Shown here: positions 1 to 64,000 of the stretch, piece by piece
How positions within the stretch are numbered: position 1 is the first letter of the stretch
Layout: the number at the start of each line of letters is the position of its first letter
Origin: Candidatus Venteria ishoeyi
GTDB lineage: Bacteria > Pseudomonadota > Gammaproteobacteria > Beggiatoales > Beggiatoaceae
Direction: 5' to 3'
DNA: 64,000 nucleotides
Assembly: GCF_030378065.1 (NCBI RefSeq)
Contig: NZ_JAUCGJ010000023.1
Span: 1-64,000, forward strand
Position numbers and translations under genes: made by a program
The notes under the pieces: model-generated
The model's database searches: none
What the model was told of the DNA's origin: nothing
What the model saw: only the letters and a program-made list of their open reading frames with translations

Positions 1-324
1 GAATGCTCAAATTTATAACTTGAAATGGCATGTTTTTAATATTAAGCACTAAAATTCATGTTTAATATAAAATATAAAAATACCACTCCATATAAATCAA
101 TAGGTTATAAAATACATCTTATAGAATTAGCACCCAGTGAAAAGTGAAAAGCCTTGTATCTCGATGTTCAAATTAGCATACTGAGCTTACTATACTGGAA
201 TATTAGAGTTCCATAATTTGAACATCGAGTGTATAGAATTTACTTAAGCTGAACTCGATGTCACTCCATTTAGCACTACAGCTATTTCTAAATTTCATTC
301 AGCGTCTTTAGCACTGAATGAAAT
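1..324. other. AT-rich intergenic start of window
   Basis: No coding region is supported here. The first 150 bases are strongly AT-rich with no open frame of note. The interesting content is two inverted repeats, listed separately: a 16-bp perfect one at 160-229 and a 13-bp hairpin at 290-326 that runs into the stop codon of the next gene. Confidence 0.6.
160..229. repeat. 16-bp perfect inverted repeat with 38-nt spacer
   Basis: The arms at 160-175 (CTCGATGTTCAAATTA) and 214-229 are exact reverse complements. The arms are long and perfect, so chance is unlikely. There is no T-tract, so a terminator is not indicated. It may be the end of a mobile or foldback element or a regulator site. Confidence 0.6.
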
Positions 325-326
325 TT
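290..326. repeat. 13-bp stem, 11-nt loop hairpin at the 3' end of the DUF1318 gene
   Basis: The arms at 290-302 and 314-326 are exact complements and overlap the stop codon of the minus-strand gene (TAA at 325-327). No U-rich stretch follows on the minus strand, so this is a possible 3'-end stabiliser rather than a clear intrinsic terminator. Confidence 0.5.
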
Positions 327-972
327 ACTTTTGCCGCCACTGCCCCAGATTATTCTGATACCACCAACCGCGTTGCGCATTGCTGATCCAGCGCTGGGAA
401 AAAGTATCCTGAATCTGCACTATCCATTCCGGGTGTTTATTGGCATTGGCAATGGCTTGATACAAAGCCATGCGATCCTGATTATCTGCTGTTACCGCTT
501 TCTTAATACGATTACGATCACGCAGTGGAATTGCATTAGGCTTGCGTATACTAAGCAGGCCATCATGTGTTAAACCCAACGCACCTTTACTGAAATAAGG
601 ACGCAAGGTCTTAAAACGTTGTGCCATACTATTTTTAATACGCTGGATTTTTGGTGTAGAAACACTAAAATAGACATCCGCAGCTTGCGCTTCTGTCACC
701 ATCCAATCTAATAAACGAATGGCTACTGTGGGCGTGGTGGGCAAATGACTTTGTGGTGCAGGTTTTTCAGGGGGTGTTGAGGATTTTTCCCCGGAAGTTT
801 GCGGTGCTTGCTCACTTTCTGGCTGTTGCCAGACTTCCCGAATCAAGGTATCCGCAGCGCGTTCAGCCGCAGCTGCGGGAAAATAGACATTAATAGTGAC
901 ACAAGCGCCGAGCAATAAACTCAGCACGGCGAGCGTCAAAAATTGTATTTTTAATCGGGGCAGTTTTAACAT
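325..972 (-). CDS. DUF1318 (YdbL-like) lipoprotein
   Basis: About 215 residues. The N-terminus is a lipoprotein signal (hydrophobic run, then LLGAC, with Cys as the lipidated residue). It is followed at once by TINVYFPAAAAERAAD, the hallmark of the YdbL/DUF1318 family. A Pro/Gln/Ser-rich linker separates this from a C-terminal basic domain rich in Arg, Trp and Gln. The start at 972 is chosen over the longer frame because an AGGAG ribosome site precedes it at the right spacing and the signal peptide then begins at residue 1. Family members lie in the envelope and their role is not established. In E. coli the homologue is grouped with ydbH and ynbE, which are not seen here. The gene diverges from ubiA with a short shared promoter region. 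Confidence 0.75.
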   Translation of the reverse strand: MLKLPRLKIQFLTLAVLSLLLGACVTINVYFPAAAAERAADTLIREVWQQPESEQAPQTSGEKSSTPPEKPAPQSHLPTTPTVAIRLLDWMVTEAQAADVYFSVSTPKIQRIKNSMAQRFKTLRPYFSKGALGLTHDGLLSIRKPNAIPLRDRNRIKKAVTADNQDRMALYQAIANANKHPEWIVQIQDTFSQRWISNAQRGWWYQNNLGQWRQK

Positions 973-1058
973 GGGCTTGGCTCCTGTTATGATGATTTCC
1001 ATTTTTTGTCCAGACAATTTTCTATTTTCGACTGGTTTTGATAAAAGGACAAGTTTTA

Positions 1059-1943
1059 ATGTCTTTTCCAAGTTTTAAACGCAGGCATTTATATCAATAT
1101 TATTTATTAACTCGCCTCAATCGCCCCATTGGTATTTATTTATTATTATGGCCAACCTTATGGGCTTTGTGGATAGCGGGTGAGGGGCGGCCTGACTGGG
1201 GCATTGTTTTGGTGTTTGTGTTGGGTGTCATTATTATGCGTTCTGCCGGTTGCGTGATTAATGATTACGCAGATCGACATATCGATAATAAAGTCAGTCG
1301 CACTCGTGAGCGACCACTGACCAGTGGCGCAATCAGTACAGAAGAAGCACTGACCGTATTTGTGATATTAATCGTGCTGGCTTTTTTACTGGTACTCACC
1401 CAAAATTTATTCACCATTTTATTATCTTTTGGCGCACTATTTTTAGCCGTCTTATACCCGTTTATGAAACGCTTCACGCATTTGCCGCAGGTTTTTCTTG
1501 GCGCGGCTTTTTCCTGGGCAATTCCCATGGCTTTTGCCGCGCAAACTGCTACTGTGCCTGATGTTGCATGGTGGCTTTTTTTCAGTACCTTATTATGGAT
1601 AGTGGCCTATGATACGCAATATGCCATGACTGACAGAGAAGATGATTTAAAAATCGGGGTGAAATCCACTGCTATTTTGTTTGGCAACGCAGACCGCCTG
1701 ATTATCGGCTTATTACAGACAACACTGCTGATTTCTTTTGTTGTTCTGGGTATTTTTTATTTACAGGCCAATCTGATTTATTATCTGTGTCTGGCAGGTG
1801 CCGCAGGATTTGCTTTGTATCAACAATATTTAATTCATCAACGTAAAGCCAGTGCTTGTTTTCAGGCATTTTTAAATAATCATTGGTTGGGCATGATGAT
1901 TTTTCTGGCTTTGCTGGGGCATTACAATCTGAGTTCAATATAA
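1059..1943 (+). CDS. ubiA: 4-hydroxybenzoate polyprenyltransferase UbiA
   Basis: An integral membrane enzyme that attaches the polyprenyl tail to 4-hydroxybenzoate in ubiquinone synthesis. The 294-residue product has the two Asp-rich Mg-diphosphate motifs expected: NDYADRHID at about residues 68-76 and DREDD at about 192-196. About eight hydrophobic segments surround them. The start at 1059 is preferred because an AAAAGGA ribosome site lies 9 nt before it; the upstream in-frame ATG at 1038 precedes that site. The usual partner ubiC (chorismate lyase) is not next to it. Length matches the family (about 290). Confidence 0.93.
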   Translation: MSFPSFKRRHLYQYYLLTRLNRPIGIYLLLWPTLWALWIAGEGRPDWGIVLVFVLGVIIMRSAGCVINDYADRHIDNKVSRTRERPLTSGAISTEEALTVFVILIVLAFLLVLTQNLFTILLSFGALFLAVLYPFMKRFTHLPQVFLGAAFSWAIPMAFAAQTATVPDVAWWLFFSTLLWIVAYDTQYAMTDREDDLKIGVKSTAILFGNADRLIIGLLQTTLLISFVVLGIFYLQANLIYYLCLAGAAGFALYQQYLIHQRKASACFQAFLNNHWLGMMIFLALLGHYNLSSI

Positions 1944-1950
1944 AAAAATT

Positions 1951-1977
1951 CCGGCGTAGCTGATAAAGCCACGCCGG
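1951..1977 (-). terminator. Intrinsic terminator for the Uma2 gene (minus strand)
   Basis: A 10-bp GC-rich stem with one mismatch (CCGGCGTAGC pairing with GCCACGCCGG, loop TGATAAA) is followed on the minus strand by AATTTTTTTAT. It lies about 100 nt beyond the minus-strand Uma2 stop. It also lies only a few bases after the ubiA stop and may serve both genes, but the T-run is on the minus side. Confidence 0.75.
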
Positions 1978-2080
1978 AGTATTTAGCATTAGGCAGTAAC
2001 TGGGATGACGAAAATCTCTCAACACCACAAGCAAAAACCAGTCCCATTTTTATTTCTTCTAATGTTAAGCATAACTCAGG

Positions 2081-2653
2081 TTAAATATCAGGAAACACAA
2101 TACCCTGATAAATTTCCAACAGGGTTAAGTCTGTATTCATTATCGGTAGAAATAAGCTGCTTTTGGTTTCGTTGTATTCATGTAACACCCATTCCTTATT
2201 ATCAGCACGGCGGAAATGCTCCACCCTGATATTTTCTGAATCAACCAGAATATAGTCATGTAATGTTGTGATACTGCGATATGAGGCAAATTTATCGCCT
2301 CGATCATAATCGCGGGTGCTGGGGGATAAAATCTCAAAAATCACAACAGGATTCAGTAAAGTGCGTTGCTGGTCGCTTAATTCCGGTTCACCACAAAATA
2401 CTGAAACATCCGGGTAAGTATCCAGTCCTGTTGGCGTTTGAATACGCATGTCACTATTCATAGGCTGACATGGTTTACCGCGCAAAGACTGACTTAAACT
2501 GGATAAAATATTGACAGATAGCCGCGCATGGTTAAAGCTGCCGCCTGACATGGCAAAAATTTCACCTTGAAAGAACTCGTGCTTATGATTGCTTTGTTCC
2601 TCCCACGCCAGATAATTTTCGCGGGTGGTGTTTTGTTTGATAGCTTGCTGCAT
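2081..2653 (-). CDS. Uma2 family protein (DUF820, PD-(D/E)XK fold)
   Basis: 190 residues with the features of the Uma2/DUF820 family: MSGGSFNHA near residue 40, a central YPDVSVF, and PVVIFEILSPSTRDYDRGDK. The conserved Asp (YPD) and Glu (FEIL) positions are those expected of the restriction-endonuclease-like fold. The family is abundant in cyanobacteria and filamentous sulfur bacteria and its biological role is not known. I chose the ATG at 2653, which has AAGGGG about 6 nt upstream; an in-frame GTG at 2659 lies too close to that site. A strong terminator lies downstream and a 160-bp foldback repeat upstream, so it looks like a single-gene unit. Confidence 0.8.
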   Translation of the reverse strand: MQQAIKQNTTRENYLAWEEQSNHKHEFFQGEIFAMSGGSFNHARLSVNILSSLSQSLRGKPCQPMNSDMRIQTPTGLDTYPDVSVFCGEPELSDQQRTLLNPVVIFEILSPSTRDYDRGDKFASYRSITTLHDYILVDSENIRVEHFRRADNKEWVLHEYNETKSSLFLPIMNTDLTLLEIYQGIVFPDI

Positions 2654-2708
2654 CTGCACCCCTTTGTTTCATCGGTTTATGAGTATAGCAAAAATGCCCA
2701 TTGTCCAT

Positions 2709-2868
2709 AGGAGTGAGAATTTTATAACTTCAGCAACTTGGCTGGTCTTTTTCTCCATTTTCTGCGTTGTGAAAACAGTTACATAGCTTGCTATGCGCCT
2801 GTTTTCATGCCTTGAAAATGAATAAAAATCCTGCGCCCAGTTTCTGTATTTATTTCATCCTCACTCCT
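2709..2868 (+). repeat. 160-bp foldback element, family A, copy 1
   Basis: Begins AGGAGTGAG and ends CTCACTCCT, exact complements. Inside, most of the left half can pair with the right half. The core is GCGTTG, then GAAAACAG, then a CATAGCTTGCTATG hairpin, then CTGTTTTC and CCTTG. The element ends 4 nt from the stop codon of the minus-strand ABC exporter at 2873. Other copies are at 22352, 33779, 33940 and, diverged, 11385; a partial copy is at 51850. Confidence 0.9.
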
Positions 2869-2872
2869 TAGT

Positions 2873-4726
2873 TTAGATCTGATTGGCATACAGATGCGTA
2901 TACACACCACGTTTTTCTAATAATTGCTGATGGCTGCCGGTTTCAATGATCTGCCCCGCTTCAAAGACAATGATACGATCTGCTTGTTTTACGGCACTGA
3001 GGCGATGGGCAATAATCAAGGTGGTTTTATCTTGTAAATAATTCTGCAATGCTTGGTGTAAACGCTGCTCTGTATCAGCATCCAATGCAGAGGTTGCTTC
3101 ATCCAGAATAACCGCTTTGGGTTGTGCTAATACCATACGCGCAACGGCAACGCGCTGTTGTTGTCCGCCGGATAAGCGCATACCATGACGCCCTAAGATG
3201 GTTTCCAATCCTTGGGGCAGGGCTAAGACAAAATCTTCAAGTTGCGCAATACGCAAGGCTTCCCATAATGCGGTTTCGGAATGCTGTTTTCCCAGTGTTA
3301 AATTCATGCGCAGGCTGTCATTAAACATGGCAGGGTGTTGCAATACCGTAGCCATCTGTTCACGCACTGCCTCAAAACCGGTTTCGGTAACAGGCGTGTC
3401 ATTAAAATAAATTTGGCCTTTTTGTATAGGGTATAAACCCAGTAATATTTGTGCCAAAGTCGTTTTACCAGCACCGCTGGCACCCACCAGTGCAACTTTT
3501 TCTCCCGCACGGATATCTAATGATACATTGTGTAGCGTCCATTCATTCTCAGCACGTTGTTCCGGGTGATAGGCAAAATGAATATTTTCCAGACGAATGG
3601 CAATCGCTGAATCATGTTGAAAAGGGTCTTGCTGCTGCGGATAATGCTTTTCCCATTGCAGTTCAAATAACTGGTTCACGCGCTGCAATGCTGCTTTTGC
3701 CGCATGATATTCGTATTGAATATTTAATACTTCCTGTATGGGGCCGAGCATGAACCAGAGATAACCAAAAATTGCCATCATTTGCCCGATAGTGAGATCG
3801 GAAAATAGTATCATCAGCAGGCCGATAGCACGGAAAGTATCAAAACCAAATAAAAAAATATTAAATGAAAAACGTGCGGCGGCATCGGTTTTCCAGGTAT
3901 AGGCAATGGAGTGATCCTTGATTTTTTTAGCACTACGCGCCAGACGTTGCAAATAATATTGTTCACGGTTATAAGCACGAATTTGCTGGATGCCTTCCAG
4001 GGTTTCGCTCAGCGTTTCCTGAAACAAGGCATAAGCATTGTTTTCCTTTTTTTTCAGGTGTTTGACTTTACGCCCTAATACCGTTGTGCTGTAAATCACC
4101 AGGGGATTAAACAATAAAATAAACAGCGCCAGTTGCCAGTTTAACCATAGCAATACCATTGCGGTGCCAATAATGCTGAATATGGCGACCAGTAGTTTGC
4201 TGATACTGCTGCCAATAAAACTATCCAGGGTGTCTAAATCCGTTACCAGGTGCGCGGTGAGCTTGCCACTGCCCAGGCGCTCATATTCGCTCATTGCTAC
4301 TTGTTGTAAATGGCCGATTAATTGTTTGCGAATCCGGTAGACTACGGTTTTGGAAATGATGGTAAATTGGCGCATTTGCGCAACGCCCAGCAACATTGCG
4401 CTAAAACGTAAGGTCACTGTTAAAGCGGTAATAAACACAATATAGAGCGTTGCACTATGCCAGCTTTCCGGAAAAAATACCTCTACCCAGGCGACAAGCG
4501 CGCCGGGCTGTTTTAAAACAACTTCATCCAGTAATAAAGGAATCAGCAGGGGAACGGGGACACTTAATAGTGTTGCAAAAATGGCAATAAGATTTGCCAG
4601 TAATAAGGGTTTTTTATGTTGCAGCGCGATGTGCAGGATATGTGACCATTGCCACGCTTGCGGCTTGCTGAAATGGGGAGACGTATCGACTGAATCATCA
4701 GGCGTAAGCTTGGTTGCTGAAGACAT
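2873..4726 (-). CDS. ABC exporter, fused membrane and ATPase domains
   Basis: 617 residues in the classical half-exporter order: an N-terminal six-helix transmembrane domain (about residues 35-330) and a nucleotide-binding domain (about 378-610). Visible motifs are Walker A GASGAGKT (about 415-422), signature LSGGQQQR (about 518-525), Walker B VILDEATS (about 539-546) and a switch His in IIAHRLS. It should work as a homodimer in the inner membrane. The substrate cannot be read from sequence; the MsbA/lipid-drug type is the nearest comparison. It is the last gene of a minus-strand run with the DsbC-like gene 45 nt upstream. Its stop lies against a foldback repeat. Confidence 0.85.
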   Translation of the reverse strand: MSSATKLTPDDSVDTSPHFSKPQAWQWSHILHIALQHKKPLLLANLIAIFATLLSVPVPLLIPLLLDEVVLKQPGALVAWVEVFFPESWHSATLYIVFITALTVTLRFSAMLLGVAQMRQFTIISKTVVYRIRKQLIGHLQQVAMSEYERLGSGKLTAHLVTDLDTLDSFIGSSISKLLVAIFSIIGTAMVLLWLNWQLALFILLFNPLVIYSTTVLGRKVKHLKKKENNAYALFQETLSETLEGIQQIRAYNREQYYLQRLARSAKKIKDHSIAYTWKTDAAARFSFNIFLFGFDTFRAIGLLMILFSDLTIGQMMAIFGYLWFMLGPIQEVLNIQYEYHAAKAALQRVNQLFELQWEKHYPQQQDPFQHDSAIAIRLENIHFAYHPEQRAENEWTLHNVSLDIRAGEKVALVGASGAGKTTLAQILLGLYPIQKGQIYFNDTPVTETGFEAVREQMATVLQHPAMFNDSLRMNLTLGKQHSETALWEALRIAQLEDFVLALPQGLETILGRHGMRLSGGQQQRVAVARMVLAQPKAVILDEATSALDADTEQRLHQALQNYLQDKTTLIIAHRLSAVKQADRIIVFEAGQIIETGSHQQLLEKRGVYTHLYANQI

Positions 4727-4771
4727 TAAAGAAACCAGAACAGGCGAATAAGAAAAAAATACACAATAATT

Positions 4772-5665
4772 TTATTCTGCTGTGCGCGGTGTAAAAGTTG
4801 AATCGGTAACAACGGGTTGTTCAAGCTTGTTGCTCTCTTTCTCTGTTTGCTTATGCAGAGGGTTGTGTTTTTTTAAGCGTTCAAGTAAGTCCTTAAATGA
4901 AAAATAGCCCGTAAATACATTGCCATCTTCAAAGATTAAAGTGGGTGTACCCAGTATTTTCAGGCTTTCCCCTAAAAAAAACTGTTGATCAACCGGATGC
5001 TCACAGGTTTGTATGTCTAATAAAAGCCCATCTCTGGCATCGTTTAATGCTTGTTTACGATCTTTGTCACACCACACGGCTAAAGTCTGTTCATAATCCA
5101 TGCCTTCCAGGCCATTTTTGGGAAATGCCAGATAACGTACCCGAATACCCGCTTTACGCAGCTTAGGAATATCTCTATGTAGCATGGCGCAAAATTCACA
5201 ATTAATGTCAATAAAAACCGTTAAAGTATAACGTTTTTCACCGATTTCCGGATAAATAATCATATCCTTTTCATCCAGCAAATGGAGTGTTTGCTGGCGC
5301 ACCTGCGCATATTGTACGGGAGAAAATTTTTCTGCTATTGCGTTAAATAGTAAATCATCACGCACTGACATGCTGGCATCTTGCGTAATTTGAAAAATAT
5401 AAGGCCCTACCACGGTTTCGTAGGCTTCAATTAAGTCTGTCGCCGGGCGTACTTCCAGATCTTCGGCCTTAAAGTGCACCAGACCCGAAGCATAAATACT
5501 TTTCAATAATGCGCTTTTAACGGCTTCAGAAGCAGGTGGTGGAGAGGTGGCAGATACGATGGCTGGATGTAACAGCAATAACAGCAAACCCATAACGACA
5601 CCAAGATAACTTATGCTTTGCAGCCAGCTTTGTTGTTGTCGCATATTGTTTGGAATCACTATCAT
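4772..5665 (-). CDS. DsbC-like periplasmic thiol:disulfide isomerase
   Basis: 297 residues with an N-terminal hydrophobic signal or anchor (about residues 18-40), a DsbC-type dimerisation region, then a thioredoxin fold. The catalytic CEFC is at about 156-159 and the cis-Pro in GTPTLIF at about 239-241. A second Cys pair (about 199 and 221) matches the structural disulfide of DsbC. The family isomerises wrong disulfides in the periplasm and is kept reduced by DsbD. The length is greater than E. coli DsbC (216 mature residues) because of the long leader and a charged C-terminal tail. It lies between a retropepsin-PDZ gene and an ABC exporter, all on the same strand, and an envelope-quality-control role for the group is inference. 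Confidence 0.75.
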   Translation of the reverse strand: MIVIPNNMRQQQSWLQSISYLGVVMGLLLLLLHPAIVSATSPPPASEAVKSALLKSIYASGLVHFKAEDLEVRPATDLIEAYETVVGPYIFQITQDASMSVRDDLLFNAIAEKFSPVQYAQVRQQTLHLLDEKDMIIYPEIGEKRYTLTVFIDINCEFCAMLHRDIPKLRKAGIRVRYLAFPKNGLEGMDYEQTLAVWCDKDRKQALNDARDGLLLDIQTCEHPVDQQFFLGESLKILGTPTLIFEDGNVFTGYFSFKDLLERLKKHNPLHKQTEKESNKLEQPVVTDSTFTPRTAE

Positions 5666-5741
5666 GGATATGTGCTCAAATTTTATTTTTATGTGGGTTG
5701 TAAAACGTTAGCATTTAGCTCCAGGCAATTCAACTCAATTC

Positions 5742-6923
5742 CTAAGGCAGTGGATCGGCATCCAATACAAAGTTAACCAATTTTATGTCTTCGCCACGTT
5801 GTAATTGCAACTGAAACGGGCTGCCTGTTTTTCCGCGCAACTGCCTGCGTACCCAAAACAAATCTTTAGTTGTGACACTTTTAGCATTGACTTGTAATAG
5901 CTGATCACTGGCTTTGATATCGGCTTGACTGGCAGCTGTACCCGGTTTGACATCAAATACCCAGAGTTTGTCATGATGCGCAACCAGGCGCATACCTGAT
6001 TTATTCGCTTCATCACGCTGCTCACAATGTTCACATTTTTTTAATCGAATTTGTAAGTTAGGAAAATCCAGTAAAACATGGTGCCGCCGGAGAAAACCAA
6101 TACCCAGTGCATTTTCTTCGGTTTCAGAAAAAACCAGGTTTTGATATGCCAATGTCCCAAGTTTCAAGTTTTTCAGGCGAATATCACGGGTTTCACTGCG
6201 CCCATTTAAGGTGACAACTTCTGATGATTTTTTAGAGGCGATAAGGTTTTGTTGTTTTAATTGCCCAATCAGTAATTGCCGCATTTGTCCCGTACCCAGA
6301 TCACCGGTATCCAGTACAAAAGCTAATTTTGAACCTAATAACTCAACCGGTACTTGTGGACGTTTTCTTGCAGACCAGCGTATGGGTAATGTCACATCCG
6401 CAGCAAATGCCGGTGGTTTTTCTTTGGCGGAAAAAGCACGAATGCGGTGCTTTTCAAAATCCAATTCCCAACGATACTGATGCAAGAAGGCGCTGCCTAG
6501 TAAACCATGAAATTCAATCCCCACAAAAGGCCAGAGACTTTCCAAATCCAAGGTGCTGTAAGGATAGGGGTTGGCAATTTCCAGTTTACCTAATTGCATG
6601 GGGCTTGCCGGGTAATAGTCGAGGTCGATTTCTCCGGTTGGGGTTTTGGCTTTCAGCTTATCCACTGTGCTGCCCAGTTGTTTTGCAACTGCCTCAAGTG
6701 CTAGTTTTTCTCCCAGCAAAGGTTTCAAGCTTTCATCCAGCACCACCAGCGTGGAACCACTGTCAAGCAGAAACAGGTATTCTTTGCCTTGTAACTGCAC
6801 GGGTACAAAAATACCATTGCTATGGGTAATAAACTGATGCTCAAAAACGGGTTCAGTTGCAGATACTGTGGTACTGAACAATAAAATAAATAAAACTAAA
6901 CGGGTGAGGTATTTTTGAATCAT
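5742..6923 (-). CDS. Secreted retropepsin-like aspartic protease with two Asp motifs and a PDZ domain
   Basis: 393 residues. A signal peptide of about 22 residues is followed by a retropepsin-like unit with LLDSGST (about 53-59). A second unit has VLDTGDLGTG (about 202-211), and a C-terminal PDZ domain occupies about 300-390 (GTAASQADIKASDQLLQVN). Two Asp-Ser/Thr-Gly motifs in one chain would allow an intramolecular pepsin-like active site rather than the homodimer used by single-motif retropepsins. A CxxC pair (CEHC) just before the PDZ domain may be a target of the DsbC-like protein encoded next. The gene sits between the LpoB-like gene (59 nt upstream) and dsbC-like (77 nt downstream). Catalytic activity is inferred. 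Confidence 0.75.
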   Translation of the reverse strand: MIQKYLTRLVLFILLFSTTVSATEPVFEHQFITHSNGIFVPVQLQGKEYLFLLDSGSTLVVLDESLKPLLGEKLALEAVAKQLGSTVDKLKAKTPTGEIDLDYYPASPMQLGKLEIANPYPYSTLDLESLWPFVGIEFHGLLGSAFLHQYRWELDFEKHRIRAFSAKEKPPAFAADVTLPIRWSARKRPQVPVELLGSKLAFVLDTGDLGTGQMRQLLIGQLKQQNLIASKKSSEVVTLNGRSETRDIRLKNLKLGTLAYQNLVFSETEENALGIGFLRRHHVLLDFPNLQIRLKKCEHCEQRDEANKSGMRLVAHHDKLWVFDVKPGTAASQADIKASDQLLQVNAKSVTTKDLFWVRRQLRGKTGSPFQLQLQRGEDIKLVNFVLDADPLP

Positions 6924-6981
6924 AAGCCTTCAATCATCGTTATATATAAAATTTTTCAGCGCAGCACGCTGAAAAATTTTA

Positions 6982-7572
6982 TTACAGACCAAAAATAGTA
7001 CGTTTGATATTTTTACGAATTTCTTTTTCATCCTGCCAGGTGAGCAGGCCGGTTTCCAAATCAATCAGTTTTAGGGTGAATTTATAATAAACATCGCGGG
7101 TACTTTTGCTGCCTTTAGTAATGCTGCTGAGATTGCCGTGTATCATATATTGCGCACCAAGTTGACGCATTTTAGGTGTAGCGGTATTGATATTGACCAT
7201 GCCGCCGCCATGCTGATAAGCCAGTTCTTTGCGGACGGCATCACGGCTTGCTTTATCAAGAAACTGAAATTTACCGGAACGCAGCAATTTATTCACAATG
7301 CTGTCGGTAATGGATTCCATGTCAATATGCTCAGTGGTTTTATTGCGCACGGTATCAACAAATAAAACCGGGCGTTGCTGTGTTGTTATTTGTTGCACCA
7401 CTGGAAATGTCAATAGTGAATCCACCATTTTAGCAGCAATTTGTTGTAAATCAGTGGAGCCAAATTGAATATCCACGGTTTCCACCGCTGTAGGATCGCC
7501 ATATTGCACTGTGCTGGTACAGCCACTTAACATTATCGCGCAGGTCAAGAGCAAGGAATAAAAAAAACGCAT
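6982..7572 (-). CDS. LpoB-like penicillin-binding-protein activator lipoprotein
   Basis: 196 residues. The signal ends in a lipobox (LSGC), so the product is an outer-membrane lipoprotein. The body matches the LpoB/CsgG-like fold: RPVLFVDTVRNKTTEHIDM, the STDLQQ segment, and a C-terminal VYYKFTLKLIDLETGLLTWQ strand typical of the family. In E. coli LpoB activates PBP1b from the outer membrane. A generic CsgG-type lipoprotein is the alternative. It is the first gene of the minus-strand run and faces cbiX across a 224-nt divergent promoter region. Confidence 0.75.
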   Translation of the reverse strand: MRFFYSLLLTCAIMLSGCTSTVQYGDPTAVETVDIQFGSTDLQQIAAKMVDSLLTFPVVQQITTQQRPVLFVDTVRNKTTEHIDMESITDSIVNKLLRSGKFQFLDKASRDAVRKELAYQHGGGMVNINTATPKMRQLGAQYMIHGNLSSITKGSKSTRDVYYKFTLKLIDLETGLLTWQDEKEIRKNIKRTIFGL

Positions 7573-7614
7573 ATCTGTGTACCTCTAAGGTAATGAGCAG
7601 AAAGTGAAATTAAA

Positions 7615-7651
7615 GCTTATTTTTTTGTACTTTAAGGTACAAAAAAATAAG
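7615..7651. repeat. AT-rich inverted repeat between divergent lpoB-like and cbiX genes
   Basis: CTTA followed by eight T and GTAC (7615-7630) pairs with GTAC, seven A and TAAG (7637-7651). A related string, CTTTAAGGTACAAAAAA, recurs near 10060 upstream of queF. It could be a bidirectional operator or a degenerate repeat; no regulator is identified. Confidence 0.45.
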
Positions 7652-7796
7652 TTAATCTGAGTTTGACGTAAGATTTTGTGGCATTTTCACCAAATAGCCA
7701 GAATATTTAACTTGTATTTTTTTGTGGTAGCCTCATGTATCTGGGATTGTCGGTGCCGTATCTGTTTATTTATTATATAACCTGAAGATTAAAAAA

Positions 7797-8210
7797 ATGT
7801 CCAATAGTCTGTTACTCGTCGCTCACGGGAGCCGACGTGAAAGCTCCAATGATGAAGTTCGGCATGTTGCCATGCAATTGCAGCAACAATTGAATAAACC
7901 AGACATTGAGGTGTATTGCGCTTTTTTGGAGCTGGCATCCCCCTCTATTGCTGAAGGACTCAAGCACTGTATTGAAACAGGTACTCAACAAGTAACGGTG
8001 TTACCTTATTTTCTTTCTGCGGGTCGACATGTCAGTACAGATATTCCAGCTATCATCAAAGAAGTACAAGCACTGTATCCTGATGTGGACATTCAGATTA
8101 TACCGCACTTGGGCGCTGCCACGGCCATTCCAGAAGTGTTGGCGCAACTAACCATTAAACGCATAAATGCCAGCCTATCAAGCACACAAAAGCCTGAAAA
8201 TATATGTTAG
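7797..8210 (+). CDS. cbiX: Small sirohydrochlorin chelatase (CbiX-type)
   Basis: 137 residues, the size of the short CbiX form, which acts as a homodimer inserting cobalt or iron into sirohydrochlorin. The N-terminal LLLVAHGSRR carries the metal-site His. The second conserved His is in LSAGRHVSTDIP, and E64 lies in the AFLELASPS segment. This is a tetrapyrrole chelatase for siroheme or cobalamin synthesis. Which metal it uses cannot be told, and no cob or cys genes adjoin it. The start ATG is supported by a GAAG site 10 nt before it. Confidence 0.88.
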   Translation: MSNSLLLVAHGSRRESSNDEVRHVAMQLQQQLNKPDIEVYCAFLELASPSIAEGLKHCIETGTQQVTVLPYFLSAGRHVSTDIPAIIKEVQALYPDVDIQIIPHLGAATAIPEVLAQLTIKRINASLSSTQKPENIC

Positions 8211-8333
8211 ACACCTGTTGATTTTGAGCAGATTCTGTTGAAAGTCAACAATGTTTTTTATTGAAATGAGAAAAGGCATAAAAAATACCAGATAGACTCT
8301 TTTATTATCAGTAATTTACAATAAAGTAATGGC

Positions 8334-8349
8334 TGGCATGTTATATGCG
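8334..8349 (+). promoter_or_regulatory. Sigma-54 (-24/-12) promoter of the pilin gene
   Basis: TGGCATGTTATATGCG has the invariant GG (8335-8336) and GC (8347-8348) of RpoN promoters separated by exactly 10 nt. It lies about 55 nt before the pilin ATG. Type IV pilin genes of Pseudomonas and relatives are RpoN/PilR dependent, so position and family agree. No start site has been measured. Confidence 0.7.
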
Positions 8350-8403
8350 CTTTGAAACGCAAAATAGTTAATAAAATATCAATTAGTGTTTTGGAGAGCC
8401 CTG

Positions 8404-8865
8404 ATGAAACAATATATGAAAAAAATACCAACAGGATTTACGATTGTCGAATTAATGGTTGTTGTTGCAGTAATTGGTGTACTAGCCAGTATTGCTATTC
8501 CTATTTACCGGGATTATATTGATCGTGGTAAGGTCTCTGAGGCGATGCAGCTCTTATCCGGCGTACGCATACCCTTGCAGGAGTATTTAATCGAGCGCGG
8601 AACCTGGCCCAGTATTGAGACGGTTGGCGCTAAAGGGCAAGGTAAATACACCACAAGTATTGTATCAGGAAAATATGTTAAGGATAGTAAAAACGTTTAT
8701 TATGCGGAAGCGACAATGCGGGGTGATTCTTCTACAAGCATTGGTGGCAAGAAAGTCAGAATGATTTACCTGCCAGGAGCGCGTGACTGGGATTGTACCG
8801 TGGAAGATATTGATGCTAATGAAGCATTGGATTACCGTTATTTACCCTCTGCCTGTAAAGATTGA
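8404..8865 (+). CDS. Type IV major pilin-like prepilin (PilA)
   Basis: 153 residues. The leader MKQYMKKIPTG is followed by FTIVELMVVVAVIGVLASIA: the prepilin peptidase cleavage site Gly-Phe, Glu at +5, and the hydrophobic helix. Two Cys near the C-terminus (about 131 and 151) can form the D-region disulfide of type IVa pilins. The start at 8404 (GGAGAG ribosome site) is preferred to the in-frame ATG at 8386, which would lengthen the leader. It is driven by a candidate sigma-54 promoter. No other pil genes adjoin, which is normal for a major pilin. A minor pseudopilin cannot be excluded. Its last 28 bp overlap the convergent phosphoesterase gene. Confidence 0.82.
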   Translation: MKQYMKKIPTGFTIVELMVVVAVIGVLASIAIPIYRDYIDRGKVSEAMQLLSGVRIPLQEYLIERGTWPSIETVGAKGQGKYTTSIVSGKYVKDSKNVYYAEATMRGDSSTSIGGKKVRMIYLPGARDWDCTVEDIDANEALDYRYLPSACKD

Positions 8866-9359
8866 ATATCAAGGTGCATATTTTCCAGGTCAGCCAACAC
8901 AAAAGTAGCTTGAGCACCTATACCACCTACCGTACCTGGATTACATAATATGCAGGTGCCTGCCTTGATAGTTTCAATGCTACGGATTTCTGCACGGTGG
9001 TTATGTCCGCAGCAAACTAAATCATAGTCCCCGGTCACAGCCATGGCTTTGGCGTAATGGGGATAATGTACAAGGAAAATGCGTTGTCCGGCAAGTTCTA
9101 GCGAGGCATCCTGCCCATAATAGTGAATCAGGCTGTCTGTTTTATGAGACAGCCTGGATAAAGCATACAAATCCCCGGTATTATTGCCGTGAATCACATG
9201 AACGGGTAATTCAAATTTTTGAATTTTTGCCAGCGTACTTGGTGCAACCACATCGCCACAATGCAACACAGCTTCCGCGCCCTGTGCTTTGGCGCTGGCA
9301 ACTGCTGCACATAGCACGGGGATATTGTCATGGCTGTCGGAAAGAATACAAATACGCAT
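8838..9359 (-). CDS. YfcE/MJ0936-type metallophosphoesterase
   Basis: 173 residues, a compact calcineurin-like phosphoesterase. The metal motifs are visible in order: D-x-H in LSDSHDN (N-terminus), GD in HCGDVV, GN in IHGNNTGD, H in LVHYPHY, and GHNH in CCGHNHRAE near the C-terminus. The family hydrolyses phosphodiesters such as bis-pNPP in vitro; the natural substrate is unknown. It is followed 9 nt downstream of its start by the ppa gene on the same strand, so the two are likely cotranscribed (ppa first). The 3' end overlaps the pilin gene tail to tail. Confidence 0.85.
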   Translation of the reverse strand: MRICILSDSHDNIPVLCAAVASAKAQGAEAVLHCGDVVAPSTLAKIQKFELPVHVIHGNNTGDLYALSRLSHKTDSLIHYYGQDASLELAGQRIFLVHYPHYAKAMAVTGDYDLVCCGHNHRAEIRSIETIKAGTCILCNPGTVGGIGAQATFVLADLENMHLDIQSLQAEGK

Positions 9360-9368
9360 TAAATGCCC

Positions 9369-9917
9369 TTAAAAATGTGGTTTTTCTGGCGTTTTCTGAA
9401 AACGTTCCAGACTGGCTAAAATTTCCTGTTTTGCCACATCCAGCCCATCCCAGCCTTGAATTTCAACCCATTTGTTATTTTCAATATCTTTATAATGATT
9501 AAAAAAGTGGGCAATGCGCTTTAACAAGGTTTCCGGCAGGTCATCAATTGTTTTAACGCCACGATAATCTGTACAAACCTTATCAATCGGCACAGCTAAA
9601 ATTTTAGCATCAGGCCCGGATTCATCCGTCATTTTCAATACGGCTAAAGGGCGGCAGGTAATAACGGAACCACTGATAACAGGAATGGGGGTTAATACCA
9701 GTACATCAACCGGATCACCGTCTTCAGAGAGGGTATGGGGAATATAACCATAATTACAAGGATAATGCATGGCGGCATTCATAAAACGATCAACATACAT
9801 CGCGCCAGTATCGTGATCCACTTCATATTTTACTGGATCGCTGTGCGCGGGTATTTCAATAATGACATTAACTTCTTCTGGTACCAGTTTTCCTGGACTG
9901 ACTCGATCTAAATTCAT
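9369..9917 (-). CDS. ppa: Inorganic pyrophosphatase (family I)
   Basis: 182 residues (E. coli 176). The enzyme hydrolyses pyrophosphate to phosphate with Mg and acts as a hexamer in the cytoplasm. Family I motifs are complete: [15 protein letters not shown] near the N-terminus, YGYIPHT, the signature [11 protein letters not shown] with the metal Asp residues, and [12 protein letters not shown]. The start at 9917 gives the normal family N-terminus ([10 protein letters not shown]) with a GGGG site upstream; a longer frame from 9947 adds ten residues with no support. Confidence 0.95.
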
Positions 9918-10100
9918 AACGCAATACCCCTCATCCTGAAAAAACAAAAGCCCTTCATTATGCCAGTCATACCAGCCATATGAAACAATTATTAATAATT
10001 TTTTTGCCGTATTAAATGCAGCTTGTTAAAATCTGGCGTTACCCAAAAGCTTCACAATGTGCTTTAAGGTACAAAAAACCGCGTTTTACGCCACGCTGAT

Positions 10101-10128
10101 TTTTGGCTGATTTGCCAAAAATATTTTT
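10101..10128 (+). terminator. Hairpin with T-run upstream of queF
   Basis: TTTTGGC pairs with GCCAAAA around a TGATTT loop and is followed by ATATTTTTTG. It lies inside a fragment of the family B repeat (CACGCTGATTTTT) and about 28 nt before queF. It could attenuate queF or be a leftover of the repeat. I found no preQ1 riboswitch core in front of it. Confidence 0.45.
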
Positions 10129-10155
10129 TGATTATTATTAACAACGGAGTCTGGT

Positions 10156-10545
10156 ATGCCCTCAACCCCTTCCAAAGCCCTGGAAACCTTTGACAATCCT
10201 CAAACTGATCGAGACTATACCATCCGTATTCGTATGCCGGAGTTTACCTGCTTATGTCCAAAAACCGGACAACCTGACTTTGCAGAACTGCATCTGGAAT
10301 ATGTACCGGATGCGCTGTGCGTGGAACTTAAAGCGCTGAAAAATTATATCTGGTCTTACCGCGATGAAGGTGCGTTTCATGAAGCGGTGAGCAATCAAAT
10401 TTTGCAGGATTTGGTCGCAGCCTGTCAGCCACGTTTTATGCGTCTGCGCTCAGAATTTAACGTGCGTGGCGGCGTTTATACCAGTGTTGTGGTGGAACAC
10501 CACGCGCCAAATTGGCAAGCAGCGCCCGTTGTGCAATTACCATGA
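10156..10545 (+). CDS. queF: NADPH-dependent 7-cyano-7-deazaguanine reductase QueF (short type)
   Basis: 129 residues, the single-domain form. It reduces the nitrile preQ0 to the amine preQ1 in queuosine tRNA modification. The catalytic Cys (about residue 34) lies in [13 protein letters not shown] with its Asp partner (about 41). The QueF substrate segment is present as [17 protein letters not shown], a variant of the usual ESK-YxxSFR pattern. The start ATG at 10156 is preceded by CGGAG. It overlaps queC by 4 nt, so the two successive pathway enzymes are translationally coupled. Confidence 0.95.
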
Positions 10546-11246
10546 GCCACGAAGTCAGCGCAACAGGCAAAAATGCCATTGTTTTGCTCAGTGGTGGCCT
10601 GGATTCTACAACCGTGTTAGCCATTGCAAAAGTACAGGGCTTTCAGGTGTACGCCTTATCTTTTTCTTATGGGCAACGTCATCAACAGGAACTGGAATGC
10701 GCCAGACACATTGCCAAACAGCAAAATGTCGTGGAGCATCGCACTGCTCAGTTAGACTTGGCTTTATTTGGCGGCTCTGCACTTACTGATGATATTGAGG
10801 TACCGAAAACTGCTGCCGCGCAGCAGATTGGGCAAAAAATCCCCATTACTTACGTGCCTGCACGCAATACCATCTTTTTATCCTATGCCTTGGCATGGGC
10901 GGAGGTCTTACCGGCCCAGGATATTTTTATTGGCGTTAATGCACTGGATTTCAGTGGTTATCCTGATTGCCGCCCGGATTATATTGCAGCCTTTGAACAT
11001 ATGGCGAACCTGGCAACGCGCCTGGGTACTGAAAGTGGGATGCCGCTGAAAATTCATACCCCGCTGATTAAGCTCAGCAAAGCGCAAATTATTCAACAAG
11101 GGTTGGAATTGGGCGTGGACTACGGACAAACCAGCACCTGCTATGCGCCACAAGCAGATGGCAAACCCTGCGGGGAATGTGAAGCCTGCCGCCTGCGTCA
11201 GCGCGGTTTTAAACAATTAGGTCTGAGCGATCCGCTATTATCCTAA
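10542..11246 (+). CDS. queC: 7-cyano-7-deazaguanine synthase QueC
   Basis: 234 residues. It converts 7-carboxy-7-deazaguanine to preQ0 using ATP and ammonia. The ATP-pyrophosphatase loop SGGLDST lies at about 17-23. The zinc site is at the C-terminus (C in TSTCYAP, then CGECEAC). The start ATG overlaps the queF stop as ATGA; a longer frame from 10512 would run further into queF and lacks support. queD and queE are not nearby. Confidence 0.95.
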
Positions 11247-11250
11247 ACGG

Positions 11251-11299
11251 TTTACGGTTTACGGTTTACGGTTTACGGTTTACGGTTTACGGTTTACGG
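11251..11299 (+). repeat. Heptanucleotide tandem repeat, 7 copies of TTTACGG
   Basis: Seven perfect, uninterrupted copies follow a partial AAACGG unit. The array starts 5 nt after the queC stop. Perfect short arrays of this kind change length by slippage. Heptamer arrays are reported from cyanobacteria and Beggiatoa-type bacteria. No coding role is possible here. Confidence 0.95.
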
Positions 11300-11384
11300 T
11301 TATATTTTTAGAAATTTCAGGTGTTGTCAACTGCTTATTGGCAACTGATAACCATAAAGTGCTAAGTTTCATCAAATCCAGGTT

Positions 11385-11543
11385 AGGTAACTCACAAGAA
11401 ATAACACCCCCGTAGCGCGCAGGATTTTTATCTGTTTTCAAGGCGTGAAAACCGGCGCATAGTGAGCTATGTAACGGTTTTTACAACGCGGAAAACGGGT
11501 AAAAAGACCAGCGAAATGGAGGGGTATTCGCTGCGAGTTACCT
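11385..11543 (-). repeat. 159-bp foldback element, family A, diverged copy in reverse orientation
   Basis: The ends AGGTAACTC and GAGTTACCT are exact complements but differ from the AGGAGTGAG ends of the other copies, so both arms changed together. Read on the minus strand, the core keeps GCTGGTCTTTTT, GCGTTGT, TTACATAGCT, CTATGCGCC, CACGCCTTGAAAA and ATAAAAATCCTGCGC. In the central stem an A-T pair has become C-G (AACAG/CTGTT to AACCG/CGGTT), and in the next stem A-T has become G-C. The element ends 20 nt before sbcB. Confidence 0.85.
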
Positions 11544-11563
11544 TAAAATAACGGAAAAACGAA

Positions 11564-13009
11564 ATGACATCCCAAACTTTTTACTGGCACGATTATGAAA
11601 CCTTTGGTCGCAGCCCACAGCGGGACAGGCCAGCGCAATTTGCCGGCATTCGTACCGATATGGATTTTAATATTATCGGTGCGCCTTTGATGGTGTATTG
11701 CAAACCCGCCAATGATTTTCTGCCGGAACCGGGGGCGTGTTTATTAACCGGTATTACCCCGCAAATCTGTCTGGAAAAAGGGCTGTGTGAAGCAGACTTT
11801 ATCAGCCGTATTCATGCCGAATTCAGTCAACCTGGCACCTGTGGCCTGGGTTATAACAGCCTGCGTTTTGATGATGAAGTCACGCGCAATACCTTATACC
11901 GCAACTTGTTTGATCCCTACACCCGGGAATATCAAAATGGCAACTCGCGCTGGGATTTAATCGACATGGTGCGCCTGACCTACGCCCTGCGCCCGGAAGG
12001 TTTTGAATGGCCCTTGCGTGAAGACGGAAAGCCCAGTTTCAGGCTGGAGCACTTAACCGCAGCTAATGGCATTGTGCAGGAAGGCGCGCATGATGCTTTG
12101 GTGGATGTCAAGGCCACCATAGAACTGGCTAAACTGATTAAAACTCGGCAGCCGCGTTTATACCAATGGGTATTTGATAATCGTGGCAAAACTGCTGTCG
12201 CAAACTTACTGGACTTGCATGAGCAAAAACCCGTGTTGCATACTTCGCGCATGTTTCCGGCGGAATATGGCTGCACTACCATGATCATCCCATTATGTGC
12301 CCATCCCAGCATCCGCACCCAGATTATCTGCTGGGATTTACGTTATGATCCCGCGCCTTTATTTGAGCTGGATGCAGAAAAAATTACCACACTATTGTTT
12401 ACCCGCAAAGCTGATTTGCCGGAAGACAGCCCGCATATCGCCTTGAAAACCGTGCACAGCAATAAATGTCCGGTATTGGCTCCGCTGAATGTCTTACGCG
12501 AAGGCAATGCTGAGCGCATTCAACTGGATATGCAACAATGCCAACGCCATGCCGAGCAGTTACAAGAAGCGAGCGCAACATTAAAAAGTAAATTACAACA
12601 AGTATTTGCAAGCCATGAATTTGAAGCCCCAAGCGATCCAGACCTCATGATTTACAGCGGTGGTTTTCTCAGCTCGCAGGATAAACGCCAACTGGAAAAA
12701 GTACGCCGCCTGTCACCACAAAAACTGGCAACAGCATCACCTGATTTTGCAGACAAACGCCTGCCGGAAATGCTGTTTCGCTACCGCGCCCGCAATTATC
12801 CGGAAACCCTGAACCCAACTGAACGTGCACGCTGGGAAATTTATCGCAGCCGACGTCTGACAGAAGCTGATGGTAGTGCCAGCTTGAATTATGAGCAATA
12901 TCAAACAGAACTGGCACAACAACAAGCAGATTCCACACTCTCCAAAGCAAAAAAACAGCTATTGAGCGACCTGAAAGCTTATGCTGAAATAATTGTAAAT
13001 CCTGTCTAA
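11564..13009 (+). CDS. sbcB: Exodeoxyribonuclease I (SbcB)
   Basis: 481 residues (E. coli 475). A 3'-5' single-strand DNA exonuclease acting in mismatch repair and recombination. The DEDDh set is visible: D-Y-E in WHDYETFGR (about 10-12), the second Asp in GYNSLRFDDE, and the His-Asp pair in GAHDALVDV. Downstream lie the SH3-like and C-terminal helical extensions of the family, including ERARWEIYRSRRL. The gene is alone, preceded by a foldback element, and followed by a transporter on the same strand. Confidence 0.95.
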   Translation: MTSQTFYWHDYETFGRSPQRDRPAQFAGIRTDMDFNIIGAPLMVYCKPANDFLPEPGACLLTGITPQICLEKGLCEADFISRIHAEFSQPGTCGLGYNSLRFDDEVTRNTLYRNLFDPYTREYQNGNSRWDLIDMVRLTYALRPEGFEWPLREDGKPSFRLEHLTAANGIVQEGAHDALVDVKATIELAKLIKTRQPRLYQWVFDNRGKTAVANLLDLHEQKPVLHTSRMFPAEYGCTTMIIPLCAHPSIRTQIICWDLRYDPAPLFELDAEKITTLLFTRKADLPEDSPHIALKTVHSNKCPVLAPLNVLREGNAERIQLDMQQCQRHAEQLQEASATLKSKLQQVFASHEFEAPSDPDLMIYSGGFLSSQDKRQLEKVRRLSPQKLATASPDFADKRLPEMLFRYRARNYPETLNPTERARWEIYRSRRLTEADGSASLNYEQYQTELAQQQADSTLSKAKKQLLSDLKAYAEIIVNPV

Positions 13010-13064
13010 TAGGAGTCTGTTATACTGCCGCTTTTTTTATCAAAAAGGATGATTTTTCCAGACC

Positions 13065-14426
13065 ATGGATACCAACATGACGCCCATAGAAAAACGGGCA
13101 AGCACCGCATTAAGCGGCATTATGGCCTTGCGTATGCTTGGGCTGTTTATGATTTTGCCGGTTTTTTCCTTATATGCGCAGCAACTACCTGATGTAACAC
13201 CCACTTTAATCGGTTTGGCGATTGGCATCTATGGCCTGACCCAAGGTCTGTTGCAAATTCCCTTTGGTCTGTTATCTGATCGCATTGGACGCAAACCCGT
13301 TATTATCGGTGGTTTATTAATTTTTGCGCTGGGTAGCGTGGTGGCGGCACAGGCGCAAGACATCTGGATGATTATTGTAGGGCGCGGCTTGCAGGGTGCA
13401 GGCGCGATTGCCGCTGCATTGATGGCTTTAACCGCCGATCTCACCCGCGAAGAACATCGCATGAAAGCGATGGCAACAATCGGCATGAGCATAGGCATGG
13501 CATTTTTGCTGGCGATGATTGCCGGCCCGATTATTAACCAATGGATAGGCGTGCCGGGTATTTTCTGGTTGATTGCCGCTGGCGCGATTGGCGGTATCGG
13601 CATCGTCATCTGGGTAGTGCCTACGCCGCTGCACACGCGGGTACATCGTGATGCGGAAACCGTACCTGCACAACTGGGGCAGGTCTTAAAAGATGCACAG
13701 TTATTGCGTCTGGATGTCGGTATTTTAACTTTACACGCACAATTAACAGCCTTATTTGTCGTATTTCCACTGGCTTTGCATAACAATGTCGGGCTGGCTG
13801 TTGCCGAGCATTGGAAAGTCTATTTGCCCGTGATGTTATTATCCATTATTAGTTTAATACCATTGGTGATTTACGCCGAAAAATATCGCCATATCAAACT
13901 GGTATTCAGTGCCATGATTGCGCTGCTGACAGTAACTAGCCTGGCATTTTCAGGATTCCATAATGACTTATGGGTTATGGGTCTTTTATTGTGGCTGTTT
14001 TTTACCGCCTTTAATGTGCTGGAATCCATTTTGCCTTCGCTGGTCAGTAAAATTGCGCCGCCGGATAACAAAGGCACGGCAATGGGCATGTATTCCACCA
14101 GCCAGTTTCTTGGGGCTTTTATCGGTGGTCTTTGTGGTGGCTGGTTGTATCACCACAGCGGTTTTGCCGCCGTGTTCTGGTTTTGCGCAGGGATTAATCT
14201 GATTTGGCTGCTGCTGGCTGTTACTATGAGGCAACCCACTTATTTCACCAGTTATCTGCTGAAAATTGCACCAATGAACACGCAAGAGGCCACAGTTTTG
14301 CATCAACAACTGATAGCGATAGAAGGTGTTGCGCAAGCGGTGGTCATTTGCGAAGATGAAGTTGCATATTTGAAAATTGATTCTAAAAAACTCAATTTTT
14401 CAGCACTGGACGCTTATTCAGTTTAA
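13065..14426 (+). CDS. MFS transporter, YajR-like, with C-terminal soluble domain
   Basis: 453 residues: 12 membrane segments (about 20-390) and a cytoplasmic C-terminal domain of about 60 residues. The MFS signature GLLSDRIGRKPVI lies in the first cytoplasmic loop. The tail (VLHQQLIAIEGVAQAVV and following) resembles the ferredoxin-like YAM domain of E. coli YajR, which binds metal in structures. Transport substrate is unknown. The start is either 13065 or the ATG four codons later at 13077; an AAGGATG site lies about 14 nt before the first. A weak AT-rich hairpin separates it from ssb. Confidence 0.8.
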   Translation: MDTNMTPIEKRASTALSGIMALRMLGLFMILPVFSLYAQQLPDVTPTLIGLAIGIYGLTQGLLQIPFGLLSDRIGRKPVIIGGLLIFALGSVVAAQAQDIWMIIVGRGLQGAGAIAAALMALTADLTREEHRMKAMATIGMSIGMAFLLAMIAGPIINQWIGVPGIFWLIAAGAIGGIGIVIWVVPTPLHTRVHRDAETVPAQLGQVLKDAQLLRLDVGILTLHAQLTALFVVFPLALHNNVGLAVAEHWKVYLPVMLLSIISLIPLVIYAEKYRHIKLVFSAMIALLTVTSLAFSGFHNDLWVMGLLLWLFFTAFNVLESILPSLVSKIAPPDNKGTAMGMYSTSQFLGAFIGGLCGGWLYHHSGFAAVFWFCAGINLIWLLLAVTMRQPTYFTSYLLKIAPMNTQEATVLHQQLIAIEGVAQAVVICEDEVAYLKIDSKKLNFSALDAYSV

Positions 14427-14427
14427 C

Positions 14428-14454
14428 TTTAGAAAAATCTTTAATTTTTCTAAA
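14428..14454 (+). repeat. AT-rich hairpin between the MFS gene and ssb
   Basis: TTTAGAAAAAT and ATTTTTCTAAA are exact complements with a 5-nt loop. The stem starts 2 nt after the MFS stop. It is weak (two GC pairs) and may be a poor terminator or a pause site. Confidence 0.4.
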
Positions 14455-14474
14455 AAATCAGGAGTATATAAAAC

Positions 14475-14957
14475 ATGGCAAGAGGCGTAAACAAGGTTAT
14501 TTTAATTGGACGCATAGGTAAAGACCCGGAAGTGCGTTACACGGCAAGCGGTTCTGCAATGGCAAATATCACACTTGCTACAAATGATGTCTGGACGGAT
14601 AAACAAAGTGGGGAGAAGCAGGAACGCACAGAATGGCATCGCATAGTATTTTTTAGCCGACTTGCAGAAATTGTCGGAGAATATCTGCGTAAAGGCAGTC
14701 AGGTTTATATCGAAGGTCGTTTGCAAACCCGAAAATGGCAGGATCAAAGTGGTGCGGATCGTTGGACTACCGAAATCATTGCCCATGAAATGCAAATGCT
14801 GGATGCGCGAGGTGATAATGTGGGGTATACCCCTCCTGCTGCCAGCCCTCAATCAGCGCCAGCACCCGCAGCGCCGGCACCTGCAACCACCAGCGTGGCA
14901 CCACCCAGTGGCAGCACACCACCCGCGCAGGATTTTGATGATGATATTCCTTTTTAA
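14475..14957 (+). CDS. ssb: Single-stranded DNA-binding protein
   Basis: 160 residues. An N-terminal OB fold ([18 protein letters not shown], then EWHRIVFF) occupies about 1-110, a Pro/Ala-rich flexible linker about 115-150, and the acidic tip DDDIPF ends the protein; this tip recruits repair and replication partners. A GGAG site precedes the ATG. Nearby sbcB codes for exonuclease I, which binds this tip in E. coli. Confidence 0.97.
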
Positions 14958-14970
14958 TGGGCGTATAAAA

Positions 14971-16569
14971 ATGATTAAAAACAAGCACTACTGCTTGCTT
15001 GTTTTTTTATTATTTGGCATACCACTGCTCGCAATAGCCGCACCCTCTGATTTACCAATCAAGCATTGGTTACAGGTGCAAATCAACAATCCACAGCAAT
15101 GGCAGCAGCTTAGTCAGCTTGTTGATGATGTCCGTCGCCAGCCTTCAGGGCTGGTTGATATTTATGCAGACACAACAACCCAGCAGGCATTGCTCAATGC
15201 TGGTTTTGATGTGCAACTGAAAATTCAGAACTTAAGCCACTATTATCAACAACGCGCAAGCAGCGCGCAGCGGCGTAGTAATATGCCTCTGGGCGTGGGT
15301 TCTATGGCAGGGTTTCGCACCATTGAAGAACTGGATGCAGAAATCAGTCGTCTGGCAGCAAGCTATCCGCATTTAATTCATGCTTTTATCGCGGGATATA
15401 GTCATGAGGGACGGCCTTTATGGGTGCTAAGGCTCTCGGATAATCCGCAGCAGTATGAAGCCGAAGAACCTACGGTATGGATGGATGGGCTGCATCATGC
15501 GCGTGAGGTGATTACGGGGGAAATACTGCTGCAACTGGCAGATTATCTGGCTACTGCCTATGCGCAGGACAGTCAGATTCAGGACTTGCTGAATAATCGC
15601 AATCTGTTGTTAATGCCTTGCGTGAATCCCGATGGTTATGCGTATAACCAACAAATTGCACCACAGGGTGGTGGTTTGTGGCGAAAAAACCGCAGCGCTA
15701 ATGCTGATGGTAGTTTTGGGGTCGATTTAAACCGCAATTATGCCACCGCCTGGGGTGATGCCTGGGCGGGTTCCAGCGGTAATCCACAAAGTACGCAATA
15801 TCGTGGCGAAATGGCGTTTTCCGAGCCGGAAACTGCTGCTTTGGCGCAACTCTGGTCACAACAACATCCACAGTTGGCTTTGAGCCTGCACAGTTATGGC
15901 GAATACTGGATGTTTCCCTGGGGATTTCAGCCTGCCCCCATTGTCGATGAGATCTGGTTTCGTGAACAGGCTGCACTCATGACGCAAGATAATCACTACC
16001 GGGTTGACAGTGCCTGGAATTTATTTGGTTCCAGTAATGGTGCTACGGATGATTATTTATACGATACCTATGGCACGCTGGTATATACCGTGGAAGTTGG
16101 CACGCAGGCAGATGGTTTCTGGCCAGAACCTGAACGTATTTTACCCTTGTTTCAACAATTGTTGCCAGGTTTGCTGACAGCTTTAGAAATCCCCCTTTAT
16201 GTGCCACCCATTTTATCAGTACAAGGTAGCAGCATTGCCGCTGAAGCCTTAAATATTCAGGTTAATACCCACGCCAATACGCCAGTGACGGTTTATTGCG
16301 CATTGCAGGCAGAAAACCACTTATCCATTCCTGGTATTTTGGGGCAGGTGTATTTATCCTTGCCAGCCCATCCTTTATTACAGGGTATGAGCGATGAGAA
16401 TGGACAAATCAGTTGGCTGCTTAATATGCCAGAGCCTTTACCCAGCGGTATTTCAGGCGTGGCTTTGCAAGCTTTTGTGGAAACCGCGTCTCCGCGTTTA
16501 AGCTGTACCCAGTGGCTCCAACTGGGGGAAGCTGCACTTAAATTAACGACCAGGGCTTATTGTCCGTAA
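14971..16569 (+). CDS. Secreted M14 zinc carboxypeptidase
   Basis: About 532 residues. The signal peptide runs to about residue 24 (LLAIAAPS). An N-terminal propeptide-like region (about 25-110) precedes the peptidase domain (about 115-410). Zinc ligands are His and Glu in HHAREV (about 176 and 179) and the distal His in SLHSYGEYW; the catalytic Glu lies in VYTVEVGT. Substrate-binding Arg-Asn is in DLNRNYAT. The last 120 residues form an extra beta-rich domain. The start at 14971 is chosen because the signal peptide begins there; the open frame extends upstream through ssb without support. It probably trims C-terminal residues from extracellular peptides. Confidence 0.85.
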   Translation: MIKNKHYCLLVFLLFGIPLLAIAAPSDLPIKHWLQVQINNPQQWQQLSQLVDDVRRQPSGLVDIYADTTTQQALLNAGFDVQLKIQNLSHYYQQRASSAQRRSNMPLGVGSMAGFRTIEELDAEISRLAASYPHLIHAFIAGYSHEGRPLWVLRLSDNPQQYEAEEPTVWMDGLHHAREVITGEILLQLADYLATAYAQDSQIQDLLNNRNLLLMPCVNPDGYAYNQQIAPQGGGLWRKNRSANADGSFGVDLNRNYATAWGDAWAGSSGNPQSTQYRGEMAFSEPETAALAQLWSQQHPQLALSLHSYGEYWMFPWGFQPAPIVDEIWFREQAALMTQDNHYRVDSAWNLFGSSNGATDDYLYDTYGTLVYTVEVGTQADGFWPEPERILPLFQQLLPGLLTALEIPLYVPPILSVQGSSIAAEALNIQVNTHANTPVTVYCALQAENHLSIPGILGQVYLSLPAHPLLQGMSDENGQISWLLNMPEPLPSGISGVALQAFVETASPRLSCTQWLQLGEAALKLTTRAYCP

Positions 16570-16665
16570 GCTTGCTAAATTTTTTAGAATACCAAATACA
16601 GTGGACTTAATTTGTATTATACTAGTAAGTACAGGAATGCAACTAAGTAGACAGGAGTTTTAGCC

Positions 16666-17715
16666 ATGAATGCAAATACAACACAAATGAACGTGATGAA
16701 TATCCCCCTTTTTGATGTACCAGCGACATCTATGCCAGCGTTGATGACTGTTCCAGAAAAAAATGCCTTAAAAGCGCGCATCCGGGATTTGCTGAAACGG
16801 GAAAATGCAGTAATGGTCGCACATTATTATACAGATCCGGACATTCAATCTCTGGCTGAAGAAAGTGGTGGTTATATTGCAGATTCTCTGGAAATGGCGC
16901 GTTTTGGCAAGGAGCATGAAGCCACCACACTGGTGGTTTGCGGTGTACGTTTTATGGGGGAGACTGCAAAAATTCTCAGCCCTGAAAAAAGGGTATTAAT
17001 GCCAACGCTGGAAGCCACCTGTTCTCTGGATTTGGCTTGCCCGGCAGAATCATTTAGCAAATTTTGCGATCTGCACCCGGAACGCACGGTTGTGGTGTAT
17101 GCCAACACCTCTGCGGCAGTGAAAGCGCGGGCAGATTGGGTGGTGACTTCCAGTATTGCAGTCAAAGTTGCAGAACATCTGGCAGCACAGGGTAAAAAAA
17201 TTCTCTGGGCTCCGGATCGTTATCTGGGAAATTATGTAGAACAGGTGACGGGCGTGGATATGTTATGTTGGCAAGGGTCTTGCGTTGTACATGAGGAATT
17301 TAAAACGCAGGCACTGGAAATGTTAAAAGAAAAACATCCTGAAGCTGGCGTGCTGGTACATCCAGAATCACCTGCCAGCATTATTGCACTGGCTGATGTG
17401 GTGGGTTCGACCACGCAATTGATTAATGCTGCGCAACAAATGCCAAATCCAATATTTATTGTCGCGACAGATAAGGGGATTTTCTATAAAATGTCTCAGG
17501 CAGCACCAGAAAAAACTTTTATCGAAGCACCAACAATGGGGGAAGGCGCGACTTGTCGCAGTTGTGCACATTGCCCGTGGATGGCCATGAATGGACTGGA
17601 TAACTTAGCCACGACACTGGAATCTGGCAATAATGAGATTCTAGTCGATCCCGTCATTGGTCAACAAGCGATGGTTCCGCTACAACGTATGCTTGATTTT
17701 GCACGCCAGGGTTAG
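16666..17715 (+). CDS. nadA: Quinolinate synthase NadA
   Basis: 349 residues. A [4Fe-4S] enzyme that condenses iminoaspartate with dihydroxyacetone phosphate in NAD synthesis. Cluster cysteines are visible in the three expected places: [14 protein letters not shown] with [22 protein letters not shown], and [13 protein letters not shown]. The active-site [10 protein letters not shown] is near the N-terminus. AGGAG lies 9 nt before the start ATG. nadB and nadC are not adjacent. The next gene begins 3 nt after its stop and may be cotranscribed. Confidence 0.96.
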
Positions 17716-17718
17716 TCT

Positions 17719-18699
17719 ATGAAAGCTTTGTTTTTGATTGCACCTCTGCTGCTGTTGACCAGCAGTATTGCCAGCAGCGAGGAACCGAGCATATCGCCGC
17801 CAACGGCAAAAGAATATTGTCGCAACCGACATGAGATTAACCCGCATTGGTTGGATCAAAGCCATGATTATCTCACCCGCAAGTTATGTGAGCCAGTATT
17901 CTGGTTTGATAGTTTTTTTGGAGAACATATTGCCGATGATGAACGTAATGTCGGGAGTTTTGTGCGGGTACGTAATGAATTGCGCTGGGATGAAAAAGAC
18001 CAGCTAAAATTCCGCTTACGGGTTCATGCGGATATTAAAGTACCGAATGCCACGCGTAAATTACGTTTATTATTAACTGACATCGATCCTATGCGCGGTG
18101 ATGATCCCCGTGATGATCTTATCGCCAAAAGTGATACCAAGGAAAAGTTTCGTCTCGGCCTGCGCTATAATGTGTTAGATAAAAAACAATCCAAATTCAG
18201 TATCAGTGGTGGCCTGCATTTCAGAAATCCACTGGAGCCTTTTATACGCGGGCGTTATCGTTATATTCGACCACTTAGCAAGCAAACCCAGACCCGCTTT
18301 ACCAGCACCGTATTCTGGGAGAAAGAAGATGGTTTTGGCATCAGTGCCCGCCTTGATTGGGAGCATTTATTTACCCCAAAAACTATGATACGTTTATGGG
18401 GCGATGCCAGAATTTCAGAAATTACTAAAAACACAGAATTAGGCAGTGGTGCTTCCATATTTCATCAACTGAGTACAAAAAAGGCGCTGTCGTATGATTT
18501 TCATGTGCGTGGTAATACGCAGGAAAATCATGTGGATGAAACCCGGCTGGGTATTCGCTACCGGCAGAATTTCTATCGTCCCTGGTTATTTTATGAAATA
18601 GAGCCAGAAATTCGCTGGAAACGGGATGAAGACACTTTAATTCAAGAACGTATCTGGGGTTTGATCCTGAGACTGGAAATCCAGTTTGAGCGTTTTTAA
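17719..18699 (+). CDS. Predicted outer-membrane beta-barrel protein of unknown function
   Basis: 326 residues. A clear signal peptide (about 1-20) leads to a region with two Cys (about 34 and 57) and then a series of alternating polar and hydrophobic strands (for example FRLGLRYNVL, KFSISGGLHF, TRLGIRYRQNF). The last residue is Phe, as in barrel proteins recognised by the Bam machinery. I do not recognise a named family. It starts 3 nt after nadA, but the function need not be linked. Confidence 0.7.
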   Translation: MKALFLIAPLLLLTSSIASSEEPSISPPTAKEYCRNRHEINPHWLDQSHDYLTRKLCEPVFWFDSFFGEHIADDERNVGSFVRVRNELRWDEKDQLKFRLRVHADIKVPNATRKLRLLLTDIDPMRGDDPRDDLIAKSDTKEKFRLGLRYNVLDKKQSKFSISGGLHFRNPLEPFIRGRYRYIRPLSKQTQTRFTSTVFWEKEDGFGISARLDWEHLFTPKTMIRLWGDARISEITKNTELGSGASIFHQLSTKKALSYDFHVRGNTQENHVDETRLGIRYRQNFYRPWLFYEIEPEIRWKRDEDTLIQERIWGLILRLEIQFERF

Positions 18700-18807
18700 T
18701 GAATAAAAAGAAGCTTTTTGCTTCACGCTGATTTTTGGTCAGTCTGGGACGCTCCCTTTTCTGGAATTATAAAATTAATAATAACAACTATAGGTTAAGA
18801 AAAAATC

Positions 18808-19692
18808 ATGCAGAAAATCCGTAAAGCCGTATTTCCCGTTGCCGGTTTAGGCACCCGTTTTCTACCTGCAACCAAAGCCAGCCCTAAAGAAATGCTGCCC
18901 GTGGTTGATAAGCCGCTGATTCAGTATGCGGTTGAAGAAGCTCTGGATGCGGGTATTGAGCAGATGATTTTTATTACCAGCAGCAGCAAACGCTCCATTG
19001 CCGATCATTTTGATCGTAACCCGGTGCTGGAGCAGGAACTGGAACAGCGCGGCAAATTTGATTTACTGGATATGGCGCGCCATACCATCCCGGAAGGTGT
19101 CAGTTGTATTTATATTCGCCAGCCCGAGCCTTTAGGCTTGGGACATGCTGTACTCTGCGCCAGACCTGCGGTTGGCGATGAACCGTTTGCGGTAATATTG
19201 GCAGATGACCTGATTGATGGCGGTGAACAAAGCTGTCTGGGGCAAATGGTTGATTTATATGCCAAGCATGAAGCTTCTATTTTAGCCATACAAGAAGTTG
19301 CCGAAGAAGAAACCAGCAAATATGGCATTATTGATCCACAAACCTTATATGAAAGAGTGCATCAATTACGTAATATTGTGGAAAAGCCCACGCCACTAGA
19401 CGCCCCTTCCTGCTTAGCCGTTGTTGGACGCTATTTGCTGACCCCCAATATTTTTGATTATCTGGAAAAGATTCCAAAAGGTGCAGGGGGTGAATTGCAA
19501 TTAACCGATGCCATTGCCAGACAATTAAAAGATCATCCCGTGCTGGCTCAAGAGTTTCAGGGTAAACGCTATGACTGTGGCAGCAAACTGGGGTATCTGG
19601 AAGCAACCGTGGAATATGCATTGCAGCACCAGAATCTGCGCGAAGCCTTTAAAAAATATTTAAATTCCCTGCTTCATGAACAAAAGATCTGA
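18808..19692 (+). CDS. galU: UTP-glucose-1-phosphate uridylyltransferase GalU
   Basis: 294 residues. It makes UDP-glucose for envelope and exopolysaccharide synthesis. The nucleotidyltransferase signature GLGTRFLPATKASPKEMLP is at the N-terminus, followed by VDKPLIQYAVEEA, the Mg site ILADDLIDG, and the sugar-binding VEKP and GGELQLTDAI. Length equals the bacterial family. A family B repeat fragment lies in the upstream gap. Confidence 0.96.
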   Translation: MQKIRKAVFPVAGLGTRFLPATKASPKEMLPVVDKPLIQYAVEEALDAGIEQMIFITSSSKRSIADHFDRNPVLEQELEQRGKFDLLDMARHTIPEGVSCIYIRQPEPLGLGHAVLCARPAVGDEPFAVILADDLIDGGEQSCLGQMVDLYAKHEASILAIQEVAEEETSKYGIIDPQTLYERVHQLRNIVEKPTPLDAPSCLAVVGRYLLTPNIFDYLEKIPKGAGGELQLTDAIARQLKDHPVLAQEFQGKRYDCGSKLGYLEATVEYALQHQNLREAFKKYLNSLLHEQKI

Positions 19693-19696
19693 ACTC

Positions 19697-20905
19697 ATGA
19701 AAATAGCAAATAGTATAAAAATAATACTGCCGATATTTTTTATCACAATTGCTAATGTGCTTGCAACTGAGACAATATCTGAATTTCCCACACCTTTACA
19801 TGTGCCTGCACAAACCTGTGCAGCCTGCCATAAAAATATTTATGCACAGTGGAAAGCGTCTATGCATTCACGTAGCGCGCCCGGTCAGGATCCGGTTGTT
19901 AGCGCAATTTATCAGGAGATGGTGGGTTCCCCTGAACAAGAAGGTCTGCGCTTGAGTGGTGAATACCCCGCCTGTTTAAAATGCCACGCACCTAATGCCG
20001 CCAAAGAACAGAAAACCAAACTCGACCAGTTTAATTATGCAGAAGGCGTCAACTGCGTGACCTGTCACGTACTAGAGCGTTTTCATGGTATGCAGGATAA
20101 ACAAGGCCAACAATTATATGGGCTGGATGCGTATCAGGTGTCAGCGACCCATCTGCAAGGCCCGTCAGGACGTTATTTATCCCCCAGGGAAGATGCCCAG
20201 CATCCGTTTCCGATCAAGCCCAACCCTGGCATGTTGCGCACCAGTCAGGTTTGCCTGGGCTGTCATGGGGCCTATAAAAATGCAGATGGCGTTGCACTGT
20301 ATCAGACTGGAGAAGAATATCTGGCAGGCGGGGAAAATCAAGCCACCTGCCAATCCTGCCATATGCCCAAAACCAATGGTGAAACCAATCACGAGATTAT
20401 GGCAGCACATAATGATGCGGTATTGACCCGTGCCATTGTGATTAATTTATCACCAGAGTTGAAACAGGAAAGTATTCAATTAAAAATTGATTTACGTAAT
20501 ACCATGCCCCACCGCTTTCCTACGGGCAGCCCCTTTCGTCAGGCATATTTGAAAGTTACCGCTTACGCGGAAGATGGTGAGTTGGTATGGAGCAACTACA
20601 GCAATTATCCACCAGATTTCAGCCAGTCGCCTGAAGCTGTCTTCGCCTACCAGCTTGCAGATAAAAATGGCAAACCTGTGATGGCCTACCAAGCCAGTCA
20701 GGTACAAAAAGATACCCGCTTTCAGGCTTTTGAAAAACGCCAATTACACTACAGCTTGCCACGGGATAAGGTCTATCTGATTCGTACCGAGTTGCTGTAT
20801 CACATGCTCACTCAAGATGTGATCACCGCACATGGCGAAAAATTCAGTGGCAACTTAATCAATCCGGCAGTTGCCGCGATTAACGAAATTAAGATTTCCA
20901 AATGA
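19697..20905 (+). CDS. Periplasmic multiheme cytochrome c (five CXXCH, c554-like)
   Basis: About 402 residues. A signal peptide (about 1-24) is followed by five haem c motifs: CAACH, CLKCH, CVTCH, CLGCH and CQSCH, all within the first 230 residues. The C-terminal 170 residues are haem-free and beta-rich. The pattern resembles the cytochrome c554/c family in sulfur and nitrogen metabolisms. The partner and redox reaction are not known. The start at 19697 makes a clean signal peptide; a longer frame from 19676 overlaps galU. The gene adjoins galU and a TerD-like gene on the same strand. Confidence 0.85.
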   Translation: MKIANSIKIILPIFFITIANVLATETISEFPTPLHVPAQTCAACHKNIYAQWKASMHSRSAPGQDPVVSAIYQEMVGSPEQEGLRLSGEYPACLKCHAPNAAKEQKTKLDQFNYAEGVNCVTCHVLERFHGMQDKQGQQLYGLDAYQVSATHLQGPSGRYLSPREDAQHPFPIKPNPGMLRTSQVCLGCHGAYKNADGVALYQTGEEYLAGGENQATCQSCHMPKTNGETNHEIMAAHNDAVLTRAIVINLSPELKQESIQLKIDLRNTMPHRFPTGSPFRQAYLKVTAYAEDGELVWSNYSNYPPDFSQSPEAVFAYQLADKNGKPVMAYQASQVQKDTRFQAFEKRQLHYSLPRDKVYLIRTELLYHMLTQDVITAHGEKFSGNLINPAVAAINEIKISK

Positions 20906-20921
20906 GGTTTTTTATCTAAAA

Positions 20922-21464
20922 ATGAAACTTGATCAACCCGGTACGAAAACGGGTATTCCGGTTAAACGCCTTAAATTGCGGATGCAGTGGCATAGCCCTG
21001 TTGATTTTGACCTGGCGGCCTTATACCTTAATAAAAATGCTGATTATGGTTTAATTTATTTTGCTGATCTAGGTGATGTGGACAGTCCGCCGTATATGCA
21101 ATTAAGCGATGATGACGGTGTTGGTGGTTTATCCGAAACCCAGACATTAAAAGAAGAAATACTGGAAATTTCGCGTCTGGATGAAATCGACAAAATCTGG
21201 ATATTCTGCTGGGATTATGAACAATTAAAAAAAGGCCTGGATGCCCGTTTTACAGGCAGTGATATTCATCTTGAAGTCAGCGCCAGTCATGGTCATTGGG
21301 TGTCTATTCCCATACAGATTGAACACAACGGTAATATCGTCTGTATCGCCGTTATTGATAATACCGAACATACGCAGCGTGATGCACAACTGATTAATTA
21401 TAATCAGATCAGTAAATTGCAAAGCCTGGATTCCATCTCACAACTGATTGAACTGGTAACTTAA
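20922..21464 (+). CDS. TerD-family stress protein
   Basis: 180 residues. Core family features are DFDLAALYLNKN, an Asp-rich calcium-type loop QLSDDDGVGG, and the strand WVSIPIQIEHNGNIVCIAVI. The family binds calcium and is linked to tellurite and phage resistance or general stress. No other ter genes are nearby, so tellurite resistance should not be assumed. The start at 20922 is the first ATG after the cytochrome stop. It directly abuts the methyltransferase frame. Confidence 0.75.
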   Translation: MKLDQPGTKTGIPVKRLKLRMQWHSPVDFDLAALYLNKNADYGLIYFADLGDVDSPPYMQLSDDDGVGGLSETQTLKEEILEISRLDEIDKIWIFCWDYEQLKKGLDARFTGSDIHLEVSASHGHWVSIPIQIEHNGNIVCIAVIDNTEHTQRDAQLINYNQISKLQSLDSISQLIELVT

Positions 21465-22352
21465 TTGAGCACTTCCCAACAACCCATTTTTTATCAATCC
21501 CGTAGTAACGAAACCCATGAAGCCATCGTCACCACTGGCATGGACAGCCCAGCATTACGTTTTTACGCCTTTGCTTCTGATCAGGTGCTTAACGCCCTGG
21601 AACCGCTACGTGGCAAAAAACTATTAGATATTGCAGCAGGCACGGGACATATGGCGATAAGTGCCATTCAATCGGTTAAACCTGATGGGCGCGTGCATGT
21701 GGTTGAGCAAGATGCCGCACACCTGGACATACTGTTTGAAAAGCAGCAGCAACTCGGGATTGAAGGCATTGATATCCATGAAATGGATCTCACCAGTCTG
21801 GATTTTCGCAGCGCGTATTTTGATGTGGCGATTTGTATTTATGGAGTGGGACAACTGCCAGAACCGCAGGCTGCGATTAATGACTGGGTACGGGTCTTGA
21901 AACCCGGTGGCAAATTAGTACTTGCCTGCTTTGCTGAAACGGCTTTTCAACCGCTGCTGGAAAAATTATTCATACAACTGGAAACCGCAGCAGAAACGCT
22001 ACAGCCACCTGCAAAGGCACAATTGACAGCGCAATTGACAAAACATCGGCAAGACCTGCAACTATTCAGTGATAGCAATACCATACAAACATGGTTGCAA
22101 CAGGCAGGACTTGATGATGTTGCCGTACATAGTCGCCCTTTAGGTTATCATTTAACACAGGTTCAGGACTGGTGGGAAATCATTGCTGCCAGCCCCTGGC
22201 AGGCTTTGATTGATAATTTACCTGCATCGGTGCAGTCCAATTTAATTGCCAGACACAGTGAAGAAATTTCAGCATTAGGTCAATCCAGCGACGATGGAGA
22301 AAGTTTCTGGCTCAATGCCTCTACCCATTTTATTGGTGGCACTAAAAACTAA
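21465..22352 (+). CDS. Class I SAM-dependent methyltransferase
   Basis: 295 residues with the SAM motif LLDIAAGTGHMA (about 45-56), the acidic ribose contact VEQD, and the post-motifs DVAICIYGVGQL and VLKPGGKLVLA. It is of the UbiE/methyltransf_11 type; the substrate is unknown. The frame begins with a TTG immediately after the TerD stop and has no clear ribosome site, so the real start may lie slightly downstream (ATG in TGMDSPALRF). The last base of its stop codon is the first base of foldback copy 2. Confidence 0.75.
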   Translation: MSTSQQPIFYQSRSNETHEAIVTTGMDSPALRFYAFASDQVLNALEPLRGKKLLDIAAGTGHMAISAIQSVKPDGRVHVVEQDAAHLDILFEKQQQLGIEGIDIHEMDLTSLDFRSAYFDVAICIYGVGQLPEPQAAINDWVRVLKPGGKLVLACFAETAFQPLLEKLFIQLETAAETLQPPAKAQLTAQLTKHRQDLQLFSDSNTIQTWLQQAGLDDVAVHSRPLGYHLTQVQDWWEIIAASPWQALIDNLPASVQSNLIARHSEEISALGQSSDDGESFWLNASTHFIGGTKN

Positions 22353-22511
22353 GGAGCGAGAATTTTATAACTTCAGAAACTTGGCTGGTCTTTTTCTCCA
22401 TTTTCTGCGTTGTGAAAACAGTTGCATAGCTTGCTATGCGCCTGTTTTCACGCCTTGAAAATGAATAAAAATCCTGCGCCCAGTTCCTGCACTTATTTCA
22501 TCCTCACTCCT
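22352..22511 (+). repeat. 160-bp foldback element, family A, copy 2
   Basis: Starts AGGAGCGAG on the final A of the methyltransferase TAA and ends CTCACTCCT. The central hairpin here is perfect (GCATAGC, TT, GCTATGC). The remaining body is nearly the same as copy 1. Confidence 0.9.
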
Positions 22512-22576
22512 AAAGAAAAAGTAACCTATAATCTATAGAGAAACAGGGCAAAATATTTTTGCCAGGAGATGAGATC

Positions 22577-22945
22577 ATGAAAACAGTCTATTTAGGCGCT
22601 TTATTTTTTATGCTATCTGTTACTATGCCACTTTCTGCCCAGGCAGGTTGCTTACCCGCACTACCCAGCCTGGGATTAAATGCCAATCTCGGCCTGAGTT
22701 TGCCGACACTTCCAAGTTTAGGCTTAAATGCCAATCTCGGCCTGAGTTTGCCCGCACTCCCAAGTTTAGGCTTAAATGCCAATCTCGGCCTGGGTTTGCC
22801 CGCACTCCCAAGTTTAGGCTTAAATGCCAGCGCCAGTTTAGGGCTGCCCACGTTACCCAGTTTAGGCTTAAGTGCCAATGCAAATCTGGGTCTGAGCTTA
22901 CCCGCTTTACCCAGTTTGGGCTTAAGTGCCAATATTGGTTGTTGA
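22577..22945 (+). CDS. Small secreted protein built of six 16-residue repeats
   Basis: 122 residues. A signal peptide ends near AQAGC (residue 25). The rest is six units of LPxLPSLGLNANLGLS: four of 16 residues, one of 18 and a last one of 15 ending in Cys 122. The two Cys, at 25 and 122, bracket the array. The composition is almost only Leu, Gly, Pro, Ser, Asn and Ala, suggesting a fibrous or surface-coating protein. AGGAG lies 9 nt before the ATG. The other frames are also open through the array because the 48-bp DNA unit is a multiple of three. I know no named family. Confidence 0.7.
   Translation: MKTVYLGALFFMLSVTMPLSAQAGCLPALPSLGLNANLGLSLPTLPSLGLNANLGLSLPALPSLGLNANLGLGLPALPSLGLNASASLGLPTLPSLGLSANANLGLSLPALPSLGLSANIGC
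22652..22942 (+). repeat. Tandem 48-bp coding repeats (six units)
   Basis: Units of 48 bp, one enlarged to 54 bp, code for the LPxLPSLG repeats. Units 2 to 4 are nearly identical in DNA (GGCTTAAATGCCAATCTCGG recurs), so the array has been homogenised or expanded recently; units 5 and 6 have diverged. Confidence 0.85.
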
Positions 22946-22981
22946 AATCTGGCACCGCATCAAAGCTATTTTTATGGAATC

Positions 22982-23015
22982 AGACCTTTCAGGATTTAAA
23001 AATTCTGGAAGGTCT
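22982..23015 (+). terminator. Palindrome family C, copy 1; likely terminator of the repeat-protein gene
   Basis: AGACCTTTCAGGATTT and AATTCTGGAAGGTCT form a long stem, followed by TTTCAAT. It lies 36 nt after the stop. Same family as 37853, 46263 and 49306. Confidence 0.65.
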
Positions 23016-23054
23016 TTCAATATGTGATATCGAATTAAAAAGTGAAGGTATGCA

Positions 23055-23636
23055 ATGACTGAATATGTATTGATTTTTATCAGTACAGTACTGGTAAATA
23101 ACTTTGTACTGGTAAAATTTTTGGGTCTGTGTCCGTTTATGAGCGTTTCCACCCGCCTGGAAACTGCGATGGGCATGGGCTTGGCTACCAGTTTTGTACT
23201 GACCTTATCTTCTATTTGCAGTTATTTAGTCAATCAATATTTGCTGGAACCTTTTGCGCTGGAATATTTACGCACGATTAGTTTTATTCTGGTCATTGCA
23301 GCCGTGGTGCAATTTACCGAAACTGTGGTTAAAAAGACCAGCCCCATGTTGCATCAGGTGTTAGGTATTTTTCTGCCATTAATCACCACAAATTGCGCCG
23401 TATTAGGGGTTGCCCTGTTAAATGTACAAGCCAGTCACAGCTTGCTGGAATCTGCGGTATTTGGCTTTGGTGCCGCCATTGGTTTTTCCCTGGTACTGAC
23501 CTTATTTGCAGCCATGCGCGAACGTATCAGCGTTGCTGATGTACCGGACTTATTTCAGGGTGCGCCGATTAATCTCATCACTGCGGGCATTATGTCTATG
23601 GCGTTTATGGGATTTTCCGGGTTGGTCAAACTATAG
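23055..23636 (+). CDS. rnfA: RnfA/RsxA electron transport complex membrane subunit
   Basis: 193 residues, the full family length, with six membrane segments. Typical stretches are [19 protein letters not shown] and [18 protein letters not shown], each with the Cys near the intramembrane iron-sulfur site shared with NqrE. The Rnf complex couples ferredoxin and NAD redox to ion movement or reduces SoxR. rnfB should follow in a standard operon, but here a GspE-type ATPase does, so rnfA is separated from the other subunits. Confidence 0.93.
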
Positions 23637-23693
23637 GTATTATTCATCCTTATTCCACAATTCACATCAATCAGATGCAAAGGCAAAACAGCA

Positions 23694-25235
23694 ATGGATG
23701 AAACGGCGCGCGCGCTGAATTTGCAACAAACTGTGCAGGATAAAGCCGTCACCACAGAACCTGAAATTGTTTTAGCGGGTAATTTACCCTTTGGATTTGC
23801 CAAACGTCACGGTATTTTATTACTGGAGCACCAGAGCCAGTCTGTTCGTCTTGGCTATCGTCCCGGTGTGCAATTACAAGCTTTAAACGAAATCCGGCGT
23901 TATCTGGGCATACCACTGGAACTGGAAGAGATTTCCAGTCATGATTTTGACCAGCGTTTAACCGCGCAGTATGAAGCCAGCGCACATCCTTCCATGCAAA
24001 TGATGGAAGGCCTGGATGAGCACCTGGATTTGTTTGAAGTCGCGCAGCAACTCTCTTCAGAGCCGGAAGATTTGTTAGAAAGCGAGGATGATGCGCCGAT
24101 TATCCGTCTGATTAATGCCCTGTTATCTGAAGCGATTAAGGAAAATGCCTCAGATATTCACATTGAACCCTATGAAACCCGCCTGGTCGTACGTTTTCGG
24201 GTGGATGGCGTACTGCGGGAAGTATTGCAACCAAAACGGGTATTAGCCCCCTTGTTGGCCTCACGCATTAAGGTCATGGCAAAACTGGATATTGCTGAAA
24301 AACGTCTGCCCCAGGATGGTCGTATTTCTTTGCGCATCGCCGGACGCGCTGTGGATGTGCGCGTTTCCACCATTCCCAGCGGTCAGGGCGAGCGCGTGGT
24401 GTTACGTTTGCTGGACAAGCAGGCCGGACATTTAAATCTGGATAACCTGGGCATGGAAGACTCGGCTTTGACGGCCTTGCGCGGGCAATTACAACAAGCA
24501 CATGGCATCTTATTGGTTACCGGGCCAACCGGCTCTGGTAAAACCACCAGTTTATACGCCATGCTCAATCATCTGAATAACCGCCAGCGTAATATCATGA
24601 CAGTGGAAGACCCCATTGAATATTATCTGGACGGCATCAGCCAGACGCAGGTCAACAGCAAGGTGAACATGAGTTTTGCCAGAGGCTTGCGGGCGATTTT
24701 AAGACAAGACCCGGATGTGGTGATGGTGGGTGAAATTCGTGATCTGGAAACTGCACAGATTGCCGTGCAGGCCAGTTTAACGGGTCATTTGGTCTTATCC
24801 ACGCTGCATACCAATACCGCCATTGGCGCAATTACCCGCTTGCGGGATATGGGCATAGAGCCATTTTTACTGGCCTCCAGTTTAATTGGGGTCATGGCGC
24901 AAAGGCTGGTGCGTTTGCTATGCCCCAGTTGTCGGCAAGCCTATCGCGCGGATGCCAATGAAACTGAAATTCTGGGTTTGAGCAAAGAACAGCCACAGGC
25001 TTTATATGCCGCGCAGGGCTGTGAGCAATGTAATCAAATTGGTTATAAAGGGCGTACCGGTATTTATGAATTTATTGAAATTGACGAGCGCCTGCGCAGT
25101 ATGATTCATGATGGTGCCAGTCAGCAGGATATGGCCTTATATGCACATCAACAGGCAATGCCAATTCAACAGGATGGCGTGCGCCGGGTGCTGCAAGGTG
25201 ATACCAGCATAGAAGAACTGCTGCGCGTCAGTTAA
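23694..25235 (+). CDS. GspE/PilB-family secretion ATPase
   Basis: 513 residues with an N1E-type domain, then the hexameric ATPase. Walker A is GPTGSGKTTS, the Asp box MTVEDPIEYYL, Walker B MVGEIRDLETAQIA, and the His box LVLSTLHTN. A zinc-binding CPSC-CEQC pair marks the type II secretion E-type. Length and the tetracysteine domain fit GspE. It stands alone; the other gsp genes are not in the window. The adjacent rnfA suggests a scattered organisation. Confidence 0.85.
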   Translation: MDETARALNLQQTVQDKAVTTEPEIVLAGNLPFGFAKRHGILLLEHQSQSVRLGYRPGVQLQALNEIRRYLGIPLELEEISSHDFDQRLTAQYEASAHPSMQMMEGLDEHLDLFEVAQQLSSEPEDLLESEDDAPIIRLINALLSEAIKENASDIHIEPYETRLVVRFRVDGVLREVLQPKRVLAPLLASRIKVMAKLDIAEKRLPQDGRISLRIAGRAVDVRVSTIPSGQGERVVLRLLDKQAGHLNLDNLGMEDSALTALRGQLQQAHGILLVTGPTGSGKTTSLYAMLNHLNNRQRNIMTVEDPIEYYLDGISQTQVNSKVNMSFARGLRAILRQDPDVVMVGEIRDLETAQIAVQASLTGHLVLSTLHTNTAIGAITRLRDMGIEPFLLASSLIGVMAQRLVRLLCPSCRQAYRADANETEILGLSKEQPQALYAAQGCEQCNQIGYKGRTGIYEFIEIDERLRSMIHDGASQQDMALYAHQQAMPIQQDGVRRVLQGDTSIEELLRVS

Positions 25236-25238
25236 AGA

Positions 25239-25350
25239 GGTGTTACGCAAACGCTTCTTTTTCGCAGGTTTTGAAGTTTTGAAACACAAAAAAATCGCCT
25301 TTGCTTCACGCTGATATATGATTGGGGTGTTACGCAAACACTTCTTCACA
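25239..25350 (+). repeat. Family B repeat, one complete and one partial unit
   Basis: GTGTTACGCAAACGCTTCTT starts an imperfect palindrome of about 75 bp ending GCTTCACGCTGA. A truncated second unit (GGTGTTACGCAAACACTTCT) follows at once. Other copies or fragments lie near 10081, 18702, 29285 and 42262. Confidence 0.75.
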
Positions 25351-25357
25351 TTGATTT

Positions 25358-26092
25358 TTAGAGCGTTGGCGCAACACACAGCCCCGGCACCTGCAAACCG
25401 GTTTGTTGATAATACAATGGGCCAAACAAGGTGTAAGCGCCTAGCAATAAAATAATCAAGCCCACAGTTTTACGCACCGTGGGGTTACGAGTAATCTCCC
25501 GCAAACTGCTGGCGGCAGTTCCCAGGCTTAATAACATGGGCAGGGTACCGATACCAAAAGCCAGCATCAGTAAAGCACCGCGCAGTGGATCGGAAGAAAC
25601 TATCGCCATGACCAAGGCGGTATAGACCAGACCACAGGGCAGCCAGCCCCAGATGAGACCCAGGCCCAAAGCCTGCATGGGATGGCGTACTGGTAAAAAA
25701 ATCCGGCCCACCGGTTCCAGGCGTTTCCATAATAGACCACCAAAACGTTCCAGGTGTACCAAACCCGGCCACCAGCCTGCCAGATATAAACCCAGCAGCA
25801 TCATAAAGCCACCCGCGAAAATCATGCCCAGAATATGCGGTTGGGGTAATACGGCACGAAACTGTCCACCAAACCAGCCTGCCAGGGCACCTGCCACTGC
25901 ATAACTGAATAAACGTCCGGCGTTGTAGTTAAGCAGCCAGGGTAAAAGTTGGAACAGCGTTTGCTGGTGATTTACTTTCGGTAGTTGCAGCGTCAGCGCG
26001 CCAACAATACCGCCGCACATGCCAATGCAATGCACCGAACCTAATAAGCCGGTGAGAAAAGCCGCTAAATATGTAATTTCAGTAAAGTGCAT
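25358..26092 (-). CDS. Sulfite exporter TauE/SafE family (DsbD_2-type) membrane protein
   Basis: 244 residues, six membrane segments. The N-terminal GLLGSVHCIGMCGGI with two Cys and the later GLIWGWLPCGLVYTAL with a third Cys are the marks of the family that includes CcoH-like and metal-trafficking proteins. Such genes usually belong to cbb3 oxidase (ccoGHIS) clusters, which are not present here. It may move copper or reductant across the inner membrane; this is inference. Confidence 0.78.
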   Translation of the reverse strand: MHFTEITYLAAFLTGLLGSVHCIGMCGGIVGALTLQLPKVNHQQTLFQLLPWLLNYNAGRLFSYAVAGALAGWFGGQFRAVLPQPHILGMIFAGGFMMLLGLYLAGWWPGLVHLERFGGLLWKRLEPVGRIFLPVRHPMQALGLGLIWGWLPCGLVYTALVMAIVSSDPLRGALLMLAFGIGTLPMLLSLGTAASSLREITRNPTVRKTVGLIILLLGAYTLFGPLYYQQTGLQVPGLCVAPTL

Positions 26093-26207
26093 AAGACAGA
26101 TTCAAGTAGTGTGTGAAAAGGCGCTATATTGTATACTTTGAATTGCACATCAAGTGGTTTTATGGTGGAAAATTTTTATAACCTATCAAATTTTTTAGAT
26201 ATTTTTT

Positions 26208-28760
26208 ATGAGCAATCCTGTTGATGCGATTAACCCACTCCAGTTGCGGCAATTTGTGCCGCTGGATACGCTGTCGGATACGCAATTGGAATACCTTGCG
26301 CAATACAGCCAAGTGGGTTTCCTGCCGGCTGGTCAGGTCGTTTCACTCAATGAAACGGATGAAAAATATTATTTACTGAAGGGTAAAATTTCTATTCTGG
26401 CGGATAATAAGGTCGTCGATCAAATTGATGAAGATGATTTTGATGCGCGTTATGCGCTTAATCGCCCTTATCAAAATAGTTTGGCGTTTCGTGCCGAGAC
26501 CGGCAGTTCCTACTTGCAAGTGGCATTAAGCAAGTTACTGAGCTTGAAGACTAAAGGTCATAACACCGATCCTAATTTCTGGTTATCCCGCCTGTTACCT
26601 TCCCCTTTGTTCCGACAATTGCCGGATGAGCAAATTGAAAAAATATTAAGTACGCTGGAACCTGTCCCTTTAATTAAAGGCAAACTCATCGTGCAACAGG
26701 GCCATGAGGCTAAATATTGGTTTATTTTGCGGCAGGGACAGGCCGTTGTGCTGCGTAAAGATAGCAAAGGCAATCAAATTTATGACCGGATGCAGTCGGG
26801 GGATTGTTTTGGCGGTATGGCCTTGCTATCAGGCACGCCTTATTCTGCCAGTGTTTTAATGTCAGCACCTGGCGAGGTCATGCGTTTATCGTCAGAGAAT
26901 TTTATGGCCTGGGTGCTGGCACCACTGAAATTAAAAAGTATTACCTATCCTCAAGGCATGGCAGCCGTGGCAGAAGGACATACGCAATGGCTTGATGTGC
27001 GTTTGCCCAAGGAATATCATAAGGGCCACCTGGTTGACAGCTTGAATGTACCCTTGCCATTTTTACATGTGCCTGTTGCGCGTTTGCAAAAACATTTTAA
27101 GAAACTGCGTTTTGATAAAACCATATTGGTTTATTCCAATCATGAAAACCGATCCAAAGCAGCAGTCTTTCGCTTATTGGAGCAAGGGATTGCAGCCAGC
27201 GCCCTAAAAGGTGGTTTAAGCGTTTTACCCGTTGAATTAACGCATCAGCAAAAACATAGCAAGCATTTCGCGACGGTCAATAAAAAAATCCTGCCTCCAA
27301 AAACCCCGGAACAGGTACAGCAGGATGCGATGTTAAAACATTCTGCGCAACTGCTGGAGCAGGCAGAAGAAGAAGTACGTCACCTGGCAACGGTGCGCAA
27401 AGAACGTGAACAGTTAGAACAGCAACTCAAAGCCGAACAAGAACACCGCCTTCAAGAGGTACAAAATCATTTTGATAAGAAAAAGCAGGATGAAAGACGG
27501 CAGTTGCATCAGTTGTTCAAGTCACAACTCAAAGCACAGATAGCAGAAGTTAAAGAGCAAACTCATGTTGAAATAGAAAAACAGCAAGCACTATTAGATG
27601 AGCGTTTGAGTCGGGAAAAACAAGAACGTCAACAACGTGAGCAGGCTGCAAAAAAAGCACGGGAACACGCTGAAACGGAGGCAGAATTATTAAAAGTACA
27701 GTTGCAGGCAGCACGCGCTGTTGCCACGGCGCAAGAAAAAGATGCTTTAATCAATCAACAACTGGAACAATCCAGGCATGATCATTTTGTACATTCCCAT
27801 CTATCGGGTTGGTTATTTGGCGGTGGCTTGATATTTGTTGGTATTGCCGTGTTGGCTTTTTTTCTGTGGCCAGACAACCCCTTATTACTGACAAAATCCA
27901 ACACACCAATAAAGCAGCCAGAAACACCGGTCACAGAGCTATCAAGCTCACTCCCTGAAGCAAAAAGCGAACCGCCACAAACACCTGAAAAATTAACAGT
28001 ACCATTAATTAATCCTGATACCGCGCGCGCTTTGCGTATTTTTCAGGACAAGCTGAATAATGGACAAAATGCCCCCTTCATGGCACAACTGCCAGCAGGT
28101 AGCTTTAACATGGGCAGCCCTGCCAGCAAACCTTATCCAAATGAACATGTACAGTTTCGTGTGATATTAAAAAGTTTTTCAATTTCCGTCTATGAAATTA
28201 CTTTCACTGAGTATCAACAGTTTGCAATGGATACCAATAGAAAAATCCCTAAAGATAATGACTGGGGACGTGGCCTGCAACCGGTGATTAACGTTTCCTG
28301 GAACGATGCTCAGGCTTATACCCAATGGCTGTCTGCGCAAACGGGACATCAATACCGCCTGCCCAGTGAAAGAGAATGGGAATATGCCGCTTCAGCAGGT
28401 GTCAGCACAGCTTATTGGTGGGGTAAAAAAATCGGTAAAAATCAGGCTAATTGCGCATCTTGCGGTAGTCAATGGGATGGCAAACAACCCGCCCCCGTGG
28501 GGCGCTTTGCAGCGAATGCATTTTCACTGCACGATATGCAGGGCAATATCCTGGAGTGGACGCTGACTTGTCAGCATGATAATTATCGGCAAGCCCCACC
28601 ACAAGGCCATATTTATGAGGGAGGGAATTGTACTAAACGTGCTGTACGCGGTGGTTCTTACCGAACCTCAAAACGCGATTTACGCTTAACCCGGCGCAAA
28701 CATTATCCACCCACTGCGCGCAGTAATGAACTGGGTTTTCGCGTGGTGCGTGTTCAATGA
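26208..28760 (+). CDS. Five-part fusion: cNMP-binding, rhodanese, coiled coil, membrane span, formylglycine-enzyme-like domain
   Basis: 850 residues. In order: a degenerate cyclic-nucleotide-binding-like domain (about 20-80), a better one (about 125-235) with FGGMALLSGTPYSASV, a rhodanese domain (about 245-345), a long charged coiled coil (about 365-525), one membrane helix (about 534-554), a Pro-rich linker, and a C-terminal SUMF1/FGE-like domain (about 625-850) with RLPSEREWEYAASAG and MQGNILEW. The phosphate-binding Arg of cNMP domains is Tyr 212 and the rhodanese active Cys is Ser/Asn (VYSNHENRS), so both look non-catalytic. Expected topology is cytoplasmic sensor and periplasmic FGE-like head. 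ExbD is coded 60 nt downstream. Function is unknown; a mechanosensing or signal-coupling scaffold is a guess. Confidence 0.8.
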   Translation: MSNPVDAINPLQLRQFVPLDTLSDTQLEYLAQYSQVGFLPAGQVVSLNETDEKYYLLKGKISILADNKVVDQIDEDDFDARYALNRPYQNSLAFRAETGSSYLQVALSKLLSLKTKGHNTDPNFWLSRLLPSPLFRQLPDEQIEKILSTLEPVPLIKGKLIVQQGHEAKYWFILRQGQAVVLRKDSKGNQIYDRMQSGDCFGGMALLSGTPYSASVLMSAPGEVMRLSSENFMAWVLAPLKLKSITYPQGMAAVAEGHTQWLDVRLPKEYHKGHLVDSLNVPLPFLHVPVARLQKHFKKLRFDKTILVYSNHENRSKAAVFRLLEQGIAASALKGGLSVLPVELTHQQKHSKHFATVNKKILPPKTPEQVQQDAMLKHSAQLLEQAEEEVRHLATVRKEREQLEQQLKAEQEHRLQEVQNHFDKKKQDERRQLHQLFKSQLKAQIAEVKEQTHVEIEKQQALLDERLSREKQERQQREQAAKKAREHAETEAELLKVQLQAARAVATAQEKDALINQQLEQSRHDHFVHSHLSGWLFGGGLIFVGIAVLAFFLWPDNPLLLTKSNTPIKQPETPVTELSSSLPEAKSEPPQTPEKLTVPLINPDTARALRIFQDKLNNGQNAPFMAQLPAGSFNMGSPASKPYPNEHVQFRVILKSFSISVYEITFTEYQQFAMDTNRKIPKDNDWGRGLQPVINVSWNDAQAYTQWLSAQTGHQYRLPSEREWEYAASAGVSTAYWWGKKIGKNQANCASCGSQWDGKQPAPVGRFAANAFSLHDMQGNILEWTLTCQHDNYRQAPPQGHIYEGGNCTKRAVRGGSYRTSKRDLRLTRRKHYPPTARSNELGFRVVRVQ

Positions 28761-28820
28761 AAACGAGTCAAATTCAGCAAACAGCTTCTAAACTTACATC
28801 GAATCCAGGTTAAACACATT

Positions 28821-29231
28821 ATGCGACGTAATCACAGCAACACTCAGGAACAACGCCTGGATATTAATCTGACACCCATGATAGATGTGGTGTTTATTTT
28901 ATTAATTTTTTTCATACTCAGTGCTTCATTTGAAAAACAAAGTGGTATTGAAATCAATCGTCCGGCTGCCAGTAGCGCCAGCCCCATAGAAGCCAGTCAT
29001 ATTCTGGTCGCAATTAATGCCCAGGGGGAAATATGGCTGGAAAAACAAGTGGTTGATTTGCGCAGCCTGCGCAGTAAAATGAGCTTATTACATCATGAAC
29101 AACCCGATAGTCAGGTGATTATCCAGGCTGATAAAGCAACCCGCACCGGTCAACTCAGCGCGGTCATGGATCAGGTACGGCTTGCTGGCGTGACCCGCAT
29201 GGCCTTATCAACAGTGGACAAACAGCCATAA
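28821..29231 (+). CDS. exbD: ExbD/TolR-family proton channel subunit
   Basis: 136 residues with a single N-terminal membrane helix carrying the essential Asp (LTPMIDVVFILLIFF) and a periplasmic domain ending near MALSTVDK. The protein normally joins ExbB to energise TonB-type or related envelope work. No ExbB or TonB gene is adjacent; the upstream neighbour is the 850-residue fusion. Both are on the same strand with a short gap, so cotranscription is likely. Confidence 0.85.
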   Translation: MRRNHSNTQEQRLDINLTPMIDVVFILLIFFILSASFEKQSGIEINRPAASSASPIEASHILVAINAQGEIWLEKQVVDLRSLRSKMSLLHHEQPDSQVIIQADKATRTGQLSAVMDQVRLAGVTRMALSTVDKQP

Positions 29232-29284
29232 CAACTTTATTCGTATTATTGACTATACTTAAAGATAAGCTGTTACTTATAAAC

Positions 29285-29355
29285 GGGTGTTACGTAAAAG
29301 CTTATTTTTTGCAGGTTTTGAAAGTATAAAACGCAAAAAACTGCTTTTTCTTCAC
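29285..29355 (+). repeat. Family B repeat
   Basis: GGTGTTACGTAAAAGCTTAT to TGCTTTTTCTTCAC, about 71 bp, an imperfect palindrome between exbD and the first V-ATPase gene. Confidence 0.65.
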
Positions 29356-29383
29356 CTTCCCAAGCTCAAAGAGAATCAATATC

Positions 29384-29707
29384 ATGGATACGGTGTTGAA
29401 AAAACTGCTGGAAACGGAAGCCAAAGCCGAAGCCTTGCTGGCAAAATCCAAAGCCACGCGCGAACAGGCCATTAAACACGCGATAGAACAAAGCAAAAAA
29501 GATGAAGCACATTTCATGGCGCATGTACCGGAGCTTGAGGCTGAGTTTTTACACAAGGCAAAAACCAACGCAAAGCAGAAAATTGCCGAAATGCAACGCC
29601 GTTATACTGAGCGTGTTGAGCAATTGCAAGCGATCAGTCAGGCGCATGAGCAGGAGGCGCTGGATGCGGCAATTGCCTTTATGCTTAAAGGCAATGGTGA
29701 GTCATGA
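29384..29707 (+). CDS. V-type ATPase peripheral-stalk subunit (G/H-like)
   Basis: 107 residues, almost all charged alpha helix (KLLETEAKAEALLAKSKATRE), as in the small stalk subunits of V/A-type ATPases. Identification rests on the coiled-coil composition and on the order with the following subunit C-like and I genes, since it overlaps the next start by 4 nt (ATGA). On its own sequence a generic coiled-coil protein could not be excluded. Confidence 0.65.
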   Translation: MDTVLKKLLETEAKAEALLAKSKATREQAIKHAIEQSKKDEAHFMAHVPELEAEFLHKAKTNAKQKIAEMQRRYTERVEQLQAISQAHEQEALDAAIAFMLKGNGES

Positions 29708-30735
29708 GTTTATCTGCAATTAAACCTTACCTGAATACACGCATTCATCTGTTTCTACAGAATTTGCTGTCCTCAGAAGATATTCAGGGGCTGGTTGATA
29801 AACCCGTTGAAGCCTTGTTTGAGGTGGTACCCGCATTAGCCGGTTATTCAAAAAATATTCAACAAAACCATGTGCAACAGCATTTATTTAATCAATTGCT
29901 GGCACATTTTGTCATTTTATTACGGCCTTTGCGTAATACTGATCGGGCTTTTCTGCTGTATTGGCTGTATAAGCACGATGTGAATAATCTCAAAGCCATT
30001 TTACGCGGAAAATTAGGTCATCAGGACAGTAAAAAAACCACACCCTGGTTGTTAGATTTGAATCAATTTACCGCACTGCCGGTTGATGATTTATTACATG
30101 CTGAAAGTATTGCCGAAACCTTGCATATTTTAGAGCAGCACTCGCGTATTTTTGCCAATATTGCGTTTCACTCTTATGCCGCTTATGAAAAAAAGCACCA
30201 GTATTTTTCCCTGGAAATGACTCTGGAGCGTCGTTATTATGCGGGCGTGCTGGAACATGCCCTGGCAGTGTCCAAATCTGAGCGTGAAGCTTTGGTATCG
30301 CTGGTCAATCAAATACTCAGTGGCATTAATCTGATCTGGTTATTACGTTATCGTTTTGTCTATCAACGCTCCGCTTCTGAGACCTATTTTCTGCTGATCC
30401 CCTGTGCGTACCAATGGCTGTTAAAAAGACCGTGGCGTGAACTGGCAGGACTTAACAGCATCAGTGCTGTGCTTGAGCAATTACAAGAACCGATAACACT
30501 TAAAGACTGTGAAGATATTGTGTGTATTGAAAAAGCGATGCATGAGAAGGTGCAAAAGCATATTAAACACAGAATCAGGCGCAGTCAGTCGCCTTTGTCC
30601 CGCGCTTTGGCTTATCTGATTTTATATGAATATCAGATGAAAAATATTCTGACCTTATATAAAGGCCATACCCTCAAGCTCAGTCCACAAAGTATACAAG
30701 ATGCTTTGTGCTGTACGAGAGATAACACCCCTTGA
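29704..30735 (+). CDS. V-type ATPase subunit C-like (d-like) protein
   Basis: 343 residues, helical, with FLLYWLYKHDVNNLKAILRG, which resembles the repeat region of V/A-ATPase subunit C, the funnel that links the rotor to the central stalk. The start overlaps the G/H-like gene and the stop is inside a strong hairpin that precedes the subunit I gene. It is divergent, so assignment depends partly on context. Confidence 0.65.
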   Translation: MSLSAIKPYLNTRIHLFLQNLLSSEDIQGLVDKPVEALFEVVPALAGYSKNIQQNHVQQHLFNQLLAHFVILLRPLRNTDRAFLLYWLYKHDVNNLKAILRGKLGHQDSKKTTPWLLDLNQFTALPVDDLLHAESIAETLHILEQHSRIFANIAFHSYAAYEKKHQYFSLEMTLERRYYAGVLEHALAVSKSEREALVSLVNQILSGINLIWLLRYRFVYQRSASETYFLLIPCAYQWLLKRPWRELAGLNSISAVLEQLQEPITLKDCEDIVCIEKAMHEKVQKHIKHRIRRSQSPLSRALAYLILYEYQMKNILTLYKGHTLKLSPQSIQDALCCTRDNTP

Positions 30736-30747
30736 AGGGGGGTTATC
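30721..30747 (+). promoter_or_regulatory. Intercistronic hairpin at the subunit C stop codon
   Basis: GATAACACCCCTT pairs with AAGGGGGGTTATC (one mismatch). The stem includes the TGA stop and lies 44 nt before the subunit I start. It has no strong T-run (CCCT follows), so it more likely sets the ratio of subunits by mRNA processing or partial termination. Confidence 0.5.
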
Positions 30748-30790
30748 CCTACTTACTGCAGCGAACACAAATTATAGAAGGAGTTTCCCC

Positions 30791-32704
30791 ATGTTCAGGC
30801 CAGCCCCTATGCAACGTGTCAGCCTGAAACTGATGAAAAAAGACATTCCTGATGCACTTTTTGTATTGCTGGAATCAGGCTTGTTTAATCCTGAACAGGC
30901 AGATTTGCCCACGCATATTCTGCCGGAATATCCGGCAGCGCCTTATCAAAAAATCTACCGCAGTGCACAAACCCGCTTTGATAAAATAAAGCCTTATTTG
31001 CTGCGCTTAGACACACCGACTGATGAAACTGTGCAGGCGATACAAATTCCGTTTTTGCCCAGCCTGGATAAATTGCAGGCAATTAATCAACATCTGGAAA
31101 AAATCTGGCGTAGTTTTTCCGTATTGGAAGAAAAACGCCAGAACTGGTTGGAAACCCAGCAACAAATTAAACATTTATGGCAATTGCTGGAAATCTTTTC
31201 TGATCTGGATATAGATTTATCCTATTTGAAAAAGTCGGGAAATTTTCTGGATTTACATGTGGGTAGTTTGCCACTGACCGACCTCAAACGCTTTGAAACA
31301 GCAGTTTCTATAGAATCTTTGTATTTCATGAAAACGTTTTATCGCAGTAAAGATAAGGCGTACATTATGTTGGCCGGGCCGGTACAAACAGATAATAAAC
31401 CCTTGAAGTTATTAAGCACGGCAAATTTTCATGCACTGGAATTGCCAGCAGAATTTTCTGAACGTCCGCATAAAATCCGTATGAATCTGATGCAGCAAAA
31501 TCAATATCAACAACTTCAGATTGAGGCACTGGAACAAGAAATACAAAAAACTGCGCAATGTTATCAACAAACGCTGCAAAGCTATGAATTACAACTCTGT
31601 TATGCTGCGCCCTATGCGGGTATTGCCGATATATTACGTTCAGGCGCGGGTTCACTGAGCTTGCTGGAAGGTTGGATGCCACGTAAAGCAGTACCAGCTC
31701 TGCAACACAAGTTACGGGAAAAATTAGGTGACTGTTTTCAACTCAGCAGCCGCAATCCCACTGACAGCGAACGTGAACAGGTACCCAGCCTGTTGCAGCA
31801 TCCGCGTATTTTCCAGGCTTCAGAAGCGCTGATTAAAAATTTTGGTGTACCACGTTATGGTGAACTTGATCCCACTTTAATCTTCACTGTGACTTTTACC
31901 TTAATGTTTGGCATGATGTTTGGTGATGTTGGGCATGGCGCGCTACTCATGCTGGCTGGATTTTATGGACGCAGGCTGCTCAAACAATTCAGCGCGCTGG
32001 CGATTAGCATTGGCCTGTCTTCCTTGTTTTTTGGTTTTTTATACGGCAGCGTTTTCAGTAATGAGCACCTGTTGCCTGCGCTGTGGATTTCCCCCTTAAG
32101 CAATCCTGTGCTGATGCTGGTTGTGGCTTTATTCTGGGGGATTACATTTATCCTGCTGGCCTGTAGCCTGAAAATTTATAACCTGCTGCTGTTTAAGGAA
32201 TACAAAAAAGCCCTGTTTGATACACAGGGCTTAAACGGCATGTTGTTATATCTGGCAGGCATTAATCTGGTGTATCAATATTTTCAGGCCAACTTGCATA
32301 ACCAGGATGTGTTATGGATGGCATTGCCCTTATCAATATTATTTATTTATCAGTGGCTTGAGCTAAAATCTGTGGATTTCACCGAGCGTTTAATCAGCGT
32401 AATCGTGGAAAGCCTGGAAAGCTTGATTGGCTTTTTTTCCAATACCTTATCTTTCATGCGTGTTGCTGCTTTCAGCTTAAATCACGCGGCACTAGCCCTG
32501 GCAGTGTTTACCATCGCCCAGGGTATGGAAAGTACGGGTTATTGGCTGGCGGTGGTCTTAGGCAATTTGTTTATTTTGGTGCTGGAAGGTGCAGTGGTGC
32601 TGATTCAAGTCTTGCGTTTGGAATATTACGAAGGTTTTACGCGGTTTTTCAGCGGACAGGGGCGGGTGTTTCAACCCTTGCGGCTTAAACTACCAGCGCC
32701 ATAG
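30791..32704 (+). CDS. V-type ATPase membrane subunit I
   Basis: 637 residues from the ATG at 30791, which has AAGGAG 6 nt upstream; a longer open frame from 30701 includes the hairpin. The N-terminal half is cytosolic and coiled coil; the C-terminal half has about seven or eight membrane helices. The proton-path Arg lies in NTLSFMRVAAFSLNHAAL and GDVGHGALLML matches the family. Subunit I forms the stator half-channel next to the K ring. The K, A, B, D and E-type genes are not in this window, so the operon is incomplete here. The last 15 bp overlap the convergent hydrolase gene. Confidence 0.85.
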   Translation: MFRPAPMQRVSLKLMKKDIPDALFVLLESGLFNPEQADLPTHILPEYPAAPYQKIYRSAQTRFDKIKPYLLRLDTPTDETVQAIQIPFLPSLDKLQAINQHLEKIWRSFSVLEEKRQNWLETQQQIKHLWQLLEIFSDLDIDLSYLKKSGNFLDLHVGSLPLTDLKRFETAVSIESLYFMKTFYRSKDKAYIMLAGPVQTDNKPLKLLSTANFHALELPAEFSERPHKIRMNLMQQNQYQQLQIEALEQEIQKTAQCYQQTLQSYELQLCYAAPYAGIADILRSGAGSLSLLEGWMPRKAVPALQHKLREKLGDCFQLSSRNPTDSEREQVPSLLQHPRIFQASEALIKNFGVPRYGELDPTLIFTVTFTLMFGMMFGDVGHGALLMLAGFYGRRLLKQFSALAISIGLSSLFFGFLYGSVFSNEHLLPALWISPLSNPVLMLVVALFWGITFILLACSLKIYNLLLFKEYKKALFDTQGLNGMLLYLAGINLVYQYFQANLHNQDVLWMALPLSILFIYQWLELKSVDFTERLISVIVESLESLIGFFSNTLSFMRVAAFSLNHAALALAVFTIAQGMESTGYWLAVVLGNLFILVLEGAVVLIQVLRLEYYEGFTRFFSGQGRVFQPLRLKLPAP

Positions 32705-33757
32705 ACGTAAAAAACCATGCCCCAGCACCACCAGCAAAAACAGAAAATTACGCAGGGGCAAAAACCACCAGGCATAAGATAAGGCTGGTAAACGCTGCCC
32801 CGGCTGTTGTTGCGCCAGATTAGCGCCAGCTTTTAATAATAAATGATGGCTGCGCGGCCAGTCACACAAACCTGCAAGCCAGTCATCGGGCAGGGCGCTA
32901 TAACCACACACGCAACCCGCCATTGCGCCTGCCATCGCCCCCACCGTATCGGTATCCCCGCCACAACGAAACACGGCGCTTAAGGTCTGTTCAAAATCGC
33001 CAAAATGATGATACCAGGCATAAATGGCAACGGGTACGCTATGATAGCTGTAACCACTAACCCCCTGATGTTGCCCCAGGCGATCTGCAAAATCACTCAC
33101 GCAATCCTGTTGTTGTATTGCCGTTTCCATGTGTGTGATACAGTCCAGCCAAGCGGCATCAACATCCGCTAAGCTGCGTAAACACAATAACAATTCACTT
33201 GCTTCCGGTTTTTGCAGGTGTGGCGTATTTTCTGCCTCACGCAGCATCCAGGCGCAGATTTCCACTATCGCCAGTGCGGCAACGCCAGCTTTTGGATCGC
33301 TATGAGTTAAACGCGAAGCGGCTAAAACATAGGATTGGCGCTGCTTTTTATTCCTGGCAAAAGCCGCAGCAATTGGTGCAACCCGCATTGCTGCGCCGTT
33401 TCCTGCTGAAAACACACCGCTATGCCTGGGTGAAAAACCCAGCCACAGCTTGAGAATGGCGCGTAAGGTGGCAAACCCAATCCCCGCAGGCAAGCCCAGG
33501 AACCAGCCTCGCAAACTCCAGGCCAAACGCCTTGCAAAGGCATCCACATTATCAGGGTGTGTCAATAATGCCTGCGTTACAAAAAAAGCCTGTTCGGTAT
33601 CATCGCTAAACCAGCCGCAAGACAACAACAGGCGATGCCGCCAACGCCCCGACCAGCGCCTTTGTAAAGTTTTGCGGGACAAACCTTCAGCCGGTAAACC
33701 CAGAGCATCGCCTAAAGCCAGCCCCAACAGCAGACCCTGCACCTTATCTTGATTCAT
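32690..33757 (-). CDS. ADP-ribosylglycohydrolase family protein
   Basis: 355 residues. The metal-binding motifs are present: GLALGDALGLPAEG with FSDDTEQA near the N-terminus and GGDTDTVGAMAGAMAG near the C-terminus. The family removes ADP-ribose from protein Arg residues (DraG type) or cleaves related substrates. A hydrophobic segment (about 325-350) follows the catalytic core, so the protein may be tethered to the membrane, which is unusual. No ADP-ribosyltransferase is adjacent. Confidence 0.82.
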   Translation of the reverse strand: MNQDKVQGLLLGLALGDALGLPAEGLSRKTLQRRWSGRWRHRLLLSCGWFSDDTEQAFFVTQALLTHPDNVDAFARRLAWSLRGWFLGLPAGIGFATLRAILKLWLGFSPRHSGVFSAGNGAAMRVAPIAAAFARNKKQRQSYVLAASRLTHSDPKAGVAALAIVEICAWMLREAENTPHLQKPEASELLLCLRSLADVDAAWLDCITHMETAIQQQDCVSDFADRLGQHQGVSGYSYHSVPVAIYAWYHHFGDFEQTLSAVFRCGGDTDTVGAMAGAMAGCVCGYSALPDDWLAGLCDWPRSHHLLLKAGANLAQQQPGQRLPALSYAWWFLPLRNFLFLLVVLGHGFLRLWRW

Positions 33758-33778
33758 ATCACCATACCTTTGCCAATA

Positions 33779-33938
33779 AGGAGTGAGAATTTTATAACTT
33801 CAGCAACCTGGCTGGTCTTTTTCTCCATTTTCTGCGTTGTGAAAACAGTTACATAGCTTGCTATGCGCCTGTTTTCACGCCTTGAAAATGAATAAAAATC
33901 CTGCACCCAGTTTCTGTATTTATTTTATCCTCACTCCT
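33779..33938 (+). repeat. 160-bp foldback element, family A, copy 3
   Basis: Starts AGGAGTGAG, ends CTCACTCCT. It is directly repeated 1 nt downstream by copy 4. It lies 21 nt upstream of the minus-strand ADP-ribosylglycohydrolase start. Confidence 0.9.
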
Positions 33939-33939
33939 A

Positions 33940-34099
33940 AGGAGCGAGAATTTTATAACTTCAGCAACCTGGCTGGTCTTTTTCTCCATTTTCTGCGTTG
34001 CGAAAACAGTTACATAGCTTGCTATGCGCCTGTTTTCACGCCTTGAAAATGAATAAAAATCCTGCACCCAGTTTCTGTATTTATTTTATCCTCACTCCT
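33940..34099 (+). repeat. 160-bp foldback element, family A, copy 4 (tandem)
   Basis: Differs from copy 3 at two positions only, both T to C in the left half (AGGAGCGAG and GTTGC), so the pair is a recent duplication. Both changes break a pair with A on the right side. Confidence 0.9.
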
Positions 34100-34338
34100 A
34101 AGAGATTTTAGAATCATTTTTTCTCCACACCTCTGTGCCTCTGCGGGAGGTATAAAAAATTACCAAGTCGTGTATACAGCCTTATATTCCAGTATACTGA
34201 ATAAACGCTGTTCACAAGGCCTGTTTTTCACTTATTTTTTTAGACTATTTAGCCCGGTTTCCATGTCCCGATTTATCAATGCTGGTGGAGCCTGGATAGC
34301 AAGTAAGAAACAAACAATACGCAACAACCGGATTTTCC
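34100..34338 (+). other. Leader region of mfd
   Basis: 239 bases with no supported gene. The notable point is two GTATAC hexamers about 14 nt apart near 34170-34200 within an AT-rich stretch that could carry the mfd promoter. No strong hairpin or repeat is seen here. Confidence 0.4.
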
Positions 34339-37300
34339 ATGTCACAAAATAACACTATCTTTTCCCCTGCTTTTCCTCAGAAACCAGGATTACGTCATAG
34401 CTGGGGACAGTTACAAGGTTGCAGCGCAGCCTTGGCGCTCAGTCAGGTTTTATCTCGGCATCAGGGTCTGCTGATGGTGTTGACCAAAGACACCTTAAGC
34501 GCGCAGCGGCTGGCGGATGAATTACGTTTTTTCAGCGCTGATAAAGTAGAATTATTGAGTTTCCCCGACTGGGAAACCCTGCCTTATGATGCTTTTTCCC
34601 CGCATCAGGATATCGTGTCTGAGCGTCTGGCAAGTTTGTATCAACTGCCGGACAGTCAGCAGGCGGTGTTATTACTGCCTGTCACCACCTTGATGCAACG
34701 CCTGCCGCCGCAGACTTATGTGCAGGCTAACAGTCTGCTGCTGGAACGGGGTCAGCGACTGGATCGGGAAAAACTGCGCCTGCGTCTGGAGCGCAGTGGT
34801 TATCGGGCGGTGAATCAGGTGATGGAGCATGGCGAGTTTTCTATACGTGGCTCGATTATGGATTTATTCCCGATGGGCAGCGTCAATGCTTATCGTATTG
34901 ATTTATTAGACGATGACATTGACAGCTTGCGCGTACTCAACCCGGAAACCCAGCGCTCTCGTGGTGAAGTGGAGCAGGTGCGTTTATTGCCGGCGCGGGA
35001 ATATCCACTGGATAAAAATGCAGTTAACTTTTTTCGTGAGCAATGGTGTAACCGCTTTGATAATGATCCCAGACGTTGCAGCGTTTACCAGGATGCCACT
35101 CATCAAATTGCGCCACCGGGCGCGGAATATTTTTTACCCCTGTTTTTTGAGCAGGTGCAGACCCTGTTCGATTATTTGCCGGCAAACACCCTGATTGCCA
35201 GTGTGGGTGACTTAATGCCGACCTGTACCGAATATTGGGAAGAAATCAACAGCCGTTATGAAGAACTGCGACATGATATTGAGCGTCCTTTATTGCCACC
35301 TGCCGATATTTTTCTGACGGTGGATCAGGTGTTTGGCGGCATTAAACAACATGCCTTATTACAACTCAGTCACAGCGAAATAGAACAAAAAGCCGGGGTA
35401 TTTAATTTTGCCACCCATGTACCGCCGGTAATTCCGGTCAATGCCCGTGCCGAAGAGCCGCTGGCACGGCTTAAAGAATTTCTGGCAAAAACGCCGGGGC
35501 GGGTGTTAATTACCGCAGAAACCACCGGGCGGCGCGAAACCCTGCTGGAAGTGCTGGGTAAGCACGGAGTTAAACCCAAGTTATTTGATGACTGGGCCGC
35601 GTTTTTACGCAGTAAAGTTGTGTTAGGCATGACCATTGCGCCTTTAGAGCAGGGGCTGGTGCTGGAAGATGCCGATGCTCACCAGAGCATTCACCTGATT
35701 TGTGAAGCGCAGTTATTCGGGGACAGGGTTGCACAGCGGCGACGGCGTTCAGCGGCATCCAAAGACCCGGATGCAGTGATTCGCAATCTCACCGAATTGG
35801 ATCTTGGCGCGCCAGTGGTGCATGAAGATCATGGCGTGGGGCGTTATCATGGCTTGGTCACGTTGGACATGGGCGATATTCCCATGGAATTTTTATATCT
35901 GGAATATGCGCGTGGCGATAAGCTTTACGTGCCAGTCACTTCCCTGCATTTAATCAGCCGTTTTACCGGCGTTGATCCCGAACATGCGCCGTTACACCGT
36001 CTCGGCAGTCCGCAATGGGATAAGGCCAAACGCAAAGCCGCAGAGCGGGTGCGCGATGTTGCAGCGGAACTGCTGGATGTGTATGCCCGCAGAGCAGCGC
36101 GTAAAGGTCATGTGTTCCAGCATGACCCGGAAGCTTATCAGGTGTTTTCCGGGGCATTCCCCTTTGAAGAAACCCCCGATCAGCAGGCGGCGATTGATGC
36201 GGTGATGGCGGATATGCACAGCCCACGCCCGATGGATCGCCTGATTTGTGGCGATGTGGGCTTTGGCAAGACTGAAGTGGCGATGCGTGCGGCTTTTGTT
36301 GCGGTGCAAGATGGCAAGCAGGTTGCCGTGTTAGTACCCACCACCTTACTGGCACAACAACATTATCAGAATTTTTTGGATCGTTTTGCCGATTGGCCGG
36401 TGAAAGTCGAGCAATTGTCGCGTTTTCGTAGTGGCAAACAAGTGAATACCGCCTTGGCTGGGCTGGAAAGTGGTGATGTGGATATTGTCATTGGCACTCA
36501 CAAGCTGATTCAGGGCGATATTAAGTTCAAACGCCTGGGGCTGGTGATTATTGATGAAGAACACCGCTTTGGCGTGCGCCAGAAAGAACGCTTTAAATCC
36601 CTGCGCAGTGAAGTGGATATTTTAACGCTGACCGCAACACCGATACCTCGCTCCTTAAACATGGCGCTGGCAGATTTACGTGATTTATCAATTATTGCCA
36701 CCGCGCCATTGAAGCGTCTGGCGGTGAAAACTTTCATCCAGGAATGGCGCGCACCCGTGATCAGCGAAGCCATACACCGTGAACTGCGCCGTGGCGGACA
36801 GATTTATTTCCTGCATAACGCGGTGGACAGCATCGAAAAAACTGCGCGGGAACTGGCGGAACTGGTACCGGAAGCACGGGTGGACATCGCCCACGGGCAA
36901 ATGCCGGAGCGCGATCTGGAGCGGGTGATGCAGGACTTTTATCATCGCCGTTTTAATGTGCTGGTATGTACCACGATTATCGAAACCGGCATCGACATCC
37001 CCACCGCCAACACCATTATCATCAACCGTGCCGACCGTTTTGGCTTGGCGCAGTTATACCAGTTGCGCGGACGGGTCGGGCGCTCGCATCATCGCGCTTA
37101 CGCTTATTTAATCACGCCGTCAAAAAAATCCATGACTAAAGACGCGGCAAAACGTCTGGATGCCTTAAGCTCGCTGGAAGAATTGGGCGTGGGTTTCACC
37201 CTGGCAACCCACGATCTGGAAATTCGCGGTGCTGGCGAAATGCTCGGTGATGAGCAAAGCGGACATTTGCAGGAAATCGGTTATAACTTATATACCGAGT

Positions 37301-37803
37301 TGTTGGAACGCGCTGTGGAATCCTTGAAACAAGGCAAGGAGCCATCCCTGGATAAACCGCTGGATCATGGCGTAGAAATTGACTTAAAAGTGCCTGCATT
37401 GCTGCCGGAAGATTATCTGCCCGATGTGCATAATCGTTTGATTTTATATAAACGCATTGCCAATGTCAGTGATGAGAGTGAGTTGCGTGAATTGCAGGCT
37501 GAACTGATTGACCGCTTTGGCTTATTACCGCAAGTGACTAAAAATCTGTTTAAGCTAAGTGGTGTTAAACTTCAGGCTTCACCTTTAGGTGTGCGTAAAA
37601 TCGAACTGGGTGACAGTGGCGGCAGAATTCAATTTGTGCCGGAACCCCCGGTTGACCCCATGAAAGTGATTCAACTGATACAACAGCAGCCCCATGTTTT
37701 CAGTCTGGACAGTGATAATAATTTGCGTATTAATCAGGATTTGGCAGAATTTGAGCAACGTCTGCAAATGCTGAATGATTTTTTTGGTTTTTTGCAGGGC
37801 TAA
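34339..37803 (+). CDS. mfd: Transcription-repair coupling factor Mfd
   Basis: 1154 residues (E. coli 1148). It displaces RNA polymerase stalled at DNA damage and recruits UvrA. Order: a UvrB-homology region (about 1-350), the RNA-polymerase-interacting Tudor-like domain (about 480-560, HEDHGVGRYHG), the translocase with GDVGFGKTEVA, DEEHRFGV, TATPIPRSLNMA and QLRGRVGRSHH, and a C-terminal autoinhibitory domain. All motifs are intact. It is a single-gene unit followed by a family C palindrome at 37853. Confidence 0.97.
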   Translation: MSQNNTIFSPAFPQKPGLRHSWGQLQGCSAALALSQVLSRHQGLLMVLTKDTLSAQRLADELRFFSADKVELLSFPDWETLPYDAFSPHQDIVSERLASLYQLPDSQQAVLLLPVTTLMQRLPPQTYVQANSLLLERGQRLDREKLRLRLERSGYRAVNQVMEHGEFSIRGSIMDLFPMGSVNAYRIDLLDDDIDSLRVLNPETQRSRGEVEQVRLLPAREYPLDKNAVNFFREQWCNRFDNDPRRCSVYQDATHQIAPPGAEYFLPLFFEQVQTLFDYLPANTLIASVGDLMPTCTEYWEEINSRYEELRHDIERPLLPPADIFLTVDQVFGGIKQHALLQLSHSEIEQKAGVFNFATHVPPVIPVNARAEEPLARLKEFLAKTPGRVLITAETTGRRETLLEVLGKHGVKPKLFDDWAAFLRSKVVLGMTIAPLEQGLVLEDADAHQSIHLICEAQLFGDRVAQRRRRSAASKDPDAVIRNLTELDLGAPVVHEDHGVGRYHGLVTLDMGDIPMEFLYLEYARGDKLYVPVTSLHLISRFTGVDPEHAPLHRLGSPQWDKAKRKAAERVRDVAAELLDVYARRAARKGHVFQHDPEAYQVFSGAFPFEETPDQQAAIDAVMADMHSPRPMDRLICGDVGFGKTEVAMRAAFVAVQDGKQVAVLVPTTLLAQQHYQNFLDRFADWPVKVEQLSRFRSGKQVNTALAGLESGDVDIVIGTHKLIQGDIKFKRLGLVIIDEEHRFGVRQKERFKSLRSEVDILTLTATPIPRSLNMALADLRDLSIIATAPLKRLAVKTFIQEWRAPVISEAIHRELRRGGQIYFLHNAVDSIEKTARELAELVPEARVDIAHGQMPERDLERVMQDFYHRRFNVLVCTTIIETGIDIPTANTIIINRADRFGLAQLYQLRGRVGRSHHRAYAYLITPSKKSMTKDAAKRLDALSSLEELGVGFTLATHDLEIRGAGEMLGDEQSGHLQEIGYNLYTELLERAVESLKQGKEPSLDKPLDHGVEIDLKVPALLPEDYLPDVHNRLILYKRIANVSDESELRELQAELIDRFGLLPQVTKNLFKLSGVKLQASPLGVRKIELGDSGGRIQFVPEPPVDPMKVIQLIQQQPHVFSLDSDNNLRINQDLAEFEQRLQMLNDFFGFLQG

Positions 37804-37852
37804 ATGGGGTTTTGGCAAAGTAACACGGATATACTTTTTTTGGCAGGGTTTC

Positions 37853-37885
37853 AGACCTTCCAGATTTTGAAAACCTGGAAGGTCT
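37853..37885 (+). terminator. Palindrome family C, copy 2; likely mfd terminator
   Basis: AGACCTTCCAGATTTT with AAAACCTGGAAGGTCT, one mismatch in the stem, then TTTCTG. It lies 50 nt after the mfd stop. Confidence 0.7.
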
Positions 37886-37964
37886 TTCTGTGTTGTAACA
37901 TTTATCTTTATTTTCTGATATATTTAATCTAAATTCAGTATAAAAAAATAGTAAAGGCACGATA

Positions 37965-39005
37965 ATGAAAATCACTGCCATTGGCGTAAATGCTGCATTT
38001 TCAACCGGGGATTATCAAGACTGCGTCTCCGTTGAGAAGGCGAGCGCGTTATTCCTTAAACTGTATCAGGATGCGGATAGCAAACAATTGTCAGAAGCGG
38101 ATATTCGCTCGCAGTTACAAGCTATCAGTGAATTGCGCTATCAACCGCGCTGGCATTCCAATTTTTTATTGGAATTTGATATGCCCAATAAACGCGGGGG
38201 AGAAACTTATCGTTTATTGGTGGATGCCGGTGGTGATATTCGCCATGCCTTAAAAGCCATTGACTTAACTTCGGCAGATATTGACGGGGTTTATATTTCC
38301 CATCCCCATGCCGATCATATTGGTGGCATGGAATATCTGGCTTTAACCACTCTATTTAATCCCTATTACACGCCGAATAAAAAAGCCTGGTTAGGCGAGC
38401 AGTTTATTGCCGAAAAGCTATTTTTAGAGCAGAATCTATGGACAATTCCTCCTGCCAGCGCCAAACCGGATTTATTTGTACATAAAAAAGTATTAGAGCC
38501 GTTAAAGCGTGCGGTAGGCCCCGGTATGGATACCGTACAGGGCGTGCCTGATGTCACTATTGATACTTATTTTGATGTGCATACCGTAGGCAAACAGGAA
38601 GACGGTACCACTACAACGCATTTTTTCAAAGATGGTGAAGGGCGTTGGAAAATGACCCCAATTTTTGCCATGCATGTGATTTCCAGTTCTGAAGAAATGC
38701 CCAGCTATGGTATCAGTCTGGAATATAGCAATGGTTATACCGTGTTAATGCCCACCGATACCCAGCATATGATTCCACAACAATTGGTTTCGCATTATCG
38801 TAAAGCTGATCGCATTTATATGGATTGTGAAACCAGTCCGTTTCCAACGGGGGTGCATCCACATATTTCCAATCTTATTCATGATATGGATGCGGATATT
38901 CAGAAAAAATGCCTGTTATATCATTATGATCAGCCACCGGAAATCCCAGACAATATGTTTTACGGCATATTGAAAGCCGGGGATGTGCATCATTACCCTG
39001 ATTGA
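37965..39005 (+). CDS. MBL-fold metallohydrolase (RNase Z-like)
   Basis: 346 residues. The metal motif is SHPHADHIGG (HxHxDH) at about residues 109-118, and later ligands are in FAMHVISSS and MPTDTQHM. The N-terminal FSTGDYQD and LLVDAGGDI fit the RNase Z/phosphodiesterase-like branch of the beta-lactamase fold. The substrate may be a nucleotide or a cyclic diester; this is not decided by sequence. It is convergent with higA, with a 144-bp foldback element filling the gap. Confidence 0.75.
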   Translation: MKITAIGVNAAFSTGDYQDCVSVEKASALFLKLYQDADSKQLSEADIRSQLQAISELRYQPRWHSNFLLEFDMPNKRGGETYRLLVDAGGDIRHALKAIDLTSADIDGVYISHPHADHIGGMEYLALTTLFNPYYTPNKKAWLGEQFIAEKLFLEQNLWTIPPASAKPDLFVHKKVLEPLKRAVGPGMDTVQGVPDVTIDTYFDVHTVGKQEDGTTTTHFFKDGEGRWKMTPIFAMHVISSSEEMPSYGISLEYSNGYTVLMPTDTQHMIPQQLVSHYRKADRIYMDCETSPFPTGVHPHISNLIHDMDADIQKKCLLYHYDQPPEIPDNMFYGILKAGDVHHYPD

Positions 39006-39010
39006 CATCA

Positions 39011-39154
39011 GAAGCTGTTGGTAAACCTATTGCGCTTGACATAGCGGCGTTGCAGCCAGTACAAAAAATCCTCATGTACTTCATGTACACTCCGGTTTTT
39101 CGTACTGGCTGCGCCTTGCTCTGCCTTCGCTCATGACGTTTTACCAACAGCTTC
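39011..39154 (+). repeat. 144-bp foldback element, family E
   Basis: Ends are GAAGCTGTTGGTAAA (39011-39025) and its exact complement at 39140-39154. Inside, GCGTTG (39047-39052) and CGCCTTG (39112-39118) bracket a perfect 10-bp stem CAGCCAGTAC/GTACTGGCTG. The same clamp frames a different stem in family A. The element fills the gap between two convergent stop codons and abuts the higA stop exactly. Confidence 0.85.
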
Positions 39155-39601
39155 TCAGGGTAAAAAAGTTGCAGCAGAAATATGAAATTTTTTACTCAGT
39201 CGCTGGATTTGGCGAATATTTAATTGCCGTTTTCCATTAAGAATTTCGGAAACTACGCCTTGGCTGCCAATTTCCGGTAAATCACTTTGTTTCAGATCAT
39301 GTTCAGACATCAGTAAGCGTAATATATCTGCCGGTTCTGCCTGTGGTTCCGGGTAGTGTTCTAATTCATAGGCATGTAATAATGTGCCGAGTGTATTGAG
39401 CAATTCTGCCAAGGGGTGATTTGTATCCTCGCCAATCTCATCCACTAATTCATCAATCCAGGCAGATTGCTGTTGGTATGCCTGTTCATTTTGCGGAACA
39501 GACAACAGAACAGAAAAATTTGCCCATTGCCGGGATGCATCTTGTAATATTTTAGTCATTCTGGTTCTCAGTGTCTTATTCGCTGGCATTCCTGTTTCCA
39601 T
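39155..39601 (-). CDS. higA: HigA-type antitoxin, helix-turn-helix
   Basis: 148 residues. The N-terminal half is the long HigA extension (ALRTRM-like start, LVDEIGEDTNHPLAELLNTL), and the C-terminal third is a Cro/C1 helix-turn-helix (MSEHDLKQSDLPEIGSQGVV, then RLSKKFHI). This fits the HigA antitoxins of HigBA pairs, which repress their own promoter. The upstream overlapping higB is broken, so the antitoxin is orphaned. The start is ATG at 39601; one at 39589 is possible. Confidence 0.78.
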   Translation of the reverse strand: METGMPANKTLRTRMTKILQDASRQWANFSVLLSVPQNEQAYQQQSAWIDELVDEIGEDTNHPLAELLNTLGTLLHAYELEHYPEPQAEPADILRLLMSEHDLKQSDLPEIGSQGVVSEILNGKRQLNIRQIQRLSKKFHISAATFLP

Positions 39602-39708
39602 TTACCCCGATCATATTCTGAATGCGTTAAAATATGCCGGACGAAAACTTTTTTAGAATTATAGTGAATTGCTGCAATATTGTGTATTTCCTTTGTAGTA
39701 TGCAACAT
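39568..39708 (-). pseudogene. higB: Truncated HigB toxin remnant
   Basis: A 46-codon frame keeps only the C-terminal third of a HigB (RelE-fold) toxin: IAAIHYNSKKVFVRHILTHS and EYDRGKW match the usual end of the family (about 95-110 residues). The N-terminal two thirds are missing. Upstream the sequence turns at once into the hairpin cluster at 39709-40150. The overlap with higA (34 nt) is the normal arrangement, so an intact higBA pair was probably broken by the arrival of the repeats. Confidence 0.75.
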
Positions 39709-40150
39709 CAGGTGCCTCACCTGAAAATGACTAACATCAGGCATCTCGCCTGATTTTTAAATTATATCTCGTAATGAGATAATGAGATAACATCAACTTT
39801 AAAAGACTAAACAACCACCCGCTAAAAGACGGGTGGATTAGAGCATTTGGCGGCTGAAAGCCGAGATACAGGGCGGACAAGCCCTGTTGTTTAGCCCCAA
39901 CGGGGCGCATTAATATAGCCAGGGGTAACACCCCTGGAATTGTATCCGTGCCATTCACGCCCTGAAAGGGCAAATTAAAATATTGCAATCATTTTAACCT
40001 GCCCTTTCAGGGCGTAAACGTGTCATTCTCTACCTTGGGGCGTTGCCCCAAGCTATATTAAAATACCCCTTTGGGGTGTTAGTGCTAAAACCCATATTTT
40101 AAGTTTTACCGTTAAACATCAGAGATAAATCTGTTCGCCTGAAAGGCGAA
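39709..40150. repeat. Cluster of at least ten short hairpins
   Basis: In 440 bases without a gene I see, among others, ATCAGGC/GCCTGAT, CCACCCG/CGGGTGG, ACAGGGC/GCCCTGT, GCCCC/GGGGC, CCAGGGGT/ACCCCTGG, CGCCCT/AGGGC, GCCCT/AGGGC, CTTGGGGC/GCCCCAAG, ACCCCT/GGGGT and TTCGCCT/AGGCGAA. Each stem is 5-8 bp with a 2-8-nt loop. The first has a following TTTTAAA and could end transcripts. The nature is unknown; REP/MITE-type clustering is the nearest analogy. Confidence 0.7.
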
Positions 40151-40180
40151 GGTTTTAACCTTGTGCATGGAAAATAAAAA
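40121..40180 (+). repeat. 60-bp dispersed repeat, copy 1
   Basis: From AGAGATAAATCTG to CATGGAAAATAAAAA. The reverse complement, with four differences, occurs at 51891-51949. It includes the ATG at 40167 that lies in frame with the following ABC gene, which is why I prefer the ATG at 40182. Confidence 0.8.
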
Positions 40181-40181
40181 A

Positions 40182-40853
40182 ATGTCAGGTGCCATTCAAT
40201 GTATCGATTTAGGTAAAACCTATTATCAGGGCAATCAGGAGATTCCTGCCCTGAAAGGGGTGCAGCTTAATATTCCTAAAGGGGATTTTGTGTGTTTATC
40301 CGGGCCATCGGGTTCGGGTAAAAGCACTCTGCTGAATTTAATCAGTGGCCTGGATCAGCCAACCACAGGGCAGGTACGGATTGGCGGCACGCGCCTGGAT
40401 CAATTATCCAAAACCCAGCTTTCTGATTTACGTTTGCACCGTATCGGCTTTGTGTTTCAGGCTTATAATCTGGTGCCGGTACTCAGTGCGCGGGAAAATG
40501 TTGAGTTAATCATGCAATTGCAGGGCGTGCCTGCCAAACAATGTCGGCAACAAGCCAACAGCGTATTGGCGGAAGTGGGTTTGGAAGGCCTGGAGCAGCG
40601 TCGCCCCGCCGATCTTTCCGGCGGTCAACAACAGCGCGTTGCTGTCGCCCGCGCCATCGCTTCCAAACCCGAATTAATTCTGGCTGATGAACCCACCGCT
40701 AATCTGGATTCACAAACTGCTGAATCATTAATGCAGTTATTGCAAAGCATGAATGAGCAGCATGGCATGACCTTTCTGTTTTCAACCCATGATCCGCTGG
40801 TGATGAATTATTCTAAACGTTTGATTCGCCTGCATGATGGCGCTTTGGTTTAG
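40182..40853 (+). CDS. ABC transporter ATPase (LolD/MacB-type), without partner
   Basis: 223 residues. Walker A GPSGSGKST, Q-loop FVFQAYNLVP, signature LSGGQQQR and Walker B LILADEPTANLD place it in the LolD/FtsE/MacB group that works with FtsX-like permeases in lipoprotein release or peptide export. No permease or membrane-fusion gene adjoins; bioA follows on the other strand. The start at 40182 is chosen because the upstream in-frame ATG belongs to a dispersed repeat. Confidence 0.8.
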   Translation: MSGAIQCIDLGKTYYQGNQEIPALKGVQLNIPKGDFVCLSGPSGSGKSTLLNLISGLDQPTTGQVRIGGTRLDQLSKTQLSDLRLHRIGFVFQAYNLVPVLSARENVELIMQLQGVPAKQCRQQANSVLAEVGLEGLEQRRPADLSGGQQQRVAVARAIASKPELILADEPTANLDSQTAESLMQLLQSMNEQHGMTFLFSTHDPLVMNYSKRLIRLHDGALV

Positions 40854-40863
40854 TGCTGATTAG

Positions 40864-42219
40864 CTATGCCTCTGAAGTGGCTATATCAATGCCTTCAGTG
40901 GCAATCCTGGCTAAATCCTGGATTTGCTCGGGTGTGATGATATAAGGTGGCATGAAATAAATAACATTGCCTAATGGGCGCAATAACATATTATTTTTTA
41001 AGGCATGGCGATAAACATGCAGACCACGTCTTTGTTGCCAGGGGTAGGGGGTTTTGCTGGCTTTATCCTGAACCATTTCAATGGCTAAAATCATGCCGTG
41101 CTGACGCACTTCTGCAACATGGGGGTGATCATTGAGATGGGCGCAGCTTTGGCGCATGACTTCAGCTAATTTTTGATTATTGGCAATGACGTTTTGCTGC
41201 TCAAAAATCTCCATAGTTGCCAATCCGGCGCGGCAGGCCAGAGGATTGCCAGTATAACTGTGGGAATGTAAAAAGGCATTGAGCTTGGTGTAATCGTCGT
41301 AAAACGCCTGATACATATCTTCCGTGGTCATGACCGCGCATAACGGCAGATAACCGGCAGTCAGCCCTTTCGATAAACACATAAAATCCGGTGTAATCTC
41401 AGCCTGCTCACAGGCAAACAGGGTGCCGGTGCGACCAAAACCTACGGCAATTTCATCGGCGATTAAATGTACTTGATATTCATCACACAGCTTGCGCAAG
41501 CCGCGTAAATATTCCGGGTCATACATGCGCATGTAACCTGCACATTGCACCAGTGGCTCCACAATCACGGCGCAAACTTCTTCCGCGTGTTGCTCCAGCA
41601 GTTGACGCATTTTTTCCAACTGGCGCAAAGCATAAGCCGCGCAGGATTCGCCCGTTTCCCGATTAAAACAATCCGGGGAAGGCGCGACCAGGGTTTCCAT
41701 CAATAAGGGCGCGTAAGTCTCCTTATACAGCTCGACATTGCCTACGGCCAGTGCGCCGAGGGTTTCGCCGTGATAACTGTTTTCCAGGGTGATAAAACGG
41801 GTTTTTTGAGTTTTACCCTGGTTGCGCCAGTAATGAAAACTCATTTTCAGCGCCACTTCAACACCAGCGGAACCATTATCTGCGTAAAAACAGCGATCCA
41901 AACCCGGTGGGGTAATTTTGACCAATTGCTCAGCCAGGGCGAGGGCAGGTTCATGCGTGAAACCCGCCAGTAACACATGTTCTAGCGTGTCTAACTGAGT
42001 TTTTAGCGCAGCGTTAATCTGTGGATTGGCATGACCAAATAAATTGACCCACCAGGAACTGATCGCATCCAGATAACGCTGGCCTTCAAAATCTTCCAGC
42101 CAGATGCCTTCCCCGCGTTTAATCGGAATCAGCGGCAGGGTGTTTTCATGATCTTTCATCTGGGTGCAGGGGTGCCACAACACCGAAAGATCGCGTTCTA
42201 TCCAGTTTTGATTAGACAT
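40864..42219 (-). CDS. bioA: Adenosylmethionine-8-amino-7-oxononanoate aminotransferase BioA
   Basis: 451 residues. PLP enzyme of biotin synthesis that makes DAPA with SAM as amino donor. Visible are the SAM-side LWHPCTQMKDH near the N-terminus, ISSWWVNLFGHANP, the PLP Asp in LIADEIAVGFGRTG, and the Schiff-base Lys in CLSKGLTAGYLP. No other bio genes are near. A double family B repeat lies in its upstream region. Confidence 0.95.
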   Translation of the reverse strand: MSNQNWIERDLSVLWHPCTQMKDHENTLPLIPIKRGEGIWLEDFEGQRYLDAISSWWVNLFGHANPQINAALKTQLDTLEHVLLAGFTHEPALALAEQLVKITPPGLDRCFYADNGSAGVEVALKMSFHYWRNQGKTQKTRFITLENSYHGETLGALAVGNVELYKETYAPLLMETLVAPSPDCFNRETGESCAAYALRQLEKMRQLLEQHAEEVCAVIVEPLVQCAGYMRMYDPEYLRGLRKLCDEYQVHLIADEIAVGFGRTGTLFACEQAEITPDFMCLSKGLTAGYLPLCAVMTTEDMYQAFYDDYTKLNAFLHSHSYTGNPLACRAGLATMEIFEQQNVIANNQKLAEVMRQSCAHLNDHPHVAEVRQHGMILAIEMVQDKASKTPYPWQQRRGLHVYRHALKNNMLLRPLGNVIYFMPPYIITPEQIQDLARIATEGIDIATSEA

Positions 42220-42261
42220 GTTTTTTCATCATAATGTAGTTTGAAATAAAAACCAGCATGG

Positions 42262-42415
42262 AACAAAAGCGGTTTTTTCGCATTCAAATCTTCAAAACCT
42301 GCGAAAAAGAAGCCTTTGCGTAACCTTCGCTTCTAAAAATCAGCGTGAAGTAAAAGCGGTTTTTTCGCATTGCAAGTCTTTAAAACCTGCAAAAAAGAAG
42401 CTTTTACGTAACACC
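42262..42415 (-). repeat. Two family B repeat units in tandem
   Basis: AAAGCGGTTTTTTCGCATT occurs at 42266 and 42354, each followed by AAAACCTGC, AAAAAGAAGC and TACGTAAC or TGCGTAAC. The units are imperfect palindromes, reversed relative to the copy at 25239. They fill most of the 198-bp gap between bioA and a small gene. Confidence 0.75.
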
Positions 42416-42417
42416 GC

Positions 42418-42648
42418 TTATAAGATGGAGCGCAGACGTTTTAATAAAACAGGGCGCTGAGAAAAATCACGTTCCATGTGATCAAACAGATTGACACCAC
42501 TACGGCGGCTGGTCTGAGGATCAACCACATCCAGCAGCGCATCGCCGTAACGCTCCAGAAATGAAGATAATTCACCAATTGAGGCATCGTCTGCCGGGAT
42601 GGGGTCTGGTATAGGAAAATCATATAAAACAGACTCAGATTCGAACAT
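42418..42648 (-). CDS. Small acidic hypothetical protein
   Basis: 76 residues, no signal peptide or membrane segment. The N-terminal half is Asp/Pro-rich (FPIPDPIPADDAS), the C-terminal half ends in basic residues. I do not recognise a family. An AGAG site precedes the ATG at a fitting distance. It is isolated between a repeat and the lysC promoter. Confidence 0.45.
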   Translation of the reverse strand: MFESESVLYDFPIPDPIPADDASIGELSSFLERYGDALLDVVDPQTSRRSGVNLFDHMERDFSQRPVLLKRLRSIL

Positions 42649-42843
42649 AAAGTTAATCTCTAATGCTTTTATTTAAAAAACCGAAGTATAGCAGCTATCC
42701 CTGTCATGATGGTGATGTACCACTTTTTATCAAATAATTTTGAATATTACCAAGCTTCTACATTTAAAAATCATGCAAAACAGCGGATAATACCCGGCTG
42801 GGTCAGCAGCACCCTTTTTTTTTAACTCAGGATAAGTTTCCAC

Positions 42844-44091
42844 ATGGCATTAATTGTACAAAAATATGGCGGTACTTCCGTTGGCACGACTGAGCGGATT
42901 CAAAATGTTGCGGAGCGGATTATCCAGTTCCGTGATGCCGGGCATGATTTGGTGGTTGTGGTTTCTGCAATGAGCGGAGAAACCAATAAACTAATCACTC
43001 TGGCTAAAGAAATTTCCGACCCGCCCACACCCCGTGAATTTGATGTATTACTCTCTACCGGTGAGCAGGTTACGATTGCACTGCTGGCGATGGCGCTAGA
43101 GTCCAGAGGTTATTCCGCACGCTCTTATACCGGTAGCCAGGTACATATTCTGACCGACAGCGCGCATAATAAAGCCCGGATTCTGGACATTGATAACCAG
43201 TATATGCGCACTGATCTGGATGCTGGGCGCGTGGTGATTGTTGCCGGTTTTCAGGGGGTGGATGCCAAAGGCAATATCACGACTTTGGGTCGCGGCGGTT
43301 CCGATACCACAGCCGTAGCACTGGCAGCCGCCTTAAAAGCCGATGAATGCCAGATTTACACCGATGTTGATGGCGTCTATACCACCGATCCCCGTATCGT
43401 AGCTGAAGCCCGTCGTCTGGATAAAATTACTTTTGAAGAAATGCTGGAACTGGCCAGTCTGGGCGCTAAGGTGTTACAGATTCGCGCTGTTGAATTTGCC
43501 AGTAAATATAATGTACCTCTGCGGGTGTTATCATCGTTTGATGAGCCTGGGAGTCAAAACAGCACTTTAATTGCCGCAGAAGAAGAGGAAGATAACAAAA
43601 TGGAACAGGCTTTAATTTCCGGAATTGCATTTAACCGCGATGAAGCTAAACTGACCTTGCAAGGCGTACCGGATCAGCCGGGGGTGGCCTATAAAATACT
43701 GGGTCCTGTTGCCGATGCGAATATTGAAGTGGATATGATTATTCAAAATATGGGGGCGGATAATAACACCACTGACTTTACCTTTACGGTGCATCGTAAT
43801 GATTACCCGCAGGCTAAGGAAATTCTGAATCAACTGGTTACCAGCCTGGGGGCTAAAGAAGCCACATTTGATAACAAAATTGTCAAAATTTCCATGGTGG
43901 GTGTGGGTATGCGTTCCCATGCAGGCATTGCCAGTGAAATGTTCCAGGCATTGGCAGAAGAAGGCATCAATATTAAAATGATTGCAACCTCGGAAATTAA
44001 AATTTCCGTGGTGGTGGATGAAAAATACCTGGAATTGGCGGTAAGAACGCTGCACAGCCAGTTTAATCTGGATGAGGAAGCGGTATCATAA
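42844..44091 (+). CDS. lysC: Aspartate kinase LysC (monofunctional)
   Basis: 415 residues. First step of the lysine-threonine-methionine pathway. N-terminal kinase motif VQKYGGTSVG, substrate loop FQGVDAKGNITTLGRGGSDTTA in the middle, and two C-terminal ACT domains (about 265-410) for feedback control. Methionine 253 follows a GAGGAAG stretch at the point where class I enzymes of related genera start a separate beta subunit, so an internal start is possible. asd or dap genes are not adjacent. Confidence 0.95.
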   Translation: MALIVQKYGGTSVGTTERIQNVAERIIQFRDAGHDLVVVVSAMSGETNKLITLAKEISDPPTPREFDVLLSTGEQVTIALLAMALESRGYSARSYTGSQVHILTDSAHNKARILDIDNQYMRTDLDAGRVVIVAGFQGVDAKGNITTLGRGGSDTTAVALAAALKADECQIYTDVDGVYTTDPRIVAEARRLDKITFEEMLELASLGAKVLQIRAVEFASKYNVPLRVLSSFDEPGSQNSTLIAAEEEEDNKMEQALISGIAFNRDEAKLTLQGVPDQPGVAYKILGPVADANIEVDMIIQNMGADNNTTDFTFTVHRNDYPQAKEILNQLVTSLGAKEATFDNKIVKISMVGVGMRSHAGIASEMFQALAEEGINIKMIATSEIKISVVVDEKYLELAVRTLHSQFNLDEEAVS

Positions 44092-44311
44092 TAAACTTGC
44101 CTTAGCCCATCACAATTTGGACTCAATGCTTCCTCCTGTTATACTCTTCGGCATTTTTTATCCATCTGAGTGCGGCAGATTTGTCGTGACATTCGGCTTG
44201 CTGGCAGCGTAAGGAATACTGCCAGCAGTTAGAATGGTGTGCTTTCTATTTCGGATAGCCACCTGAAACTCAGCTTTATCAGCTAAACCCATAAGAAAGA
44301 GTACCATCCAC

Positions 44312-46228
44312 ATGGAAGAAATTCTGGAAATTCGTGACGGCTGTAGCACCCCTGAGCAGCTATTAAAAAGTCTGACTTTTGCCCGTTACTTAAAAATCTA
44401 TAAAACGACTTTCATTAAGAACCTGGAATCGCGTCCAGCCAGTCGCCAGCATGAGGCTCAGCCTAAAATCGAGTTTATTAAAAGTGTTAAAATGCGGGAG
44501 ATTGTCGCGATTCTCGATCATAGCGGAAAAAATACGCGCGCTAAAAATGAGCGGGATCGGGATTTAGTGCGTTTCCTGGATGGCGCTTTTCATCACTACC
44601 GGGGTAGCGCTTATTCGCGTTTGGTGCGTCTGCAAAATAGCGTAGTCGCAAATGGCAAGGATACCCCTGAGAGCGTTAAAGATAAAATCACCCGCAAGGC
44701 GCAACGTTTATCCAAACTGATCTTAAAAACCCGTCGCCGCATGTTACAAAAAGTGGGCCTGGATATGGGCGTGCGCCGTACTCAGAGTATGACGGTTCCG
44801 CCTAACGTCACTGCTGGAGAAATTTCCGGGCATTATCTGAACCTGCCTGCTGATTATGTTTCTCTGGCTTATGTGCCATTAACAATTGCCGCCGATATTC
44901 AAACCGGCGTTAATTACAATACCCCTTCTAATAAACGTGCTTTGCCATTTTATGAATTAGCGCATAATCCCTTTAAGAGCAGCGAATTTGATCCGGAACA
45001 ATGGGTTTCAGTGGCCTTGCAGGTTGGTGCATCATTAATTGTGGCTTACCTGCATAAATCACGCGGCTGCATTGAAATGGAAGCGGGTTTATTAAACCTG
45101 TTCCCCTTTGGCAATATTGAAGAATTGCAACAGGGACGTCGCCCGGATGGTGTGTTTATTTTTGGCGATCCCAATGCCAGGGATGAAGATTTAGGTTATT
45201 ACTGGGATGATGAGAATCAACTACTGGTTGGCACTGTACCCAACCGCGATCCGCTGAAATACTTTGGTTACGCGAAAAAACCGATTCTGACTTTGCATAA
45301 TGTGTTGGCAATTCGTAATGGTGAAATCCCCTTGCACTGCGGTTGTACCCGCTATGTGATGCGCTTTGGCGAAAAAAGCGGTGCTCCTTATATTGCGGAT
45401 ATGTTGGTCAAAGCCGATGATATGGGCCGCGTTGTTTTGGAAACCGATGAAAAAGATACCGTGCGCCCGATTTTTTACGGCACGGAAACTGGTGCTTTTG
45501 CCTGTCTGGACGGTTTTAGTGAACAGGCCAAGCTGTTAATGCAAGGCCGGGAAGTTGGTTATAATCAGGCAACCGGCTCCAATGCCCGACAGATTGTACC
45601 GGTTGCGGAAGCTAAAGAAGTGCAGGACGGCGACGTACTGGACATCCTGTTATACATGAATAACTTCACGCTGATCGAAGAAGATGGTTGTACCATTAGC
45701 ATTGACATGAGCGTGGATGAAGCGATAGACAGCTTCCGCCTGGGTGAGCGCGTTGCTGCGGGCAGTACCCAAACCCATCGCGGCAGCAAGGAAAGCAGCT
45801 ACTGGGCCAATCCTTTCCCCTTGTTACAAGACGGTGATGGTAAGGTGCTGCATCCTGATTTATATGAAAAATTCCAGGAAAATGAAACCCTCTTTATTGC
45901 GGAAATGAAAAACCGGGTTAATAATAAAGAAATGATACTGGGCGTTGCTTATAGTCAATTAATGGCGGGCGCTTATAAAGACAATGGCGATGAAGACATC
46001 ACCCGCTGCGGTTATGCCAACCGGGAAGAGGTCGAGCAAAAAGCACCAGTGCGTTTGGCGGAAGACTTAATTGGTCTGATCAAGGAAAAAGCACTGGATA
46101 AGCGCAAGCGTTCCGGCGGCAAGATTGATCAAGTCAGTATTACCGTTGCACTGGTGGGTGATAGTCGTACTGGTAAATCAGAAACAGCGGAAAAAATGGA
46201 AGGCATATTAAGTCTGCAACTTATTTAA
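44312..46228 (+). CDS. Large unknown protein with a P-loop at its extreme C-terminus
   Basis: 638 residues, family not recognised. The N-terminal 170 residues are basic and helical. The middle is a mix of beta strands with YLHKSRGCIEMEAGLLNLF and LHCGCTRYVMRFGEKSG. The last 27 residues contain VALVGDSRTGKSE, an HprK-like Walker A (GDSxxGKSE). Only about 15 residues follow the loop, so the kinase core that should come next is missing: the reading frame either ends early or the loop has another job. A family C palindrome begins 35 nt later. An intact start region (ATG at 44312) is supported by AAGAAAGAG upstream. Confidence 0.6.
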   Translation: MEEILEIRDGCSTPEQLLKSLTFARYLKIYKTTFIKNLESRPASRQHEAQPKIEFIKSVKMREIVAILDHSGKNTRAKNERDRDLVRFLDGAFHHYRGSAYSRLVRLQNSVVANGKDTPESVKDKITRKAQRLSKLILKTRRRMLQKVGLDMGVRRTQSMTVPPNVTAGEISGHYLNLPADYVSLAYVPLTIAADIQTGVNYNTPSNKRALPFYELAHNPFKSSEFDPEQWVSVALQVGASLIVAYLHKSRGCIEMEAGLLNLFPFGNIEELQQGRRPDGVFIFGDPNARDEDLGYYWDDENQLLVGTVPNRDPLKYFGYAKKPILTLHNVLAIRNGEIPLHCGCTRYVMRFGEKSGAPYIADMLVKADDMGRVVLETDEKDTVRPIFYGTETGAFACLDGFSEQAKLLMQGREVGYNQATGSNARQIVPVAEAKEVQDGDVLDILLYMNNFTLIEEDGCTISIDMSVDEAIDSFRLGERVAAGSTQTHRGSKESSYWANPFPLLQDGDGKVLHPDLYEKFQENETLFIAEMKNRVNNKEMILGVAYSQLMAGAYKDNGDEDITRCGYANREEVEQKAPVRLAEDLIGLIKEKALDKRKRSGGKIDQVSITVALVGDSRTGKSETAEKMEGILSLQLI

Positions 46229-46262
46229 GCAGTACAGCATCAGTCTTGTTTTGACCTGTATT

Positions 46263-46295
46263 AGACCTTCCGGGTTTTGAAAACCTGGAAGGTCT
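46263..46295 (+). terminator. Palindrome family C, copy 3
   Basis: AGACCTTCCGGGTTTT with AAAACCTGGAAGGTCT, one wobble or mismatch in the stem. It is 35 nt after the preceding stop. No T-run follows (CGCTA), so it may act as an mRNA 3' end or a DNA-level repeat. Confidence 0.65.
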
Positions 46296-46442
46296 CGCTA
46301 AGGCACACCCGCCATTATAAAGTTGACGGCGTAGCAGAAGCCTGAGAATGAACAAATACCTGTATCCCATTGCGTGACCTGTCATTCAGGTTATTGCATT
46401 AGATAGCGGCCTGTAAAATTTTAGTTTGAATTGGAGACGTGG

Positions 46443-47585
46443 ATGTATCCTGAAAACTACCAACCTGTTGAACAAGCCCCCAGCCATGAGTATGAATTAT
46501 ACTTTGGCCCCAATCATCCGGGGATTGAGGGTAATTATGCGCTGCAATTACGGATTACCGGTGATCACATCATCTCTGCACGCGCTGATGGCGGGTATTT
46601 GCATCGTGGCTTTGAAAAGCTGATGGAAACACGTTTATGGATACAAAACGTGGCGCTGGTACCACGTATTTGTGTGCCGGATCCGGTGCCGATGGAAGAA
46701 ACCTATGCCCGCGCTGTAGAAATGCTGGGCGGCCTGGAAGTACCGGAGCGCGCGCAGTGGATACGGGTGCTGATGCTGGAAATGTCGCGTATTTGTGCAC
46801 ATATTTTCACTGTTGGCGGCAACTCCGCCACTATCGGACAATACAGCACCATGTTCTGGGGCGTGGCAGATCGTGACTTAATGCTGGATTTGTTTGAAGA
46901 AATCGCGGGGGGGCGTATTTATCATATGTATATCACCCCCGGTGGTGTGCGCCGCGACCTGCCAGATGGCGTTCTGCAACGCTTAAGCACCGTGCTGGAT
47001 AGAATTGAAGCGGGTTTGCCGGAATATGACGATTTATTTTTTGACAATCCGGTATTTCAGCGCCGCGCTCAAAATGTGGGCGCGATGACGCAACAACAGG
47101 CATTAGAGTGGGGTGTAACCGGCCCTAACCTGCGTGCCTGTGGCTTCCAATCTGATCTGCGCCGTGATGATCCGTATTTGGTTTATCAGGAACTGGATTT
47201 TGATGTGGTGACAGAAAGTGCAGGGGATATTTATGCCCGCACCCAGGTACGCCGCGCTGAAATCACTCAATCCATTCGTATTTTGCGCCAGGTGATTCAA
47301 CGCCTGCCGGACATCAAAGGGCCGATTCGCTGTCCATTGCCAAATCCGCTGGCCTGGAATATTCCCGAAGGCAGCGCCTATGCCCGTACCGAATCCTCCA
47401 AAGGTGAGCTGGGCTTTTTTGTTGTCTCTAACGGCGGCACTAAACCTTATCGCGTACATGTACGCGGGCCTTCCAGTATGCATGCGGTGCAGGTGCTGGA
47501 AAAAATGTGTACTGGAGCGCGTATTGAAGATGTTGCGCAAATTATGTTCTCGCTGGATGCCTGTCCGCCGGAAGTGGATCGTTAA
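46443..47585 (+). CDS. NuoD/hydrogenase-large-subunit-like protein with half of the nickel ligands
   Basis: 380 residues from the ATG at 46443 (GGAG 6 nt upstream). The N-terminal FGPNHPGIEG replaces the HPAAHG of true NuoD, so the quinone-site His is lost. RICVPDPVP (about 75-83) aligns with RICGIC of hydrogenases but keeps only the first Cys. The C-terminus DACPPEVDR retains one Cys of the second pair. The fold is thus of the complex I 49-kDa/group 4 hydrogenase family but with an incomplete metal site, as in Ehr-type complexes. No other nuo, ech or hyc gene is near. Confidence 0.75.
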   Translation: MYPENYQPVEQAPSHEYELYFGPNHPGIEGNYALQLRITGDHIISARADGGYLHRGFEKLMETRLWIQNVALVPRICVPDPVPMEETYARAVEMLGGLEVPERAQWIRVLMLEMSRICAHIFTVGGNSATIGQYSTMFWGVADRDLMLDLFEEIAGGRIYHMYITPGGVRRDLPDGVLQRLSTVLDRIEAGLPEYDDLFFDNPVFQRRAQNVGAMTQQQALEWGVTGPNLRACGFQSDLRRDDPYLVYQELDFDVVTESAGDIYARTQVRRAEITQSIRILRQVIQRLPDIKGPIRCPLPNPLAWNIPEGSAYARTESSKGELGFFVVSNGGTKPYRVHVRGPSSMHAVQVLEKMCTGARIEDVAQIMFSLDACPPEVDR

Positions 47586-47688
47586 TAAACCTGAGTTCGG
47601 CGTAAGCTTCATTCAGCGCGAAAGCTGCTGAAAGCCGCTTCCACCTCACGCTATTTTTTTAAAAACCTTATGTTCGTTTTAAATATAC

Positions 47689-49194
47689 GTGGCTGAAGCA
47701 AAAACAAAATCACTAAAAAAAACCAGTAAGCGCCGTCGCAAATTGTTTGCACCGTTGCAACTGGAACTGCCGGAAGATTGTGGCTTGCAGCATATCGAGT
47801 TGTTTTCTGAACTCAGCGCGCAACTGAAATCCCTGGCGGAGTCTGGAACCTTCGATGATAACCCGCGCTGGCAGCAACGCCGTGAATTCCTGATTAAACA
47901 AATTCTGGCAGGAGAAAAGCCCAGCCATTTTTTACAAGGCCCCGGTGATATTCGTTTAATGATACGTTTATGGCGGGAAAAGCCAGAATTTTTGCAACAT
48001 CTGCCTTTGGATAAGGCATTATTAAACGTACTGCGCCAGCAACTCGATCCCCCTTCACGTCTGCTGTTCTGGCAACTAATTCAACTCTATTTTGAAGTCT
48101 GGGATCAACTGCCTGCCCATCAAGCCTTGGCAAGTTGGTTATCCGATTTATGCCAAAGTTTGCCACCGCGCCGCAGTGAGTCAGCGGAATTACAAATCTA
48201 TCGCCAGCAAAGTGAGATTTTGTTCACTCCCGATCCCGGCGCGGCTTTTATACAGGCGACACAAGCACTGCAAGCCGATGTTCTGCCCCTGCTCAAGCGT
48301 TGGCATGTCCCGGAAACCGGACGTTTTGCACAGCACATTAAACGTCTTTATTATTTGCAACCACTTGAAGCTTTGCAGGTGGAAGATGTCGGTAAAACAT
48401 TACATCTGTTTCAAGTCTTGCAGCAGGATGCGGTTAAAAATTCCATGATGGAAGAACAGTTATTACTGGGACATCATGCCGCTAAAATTCTGATGGACAA
48501 GGTATTGGATAATGGTCTGGCACTGCCGGAAAACTGGCGGCACACGATTTTAGGCATACTCGGTGATCCCCGCGTGCCGCGTGCTGCGCCGCGCTTTCAA
48601 ACCTGGTGGGGGCGGCTGGACAATAAATATACCGCCGCCATGCGCAACTGGTTGTCGCAACTGGACTTAAAACTGTTTCTCAACATTCTGGAGGATGTGG
48701 CACACACCCACAACCGCGCTGATTTATTACGTATGTTTCCAGCCCGAAAGCGTTTTCTGGAAGGTTTGCAGGCACAGGGTTTGATTGTGGAATCACGTTT
48801 ATTACTGGGCAAACAGGCGGAAAACTATATCCGTACCCAGTTTGATCAGCGTGATTTAACCGGACTTGCGCAACTGGGCAGTTCTGCCACTTCACTGATT
48901 TATCTGAATTTGCAAGGCGTGCATTTATTAGAAGGCACTCACTCTTTTCAATTGCGGATTTATCAGGACATGCCCATAGAAGGTTTACAGAATTATGAAG
49001 CCAGCCACTTCAGCCTTGCCGCAATTCGCAAACAAAACGCGCAAGCCTCGGTTAAACACAGCCACTCGCCCTTGCCTCGTTGGCAACACAGCTTAATCCA
49101 ACGCCTGGGAGAACCGCCCTTTAATTTATATATTGATCCGGGCAAAGTTCTGTCCAGAGCCGATTATCTGAAATATATGGAACATTTTGTTTAG
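47689..49194 (+). CDS. Unknown protein, possible EH_Signature (ZorC-like) domain
   Basis: 501 residues, mostly helical, with a Lys-rich N-terminus (about 1-20). A region at about 300-480 has WLSQLDLKLFLNILEDVAH, LEGTHSFQLRIYQ and KHSHSPLPRWQHSLIQRLG; the Glu, the later His and Trp spacing recall the EH_Signature domain of ZorC in Zorya defence. The likeness is weak and zorA, zorB and zorD are absent. The start is GTG at 47689 with no good ribosome site. I would treat the function as unknown. Confidence 0.45.
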   Translation: MAEAKTKSLKKTSKRRRKLFAPLQLELPEDCGLQHIELFSELSAQLKSLAESGTFDDNPRWQQRREFLIKQILAGEKPSHFLQGPGDIRLMIRLWREKPEFLQHLPLDKALLNVLRQQLDPPSRLLFWQLIQLYFEVWDQLPAHQALASWLSDLCQSLPPRRSESAELQIYRQQSEILFTPDPGAAFIQATQALQADVLPLLKRWHVPETGRFAQHIKRLYYLQPLEALQVEDVGKTLHLFQVLQQDAVKNSMMEEQLLLGHHAAKILMDKVLDNGLALPENWRHTILGILGDPRVPRAAPRFQTWWGRLDNKYTAAMRNWLSQLDLKLFLNILEDVAHTHNRADLLRMFPARKRFLEGLQAQGLIVESRLLLGKQAENYIRTQFDQRDLTGLAQLGSSATSLIYLNLQGVHLLEGTHSFQLRIYQDMPIEGLQNYEASHFSLAAIRKQNAQASVKHSHSPLPRWQHSLIQRLGEPPFNLYIDPGKVLSRADYLKYMEHFV

Positions 49195-49305
49195 CTTGTT
49201 TCAGGTTGGTGTACAATCTTTTGCATAAAACTTCTAAAATTCAATCGATATAAGGAAGACAAGGCATGGATATTATCCAGGTTATAAAAATTCGTAGCCT
49301 TGTGG

Positions 49306-49339
49306 AGACCTTCCAGGTTTTTAAAAACCTGGAAGGTCT
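49306..49339 (+). repeat. Palindrome family C, copy 4, perfect 34 bp
   Basis: AGACCTTCCAGGTTTTT and its exact complement, no loop. It lies between the EH-like gene and the next gene's start, 12 nt upstream of that ATG, unlike the other copies, which are nearer 3' ends. It may sit across the ribosome site. Confidence 0.85.
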
Positions 49340-49350
49340 TTTGAAAAATT

Positions 49351-49968
49351 ATGCCCAAACCTCAGAAAATAGCTGCCCAACCCCGTATTGATGCCTTTGT
49401 ATTACGGATTTTACTACTGCTGCCCTTCTGCTTTGGTTTGTGGTTTTTATTATCTCTGCCGCTGCTGGCACCGGTCGCCTGGTTAAGTGATGGCCTGTTA
49501 AAACTGTTTTACCCGGATTTGATTGCCGAAGTCGTACAACAAGTTTACACCCTGGACGTGATAACCCGGATTGATAGCCAGCATATTGATGTTTCAAACC
49601 AGGGTTTGCTGGTGTTAACGGTGAACCCGCTGTTATACGGTTATGGAATACCACTACTGGTCGCGCTGATGCTGGCTGGCCTGAACCCCGGCCCGCTGGG
49701 TAATTTATTTTGGGTCTGGTTATGCCTGTTATTACCCATACAAGTGTTTGGCGTGGTGATGGCGATATTACATACGCTGGTTTTTGAAATGCCCGTTAGC
49801 GTTGCCATGCAGGTAACTGACAGCGAAACCGGGCGTAATATACTGGCCTTAATCAATCAATTCAGCAGCCTTATTTTACCCGGCTTAACCCCGTTTATTA
49901 TATGGTTTTATCTACAGCAAGATTACCTGCTTGAACTCATTCCCCAATTAAAAAGACTTTATTCATGA
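49351..49968 (+). CDS. Exosortase-H-associated-like membrane protein
   Basis: 205 residues with about four membrane segments: LLLLPFCFGLWFLL, a central pair near YGYGIPLLVALM, and a last one in LINQFSSLILPGLTPFIIWF. This layout, with the conserved NPLLYGYGIPLL, is that of the membrane proteins coded beside exosortase H (XrtH). No exosortase or CTERM-sorted protein is in the window. It overlaps yheS by 4 nt. The assignment is by resemblance. Confidence 0.5.
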   Translation: MPKPQKIAAQPRIDAFVLRILLLLPFCFGLWFLLSLPLLAPVAWLSDGLLKLFYPDLIAEVVQQVYTLDVITRIDSQHIDVSNQGLLVLTVNPLLYGYGIPLLVALMLAGLNPGPLGNLFWVWLCLLLPIQVFGVVMAILHTLVFEMPVSVAMQVTDSETGRNILALINQFSSLILPGLTPFIIWFYLQQDYLLELIPQLKRLYS

Positions 49969-51845
49969 TTGCATTTCAAGAACTTTCCCTGCAACGCGGT
50001 TATAAACCCTTACTTCAGGATGTTAATTTACGCATTTATCCGGGCTGGAAAGTCGGTATTACCGGTGCAAACGGCAGCGGTAAATCCTCTGTGTTCAGTT
50101 TATTACTGGGTGAATTACAAGCCGACAGCGGTAACTTGCAGCTACCATCAAACTGGGTGATTGCCCATGTTGCACAGGAAACCCCGGCCTTGGAACGCTC
50201 AGCGCTGGATTATGTCCTGGATGGTGATGTTGAACTGCGGGATCTGGAAAAACAACTGGCACAGGCAACGCAAACAGATGATGGTATGAAAAGCGCGCAA
50301 TTGCATGAGCAGTTGGCGCATATTGATGCCTATAGCGCCCATGCTCGCGCCGGACGTTTATTGCATGGCCTGGGGTTTAGCGAAGCGCAACATCAACATG
50401 CCGTGAAACAATTTTCTGGCGGCTGGCGGATGCGCCTGAATCTGGCGCGGGCCTTGATGTGTCGTTCGGATTTATTATTGCTGGATGAGCCAACCAACCA
50501 CCTGGATTTGGATGCCTTATTGTGGTTTGAACAATGGCTGAAAAACTATCGTGGAACCTTATTGCTGATTTCTCATGATCGGGATTTTCTGGATAATACC
50601 GTGGATCAGATTGCCTGGTTGCATCAATTAAACATACACTTGTATGCCGGTAATTACAGTGCTTTTGAACGCCAGCGCGGTGAACAGTTATTACAACAGC
50701 AGGCCGCTTTTGACAAACAGCAACGCCAGAAAGCGCATTTACAACAATTTATCGACCGCTTTCGCGCCAAAGCCACCAAAGCCAAGCAAGCACAAAGCCG
50801 TATTAAAGCCCTGGAAAAAATGGAAACCATCCAGGCCGCGCATATAGACTCACCTTTTGGGTTTCAATTTAAACCCCCGGAAACCTGCCCAAATCCTTTA
50901 TTTACACTGGAACAAGCCGATGCGGGTTATGGTGATGAACCGATCTTAAAAAATCTGAATCTGCGGATGCCTCCCGGTGCCCGTATCGGTTTATTAGGTG
51001 CAAATGGTGCGGGTAAGTCCACTTTCATCCAGTTATTAGCCGGTGATTTAGCCCCCATGCAGGGCAAACTGGAAGCCCACTCAGGGCTGAAAATTGGTTA
51101 TTTTGCCCAGCACCAACTGGAACACCTGCATTTGCAATCCACACCGCTGGAACACTTACAGCGTCTGGATAAACAGGCCACAGAACAACAACTGCGGGAT
51201 TTTCTGGGTGGCTTTGGTTTTCCTGGTGATCGCGCCACGGAAATCGTGGCACCGTTTTCCGGCGGTGAAAAAGCGCGCCTGGCATTAGCCTTATTAGTCT
51301 GGCAAAAACCCAATTTATTATTATTGGATGAGCCGACCAATCACCTGGATTTGGAAATGCGTCATGCTTTAGGCGTGGCGCTACAGGCATACGCTGGCGC
51401 TTTGTTGATTATCTCCCATGATCGCCACTTGCTGAAAATTACCACTGATCAACTCTATCTGGTGGCGAATCAAAAACTGGAAATCTTTGATGGCGATCTG
51501 GATGATTATCGGCAATGGTTATTACAGGAAAGCCGCCAGCAAAACCAGGCGAATACAACAGCAAACCCGCAGGCGCAGGACAAGCAAACGCGGGTAAAAC
51601 AAAACAAGCAACTCAGGGCGCAGCGTAAGCAACTGGAAAATCAGGTTAAAAAGCTGGAACGGGAAATTGAAAAACTTACCATAGAAAAAGAAAAGCTGGA
51701 AAATACACTGGCTGACCCGGCGCTGTACGAGGATCGGGAAAAAGCGCAAAAATATGCCGATAAACGGGAACACATCAGTGTGGAACTGGAAGCACTGGAA
51801 GAAACCTGGCTGGAAATACACGACCAGTTAGAAACGCTGGAATAA
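49965..51845 (+). CDS. yheS: ABC-F family ATPase YheS
   Basis: 626 residues, two ABC domains and no membrane part. First Walker A GANGSGKSS, signature FSGGWRMR, Walker B LLLLDEPTNHLDLD; second Walker A GANGAGKST, signature FSGGEKAR, Walker B as the first. The linker between them (FRAKATKAKQAQSRIKALEKM) and a C-terminal coiled coil fit E. coli YheS (637). ABC-F proteins act on the ribosome E site. A foldback repeat starts 4 nt after its stop. Confidence 0.92.
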   Translation: MIAFQELSLQRGYKPLLQDVNLRIYPGWKVGITGANGSGKSSVFSLLLGELQADSGNLQLPSNWVIAHVAQETPALERSALDYVLDGDVELRDLEKQLAQATQTDDGMKSAQLHEQLAHIDAYSAHARAGRLLHGLGFSEAQHQHAVKQFSGGWRMRLNLARALMCRSDLLLLDEPTNHLDLDALLWFEQWLKNYRGTLLLISHDRDFLDNTVDQIAWLHQLNIHLYAGNYSAFERQRGEQLLQQQAAFDKQQRQKAHLQQFIDRFRAKATKAKQAQSRIKALEKMETIQAAHIDSPFGFQFKPPETCPNPLFTLEQADAGYGDEPILKNLNLRMPPGARIGLLGANGAGKSTFIQLLAGDLAPMQGKLEAHSGLKIGYFAQHQLEHLHLQSTPLEHLQRLDKQATEQQLRDFLGGFGFPGDRATEIVAPFSGGEKARLALALLVWQKPNLLLLDEPTNHLDLEMRHALGVALQAYAGALLIISHDRHLLKITTDQLYLVANQKLEIFDGDLDDYRQWLLQESRQQNQANTTANPQAQDKQTRVKQNKQLRAQRKQLENQVKKLEREIEKLTIEKEKLENTLADPALYEDREKAQKYADKREHISVELEALEETWLEIHDQLETLE

Positions 51846-51849
51846 GGTA

Positions 51850-51890
51850 AGGAGTGAGGATGAAATAAGTGCAGGAACCGGGCGCAGGAT
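51850..51890 (-). repeat. Partial foldback element, family A
   Basis: AGGAGTGAGGATGAAATAAGTGC to GGCGCAGGAT matches the right end of family A in reverse orientation. The rest is missing and the next 60 bases match a different repeat, so this is a junction of two elements. It starts 4 nt after the yheS stop. Confidence 0.75.
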
Positions 51891-51949
51891 TTTTATTTTC
51901 CATGCACAAGATTAAAATCCTCACCTTTCAGGCGAACAGATTTATCTCT
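51891..51949 (-). repeat. 60-bp dispersed repeat, copy 2
   Basis: Reverse complement of 40121-40180 with four differences. The palindrome AAGGTTTTAACCTT in the first copy is kept as a stem with a G-U pair in the second. Confidence 0.8.
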
Positions 51950-52094
51950 AATCAAAAACTAAATCCTCCAAAAACTCAGAACCCGGTTCCAAAGCGGTGA
52001 TCAACAAATGCTCACGGGCGCGGGTGCAAGCCACATATAACAAATGGCGTATGGAAGTGTCCCCTTTAATTCCTTTAATTAGCGAATAGGATTC
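51948..52094 (-). pseudogene. C-terminal remnant of a UvrD-like (superfamily 1) helicase
   Basis: A 48-codon minus-strand frame with no start encodes RHLLYVACTRAREHLLITAL and then EPGSEFLEDLVFD before a stop. The VACTRARxHLLIT run is helicase motif VI of UvrD/Rep-type enzymes, and PGSEFLEDL is a common C-terminus of that group. Upstream is an in-frame stop and then the hsdR promoter region, so the helicase was cut when the restriction operon or a repeat was placed here. Confidence 0.75.
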
Positions 52095-52150
52095 TTAGGG
52101 CGTTGCGTGGTATTCTTTAGTCAAATTATGTAATTGACTTCGGATATAAA

Positions 52151-54553
52151 ATGACTAATAAAAAAGAATTATCAGAACGCGATATATGCACTAAATTTAT
52201 AACCCCCGCTATCGAAAAAGCAGGTTGGGATTTGCATAAACAGGTACGGGAAGAAGTCAGTTTTACTGATGGGCGCATTTATGTAAAAGGCAATCTCACT
52301 ACACGCGGCAAACGCAAACGTGCTGACTACATCCTCTACCACAAACCCAATATCCCGATAGCCATTATCGAAGCTAAAAAAAATACAAAGACAGTCAAAG
52401 CAGGTATACAACAAGCCATCAACTACGCAGAAATACTCGACATTCCCAGCGTCTACAGTAGTAACGGTGATGCTTTTCACGAACATGACCGCACCTGCGC
52501 CACTGGACAAATAGAACGTGAACTACCACTAGATAATTTTCCATCCCCTGAAGAACTGTGGCAGCGTTACAAAAAACACAAAGGTATCAAAACCCCAGAA
52601 GCTGAACAAATCATCACCCAAGATTACTTCTTTGATGGTAGTGGACGTTCTCCACGCTACTATCAACAAATAGCCATCAACCGAACCGTTGAAGCTATCA
52701 CCAAAGGGCAATCACGTATTTTGCTCACTATGGCGACAGGCACAGGTAAAACCTACACTGCTTTCCAAATTATCCACCGCTTATGGAAAGCAGGTGCAAA
52801 ACAACGCATCCTGTTTTTAGCCGACCGCAATGCTCTGATTGACCAAACTAAACGCGGTGACTTTCGGCACTTCAAAGACAAAATGACGGTCATCAAAAAC
52901 AAGCAAATTGATAAATCCTATGAAATCTATCTGGCACTATACCAGGGCTTGACCAACTATGACGAAGACAAAGACGCATACCGAAAATTCAGTCGTGGAT
53001 TCTTTGATTTAGTCGTAGTGGATGAATGTCACCGAGGCAGCGCCGCTGATGACAGCGCATGGCGGGAAATCTTAGGCTACTTTGGCAGTGCCACCCACAT
53101 CGGTATGACCGCGACCCCCAAAGAAACCAAAACCATATCGAGTACCGATTACTTTGGCGATCCGGTCTACACCTATTCCCTTAAACAAGGTATTCAAGAT
53201 GGTTTTCTTGCACCTTACAAGGTCGTGCGGGTAGGAATCAATATTGATTTGGAAGGTTGGCGACCCGAAAAAGGTAAAATCGACAAAAACGGACAAGTTG
53301 TAGAAGACCGCCTCTACAACACCAAAGACTATGATAAAAATATATTTATTGATGAACGTAGTCAGACTGTAGCCAATAAAATCACCGAGTTTTTACAAAA
53401 AACAGATCGCTTTGATAAAACTATTGTATTTTGTGTTGGCATTCCACATGCCGAAATTATGCGAGCAGCCCTAGCCAATGCCAGCAGCGACTTAATAGCA
53501 AAAAATGCCAAATACGTCATGCAGATCACCGGTGACAACGAAGAAGGTAAACGTGAACTGGACAACTTTATTGACCCCGAACAAGACTACCCAGTGATTG
53601 CTACAACTTCCAAACTCATGACCACCGGCGTGGATGCCCAAACCTGTAAAGTCATCGTACTGGATAGCAATATCGGCTCAATGACCGAGTTCAAACAAAT
53701 CATCGGACGTGGCACACGCATCAATGAAGAATACGGTAAACACTTCTTCACTATTCTCGATTTCCGTAATGTCACTGATCTCTTTGCTGATCCCGATTTC
53801 GATGGCGATCCCGTGCGTGTCAAGGAAATAAACCAATATGATGATTTCGAGACACCTGAAGAAGAAGCCCAGGATGACACCACAATTACCGATGAAAATG
53901 ATGAAGATGTGGATTTTGACTCAGATGATGATTATTCTGACCCAAGACCTCCCGGTATTATTGACAGTGGCGATATACAAAGAGAAGCACCGCAAAAATA
54001 CTACGTCAACGGCGTGAATGTCAGCATTCTCAACGAGCGTGTACAATACCTTGATGGTGATGGTAAGCTCATCACCAGTAGTCTCAAAGACTACACTTGC
54101 GAGAAAGTCCATCAGCACTACCAATCTCTTGACGACTTTCTCAATAAATGGAACAGCGCAGATAAAAAACAGGTCATCATCCAGGAACTTGAAGAACAAG
54201 GTATCATTCTTGAACACTTCAAAGAAGCGATTAGCAAAGACCTGGATTTATTCGATATGATCTGCCATATTGCTTTCGACCAACCGCCACTGACGCGCAC
54301 AGAACGCGCCAGACAAGTCAAAAAACGTGATGTATTCAACCAATATGGTGAGCAAGCACGACAAGTGCTTAATGCCTTACTCGATAAATACGCCAACGAA
54401 GGCATAGAAAACATTGAAGACATCAAAGTCCTTAAAATTGCCCCCTTTAACCAAATCGGCACCCCGATGGAAATTGTTAAACTTTTTGGCGGCAAAGTAG
54501 GTTATAACAAAGCCGTAAACCAACTCGAACAAGTTATCTATGCGGCTGCATAA
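52151..54553 (+). CDS. hsdR: Type I restriction enzyme HsdR, EcoEI-type
   Basis: 800 residues. The N-terminal nuclease has Asp 59 and EAK (74-76), the PD-(D/E)XK core. The helicase motor has Walker A MATGTGKT (about 194-201), DECH (about 291-294), GMTATP and QIIGRGTRI. This subunit translocates and cuts DNA once HsdS finds an unmodified site. All catalytic motifs are intact. It is the first gene of a four-gene operon; hsdM begins 24 nt after its stop. Confidence 0.95.
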   Translation: MTNKKELSERDICTKFITPAIEKAGWDLHKQVREEVSFTDGRIYVKGNLTTRGKRKRADYILYHKPNIPIAIIEAKKNTKTVKAGIQQAINYAEILDIPSVYSSNGDAFHEHDRTCATGQIERELPLDNFPSPEELWQRYKKHKGIKTPEAEQIITQDYFFDGSGRSPRYYQQIAINRTVEAITKGQSRILLTMATGTGKTYTAFQIIHRLWKAGAKQRILFLADRNALIDQTKRGDFRHFKDKMTVIKNKQIDKSYEIYLALYQGLTNYDEDKDAYRKFSRGFFDLVVVDECHRGSAADDSAWREILGYFGSATHIGMTATPKETKTISSTDYFGDPVYTYSLKQGIQDGFLAPYKVVRVGINIDLEGWRPEKGKIDKNGQVVEDRLYNTKDYDKNIFIDERSQTVANKITEFLQKTDRFDKTIVFCVGIPHAEIMRAALANASSDLIAKNAKYVMQITGDNEEGKRELDNFIDPEQDYPVIATTSKLMTTGVDAQTCKVIVLDSNIGSMTEFKQIIGRGTRINEEYGKHFFTILDFRNVTDLFADPDFDGDPVRVKEINQYDDFETPEEEAQDDTTITDENDEDVDFDSDDDYSDPRPPGIIDSGDIQREAPQKYYVNGVNVSILNERVQYLDGDGKLITSSLKDYTCEKVHQHYQSLDDFLNKWNSADKKQVIIQELEEQGIILEHFKEAISKDLDLFDMICHIAFDQPPLTRTERARQVKKRDVFNQYGEQARQVLNALLDKYANEGIENIEDIKVLKIAPFNQIGTPMEIVKLFGGKVGYNKAVNQLEQVIYAAA

Positions 54554-54577
54554 TAATAAACAGGAAAACCAATAGTA

Positions 54578-56038
54578 ATGAGTAATATTTCAGGCATCGT
54601 AAAATCTGCCCGTAACATCATGCGTCAGGATACAGGCACGGGTAGTGATGAGCTACGCATCCTGCAACTTGGCTGGATGATGTTTCTTAAAATTTTCAGC
54701 GACAAAGATGAAGAACTCGAAATGATGGAGGATGACTATGAGTCACCCATTCCCGAAGAACTACGCTGGAGCACCTGGGCTGCTGATGACGAAGGTATCA
54801 CTGGCGACAAGCTCCGTGAGTTTGTAGATGAAAAACTCTTTCCCACCTTGGCAAATATTGATCTATCCACCGCCGACCCCGATGCTACGGCGGGTAAACG
54901 CGCCATCCTGGTACACGAAGTTTTTGCCAACAACTACAACTATATGAAGTCAGGTATTCACCTGCGCCAGGTCATCAATAAACTGAACGAAATTGATTTT
55001 AACAACCATAAAAAGCTGCACCTGTTTGGGCAAATTTACGAAACTTTTTTAAGCGAACTGCAAAGTGCAGGTACATTGGGCGAATTTTACACGCCCCGCG
55101 CTGTCACCCAGTTCATGACGGAAATGCTCAATCCGCAGCATGATGAAATCATCCTTGATCCCGCCTGTGGTACGGGCGGTTTTCTGACTGCCGTAATCGA
55201 ATACCTCAAAGCTGAAGCCAGCACGGGTACGCAACATGAATCCATCGGTGCAAATGTGCGCGGCTGGGAGTATAAACCGCTGCCTTATATGCTGGCTAAC
55301 ACCAACCTGATACTGCATGATATTACCTCGCCCAATATTCGTTACGGCGATTCATTGCAGCATCCGTTAAGCGAATACACCCGCAAACACCGTGTAGACG
55401 CGATTATTGCCAATCCCCCTTTTGGCGGCGTAGTTTCCAACAACAACGAAAACAACTTTCCCAAGACTTACCGTACCAGAGAATCCGCTGACCTGTTTCT
55501 GATTCTCATGATCCACCTGCTCAAAGAAGAAGGACGCGCAGCCATTGTCCTGCCCGATGGCTCCCTCACTGGTGATGGTGTCAAGCAACGTATCCGCCAG
55601 AAACTGCTGGAAGACTGCGACCTGCACACCATCGTGCGTTTGCCCAATTCCGTGTTTCAGCCTTACGCCTCAGTCGCCACCAATTTGCTGTTTTTCACCA
55701 AAGGCAAACCGACTGAAACTATCTGGTATTACGAACACAAACTACCCGAAAACTACAAAGCCTACTCCAAAACTAAACCCATACGCTTAGCTGAATTTGA
55801 TGGCTTAAAACAGTGGTGGGGCGGTCAAAATAGAGCAGGACGCGAAGAAAGCGAACACGCATGGCAAGTGGATATTGACGCTATCAAAAACAATGGCTAC
55901 AACCTCGACATTAAAAACCCGCACCAGCCTGAAGAAGAACAGCAGCACAGCAGTGCTGAATTGCTGGATATGTTGCATCAGTCGTTTATGAAAGGGGATG
56001 AGTTGTTGGCGCAGTTGCGCAAGGAGCTGGTGTCGTGA
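54578..56038 (+). CDS. hsdM: Type I modification methyltransferase HsdM
   Basis: 486 residues. N6-adenine methyltransferase with an N-terminal helical domain (about 1-150), SAM motif DPACGTGGF (about 194-202) and catalytic NPPF (about 279-282). It protects host sites and forms the M2S core with HsdS. The stop overlaps the GTG start of the next gene (GTGA). All motifs look functional. Confidence 0.95.
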   Translation: MSNISGIVKSARNIMRQDTGTGSDELRILQLGWMMFLKIFSDKDEELEMMEDDYESPIPEELRWSTWAADDEGITGDKLREFVDEKLFPTLANIDLSTADPDATAGKRAILVHEVFANNYNYMKSGIHLRQVINKLNEIDFNNHKKLHLFGQIYETFLSELQSAGTLGEFYTPRAVTQFMTEMLNPQHDEIILDPACGTGGFLTAVIEYLKAEASTGTQHESIGANVRGWEYKPLPYMLANTNLILHDITSPNIRYGDSLQHPLSEYTRKHRVDAIIANPPFGGVVSNNNENNFPKTYRTRESADLFLILMIHLLKEEGRAAIVLPDGSLTGDGVKQRIRQKLLEDCDLHTIVRLPNSVFQPYASVATNLLFFTKGKPTETIWYYEHKLPENYKAYSKTKPIRLAEFDGLKQWWGGQNRAGREESEHAWQVDIDAIKNNGYNLDIKNPHQPEEEQQHSSAELLDMLHQSFMKGDELLAQLRKELVS

Positions 56039-57075
56039 ACAAAAAAACAAAACTCGCCTCGGAGGGGGAAGGATTAAGCGCATTCCATGATGATATAAAG
56101 CAAATCCTCCAATCTGCTAGAAGCAAAGCAAAAACGGCTATCAATTCCGCGATGGTTGAAGCCTATTGGCTGATAGGTAAACGTATTGTAGAAGAAGAGC
56201 AACAGGGCAAAACACGAGCAGAATATGGCAAGAAAATTATTAAAAAGCTGGCACAGGTGTTGTCAAGCGAGTTTGGAAAAGGTTTGGATGAGCGAGAGTT
56301 ACGCCGTCTTCGACAGTTTTTCCTCTGTTTTCCAAAATGGGACACAGTGCGCCCCGAATTGAGTTGGAGCCATTACCGCTTGCTTATTCGGGTATCCAAT
56401 CAAAAAGCACGTAGCTATTACCTCAACGAAGCGGCAGAACAGCAATGGAGCTATCGAACTTTAGAAAGAAATTATAAAACGCTTTACCATGAACGCTTGC
56501 TTAGCTCACAAGTTAAAGCAGAAGTGGAAAAAGAGATGCGGGAAAAGACCGCTCAACTGCAAGCTGACCACCTTGATTTTATCAAAGATCCCTATGTCAT
56601 AGAGTTTTTAGAGCTCCCGGCTAATGCCAGTTATACAGAAAAAAAACTAGAAAAAGCATTGCTGGATAATCTGCAAAAATTTCTACTCGAATTAGGGAAA
56701 GGGTTTGCCTTTGTTGCCAGACAACGCTTGATCAGAACAGAAACGTCTGATTTTTATATCGACTTGGTATTTTATAATTATCACTTAAAATGTTTTGTAA
56801 TTATCGAGCTTAAAACCCATGCCATCACACATACGGATGTTGGACAACTCGACATGTATGTACGCATGTTTGATGATCTTCAAAAAAATGAAAATGATAA
56901 TCCCACCATCGGTATATTACTGTGTACTGAAACAGACAAAATGATCGCCAAATACTCAGTATTGAATGAAAGTAAACAGCTTTTTGCCAGTAAGTATATG
57001 CCCTACCTACCCACTGAAGCGGAGTTAATTGCCGAGATTGAAAGGGAGAAACGGCTGATTGAGAGGGTGGAATGA
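56035..57075 (+). CDS. DUF1016 (YhcG-like) PD-(D/E)XK nuclease domain protein
   Basis: 346 residues. The N-terminal half is the helical DUF1016-N region (YWLIGKRIVEEEQQGKTRAEYG, LSWSHYRLLIRV). The C-terminal half is a nuclease fold with SDFYIDLVFYN, then FVIIELK, the usual D...ExK pattern. The family is often found beside restriction genes and may be a nuclease or an accessory. It lies between hsdM and hsdS with overlaps on both sides, so it is made with them. The start is GTG, by coupling to hsdM. Confidence 0.85.
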   Translation: MNKKTKLASEGEGLSAFHDDIKQILQSARSKAKTAINSAMVEAYWLIGKRIVEEEQQGKTRAEYGKKIIKKLAQVLSSEFGKGLDERELRRLRQFFLCFPKWDTVRPELSWSHYRLLIRVSNQKARSYYLNEAAEQQWSYRTLERNYKTLYHERLLSSQVKAEVEKEMREKTAQLQADHLDFIKDPYVIEFLELPANASYTEKKLEKALLDNLQKFLLELGKGFAFVARQRLIRTETSDFYIDLVFYNYHLKCFVIIELKTHAITHTDVGQLDMYVRMFDDLQKNENDNPTIGILLCTETDKMIAKYSVLNESKQLFASKYMPYLPTEAELIAEIEREKRLIERVE

Positions 57076-58406
57076 TGGGAATATGGAAGAAATATAAATT
57101 CTCTGATTTTTTAAAAAGATCTAAAATTCCAATCTTGTTAGAAAACGAAAAGAATTATAAAAGAGTAACCATTAAAACTAAGCACGGTGGAGTCTCGATT
57201 AGAAATACAGAGATAGGTGCAAAAATTGGTACAAAAAAGCAATTTATTTTGAAGTCTGGACAATTTGTCTTGTCAAAAATTGATGCTCGTTACGGAGCTT
57301 TTGGAATTGCACCGGAAGAAGTCAATGAGGCAATAATCACAGGTAACTTTTGGGCATATGATTTTGATGAAAATATCATTTCAATTAGCTGGCTGAATAA
57401 TTTTACCAATTCAGCAACTTTTTATAATATTTGTGAACGAGCAAGTAGTGGAGTTACTCACAGAAAATATCTCAACGAACAAGAATTTCTAAATACAGGA
57501 ATATACCTTCCTGATATAAAAGAACAAAAATTAGTTCTAACCTCTTTTGAGAGAAAATCAAAAACGACTGAATTTATTAATCAAGAACTCACCCACCAAC
57601 AAACCCTGCTAAAAAAGCTACGCCAGCAAATCTTACAAGAAGCCATCGAAGGCAAACTCACCGCCGACTGGCGAGCCGCTAACCCCGATGTAGAACCCGC
57701 CAGCGCACTGCTGGAACGCATCGCCACCGAAAAAGCTGAACTGGTCAAGGCCAAGAAAATCAAAAAGCAGAAACCGCTGCCACCGATTAGCAACGAAGAA
57801 CAGCCTTTTGAATTGCCGGATGGGTGGGTTTGGTGTCGGTTGAGGGAAATAACAAATATCGTAAGAGGAGGGTCTCCAAGACCCGCTGGAGATTTACGTT
57901 TCTACCAAGGAAATATACCTTTTCTAAAAGTTGCAGATTTGACAGCCACTAATGCAACTTACTTAAATAGTCATACATACACAATTAAAGAAGCTGGTCT
58001 TCATAAAACTCGTAAAGTTCCAGCAAACACATTAATGCTAACAAATAGTGGGGCAACTCTAGGAATTCCAAAAATATGTAGATTTGAAACAACTTTTAAT
58101 GATGGGATTGCTGCTTTTATCTACATGAATAATGATCTATTCAAACCATATTTCTACTATGTATTATCATCAAAAACACAATGGTTTTTAGAAGAAGCCT
58201 CAAGAGGACAAGGACAGCCTAATTTGAACACAGATATTATTGGGGAAACCTTTATTTTTCTCCCCCCACTCCCCGAACAACGCGCCATCGTCACCAAAGT
58301 CGAAAAACTCCTGGCCCTCTGCGACCAACTGGAAACCCAAATCACCCAAAACCAAACCCACGCTGAGGCACTGATGCAAGCCGTCTTGCGCGAAGCTTTC
58401 AGCTAA
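57072..58406 (+). CDS. hsdS: Type I specificity subunit HsdS
   Basis: 444 residues: two target-recognition domains (about 1-165 and 255-395) each followed by a conserved coiled helix (LKKLRQQILQEAIEGKLTA and ITQNQTHAEALMQAVLREAF). Each domain reads half of a bipartite site. The DNA of both target domains is visibly AT-richer than the conserved spacers, as if the domains had been exchanged. The first domain lacks the usual GW-type start (it begins WKKYKFSDFLKRSK), but it matches family variation. The ATG overlaps the DUF1016 stop. Confidence 0.92.
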   Translation: MMGIWKKYKFSDFLKRSKIPILLENEKNYKRVTIKTKHGGVSIRNTEIGAKIGTKKQFILKSGQFVLSKIDARYGAFGIAPEEVNEAIITGNFWAYDFDENIISISWLNNFTNSATFYNICERASSGVTHRKYLNEQEFLNTGIYLPDIKEQKLVLTSFERKSKTTEFINQELTHQQTLLKKLRQQILQEAIEGKLTADWRAANPDVEPASALLERIATEKAELVKAKKIKKQKPLPPISNEEQPFELPDGWVWCRLREITNIVRGGSPRPAGDLRFYQGNIPFLKVADLTATNATYLNSHTYTIKEAGLHKTRKVPANTLMLTNSGATLGIPKICRFETTFNDGIAAFIYMNNDLFKPYFYYVLSSKTQWFLEEASRGQGQPNLNTDIIGETFIFLPPLPEQRAIVTKVEKLLALCDQLETQITQNQTHAEALMQAVLREAFS

Positions 58407-58479
58407 ATTTAATCGTAAAGGTGAAATGATATATGCCAGCCATTAGGTATAGCGAATGGGGAGGAGTAAGACTACTGTT

Positions 58480-58661
58480 ACACGACTTTGAAGGTTTATT
58501 TGCTGGGAGCGCCGTCTTCCAGACGGCAAACCGCGCAACGCGCGGTTATAGCAGCTATGCTGCTATGCCGTCAGAATGACGGCAGCCCCAGAGAGCCGAC
58601 AAAATGTCGGCGTTCCCAGCAGATAATTACCCAGCTTTAGAGCTAACCTTCAAAGTCGTGT
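58480..58661 (+). repeat. 182-bp compound foldback element, family D
   Basis: Outer arms of 17 bp (ACACGACTTTGAAGGTT and its complement at 58645-58661) enclose TGCTGGGA/TCCCAGCA and then at least five stems: CCGTC/GACGG, ACCGCGC/GCGCGGT, ATAGCAGC/GCTGCTAT, GCCGTC/GACGGC and GCCGAC/GTCGGC. The element ends 1 nt before the stop codon of the minus-strand kinase gene and fills the gap to hsdS. Confidence 0.85.
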
Positions 58662-58662
58662 G

Positions 58663-59610
58663 TTAGAGATATTTTAAGTCGGTAATCTGGTGTTTGTCAT
58701 CCAGCTCAATCACCACCTGTGCTTGCTCCGGCAGCACTTGCAGGTTAAAGCGGGTAAGGCGCTCATAGTGCATGATAAAACGCTGTAATTGGTTTTTATT
58801 CATGATTTTTAGATTATGATTTCTTGAGTCTTGTTTTTGCGCCAACTTATGCTCTTGTAAACGCCGCCATTGGTAAATACATTCAAATGAGGGGGCTTTG
58901 AGCATAATCAAATATTCAATCGGTGAAAATAAACTAAAATAACTTTTTTGCAATTGCAAGTTGACGTAATTGCGCCAGATAGCGTGAGGGTCTTCATTTG
59001 CTTCCAGCGCGTTTAGTGCTTGTTTCAGCGCTGATTCTGCTTGTGCAGGCGTGGCGACGCACCAACCTTCAAACAGAACAATATCCACCTTACCCTGATG
59101 TAGCGACCATTGCTCGCGGGGTGCGCGATCATCTATGGCCTTGTCAAAATAAGGTATAAAAACTTTTGTGCTGGCTGTAGCGGTGCTTAATGTTTCCAGT
59201 AGCGCAATACCCAGATTCACATCATGCGTACCGGGAACGCCACGGGTTTGTAATAAAGGATGAATTTCCCGGGCAAGTTGTTGGCGTTTGGCGTGGGTGT
59301 GGTAGAGATCATCTATGGAAAACTGTACCACGGCGCAGCCATAAACCTGTTCTAAAATCAGTTTCAGAAAACTGCTTAAGGTGGATTTGCCTGTGCCTTG
59401 TGCGCCATTAATGCCAATAACGCTGGTCTGTCCCGTGATTTGGGATTGCTGATAAATCTGCTCTGCCAGCGGCATATAATAGTTTTGCAGCGTTGTGATA
59501 AATGTAGCGGGTAAGGCGTGTTGCTGAATGTGCGCCTGTAATGCTGCGAGTAATGCTGGTGTATGTTTAAATGCTTGCTTTGCCTGGTTTATGCTGGAAC
59601 AGTTTGACAT
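58663..59610 (-). CDS. D-glycerate 3-kinase-like P-loop kinase
   Basis: About 315 residues from the ATG at 59610. The P-loop is GINGAQGTGKSTLS, then a switch in FSIDDLYHT and the substrate segment RGVPGTHDVNL, with FEGWCVA. This set is that of plant-type glycerate kinase (GLYK) and phosphoribulokinase relatives. It would phosphorylate glycerate to 3-phosphoglycerate; other small-molecule substrates are possible. The start lies inside the 3' end of the RND gene. A longer frame is open further upstream but has no support. Confidence 0.78.
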   Translation of the reverse strand: MSNCSSINQAKQAFKHTPALLAALQAHIQQHALPATFITTLQNYYMPLAEQIYQQSQITGQTSVIGINGAQGTGKSTLSSFLKLILEQVYGCAVVQFSIDDLYHTHAKRQQLAREIHPLLQTRGVPGTHDVNLGIALLETLSTATASTKVFIPYFDKAIDDRAPREQWSLHQGKVDIVLFEGWCVATPAQAESALKQALNALEANEDPHAIWRNYVNLQLQKSYFSLFSPIEYLIMLKAPSFECIYQWRRLQEHKLAQKQDSRNHNLKIMNKNQLQRFIMHYERLTRFNLQVLPEQAQVVIELDDKHQITDLKYL

Positions 59611-62600
59611 GAAAATCTTCATATAAGGAGAGTAAGGTCGGTACCAATAATAATACCAGCACAGTGCCAAAAGCCAGACCAAAAGAGATGGAAACCGCCA
59701 TCGGAATCAAAAACTGTGCTTGCAAAGAGGTTTCAAATAACAGCGGCATTAAGCCGAATATGGTGGTCAGCGAAGTCAGTAAAACCGCGCGCAGGCGTTG
59801 GCAGGCAGCTTCAACCAGTGCTTCATTGACCGCTAGGCCACTTTTGCGTAAACGCTGATAAAAGGTAATCAATACAATCGAATCGTTAATGACAATACCG
59901 GATAAACCAAACAAACCAAAAAGGGATAATATGGTGAGATTTAAGTCCATTGCCCAGTGTCCCGCCAAAGCGCCAATCAAGCCAAAAGGAATCACGCTCA
60001 TCACCACCAAAGGCCAGCCATAAGAGGCAAACACCCAGGCCAGCACCAGATAAATCAGAATCAGCGCAAAAAATAAGCCGCGCATCATATCCTGCATGGT
60101 TTCGCGCTGATCGGCGGCGCGGCCTTCATAAGAATAATGCACTCCATAACGGCTGCTGATTTCGGGCAGTATCTGTTGCTCCAGTTCGCTAATAATTTCA
60201 TTGCTGGTACGCACCTGGGCATTAACATCGGCGGACACTTGTATGGTTAGCTCACCTTCAGCATGGCGCAGGGTTTCAAAACCGCGTTGGCTTTTAATAT
60301 CGACCACATCGCGCAATGGCAGACTCAAGCCCTGAGGCGTATGGATCTTAAACTGCTCTAAGGCGGAAAGGCTGTGGCGTTCTTCATCAGCCAGCATCAC
60401 TCGCACTTCAACTTCATCACGCCCATCCAGAAAAATCTGTGCCTGCAAACCATCAAATGCGGCGCGTAGTTGCTGCCCGACCTCGGTGGTGGTCAACCCG
60501 TAGGCAATCGCCAGGGGGCGCAATTGATACAATAATTGCTCCCGTCCATAAGGCATATCATCTTCCACACTGCGCACGCCATCATTGGCTTTGGCTTTTA
60601 AGGCGGTTTTAAGTTCCAGTGCCGCTTGTTTCAGTTGTAAGGCATCATCACCACTGAGTTTAATATCAATATCCCGCCCCGGCGGGCCGCCCCGGCGTTC
60701 GCTGATGACCAGACTTTCCAGCCCCGGTACATCGTCCACCCGGTCTTTCCAGGCATCCAGAAAAGTATGATTACGCACGCTGCGTTGATCCGGTTCAATC
60801 AGTTCCACAAAAATTGAAGCGAACTGATCGCCGCGCCGACTGCTTTGCCCATCGGCTGATTGACTCATACCCTGGCGCACCACGGCGGAAACAATCAAAG
60901 ATTCTCCCACCGGACTGAGTGCTTTATCAGTCTCGTATAAAGCCTGTTCCAGTTGTTCCAGATAAGTGCTGACCCGCTGTGGCGGTGTGCCGGAAATAAA
61001 ATTGATATTGGCGTTAACGATGGCGGGTTCCGGGGTGGGGAAAAAATTAAACGGTACCTTGCCGCTTACCAACAGGGAAATACCTAACATTAATAAACTC
61101 AATAAAATGGCAACCATCAATATGCGCCACTGTAAAACCCTGTGAATCAGAGGACGAAAATAGTTATCGCGTAGTTTTTCAAAAGCGGTATCCAGCTTAT
61201 GGCGAATACCGGTGTTGCTCTGATGATGCAGATGCAAAAAGCTGTGGCGTAAATGTCCGGGTAAAATCAAAAAAGACTCTACCAGCGATGCCAGAATAAC
61301 TGCGATCACTACCAGGGGAATGGCGAATAAAATATGCCCGATAATGCCACCCACCAGCATCAGCGGCATAAACGCGGCAATTGAGGTTAAAGAAGAAGCC
61401 ATCACCGGGGCCAGCATTCTGCGCGCGCCGCCTTCGGAAGATTCCAGGGGATTTTCACCGTTTTGATAATGTGCCAGGGCATCCTCTCCCACCACAATTG
61501 CATCATCGACAATAATGCCCAGGGTCATGATCATTGCCAATAAGCTGACCATATTGATGGTACCGCCAAAAGCGTATAACACTGCTTGCGCCGCCATTAA
61601 TGAAACCGGAATGCCGACCGCCACCCACCAGGCAACCTTGGCGTTCAGAAACAGGTATAAAACCAAAATCACCAGAATCAAACCGCCCAGACCATTTTTT
61701 AATAAAATATTGATGCGCCCCTGAATATAACGCCAGGATTGATCATAAACTTTCAGGTGGATATTTGGTGGGAAGCTGTCCTGATTTTCTGCCAGCCAGG
61801 TTTGCATCTTTTTGGCAAGTTTAAGCGCGTCATCCTTGTCTGCGCGCAGCAACTGCAATTCAACCGCTGGTTGTCCCTGATAATACAAGGTGGTTTGATT
61901 GGGCATGGGGCGGCGTTTAACGCTGGCAATATCCCCCAGCAGTACCCGTTGCCCGTCACGGCTTGCAAACAGTGGAATATCCAGAAACGCCAATTGATCC
62001 CGGCGTTGTTCCAGTCCTCGCAATTGTCTGGAAATATCATTCAAACCAATGGAGCCAGCGGGCATATCCTGACTGTAGGCTTTGATTTTTTGCCCCACCT
62101 GATTGAGTGTCAGACCCAGTTCCTCCAGTTTGGCACTGGCTATCTGGATGGCGATTTCTTCTTTGGGCAGGCCGCTGATGGTGACTTTGGATAAACCCGT
62201 GCGCAGCAGTTCCTGTTCAATTTGATGCGCCAGCGGACGCATGGCCTGTGCGCTGTCGGTGCCATATAACAGGATGCGCGCGATTGGCTCATAGCGCACC
62301 ACGCGGCTGATTTCTGGTTTTTCCGCCGTTGAAGGCAGGTTACGCAACAGCGCGATCTTTTCATTGACTTGATCCAGGGCAATGCCCATGTCGCTGTTAT
62401 CCTGATATTCCAGGGTAATCGCCGCAACATTATTACCGGAAGTGGAGGTCATTTTTTTGACGTTATCCAGCGTGCGCAGGGCTTCTTCTGCGGGGCTGGT
62501 AATCGAGCGTTCCACATCCTCGGGACTGGCTCCACTCCAGGGAATGACAATGGTGATAAAGTCCAGATCAAAGCTGGGCAATATCTGGGTATTGAGTTTG

Positions 62601-62707
62601 GATAATGCGCCTATGCCTGCCAGCAGCATAACCACCATCAGTAGATTGGCGGCAACTTTATGCTGCGCAAAGCGCCCGATTAAATCGGTTTTATGTTGAA
62701 ATTGCAT
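59567..62707 (-). CDS. RND efflux transporter, AcrB-type
   Basis: 1046 residues with 12 membrane helices and two large periplasmic loops. Helix 4 has the proton-relay Asp pair in GIIVDDAIVVGED, and conserved family segments are WSGASPEDVE and the late FGLSGIVINDSIVL. It pumps hydrophobic or metal-type substrates with a membrane-fusion and an outer-membrane partner. No periplasmic adaptor gene is found upstream, where a sugar enzyme stands instead. Substrate class is undecided. Confidence 0.88.
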   Translation of the reverse strand: MQFQHKTDLIGRFAQHKVAANLLMVVMLLAGIGALSKLNTQILPSFDLDFITIVIPWSGASPEDVERSITSPAEEALRTLDNVKKMTSTSGNNVAAITLEYQDNSDMGIALDQVNEKIALLRNLPSTAEKPEISRVVRYEPIARILLYGTDSAQAMRPLAHQIEQELLRTGLSKVTISGLPKEEIAIQIASAKLEELGLTLNQVGQKIKAYSQDMPAGSIGLNDISRQLRGLEQRRDQLAFLDIPLFASRDGQRVLLGDIASVKRRPMPNQTTLYYQGQPAVELQLLRADKDDALKLAKKMQTWLAENQDSFPPNIHLKVYDQSWRYIQGRINILLKNGLGGLILVILVLYLFLNAKVAWWVAVGIPVSLMAAQAVLYAFGGTINMVSLLAMIMTLGIIVDDAIVVGEDALAHYQNGENPLESSEGGARRMLAPVMASSLTSIAAFMPLMLVGGIIGHILFAIPLVVIAVILASLVESFLILPGHLRHSFLHLHHQSNTGIRHKLDTAFEKLRDNYFRPLIHRVLQWRILMVAILLSLLMLGISLLVSGKVPFNFFPTPEPAIVNANINFISGTPPQRVSTYLEQLEQALYETDKALSPVGESLIVSAVVRQGMSQSADGQSSRRGDQFASIFVELIEPDQRSVRNHTFLDAWKDRVDDVPGLESLVISERRGGPPGRDIDIKLSGDDALQLKQAALELKTALKAKANDGVRSVEDDMPYGREQLLYQLRPLAIAYGLTTTEVGQQLRAAFDGLQAQIFLDGRDEVEVRVMLADEERHSLSALEQFKIHTPQGLSLPLRDVVDIKSQRGFETLRHAEGELTIQVSADVNAQVRTSNEIISELEQQILPEISSRYGVHYSYEGRAADQRETMQDMMRGLFFALILIYLVLAWVFASYGWPLVVMSVIPFGLIGALAGHWAMDLNLTILSLFGLFGLSGIVINDSIVLITFYQRLRKSGLAVNEALVEAACQRLRAVLLTSLTTIFGLMPLLFETSLQAQFLIPMAVSISFGLAFGTVLVLLLVPTLLSLYEDFHVKLFQHKPGKASI

Positions 62708-62723
62708 TAATTACACTAAAGTC

Positions 62724-64000
62724 TCAAGGCTGAACCGTTAACCAGTAATATCGATAAGGTGGAATGACCAACTGATCCTTAAATAAAGCCGGTGACTCAC
62801 CCGTTGCCAGATCCCGTAATTGGCCTAATTCAAAAAGTCCACGATTACCGAGTTCGGAAAGGTTCAACATTTGGGGTCTGTTATCAAAATTACAAACAAC
62901 TAATACGGGTTCATATTGCTGGTTAAAATGATTACGTATGAAAATAAATAAATGCTCATTGTCGGTATCAATCAGTTCTCTGTTATTAAAATCAGCAAAT
63001 ACAGGTACAGATTTCCTCACCGCAATCATCCGCTGTAAACTATCAAATAGTTTCTGTTCCACGCTGCCATGTTGCTTGTGCAGATCCGCTTTTTGCCAGT
63101 CTATGCGCGGTCTGTTTAACCAGCGGTTATCATTGGCCTTGTTTTCATCCTGCATAAATGAGCAATCGTTTACAGTGCCGATCTCATCACCATAATACAG
63201 TAAGGGGATGCCGCCAAATGACATAATAATGCTATGTAATAACAAAATGAGCTTAATACTTTGCTCAATCAGTTCTTCATCGTTGCTTTCCAGCGCATAT
63301 TCCAAACCAACCAGTGATGCCAGAGAGCCTGAAATACGGGCATCACCAGTTTTATCATTTCGCGCAAAAGGTTGACCACGCGCTGGAGAACCCTCGTATA
63401 CGCCGGTGTAGTAGTCAATAAGAAATTTGCGATGTGGATAAGGTTCATAACCAACATTGATAATATCCGCATCATCAAAGCCAAGACCAATGTCATCATG
63501 ACAACGAATGTAATTAAGCCAGGTCGCCCTGTCGAGTTTATTTGGAATGCTTTTAATGCCCTGGCTGAGCAGCTTGGTATTCTTGGTTGCCACTGCATCC
63601 CAGAGCAGCGCCATGAAACTGGCGTTGTAGGCAATTTCACATTCCTTGGCAATGACGGCATCCTCGCCAAAGTATTTGCTAATCTCTACCGGCGCAACGA
63701 TGGCCTCGGCAATAAACAGTACACCGGGTGCAGTTACCTGACAGCAGTCTTTCATTAACTGCAAAATCAAATGCGCTTCCCGCTCATTCTGGCAGGTTGT
63801 ACCGATTTTTTTCCACAGAAAAGCCACAGCATCCAGGCGCACAATATCCGCCCCCATATTGGCCCAAAACAGGATAATATCGGCCATTTCAATGAATACG
63901 GCAGGGTTGCTGTAATCCAGATCCCACTGATAGTTATTAAATACTGTCATCACCCATCGGTTCATGGATGTATCAAACGTAAAATTCCCTGGCGCATTTT
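62724..64000 (-). CDS. Amylosucrase-like GH13 enzyme, N-terminal part outside window
   Basis: At least 424 residues to the stop at 62724; the frame continues without a start to the window edge. GH13 motifs: the nucleophile Asp in RLDAVAF, the acid/base Glu in LFIAEAIV, and the third Asp in IRCHDDIG. DSFM-type loops near YDDEIG and the C-terminal beta domain (ELGQLRDLATGE) are also seen. Amylosucrase makes glucan from sucrose; sucrose phosphorylase is an alternative. It reads directly into the RND gene 16 nt away. Confidence 0.8.
   Translation of the reverse strand, partial: NAPGNFTFDTSMNRWVMTVFNNYQWDLDYSNPAVFIEMADIILFWANMGADIVRLDAVAFLWKKIGTTCQNEREAHLILQLMKDCCQVTAPGVLFIAEAIVAPVEISKYFGEDAVIAKECEIAYNASFMALLWDAVATKNTKLLSQGIKSIPNKLDRATWLNYIRCHDDIGLGFDDADIINVGYEPYPHRKFLIDYYTGVYEGSPARGQPFARNDKTGDARISGSLASLVGLEYALESNDEELIEQSIKLILLLHSIIMSFGGIPLLYYGDEIGTVNDCSFMQDENKANDNRWLNRPRIDWQKADLHKQHGSVEQKLFDSLQRMIAVRKSVPVFADFNNRELIDTDNEHLFIFIRNHFNQQYEPVLVVCNFDNRPQMLNLSELGNRGLFELGQLRDLATGESPALFKDQLVIPPYRYYWLTVQP

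Follow-up and report, generated by a model that had tools for sequence, protein, structure and literature searches.

Within the window, that is, the whole 64,000-nucleotide stretch from Candidatus Venteria ishoeyi that was analysed here, a foldback of about 160 bp recurs at several places, which raises the question whether it is a structured RNA or a mobile hairpin, and why its two arms still pair. The first-pass annotation had listed five copies, and all five are present where it placed them. Each is a near-palindrome of ~158 bp, so that the foldback does extend over nearly the full length, and the copies at 22352, 33779 and 33940, described as nearly the same, showed 95.6-97.5% identity to 2709-2868. 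The places were right, while the target duplication puts the ends one base further in. After the flanks of many copies had been read, the ends were set at GG...CC, giving 158 bp for subfamily A and 157 bp for the window copy of subfamily B. The copy at 11385-11543 represents this second subfamily and lies on the other strand, with 94-99 bp matching the others at 86-87%. A core inverted between subfamilies A and B was considered and rejected, since B simply lies on the other strand. The elements are listed below, the strand of each copy being the one with the best fold.

2710..2867, minus strand: subfamily A element of 158 bp, flanked by ATA and TTA, an imperfect duplication
11386..11542, plus strand: subfamily B element of 157 bp with ends GGTAACTC, flanked by TTA on both sides
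22353..22510, minus strand: subfamily A element, flanked by TAA on both sides
33780..33937, minus strand: subfamily A element, first of a head-to-tail pair, with TAA at its left
33938..33940, no strand: single TAA common to both tandem copies
33941..34098, minus strand: subfamily A element, second of the pair, with TAA at its right (34099-34101)
51850..51897, plus strand: half element consisting of one subfamily A arm, joined to a sequence repeated inverted at 40118-40180

That the tandem copies at 33780-34098 have one TAA in common is expected if one copy inserted into the target duplication of the other. The half element (within 51843-51952) is joined to a 63-bp sequence, the inverted repeat of which lies 11.7 kb off. 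Other repeats were also seen: an 82-bp repeat in four overlapping copies with a spacing of 48 bp at 22652-22877, and further short palindromic repeats of unrelated sequence at 39900-40090 and, elsewhere in the same genome, at L215:12882-12912.

The exact hairpin tip occurs 206 times in the 4.4-Mb genome (105 + 101; control 0), and a search with the 2709 copy returned at least 41 full-length matches at 96-100% identity with 40 of the 338 candidates scored. In a sample of 839,655 bp from the same genome, 62 copies had no more than two changes in the tip. With genes predicted by a simple ORF caller, 61 of these were intergenic, and tandem, divergent and convergent gene pairs were hit about as often as they occur. 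A fixed operon partner was considered and rejected, because the gene families recurring within 8 kb in at least four loci were, on visual inspection, apparently housekeeping genes or the element itself. Identical 3-bp flanks in a fixed register bordered 61 of 69 own-genome copies (TTA 29, TAA 28, ATA 3, TGA 1), compared with a mean of 27.9 and a maximum of 38 when flanks were re-paired in 200 trials. The corresponding value of 82/104 in the 104-element set is biased, as the choice of ends there carried a bonus for equal flanks. The base before the element was C in 46/69 copies and the base after it was G in 40/69, hence the favoured target is CTWAG. Shorter derivatives (44-88 bp) that keep these ends but lack the tip were found both in this genome and in another tip-bearing genome, G039. 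The elements are mobile elements, MITEs in kind: they are short, multicopy and intergenic, with terminal inverted repeats and a target-site duplication. Thus the mobile hairpin, one of the two readings offered in the first-pass annotation, has the target duplications, the terminal repeats and the copy number in its favour. A search for an empty site in a relative revealed none, the right flank of the element not being conserved. The exact tip was present in 0/36 other genomes of the same family and in 29/29 genomes from other groups selected by the tip, with 1-98 exact tips each, counts which give no estimate of frequency because the genomes were picked by the tip. This patchiness is as for a transferred mobile element. 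A phage origin was rejected, with 0 viral contigs carrying the exact tip; one Clostridia copy compared with phages by blastn gave no match.

What probably moves these elements is suggested by their ends. About 30 bp at each end of the element are ISAzo13-type terminal repeats, in a GGAnnGnnnnnnAAATAACTT or a TTTTATAA variant. When G039 was searched with the ends, pairs 158 bp apart were obtained, and in one further pair the ends lay 1.32 kb from each other and enclosed an ISAzo13 transposase of 406 aa. The same end type was recovered at six of nine ISAzo13 loci (L292, L293, L242, L243, L244 and L245), while L294, L246 and L251 gave no usable ends. All five proteins tested matched the NF033519 ISAzo13 profile at 1e-131 to 1e-157. 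The flanks of the IS were TAA/TTA in five of six readable loci, those of L243 coming from the second-ranked alignment only, and AAA in L245; as the end listing was restricted to equal-flank pairs, these duplications are not independent evidence. For the L292 element of G039, the TAA flanks are plain from a separate reading. Over 22 end positions, L292 matched the elements of its own genome at 21, L242, from a relative of the window genome, matched the Methylococcaceae element L083 at 20, and L242 matched subfamily A at 18, each with 0/500 shuffles reaching the same value when GGA was held fixed. With the element that matched best, the IS ends agreed at 17-21 of 22 bp. Some IS ends barely beat the shuffles against the window-genome ends (L245a 15/22, 31/500; L292a 16/22, 7/500). 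An autonomous partner with the same ends was found in G039 (L292); for the window genome a candidate partner was seen in a relative of the same family only (L242). Because the ends resemble those of intact insertion sequences of the ISAzo13 family, the elements are most probably MITEs mobilised by ISAzo13.

PF07592 (ISAzo13) was not found in the assembly of the window genome, and we therefore infer the movement by ISAzo13 in this genome. The family was above the cut-off in 8/29 tip-bearing genomes compared with 9/37 genomes in the family of the window genome, hence no association was observed. With ISAzo13 not found in the own assembly and not above the cut-off in 21/29 tip genomes, the presence of the gene does not follow the element. 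In the nine ISAzo13-bearing genomes of the family (loci L242-L253 and others) many copies of the gene are broken, and the exact tip was found in none of these nine. The end classes GAGCGTGTTTGAAAA, GAAGCTG and ACTTCGCGCGG were matched by no IS.

It might be argued that the own-genome elements were moved not by ISAzo13 but by an IS5-like (DDE_Tnp_1) transposase which has since decayed. A DDE_Tnp_1 remnant does adjoin TTA-GGAGTGAGAA in the window genome (L221), and IS5 groups with 3-bp TNA duplications exist. However, the similarity at L221 covers ~10 bp, and the inner part (TTTTATAA or GAAATAA) by which the ISAzo13 ends resemble the elements is missing there, and we consider an IS5-like mover very improbable. 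A DUF4096 transposase was also considered and rejected, PF13340 not being found in G000.

While the terminal repeats and the 3-bp TWA duplication are those of an ISAzo13-derived MITE, an interior derived from the IS was not found among eight ISAzo13 loci. The IS itself measures about 1.3 kb and carries a transposase gene. By eye, the similarity to the IS elements extends over ~30 bp and ends where the core starts, and the comparison of the core with these eight loci gave no significant match (best E 0.085). Judged from these alignments, the inner ~95 bp is not IS-derived.

The core was then considered as a fold. In each subfamily the plus strand folded better than any of 200 shuffled sequences (z -6.0 and -7.8). 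Once the 11385 copy had been oriented, the two changes that were claimed for it could be read as two-sided, A-T to C-G beside the tip and A-T to G-C in the next helix, and its different ends do pair. An alignment of 16 sequences contained 43 pairs, of which 33 showed two-sided changes. In the core alignment of 28 sequences from several phyla (29 representatives minus L076), 96.2% of the cells were paired compared with 80.2% in shuffles, two-sided changes occurred in 18/29 pairs compared with 11.5, and the two-sided cells numbered 118 compared with 33.4 (0/500 shuffles). When the partner was slid by 1-3 columns, the paired cells collapsed to 42-50%. Shuffles and partner sliding, rather than R-scape, served as the controls for covariation; the shuffles disregard relatedness, and the slide control retains it. 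Hence the covariation between copies holds, and the covarying pairs stay above both controls when more copies are aligned; the lack of such pairs, which the first-pass annotation had named as refuting its claim, was not observed. Counts of "compensated" changes, when used as a test, gave a combined p of 0.26. The plan of the core is a loop GCAGGA/GACAAG, a covarying helix, a loop GNG/TNA and a tip hairpin of 5-6 bp. As the helices alter by two-sided substitution while the loops stay, the folded form seems to be kept.

A fold of this kind could be selected because the element is, or encodes, a structured RNA, its mobility being incidental. One strand does fold better as RNA in 102/104 elements (minus at 2710, plus at 11386), and when the pairs of the two strands' consensus folds are pooled, G-U pairs outnumber A-C mismatches on the better strand, 114 to 61. 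However, the 40 pairs common to both strand folds contain 1032 Watson-Crick, 29 G-U, 26 A-C and 62 other cells, that is, nearly equal numbers of G-U and A-C. The 10 pairs formed on the better strand only contain 78 G-U and 4 A-C, and the five pairs formed on the other strand only contain 7 G-U and 31 A-C, counted on the better strand. The advantage of the better strand thus comes from certain columns, which include two wobble pairs retained in 22/28 and 26/28 sequences. Within the 67 family A copies, variants occurring in at least four copies comprised seven G-U and one A-C, compared with 10 and 9 for the rarer variants (p 0.19). Eight tRNAs gave 11 G-U and 0 A-C, a weak control since the tRNA pairs came from ARAGORN itself. 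The folding strand ran along the tandem genes in 21 cases and against them in 16, showing no bias. No recurring neighbour gene linkable to the element was found within 8 kb, and no Rfam family reached its gathering score in the window or in eight loci, the matches by E-value being mainly sub-threshold microRNA hairpins. The structured RNA proposed earlier is therefore not well supported, and we regard it as improbable. On our reading the pairing is maintained chiefly in the DNA, perhaps on one strand, with which an RNA is compatible.

A second explanation for the covariation is mutational. By template switching in the hairpin, known as quasi-palindrome correction, the sequence of one arm would be copied into its partner, and selection on folding would not be needed. 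The equal G-U and A-C counts fit such a DNA-level process. The two arms of L122:7659-7828 are perfectly complementary for 23 bases in the mid region, a pattern expected from such correction, and in G039 seven of the 12 pair types present in at least three copies are two-sided. In family A of the own genome, on the other hand, just 1/10 common variants is two-sided. Moreover, arm-to-arm copying would erase the mismatched loops GCAGGA/GACAAG and GNG/TNA as well as the two wobble pairs, but all of these persist over several phyla. We hold this explanation to be rather unlikely, though deserving of some weight. A folded form, either of one DNA strand or as a cruciform, seems to be kept in the transposing lineages.

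Hairpins with the same tip (GGCG-CATAG..CTATG-TAAC) were found in Clostridia, Bacteroidota, Methylococcaceae and SAR324. When GTDB species genomes were scanned for GTTACATAGCNNNCTATGCGCC, at least 102 stretches were obtained; the 80 titles among the listed matches include Lachnospiraceae, other Clostridia, Bacteroidaceae, Methylococcaceae, SAR324 and others. Many of the matches read formed the end of a long hairpin about as large as the elements here, with one arm disrupted in some. The tip was also surveyed by other baits. Among 63 own elements selected by the arm only, with arm baits taken from tip-bearing elements, 52 carried the exact tip, eight had one change, one had two and two were rearranged (L191, L211). 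Among 30 G039 elements selected by the terminal repeats only, all from pairs formed within the first 100 of the 115 end hits, 25 carried the exact tip, three had one change and two had another tip. With the covariance model, Blautia (L102), SAR324 (L120, L130) and a record of Lachnospiraceae (L129) were found to carry other tips on this frame, and L086 a further tip on another end class; in all of these the stem was altered on both sides and the loop was different. The tip is thus conserved within lineages and replaceable between them, and tips look exchangeable between lineages.

Several rearranged copies were noted in the course of this survey. At L289:5963-6062 the halves of two end classes are, by eye, joined at the tip hairpin. 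Five Clostridia copies (L077, L088, L093, L117, L134) have small palindromes inserted into one arm, and five copies of the Methylococcaceae type (L062, L094, L106, L141, L145; L094 a variant) carry a nested hairpin such as CCTACATGGATGTAGG in the left arm beside the tip.

Taken as a whole, the elements are probably a foreign hairpin core set between ISAzo13-type ends and moved in trans by an ISAzo13 transposase. In this mechanism, a DDE transposase of the ISAzo13 family would act in trans and cut at GG/CC, and insertion would take place at CTWAG-like targets with duplication of TWA. The ends are of the ISAzo13 type, with the foreign core of ~95 bp between them. The core may raise transposition, for example by presenting to a host or element protein a hairpin that forms in single-stranded DNA at replication forks; this role is our guess. 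The suggestion that the transposase reads structure is not demonstrated, in that the likely transposase, ISAzo13, can be identified from the linear ends alone.

Among known hairpin elements, copies of ERIC from nine records and of Correia from one were compared. ERIC (RU-1), a MITE of enterobacteria and Vibrio, is likewise a single long hairpin, and its motifs GCAGGA, AAGGCG, the GNG/TNA loop and AACGC follow in the same order as here. The ERIC copy of a Salmonella plasmid (L331) reads GGAG-CATAG-nnnn-CTATG-TGAC where the elements here read GGCG-CATAG-nnnn-CTATG-TAAC, differing only in the terminal loop and in two internal-loop positions. In 7/9 ERIC copies the tip loop reads GGAGC..GTGAC, which would fit GNG/TNA closed by G-C and C-G. 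The core covariance model gave E values of 0.005 for L331, 0.013 for L329 and 0.17-0.28 for five other ERIC copies, and no match to L327, L328 or Correia. With a structure-free profile L331 was the only copy to score, at 4.7 bits (reached by 0/300 shuffles of L331), but shuffled versions of other copies gave up to 8.0 bits. Similarity over the ~127-bp ERIC unit was not found, and subfamily A matched nothing by blastn in the plasmid collection, although 339 records there match an ERIC copy. The available text of PMC2229807 gives ERIC as about 127 bp with ends TATACCC and TA at its termini, in contrast to the GG..CC ends and the 3-bp TWA here. The motif order and tip are suggestive of homology with ERIC, which is not proven.

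The Correia (NEMIS) element of Neisseria is a 156-bp hairpin MITE like those described here. Its copy L332 contains CAGGACAAGGCG and GGCAACGC in the same order, but it differs in its ends and tip. YPAL (RU-2) of Yersinia, a MITE of ~168 bp, is likewise palindromic, with target duplications of 3-26 bp and internal repeats in the available text of PMC2229807. In the present material its CCTACATGGATGTA turned up solely in some relatives, as a nested insert; the nested hairpin of the Methylococcaceae-type copies has the same core as YPAL in Table 1b of PMC2759123. The word ISAzo13 is absent from the available part of the review PMC10969869, and among the papers listed in open-access searches none describes the hairpin family in its title or the start of its abstract.

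REP elements and REPINs, with their RAYT, are imperfect hairpins with a conserved loop in hundreds of copies, features which the elements here share. Unlike the REP/RAYT system, the present elements have target duplications. Y1_Tnp was detected in 37/46 genomes searched and was not found in the tip-bearing genomes G037 (98 exact tips), G038, G046, G059, G063 and G064; RAYT was therefore rejected as the universal partner.

The elements are thus ordinary in kind, being MITEs, and unusual in three ways: their transposase family is unreported for such hairpins in the literature searched, their core is conserved as a fold over several phyla, and their exchangeable-looking tips look close to the ERIC tip. 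As a tentative proposal, which we think more doubtful than probable, mobile DNA hairpins may form a single superfamily that spans several bacterial phyla and has ERIC and perhaps Correia among its members; its tip would be an exchangeable module (GNG/TNA loop types and others) that joins the terminal repeats of different ISs and is read as folded DNA by a widespread protein. Strain typing has long made use of ERIC and similar repeats, for which neither a transposase nor a reason for the hairpin was found in the literature searched. In the present case, several phyla contain hairpins built on a similar plan, a transposase family can be identified for the ends, and the fold-conserved core does not come from the IS. 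With the transposase family and this core, two long-standing questions become open to testing: by what such elements are moved, and whether the folded DNA tip is part of the signal.
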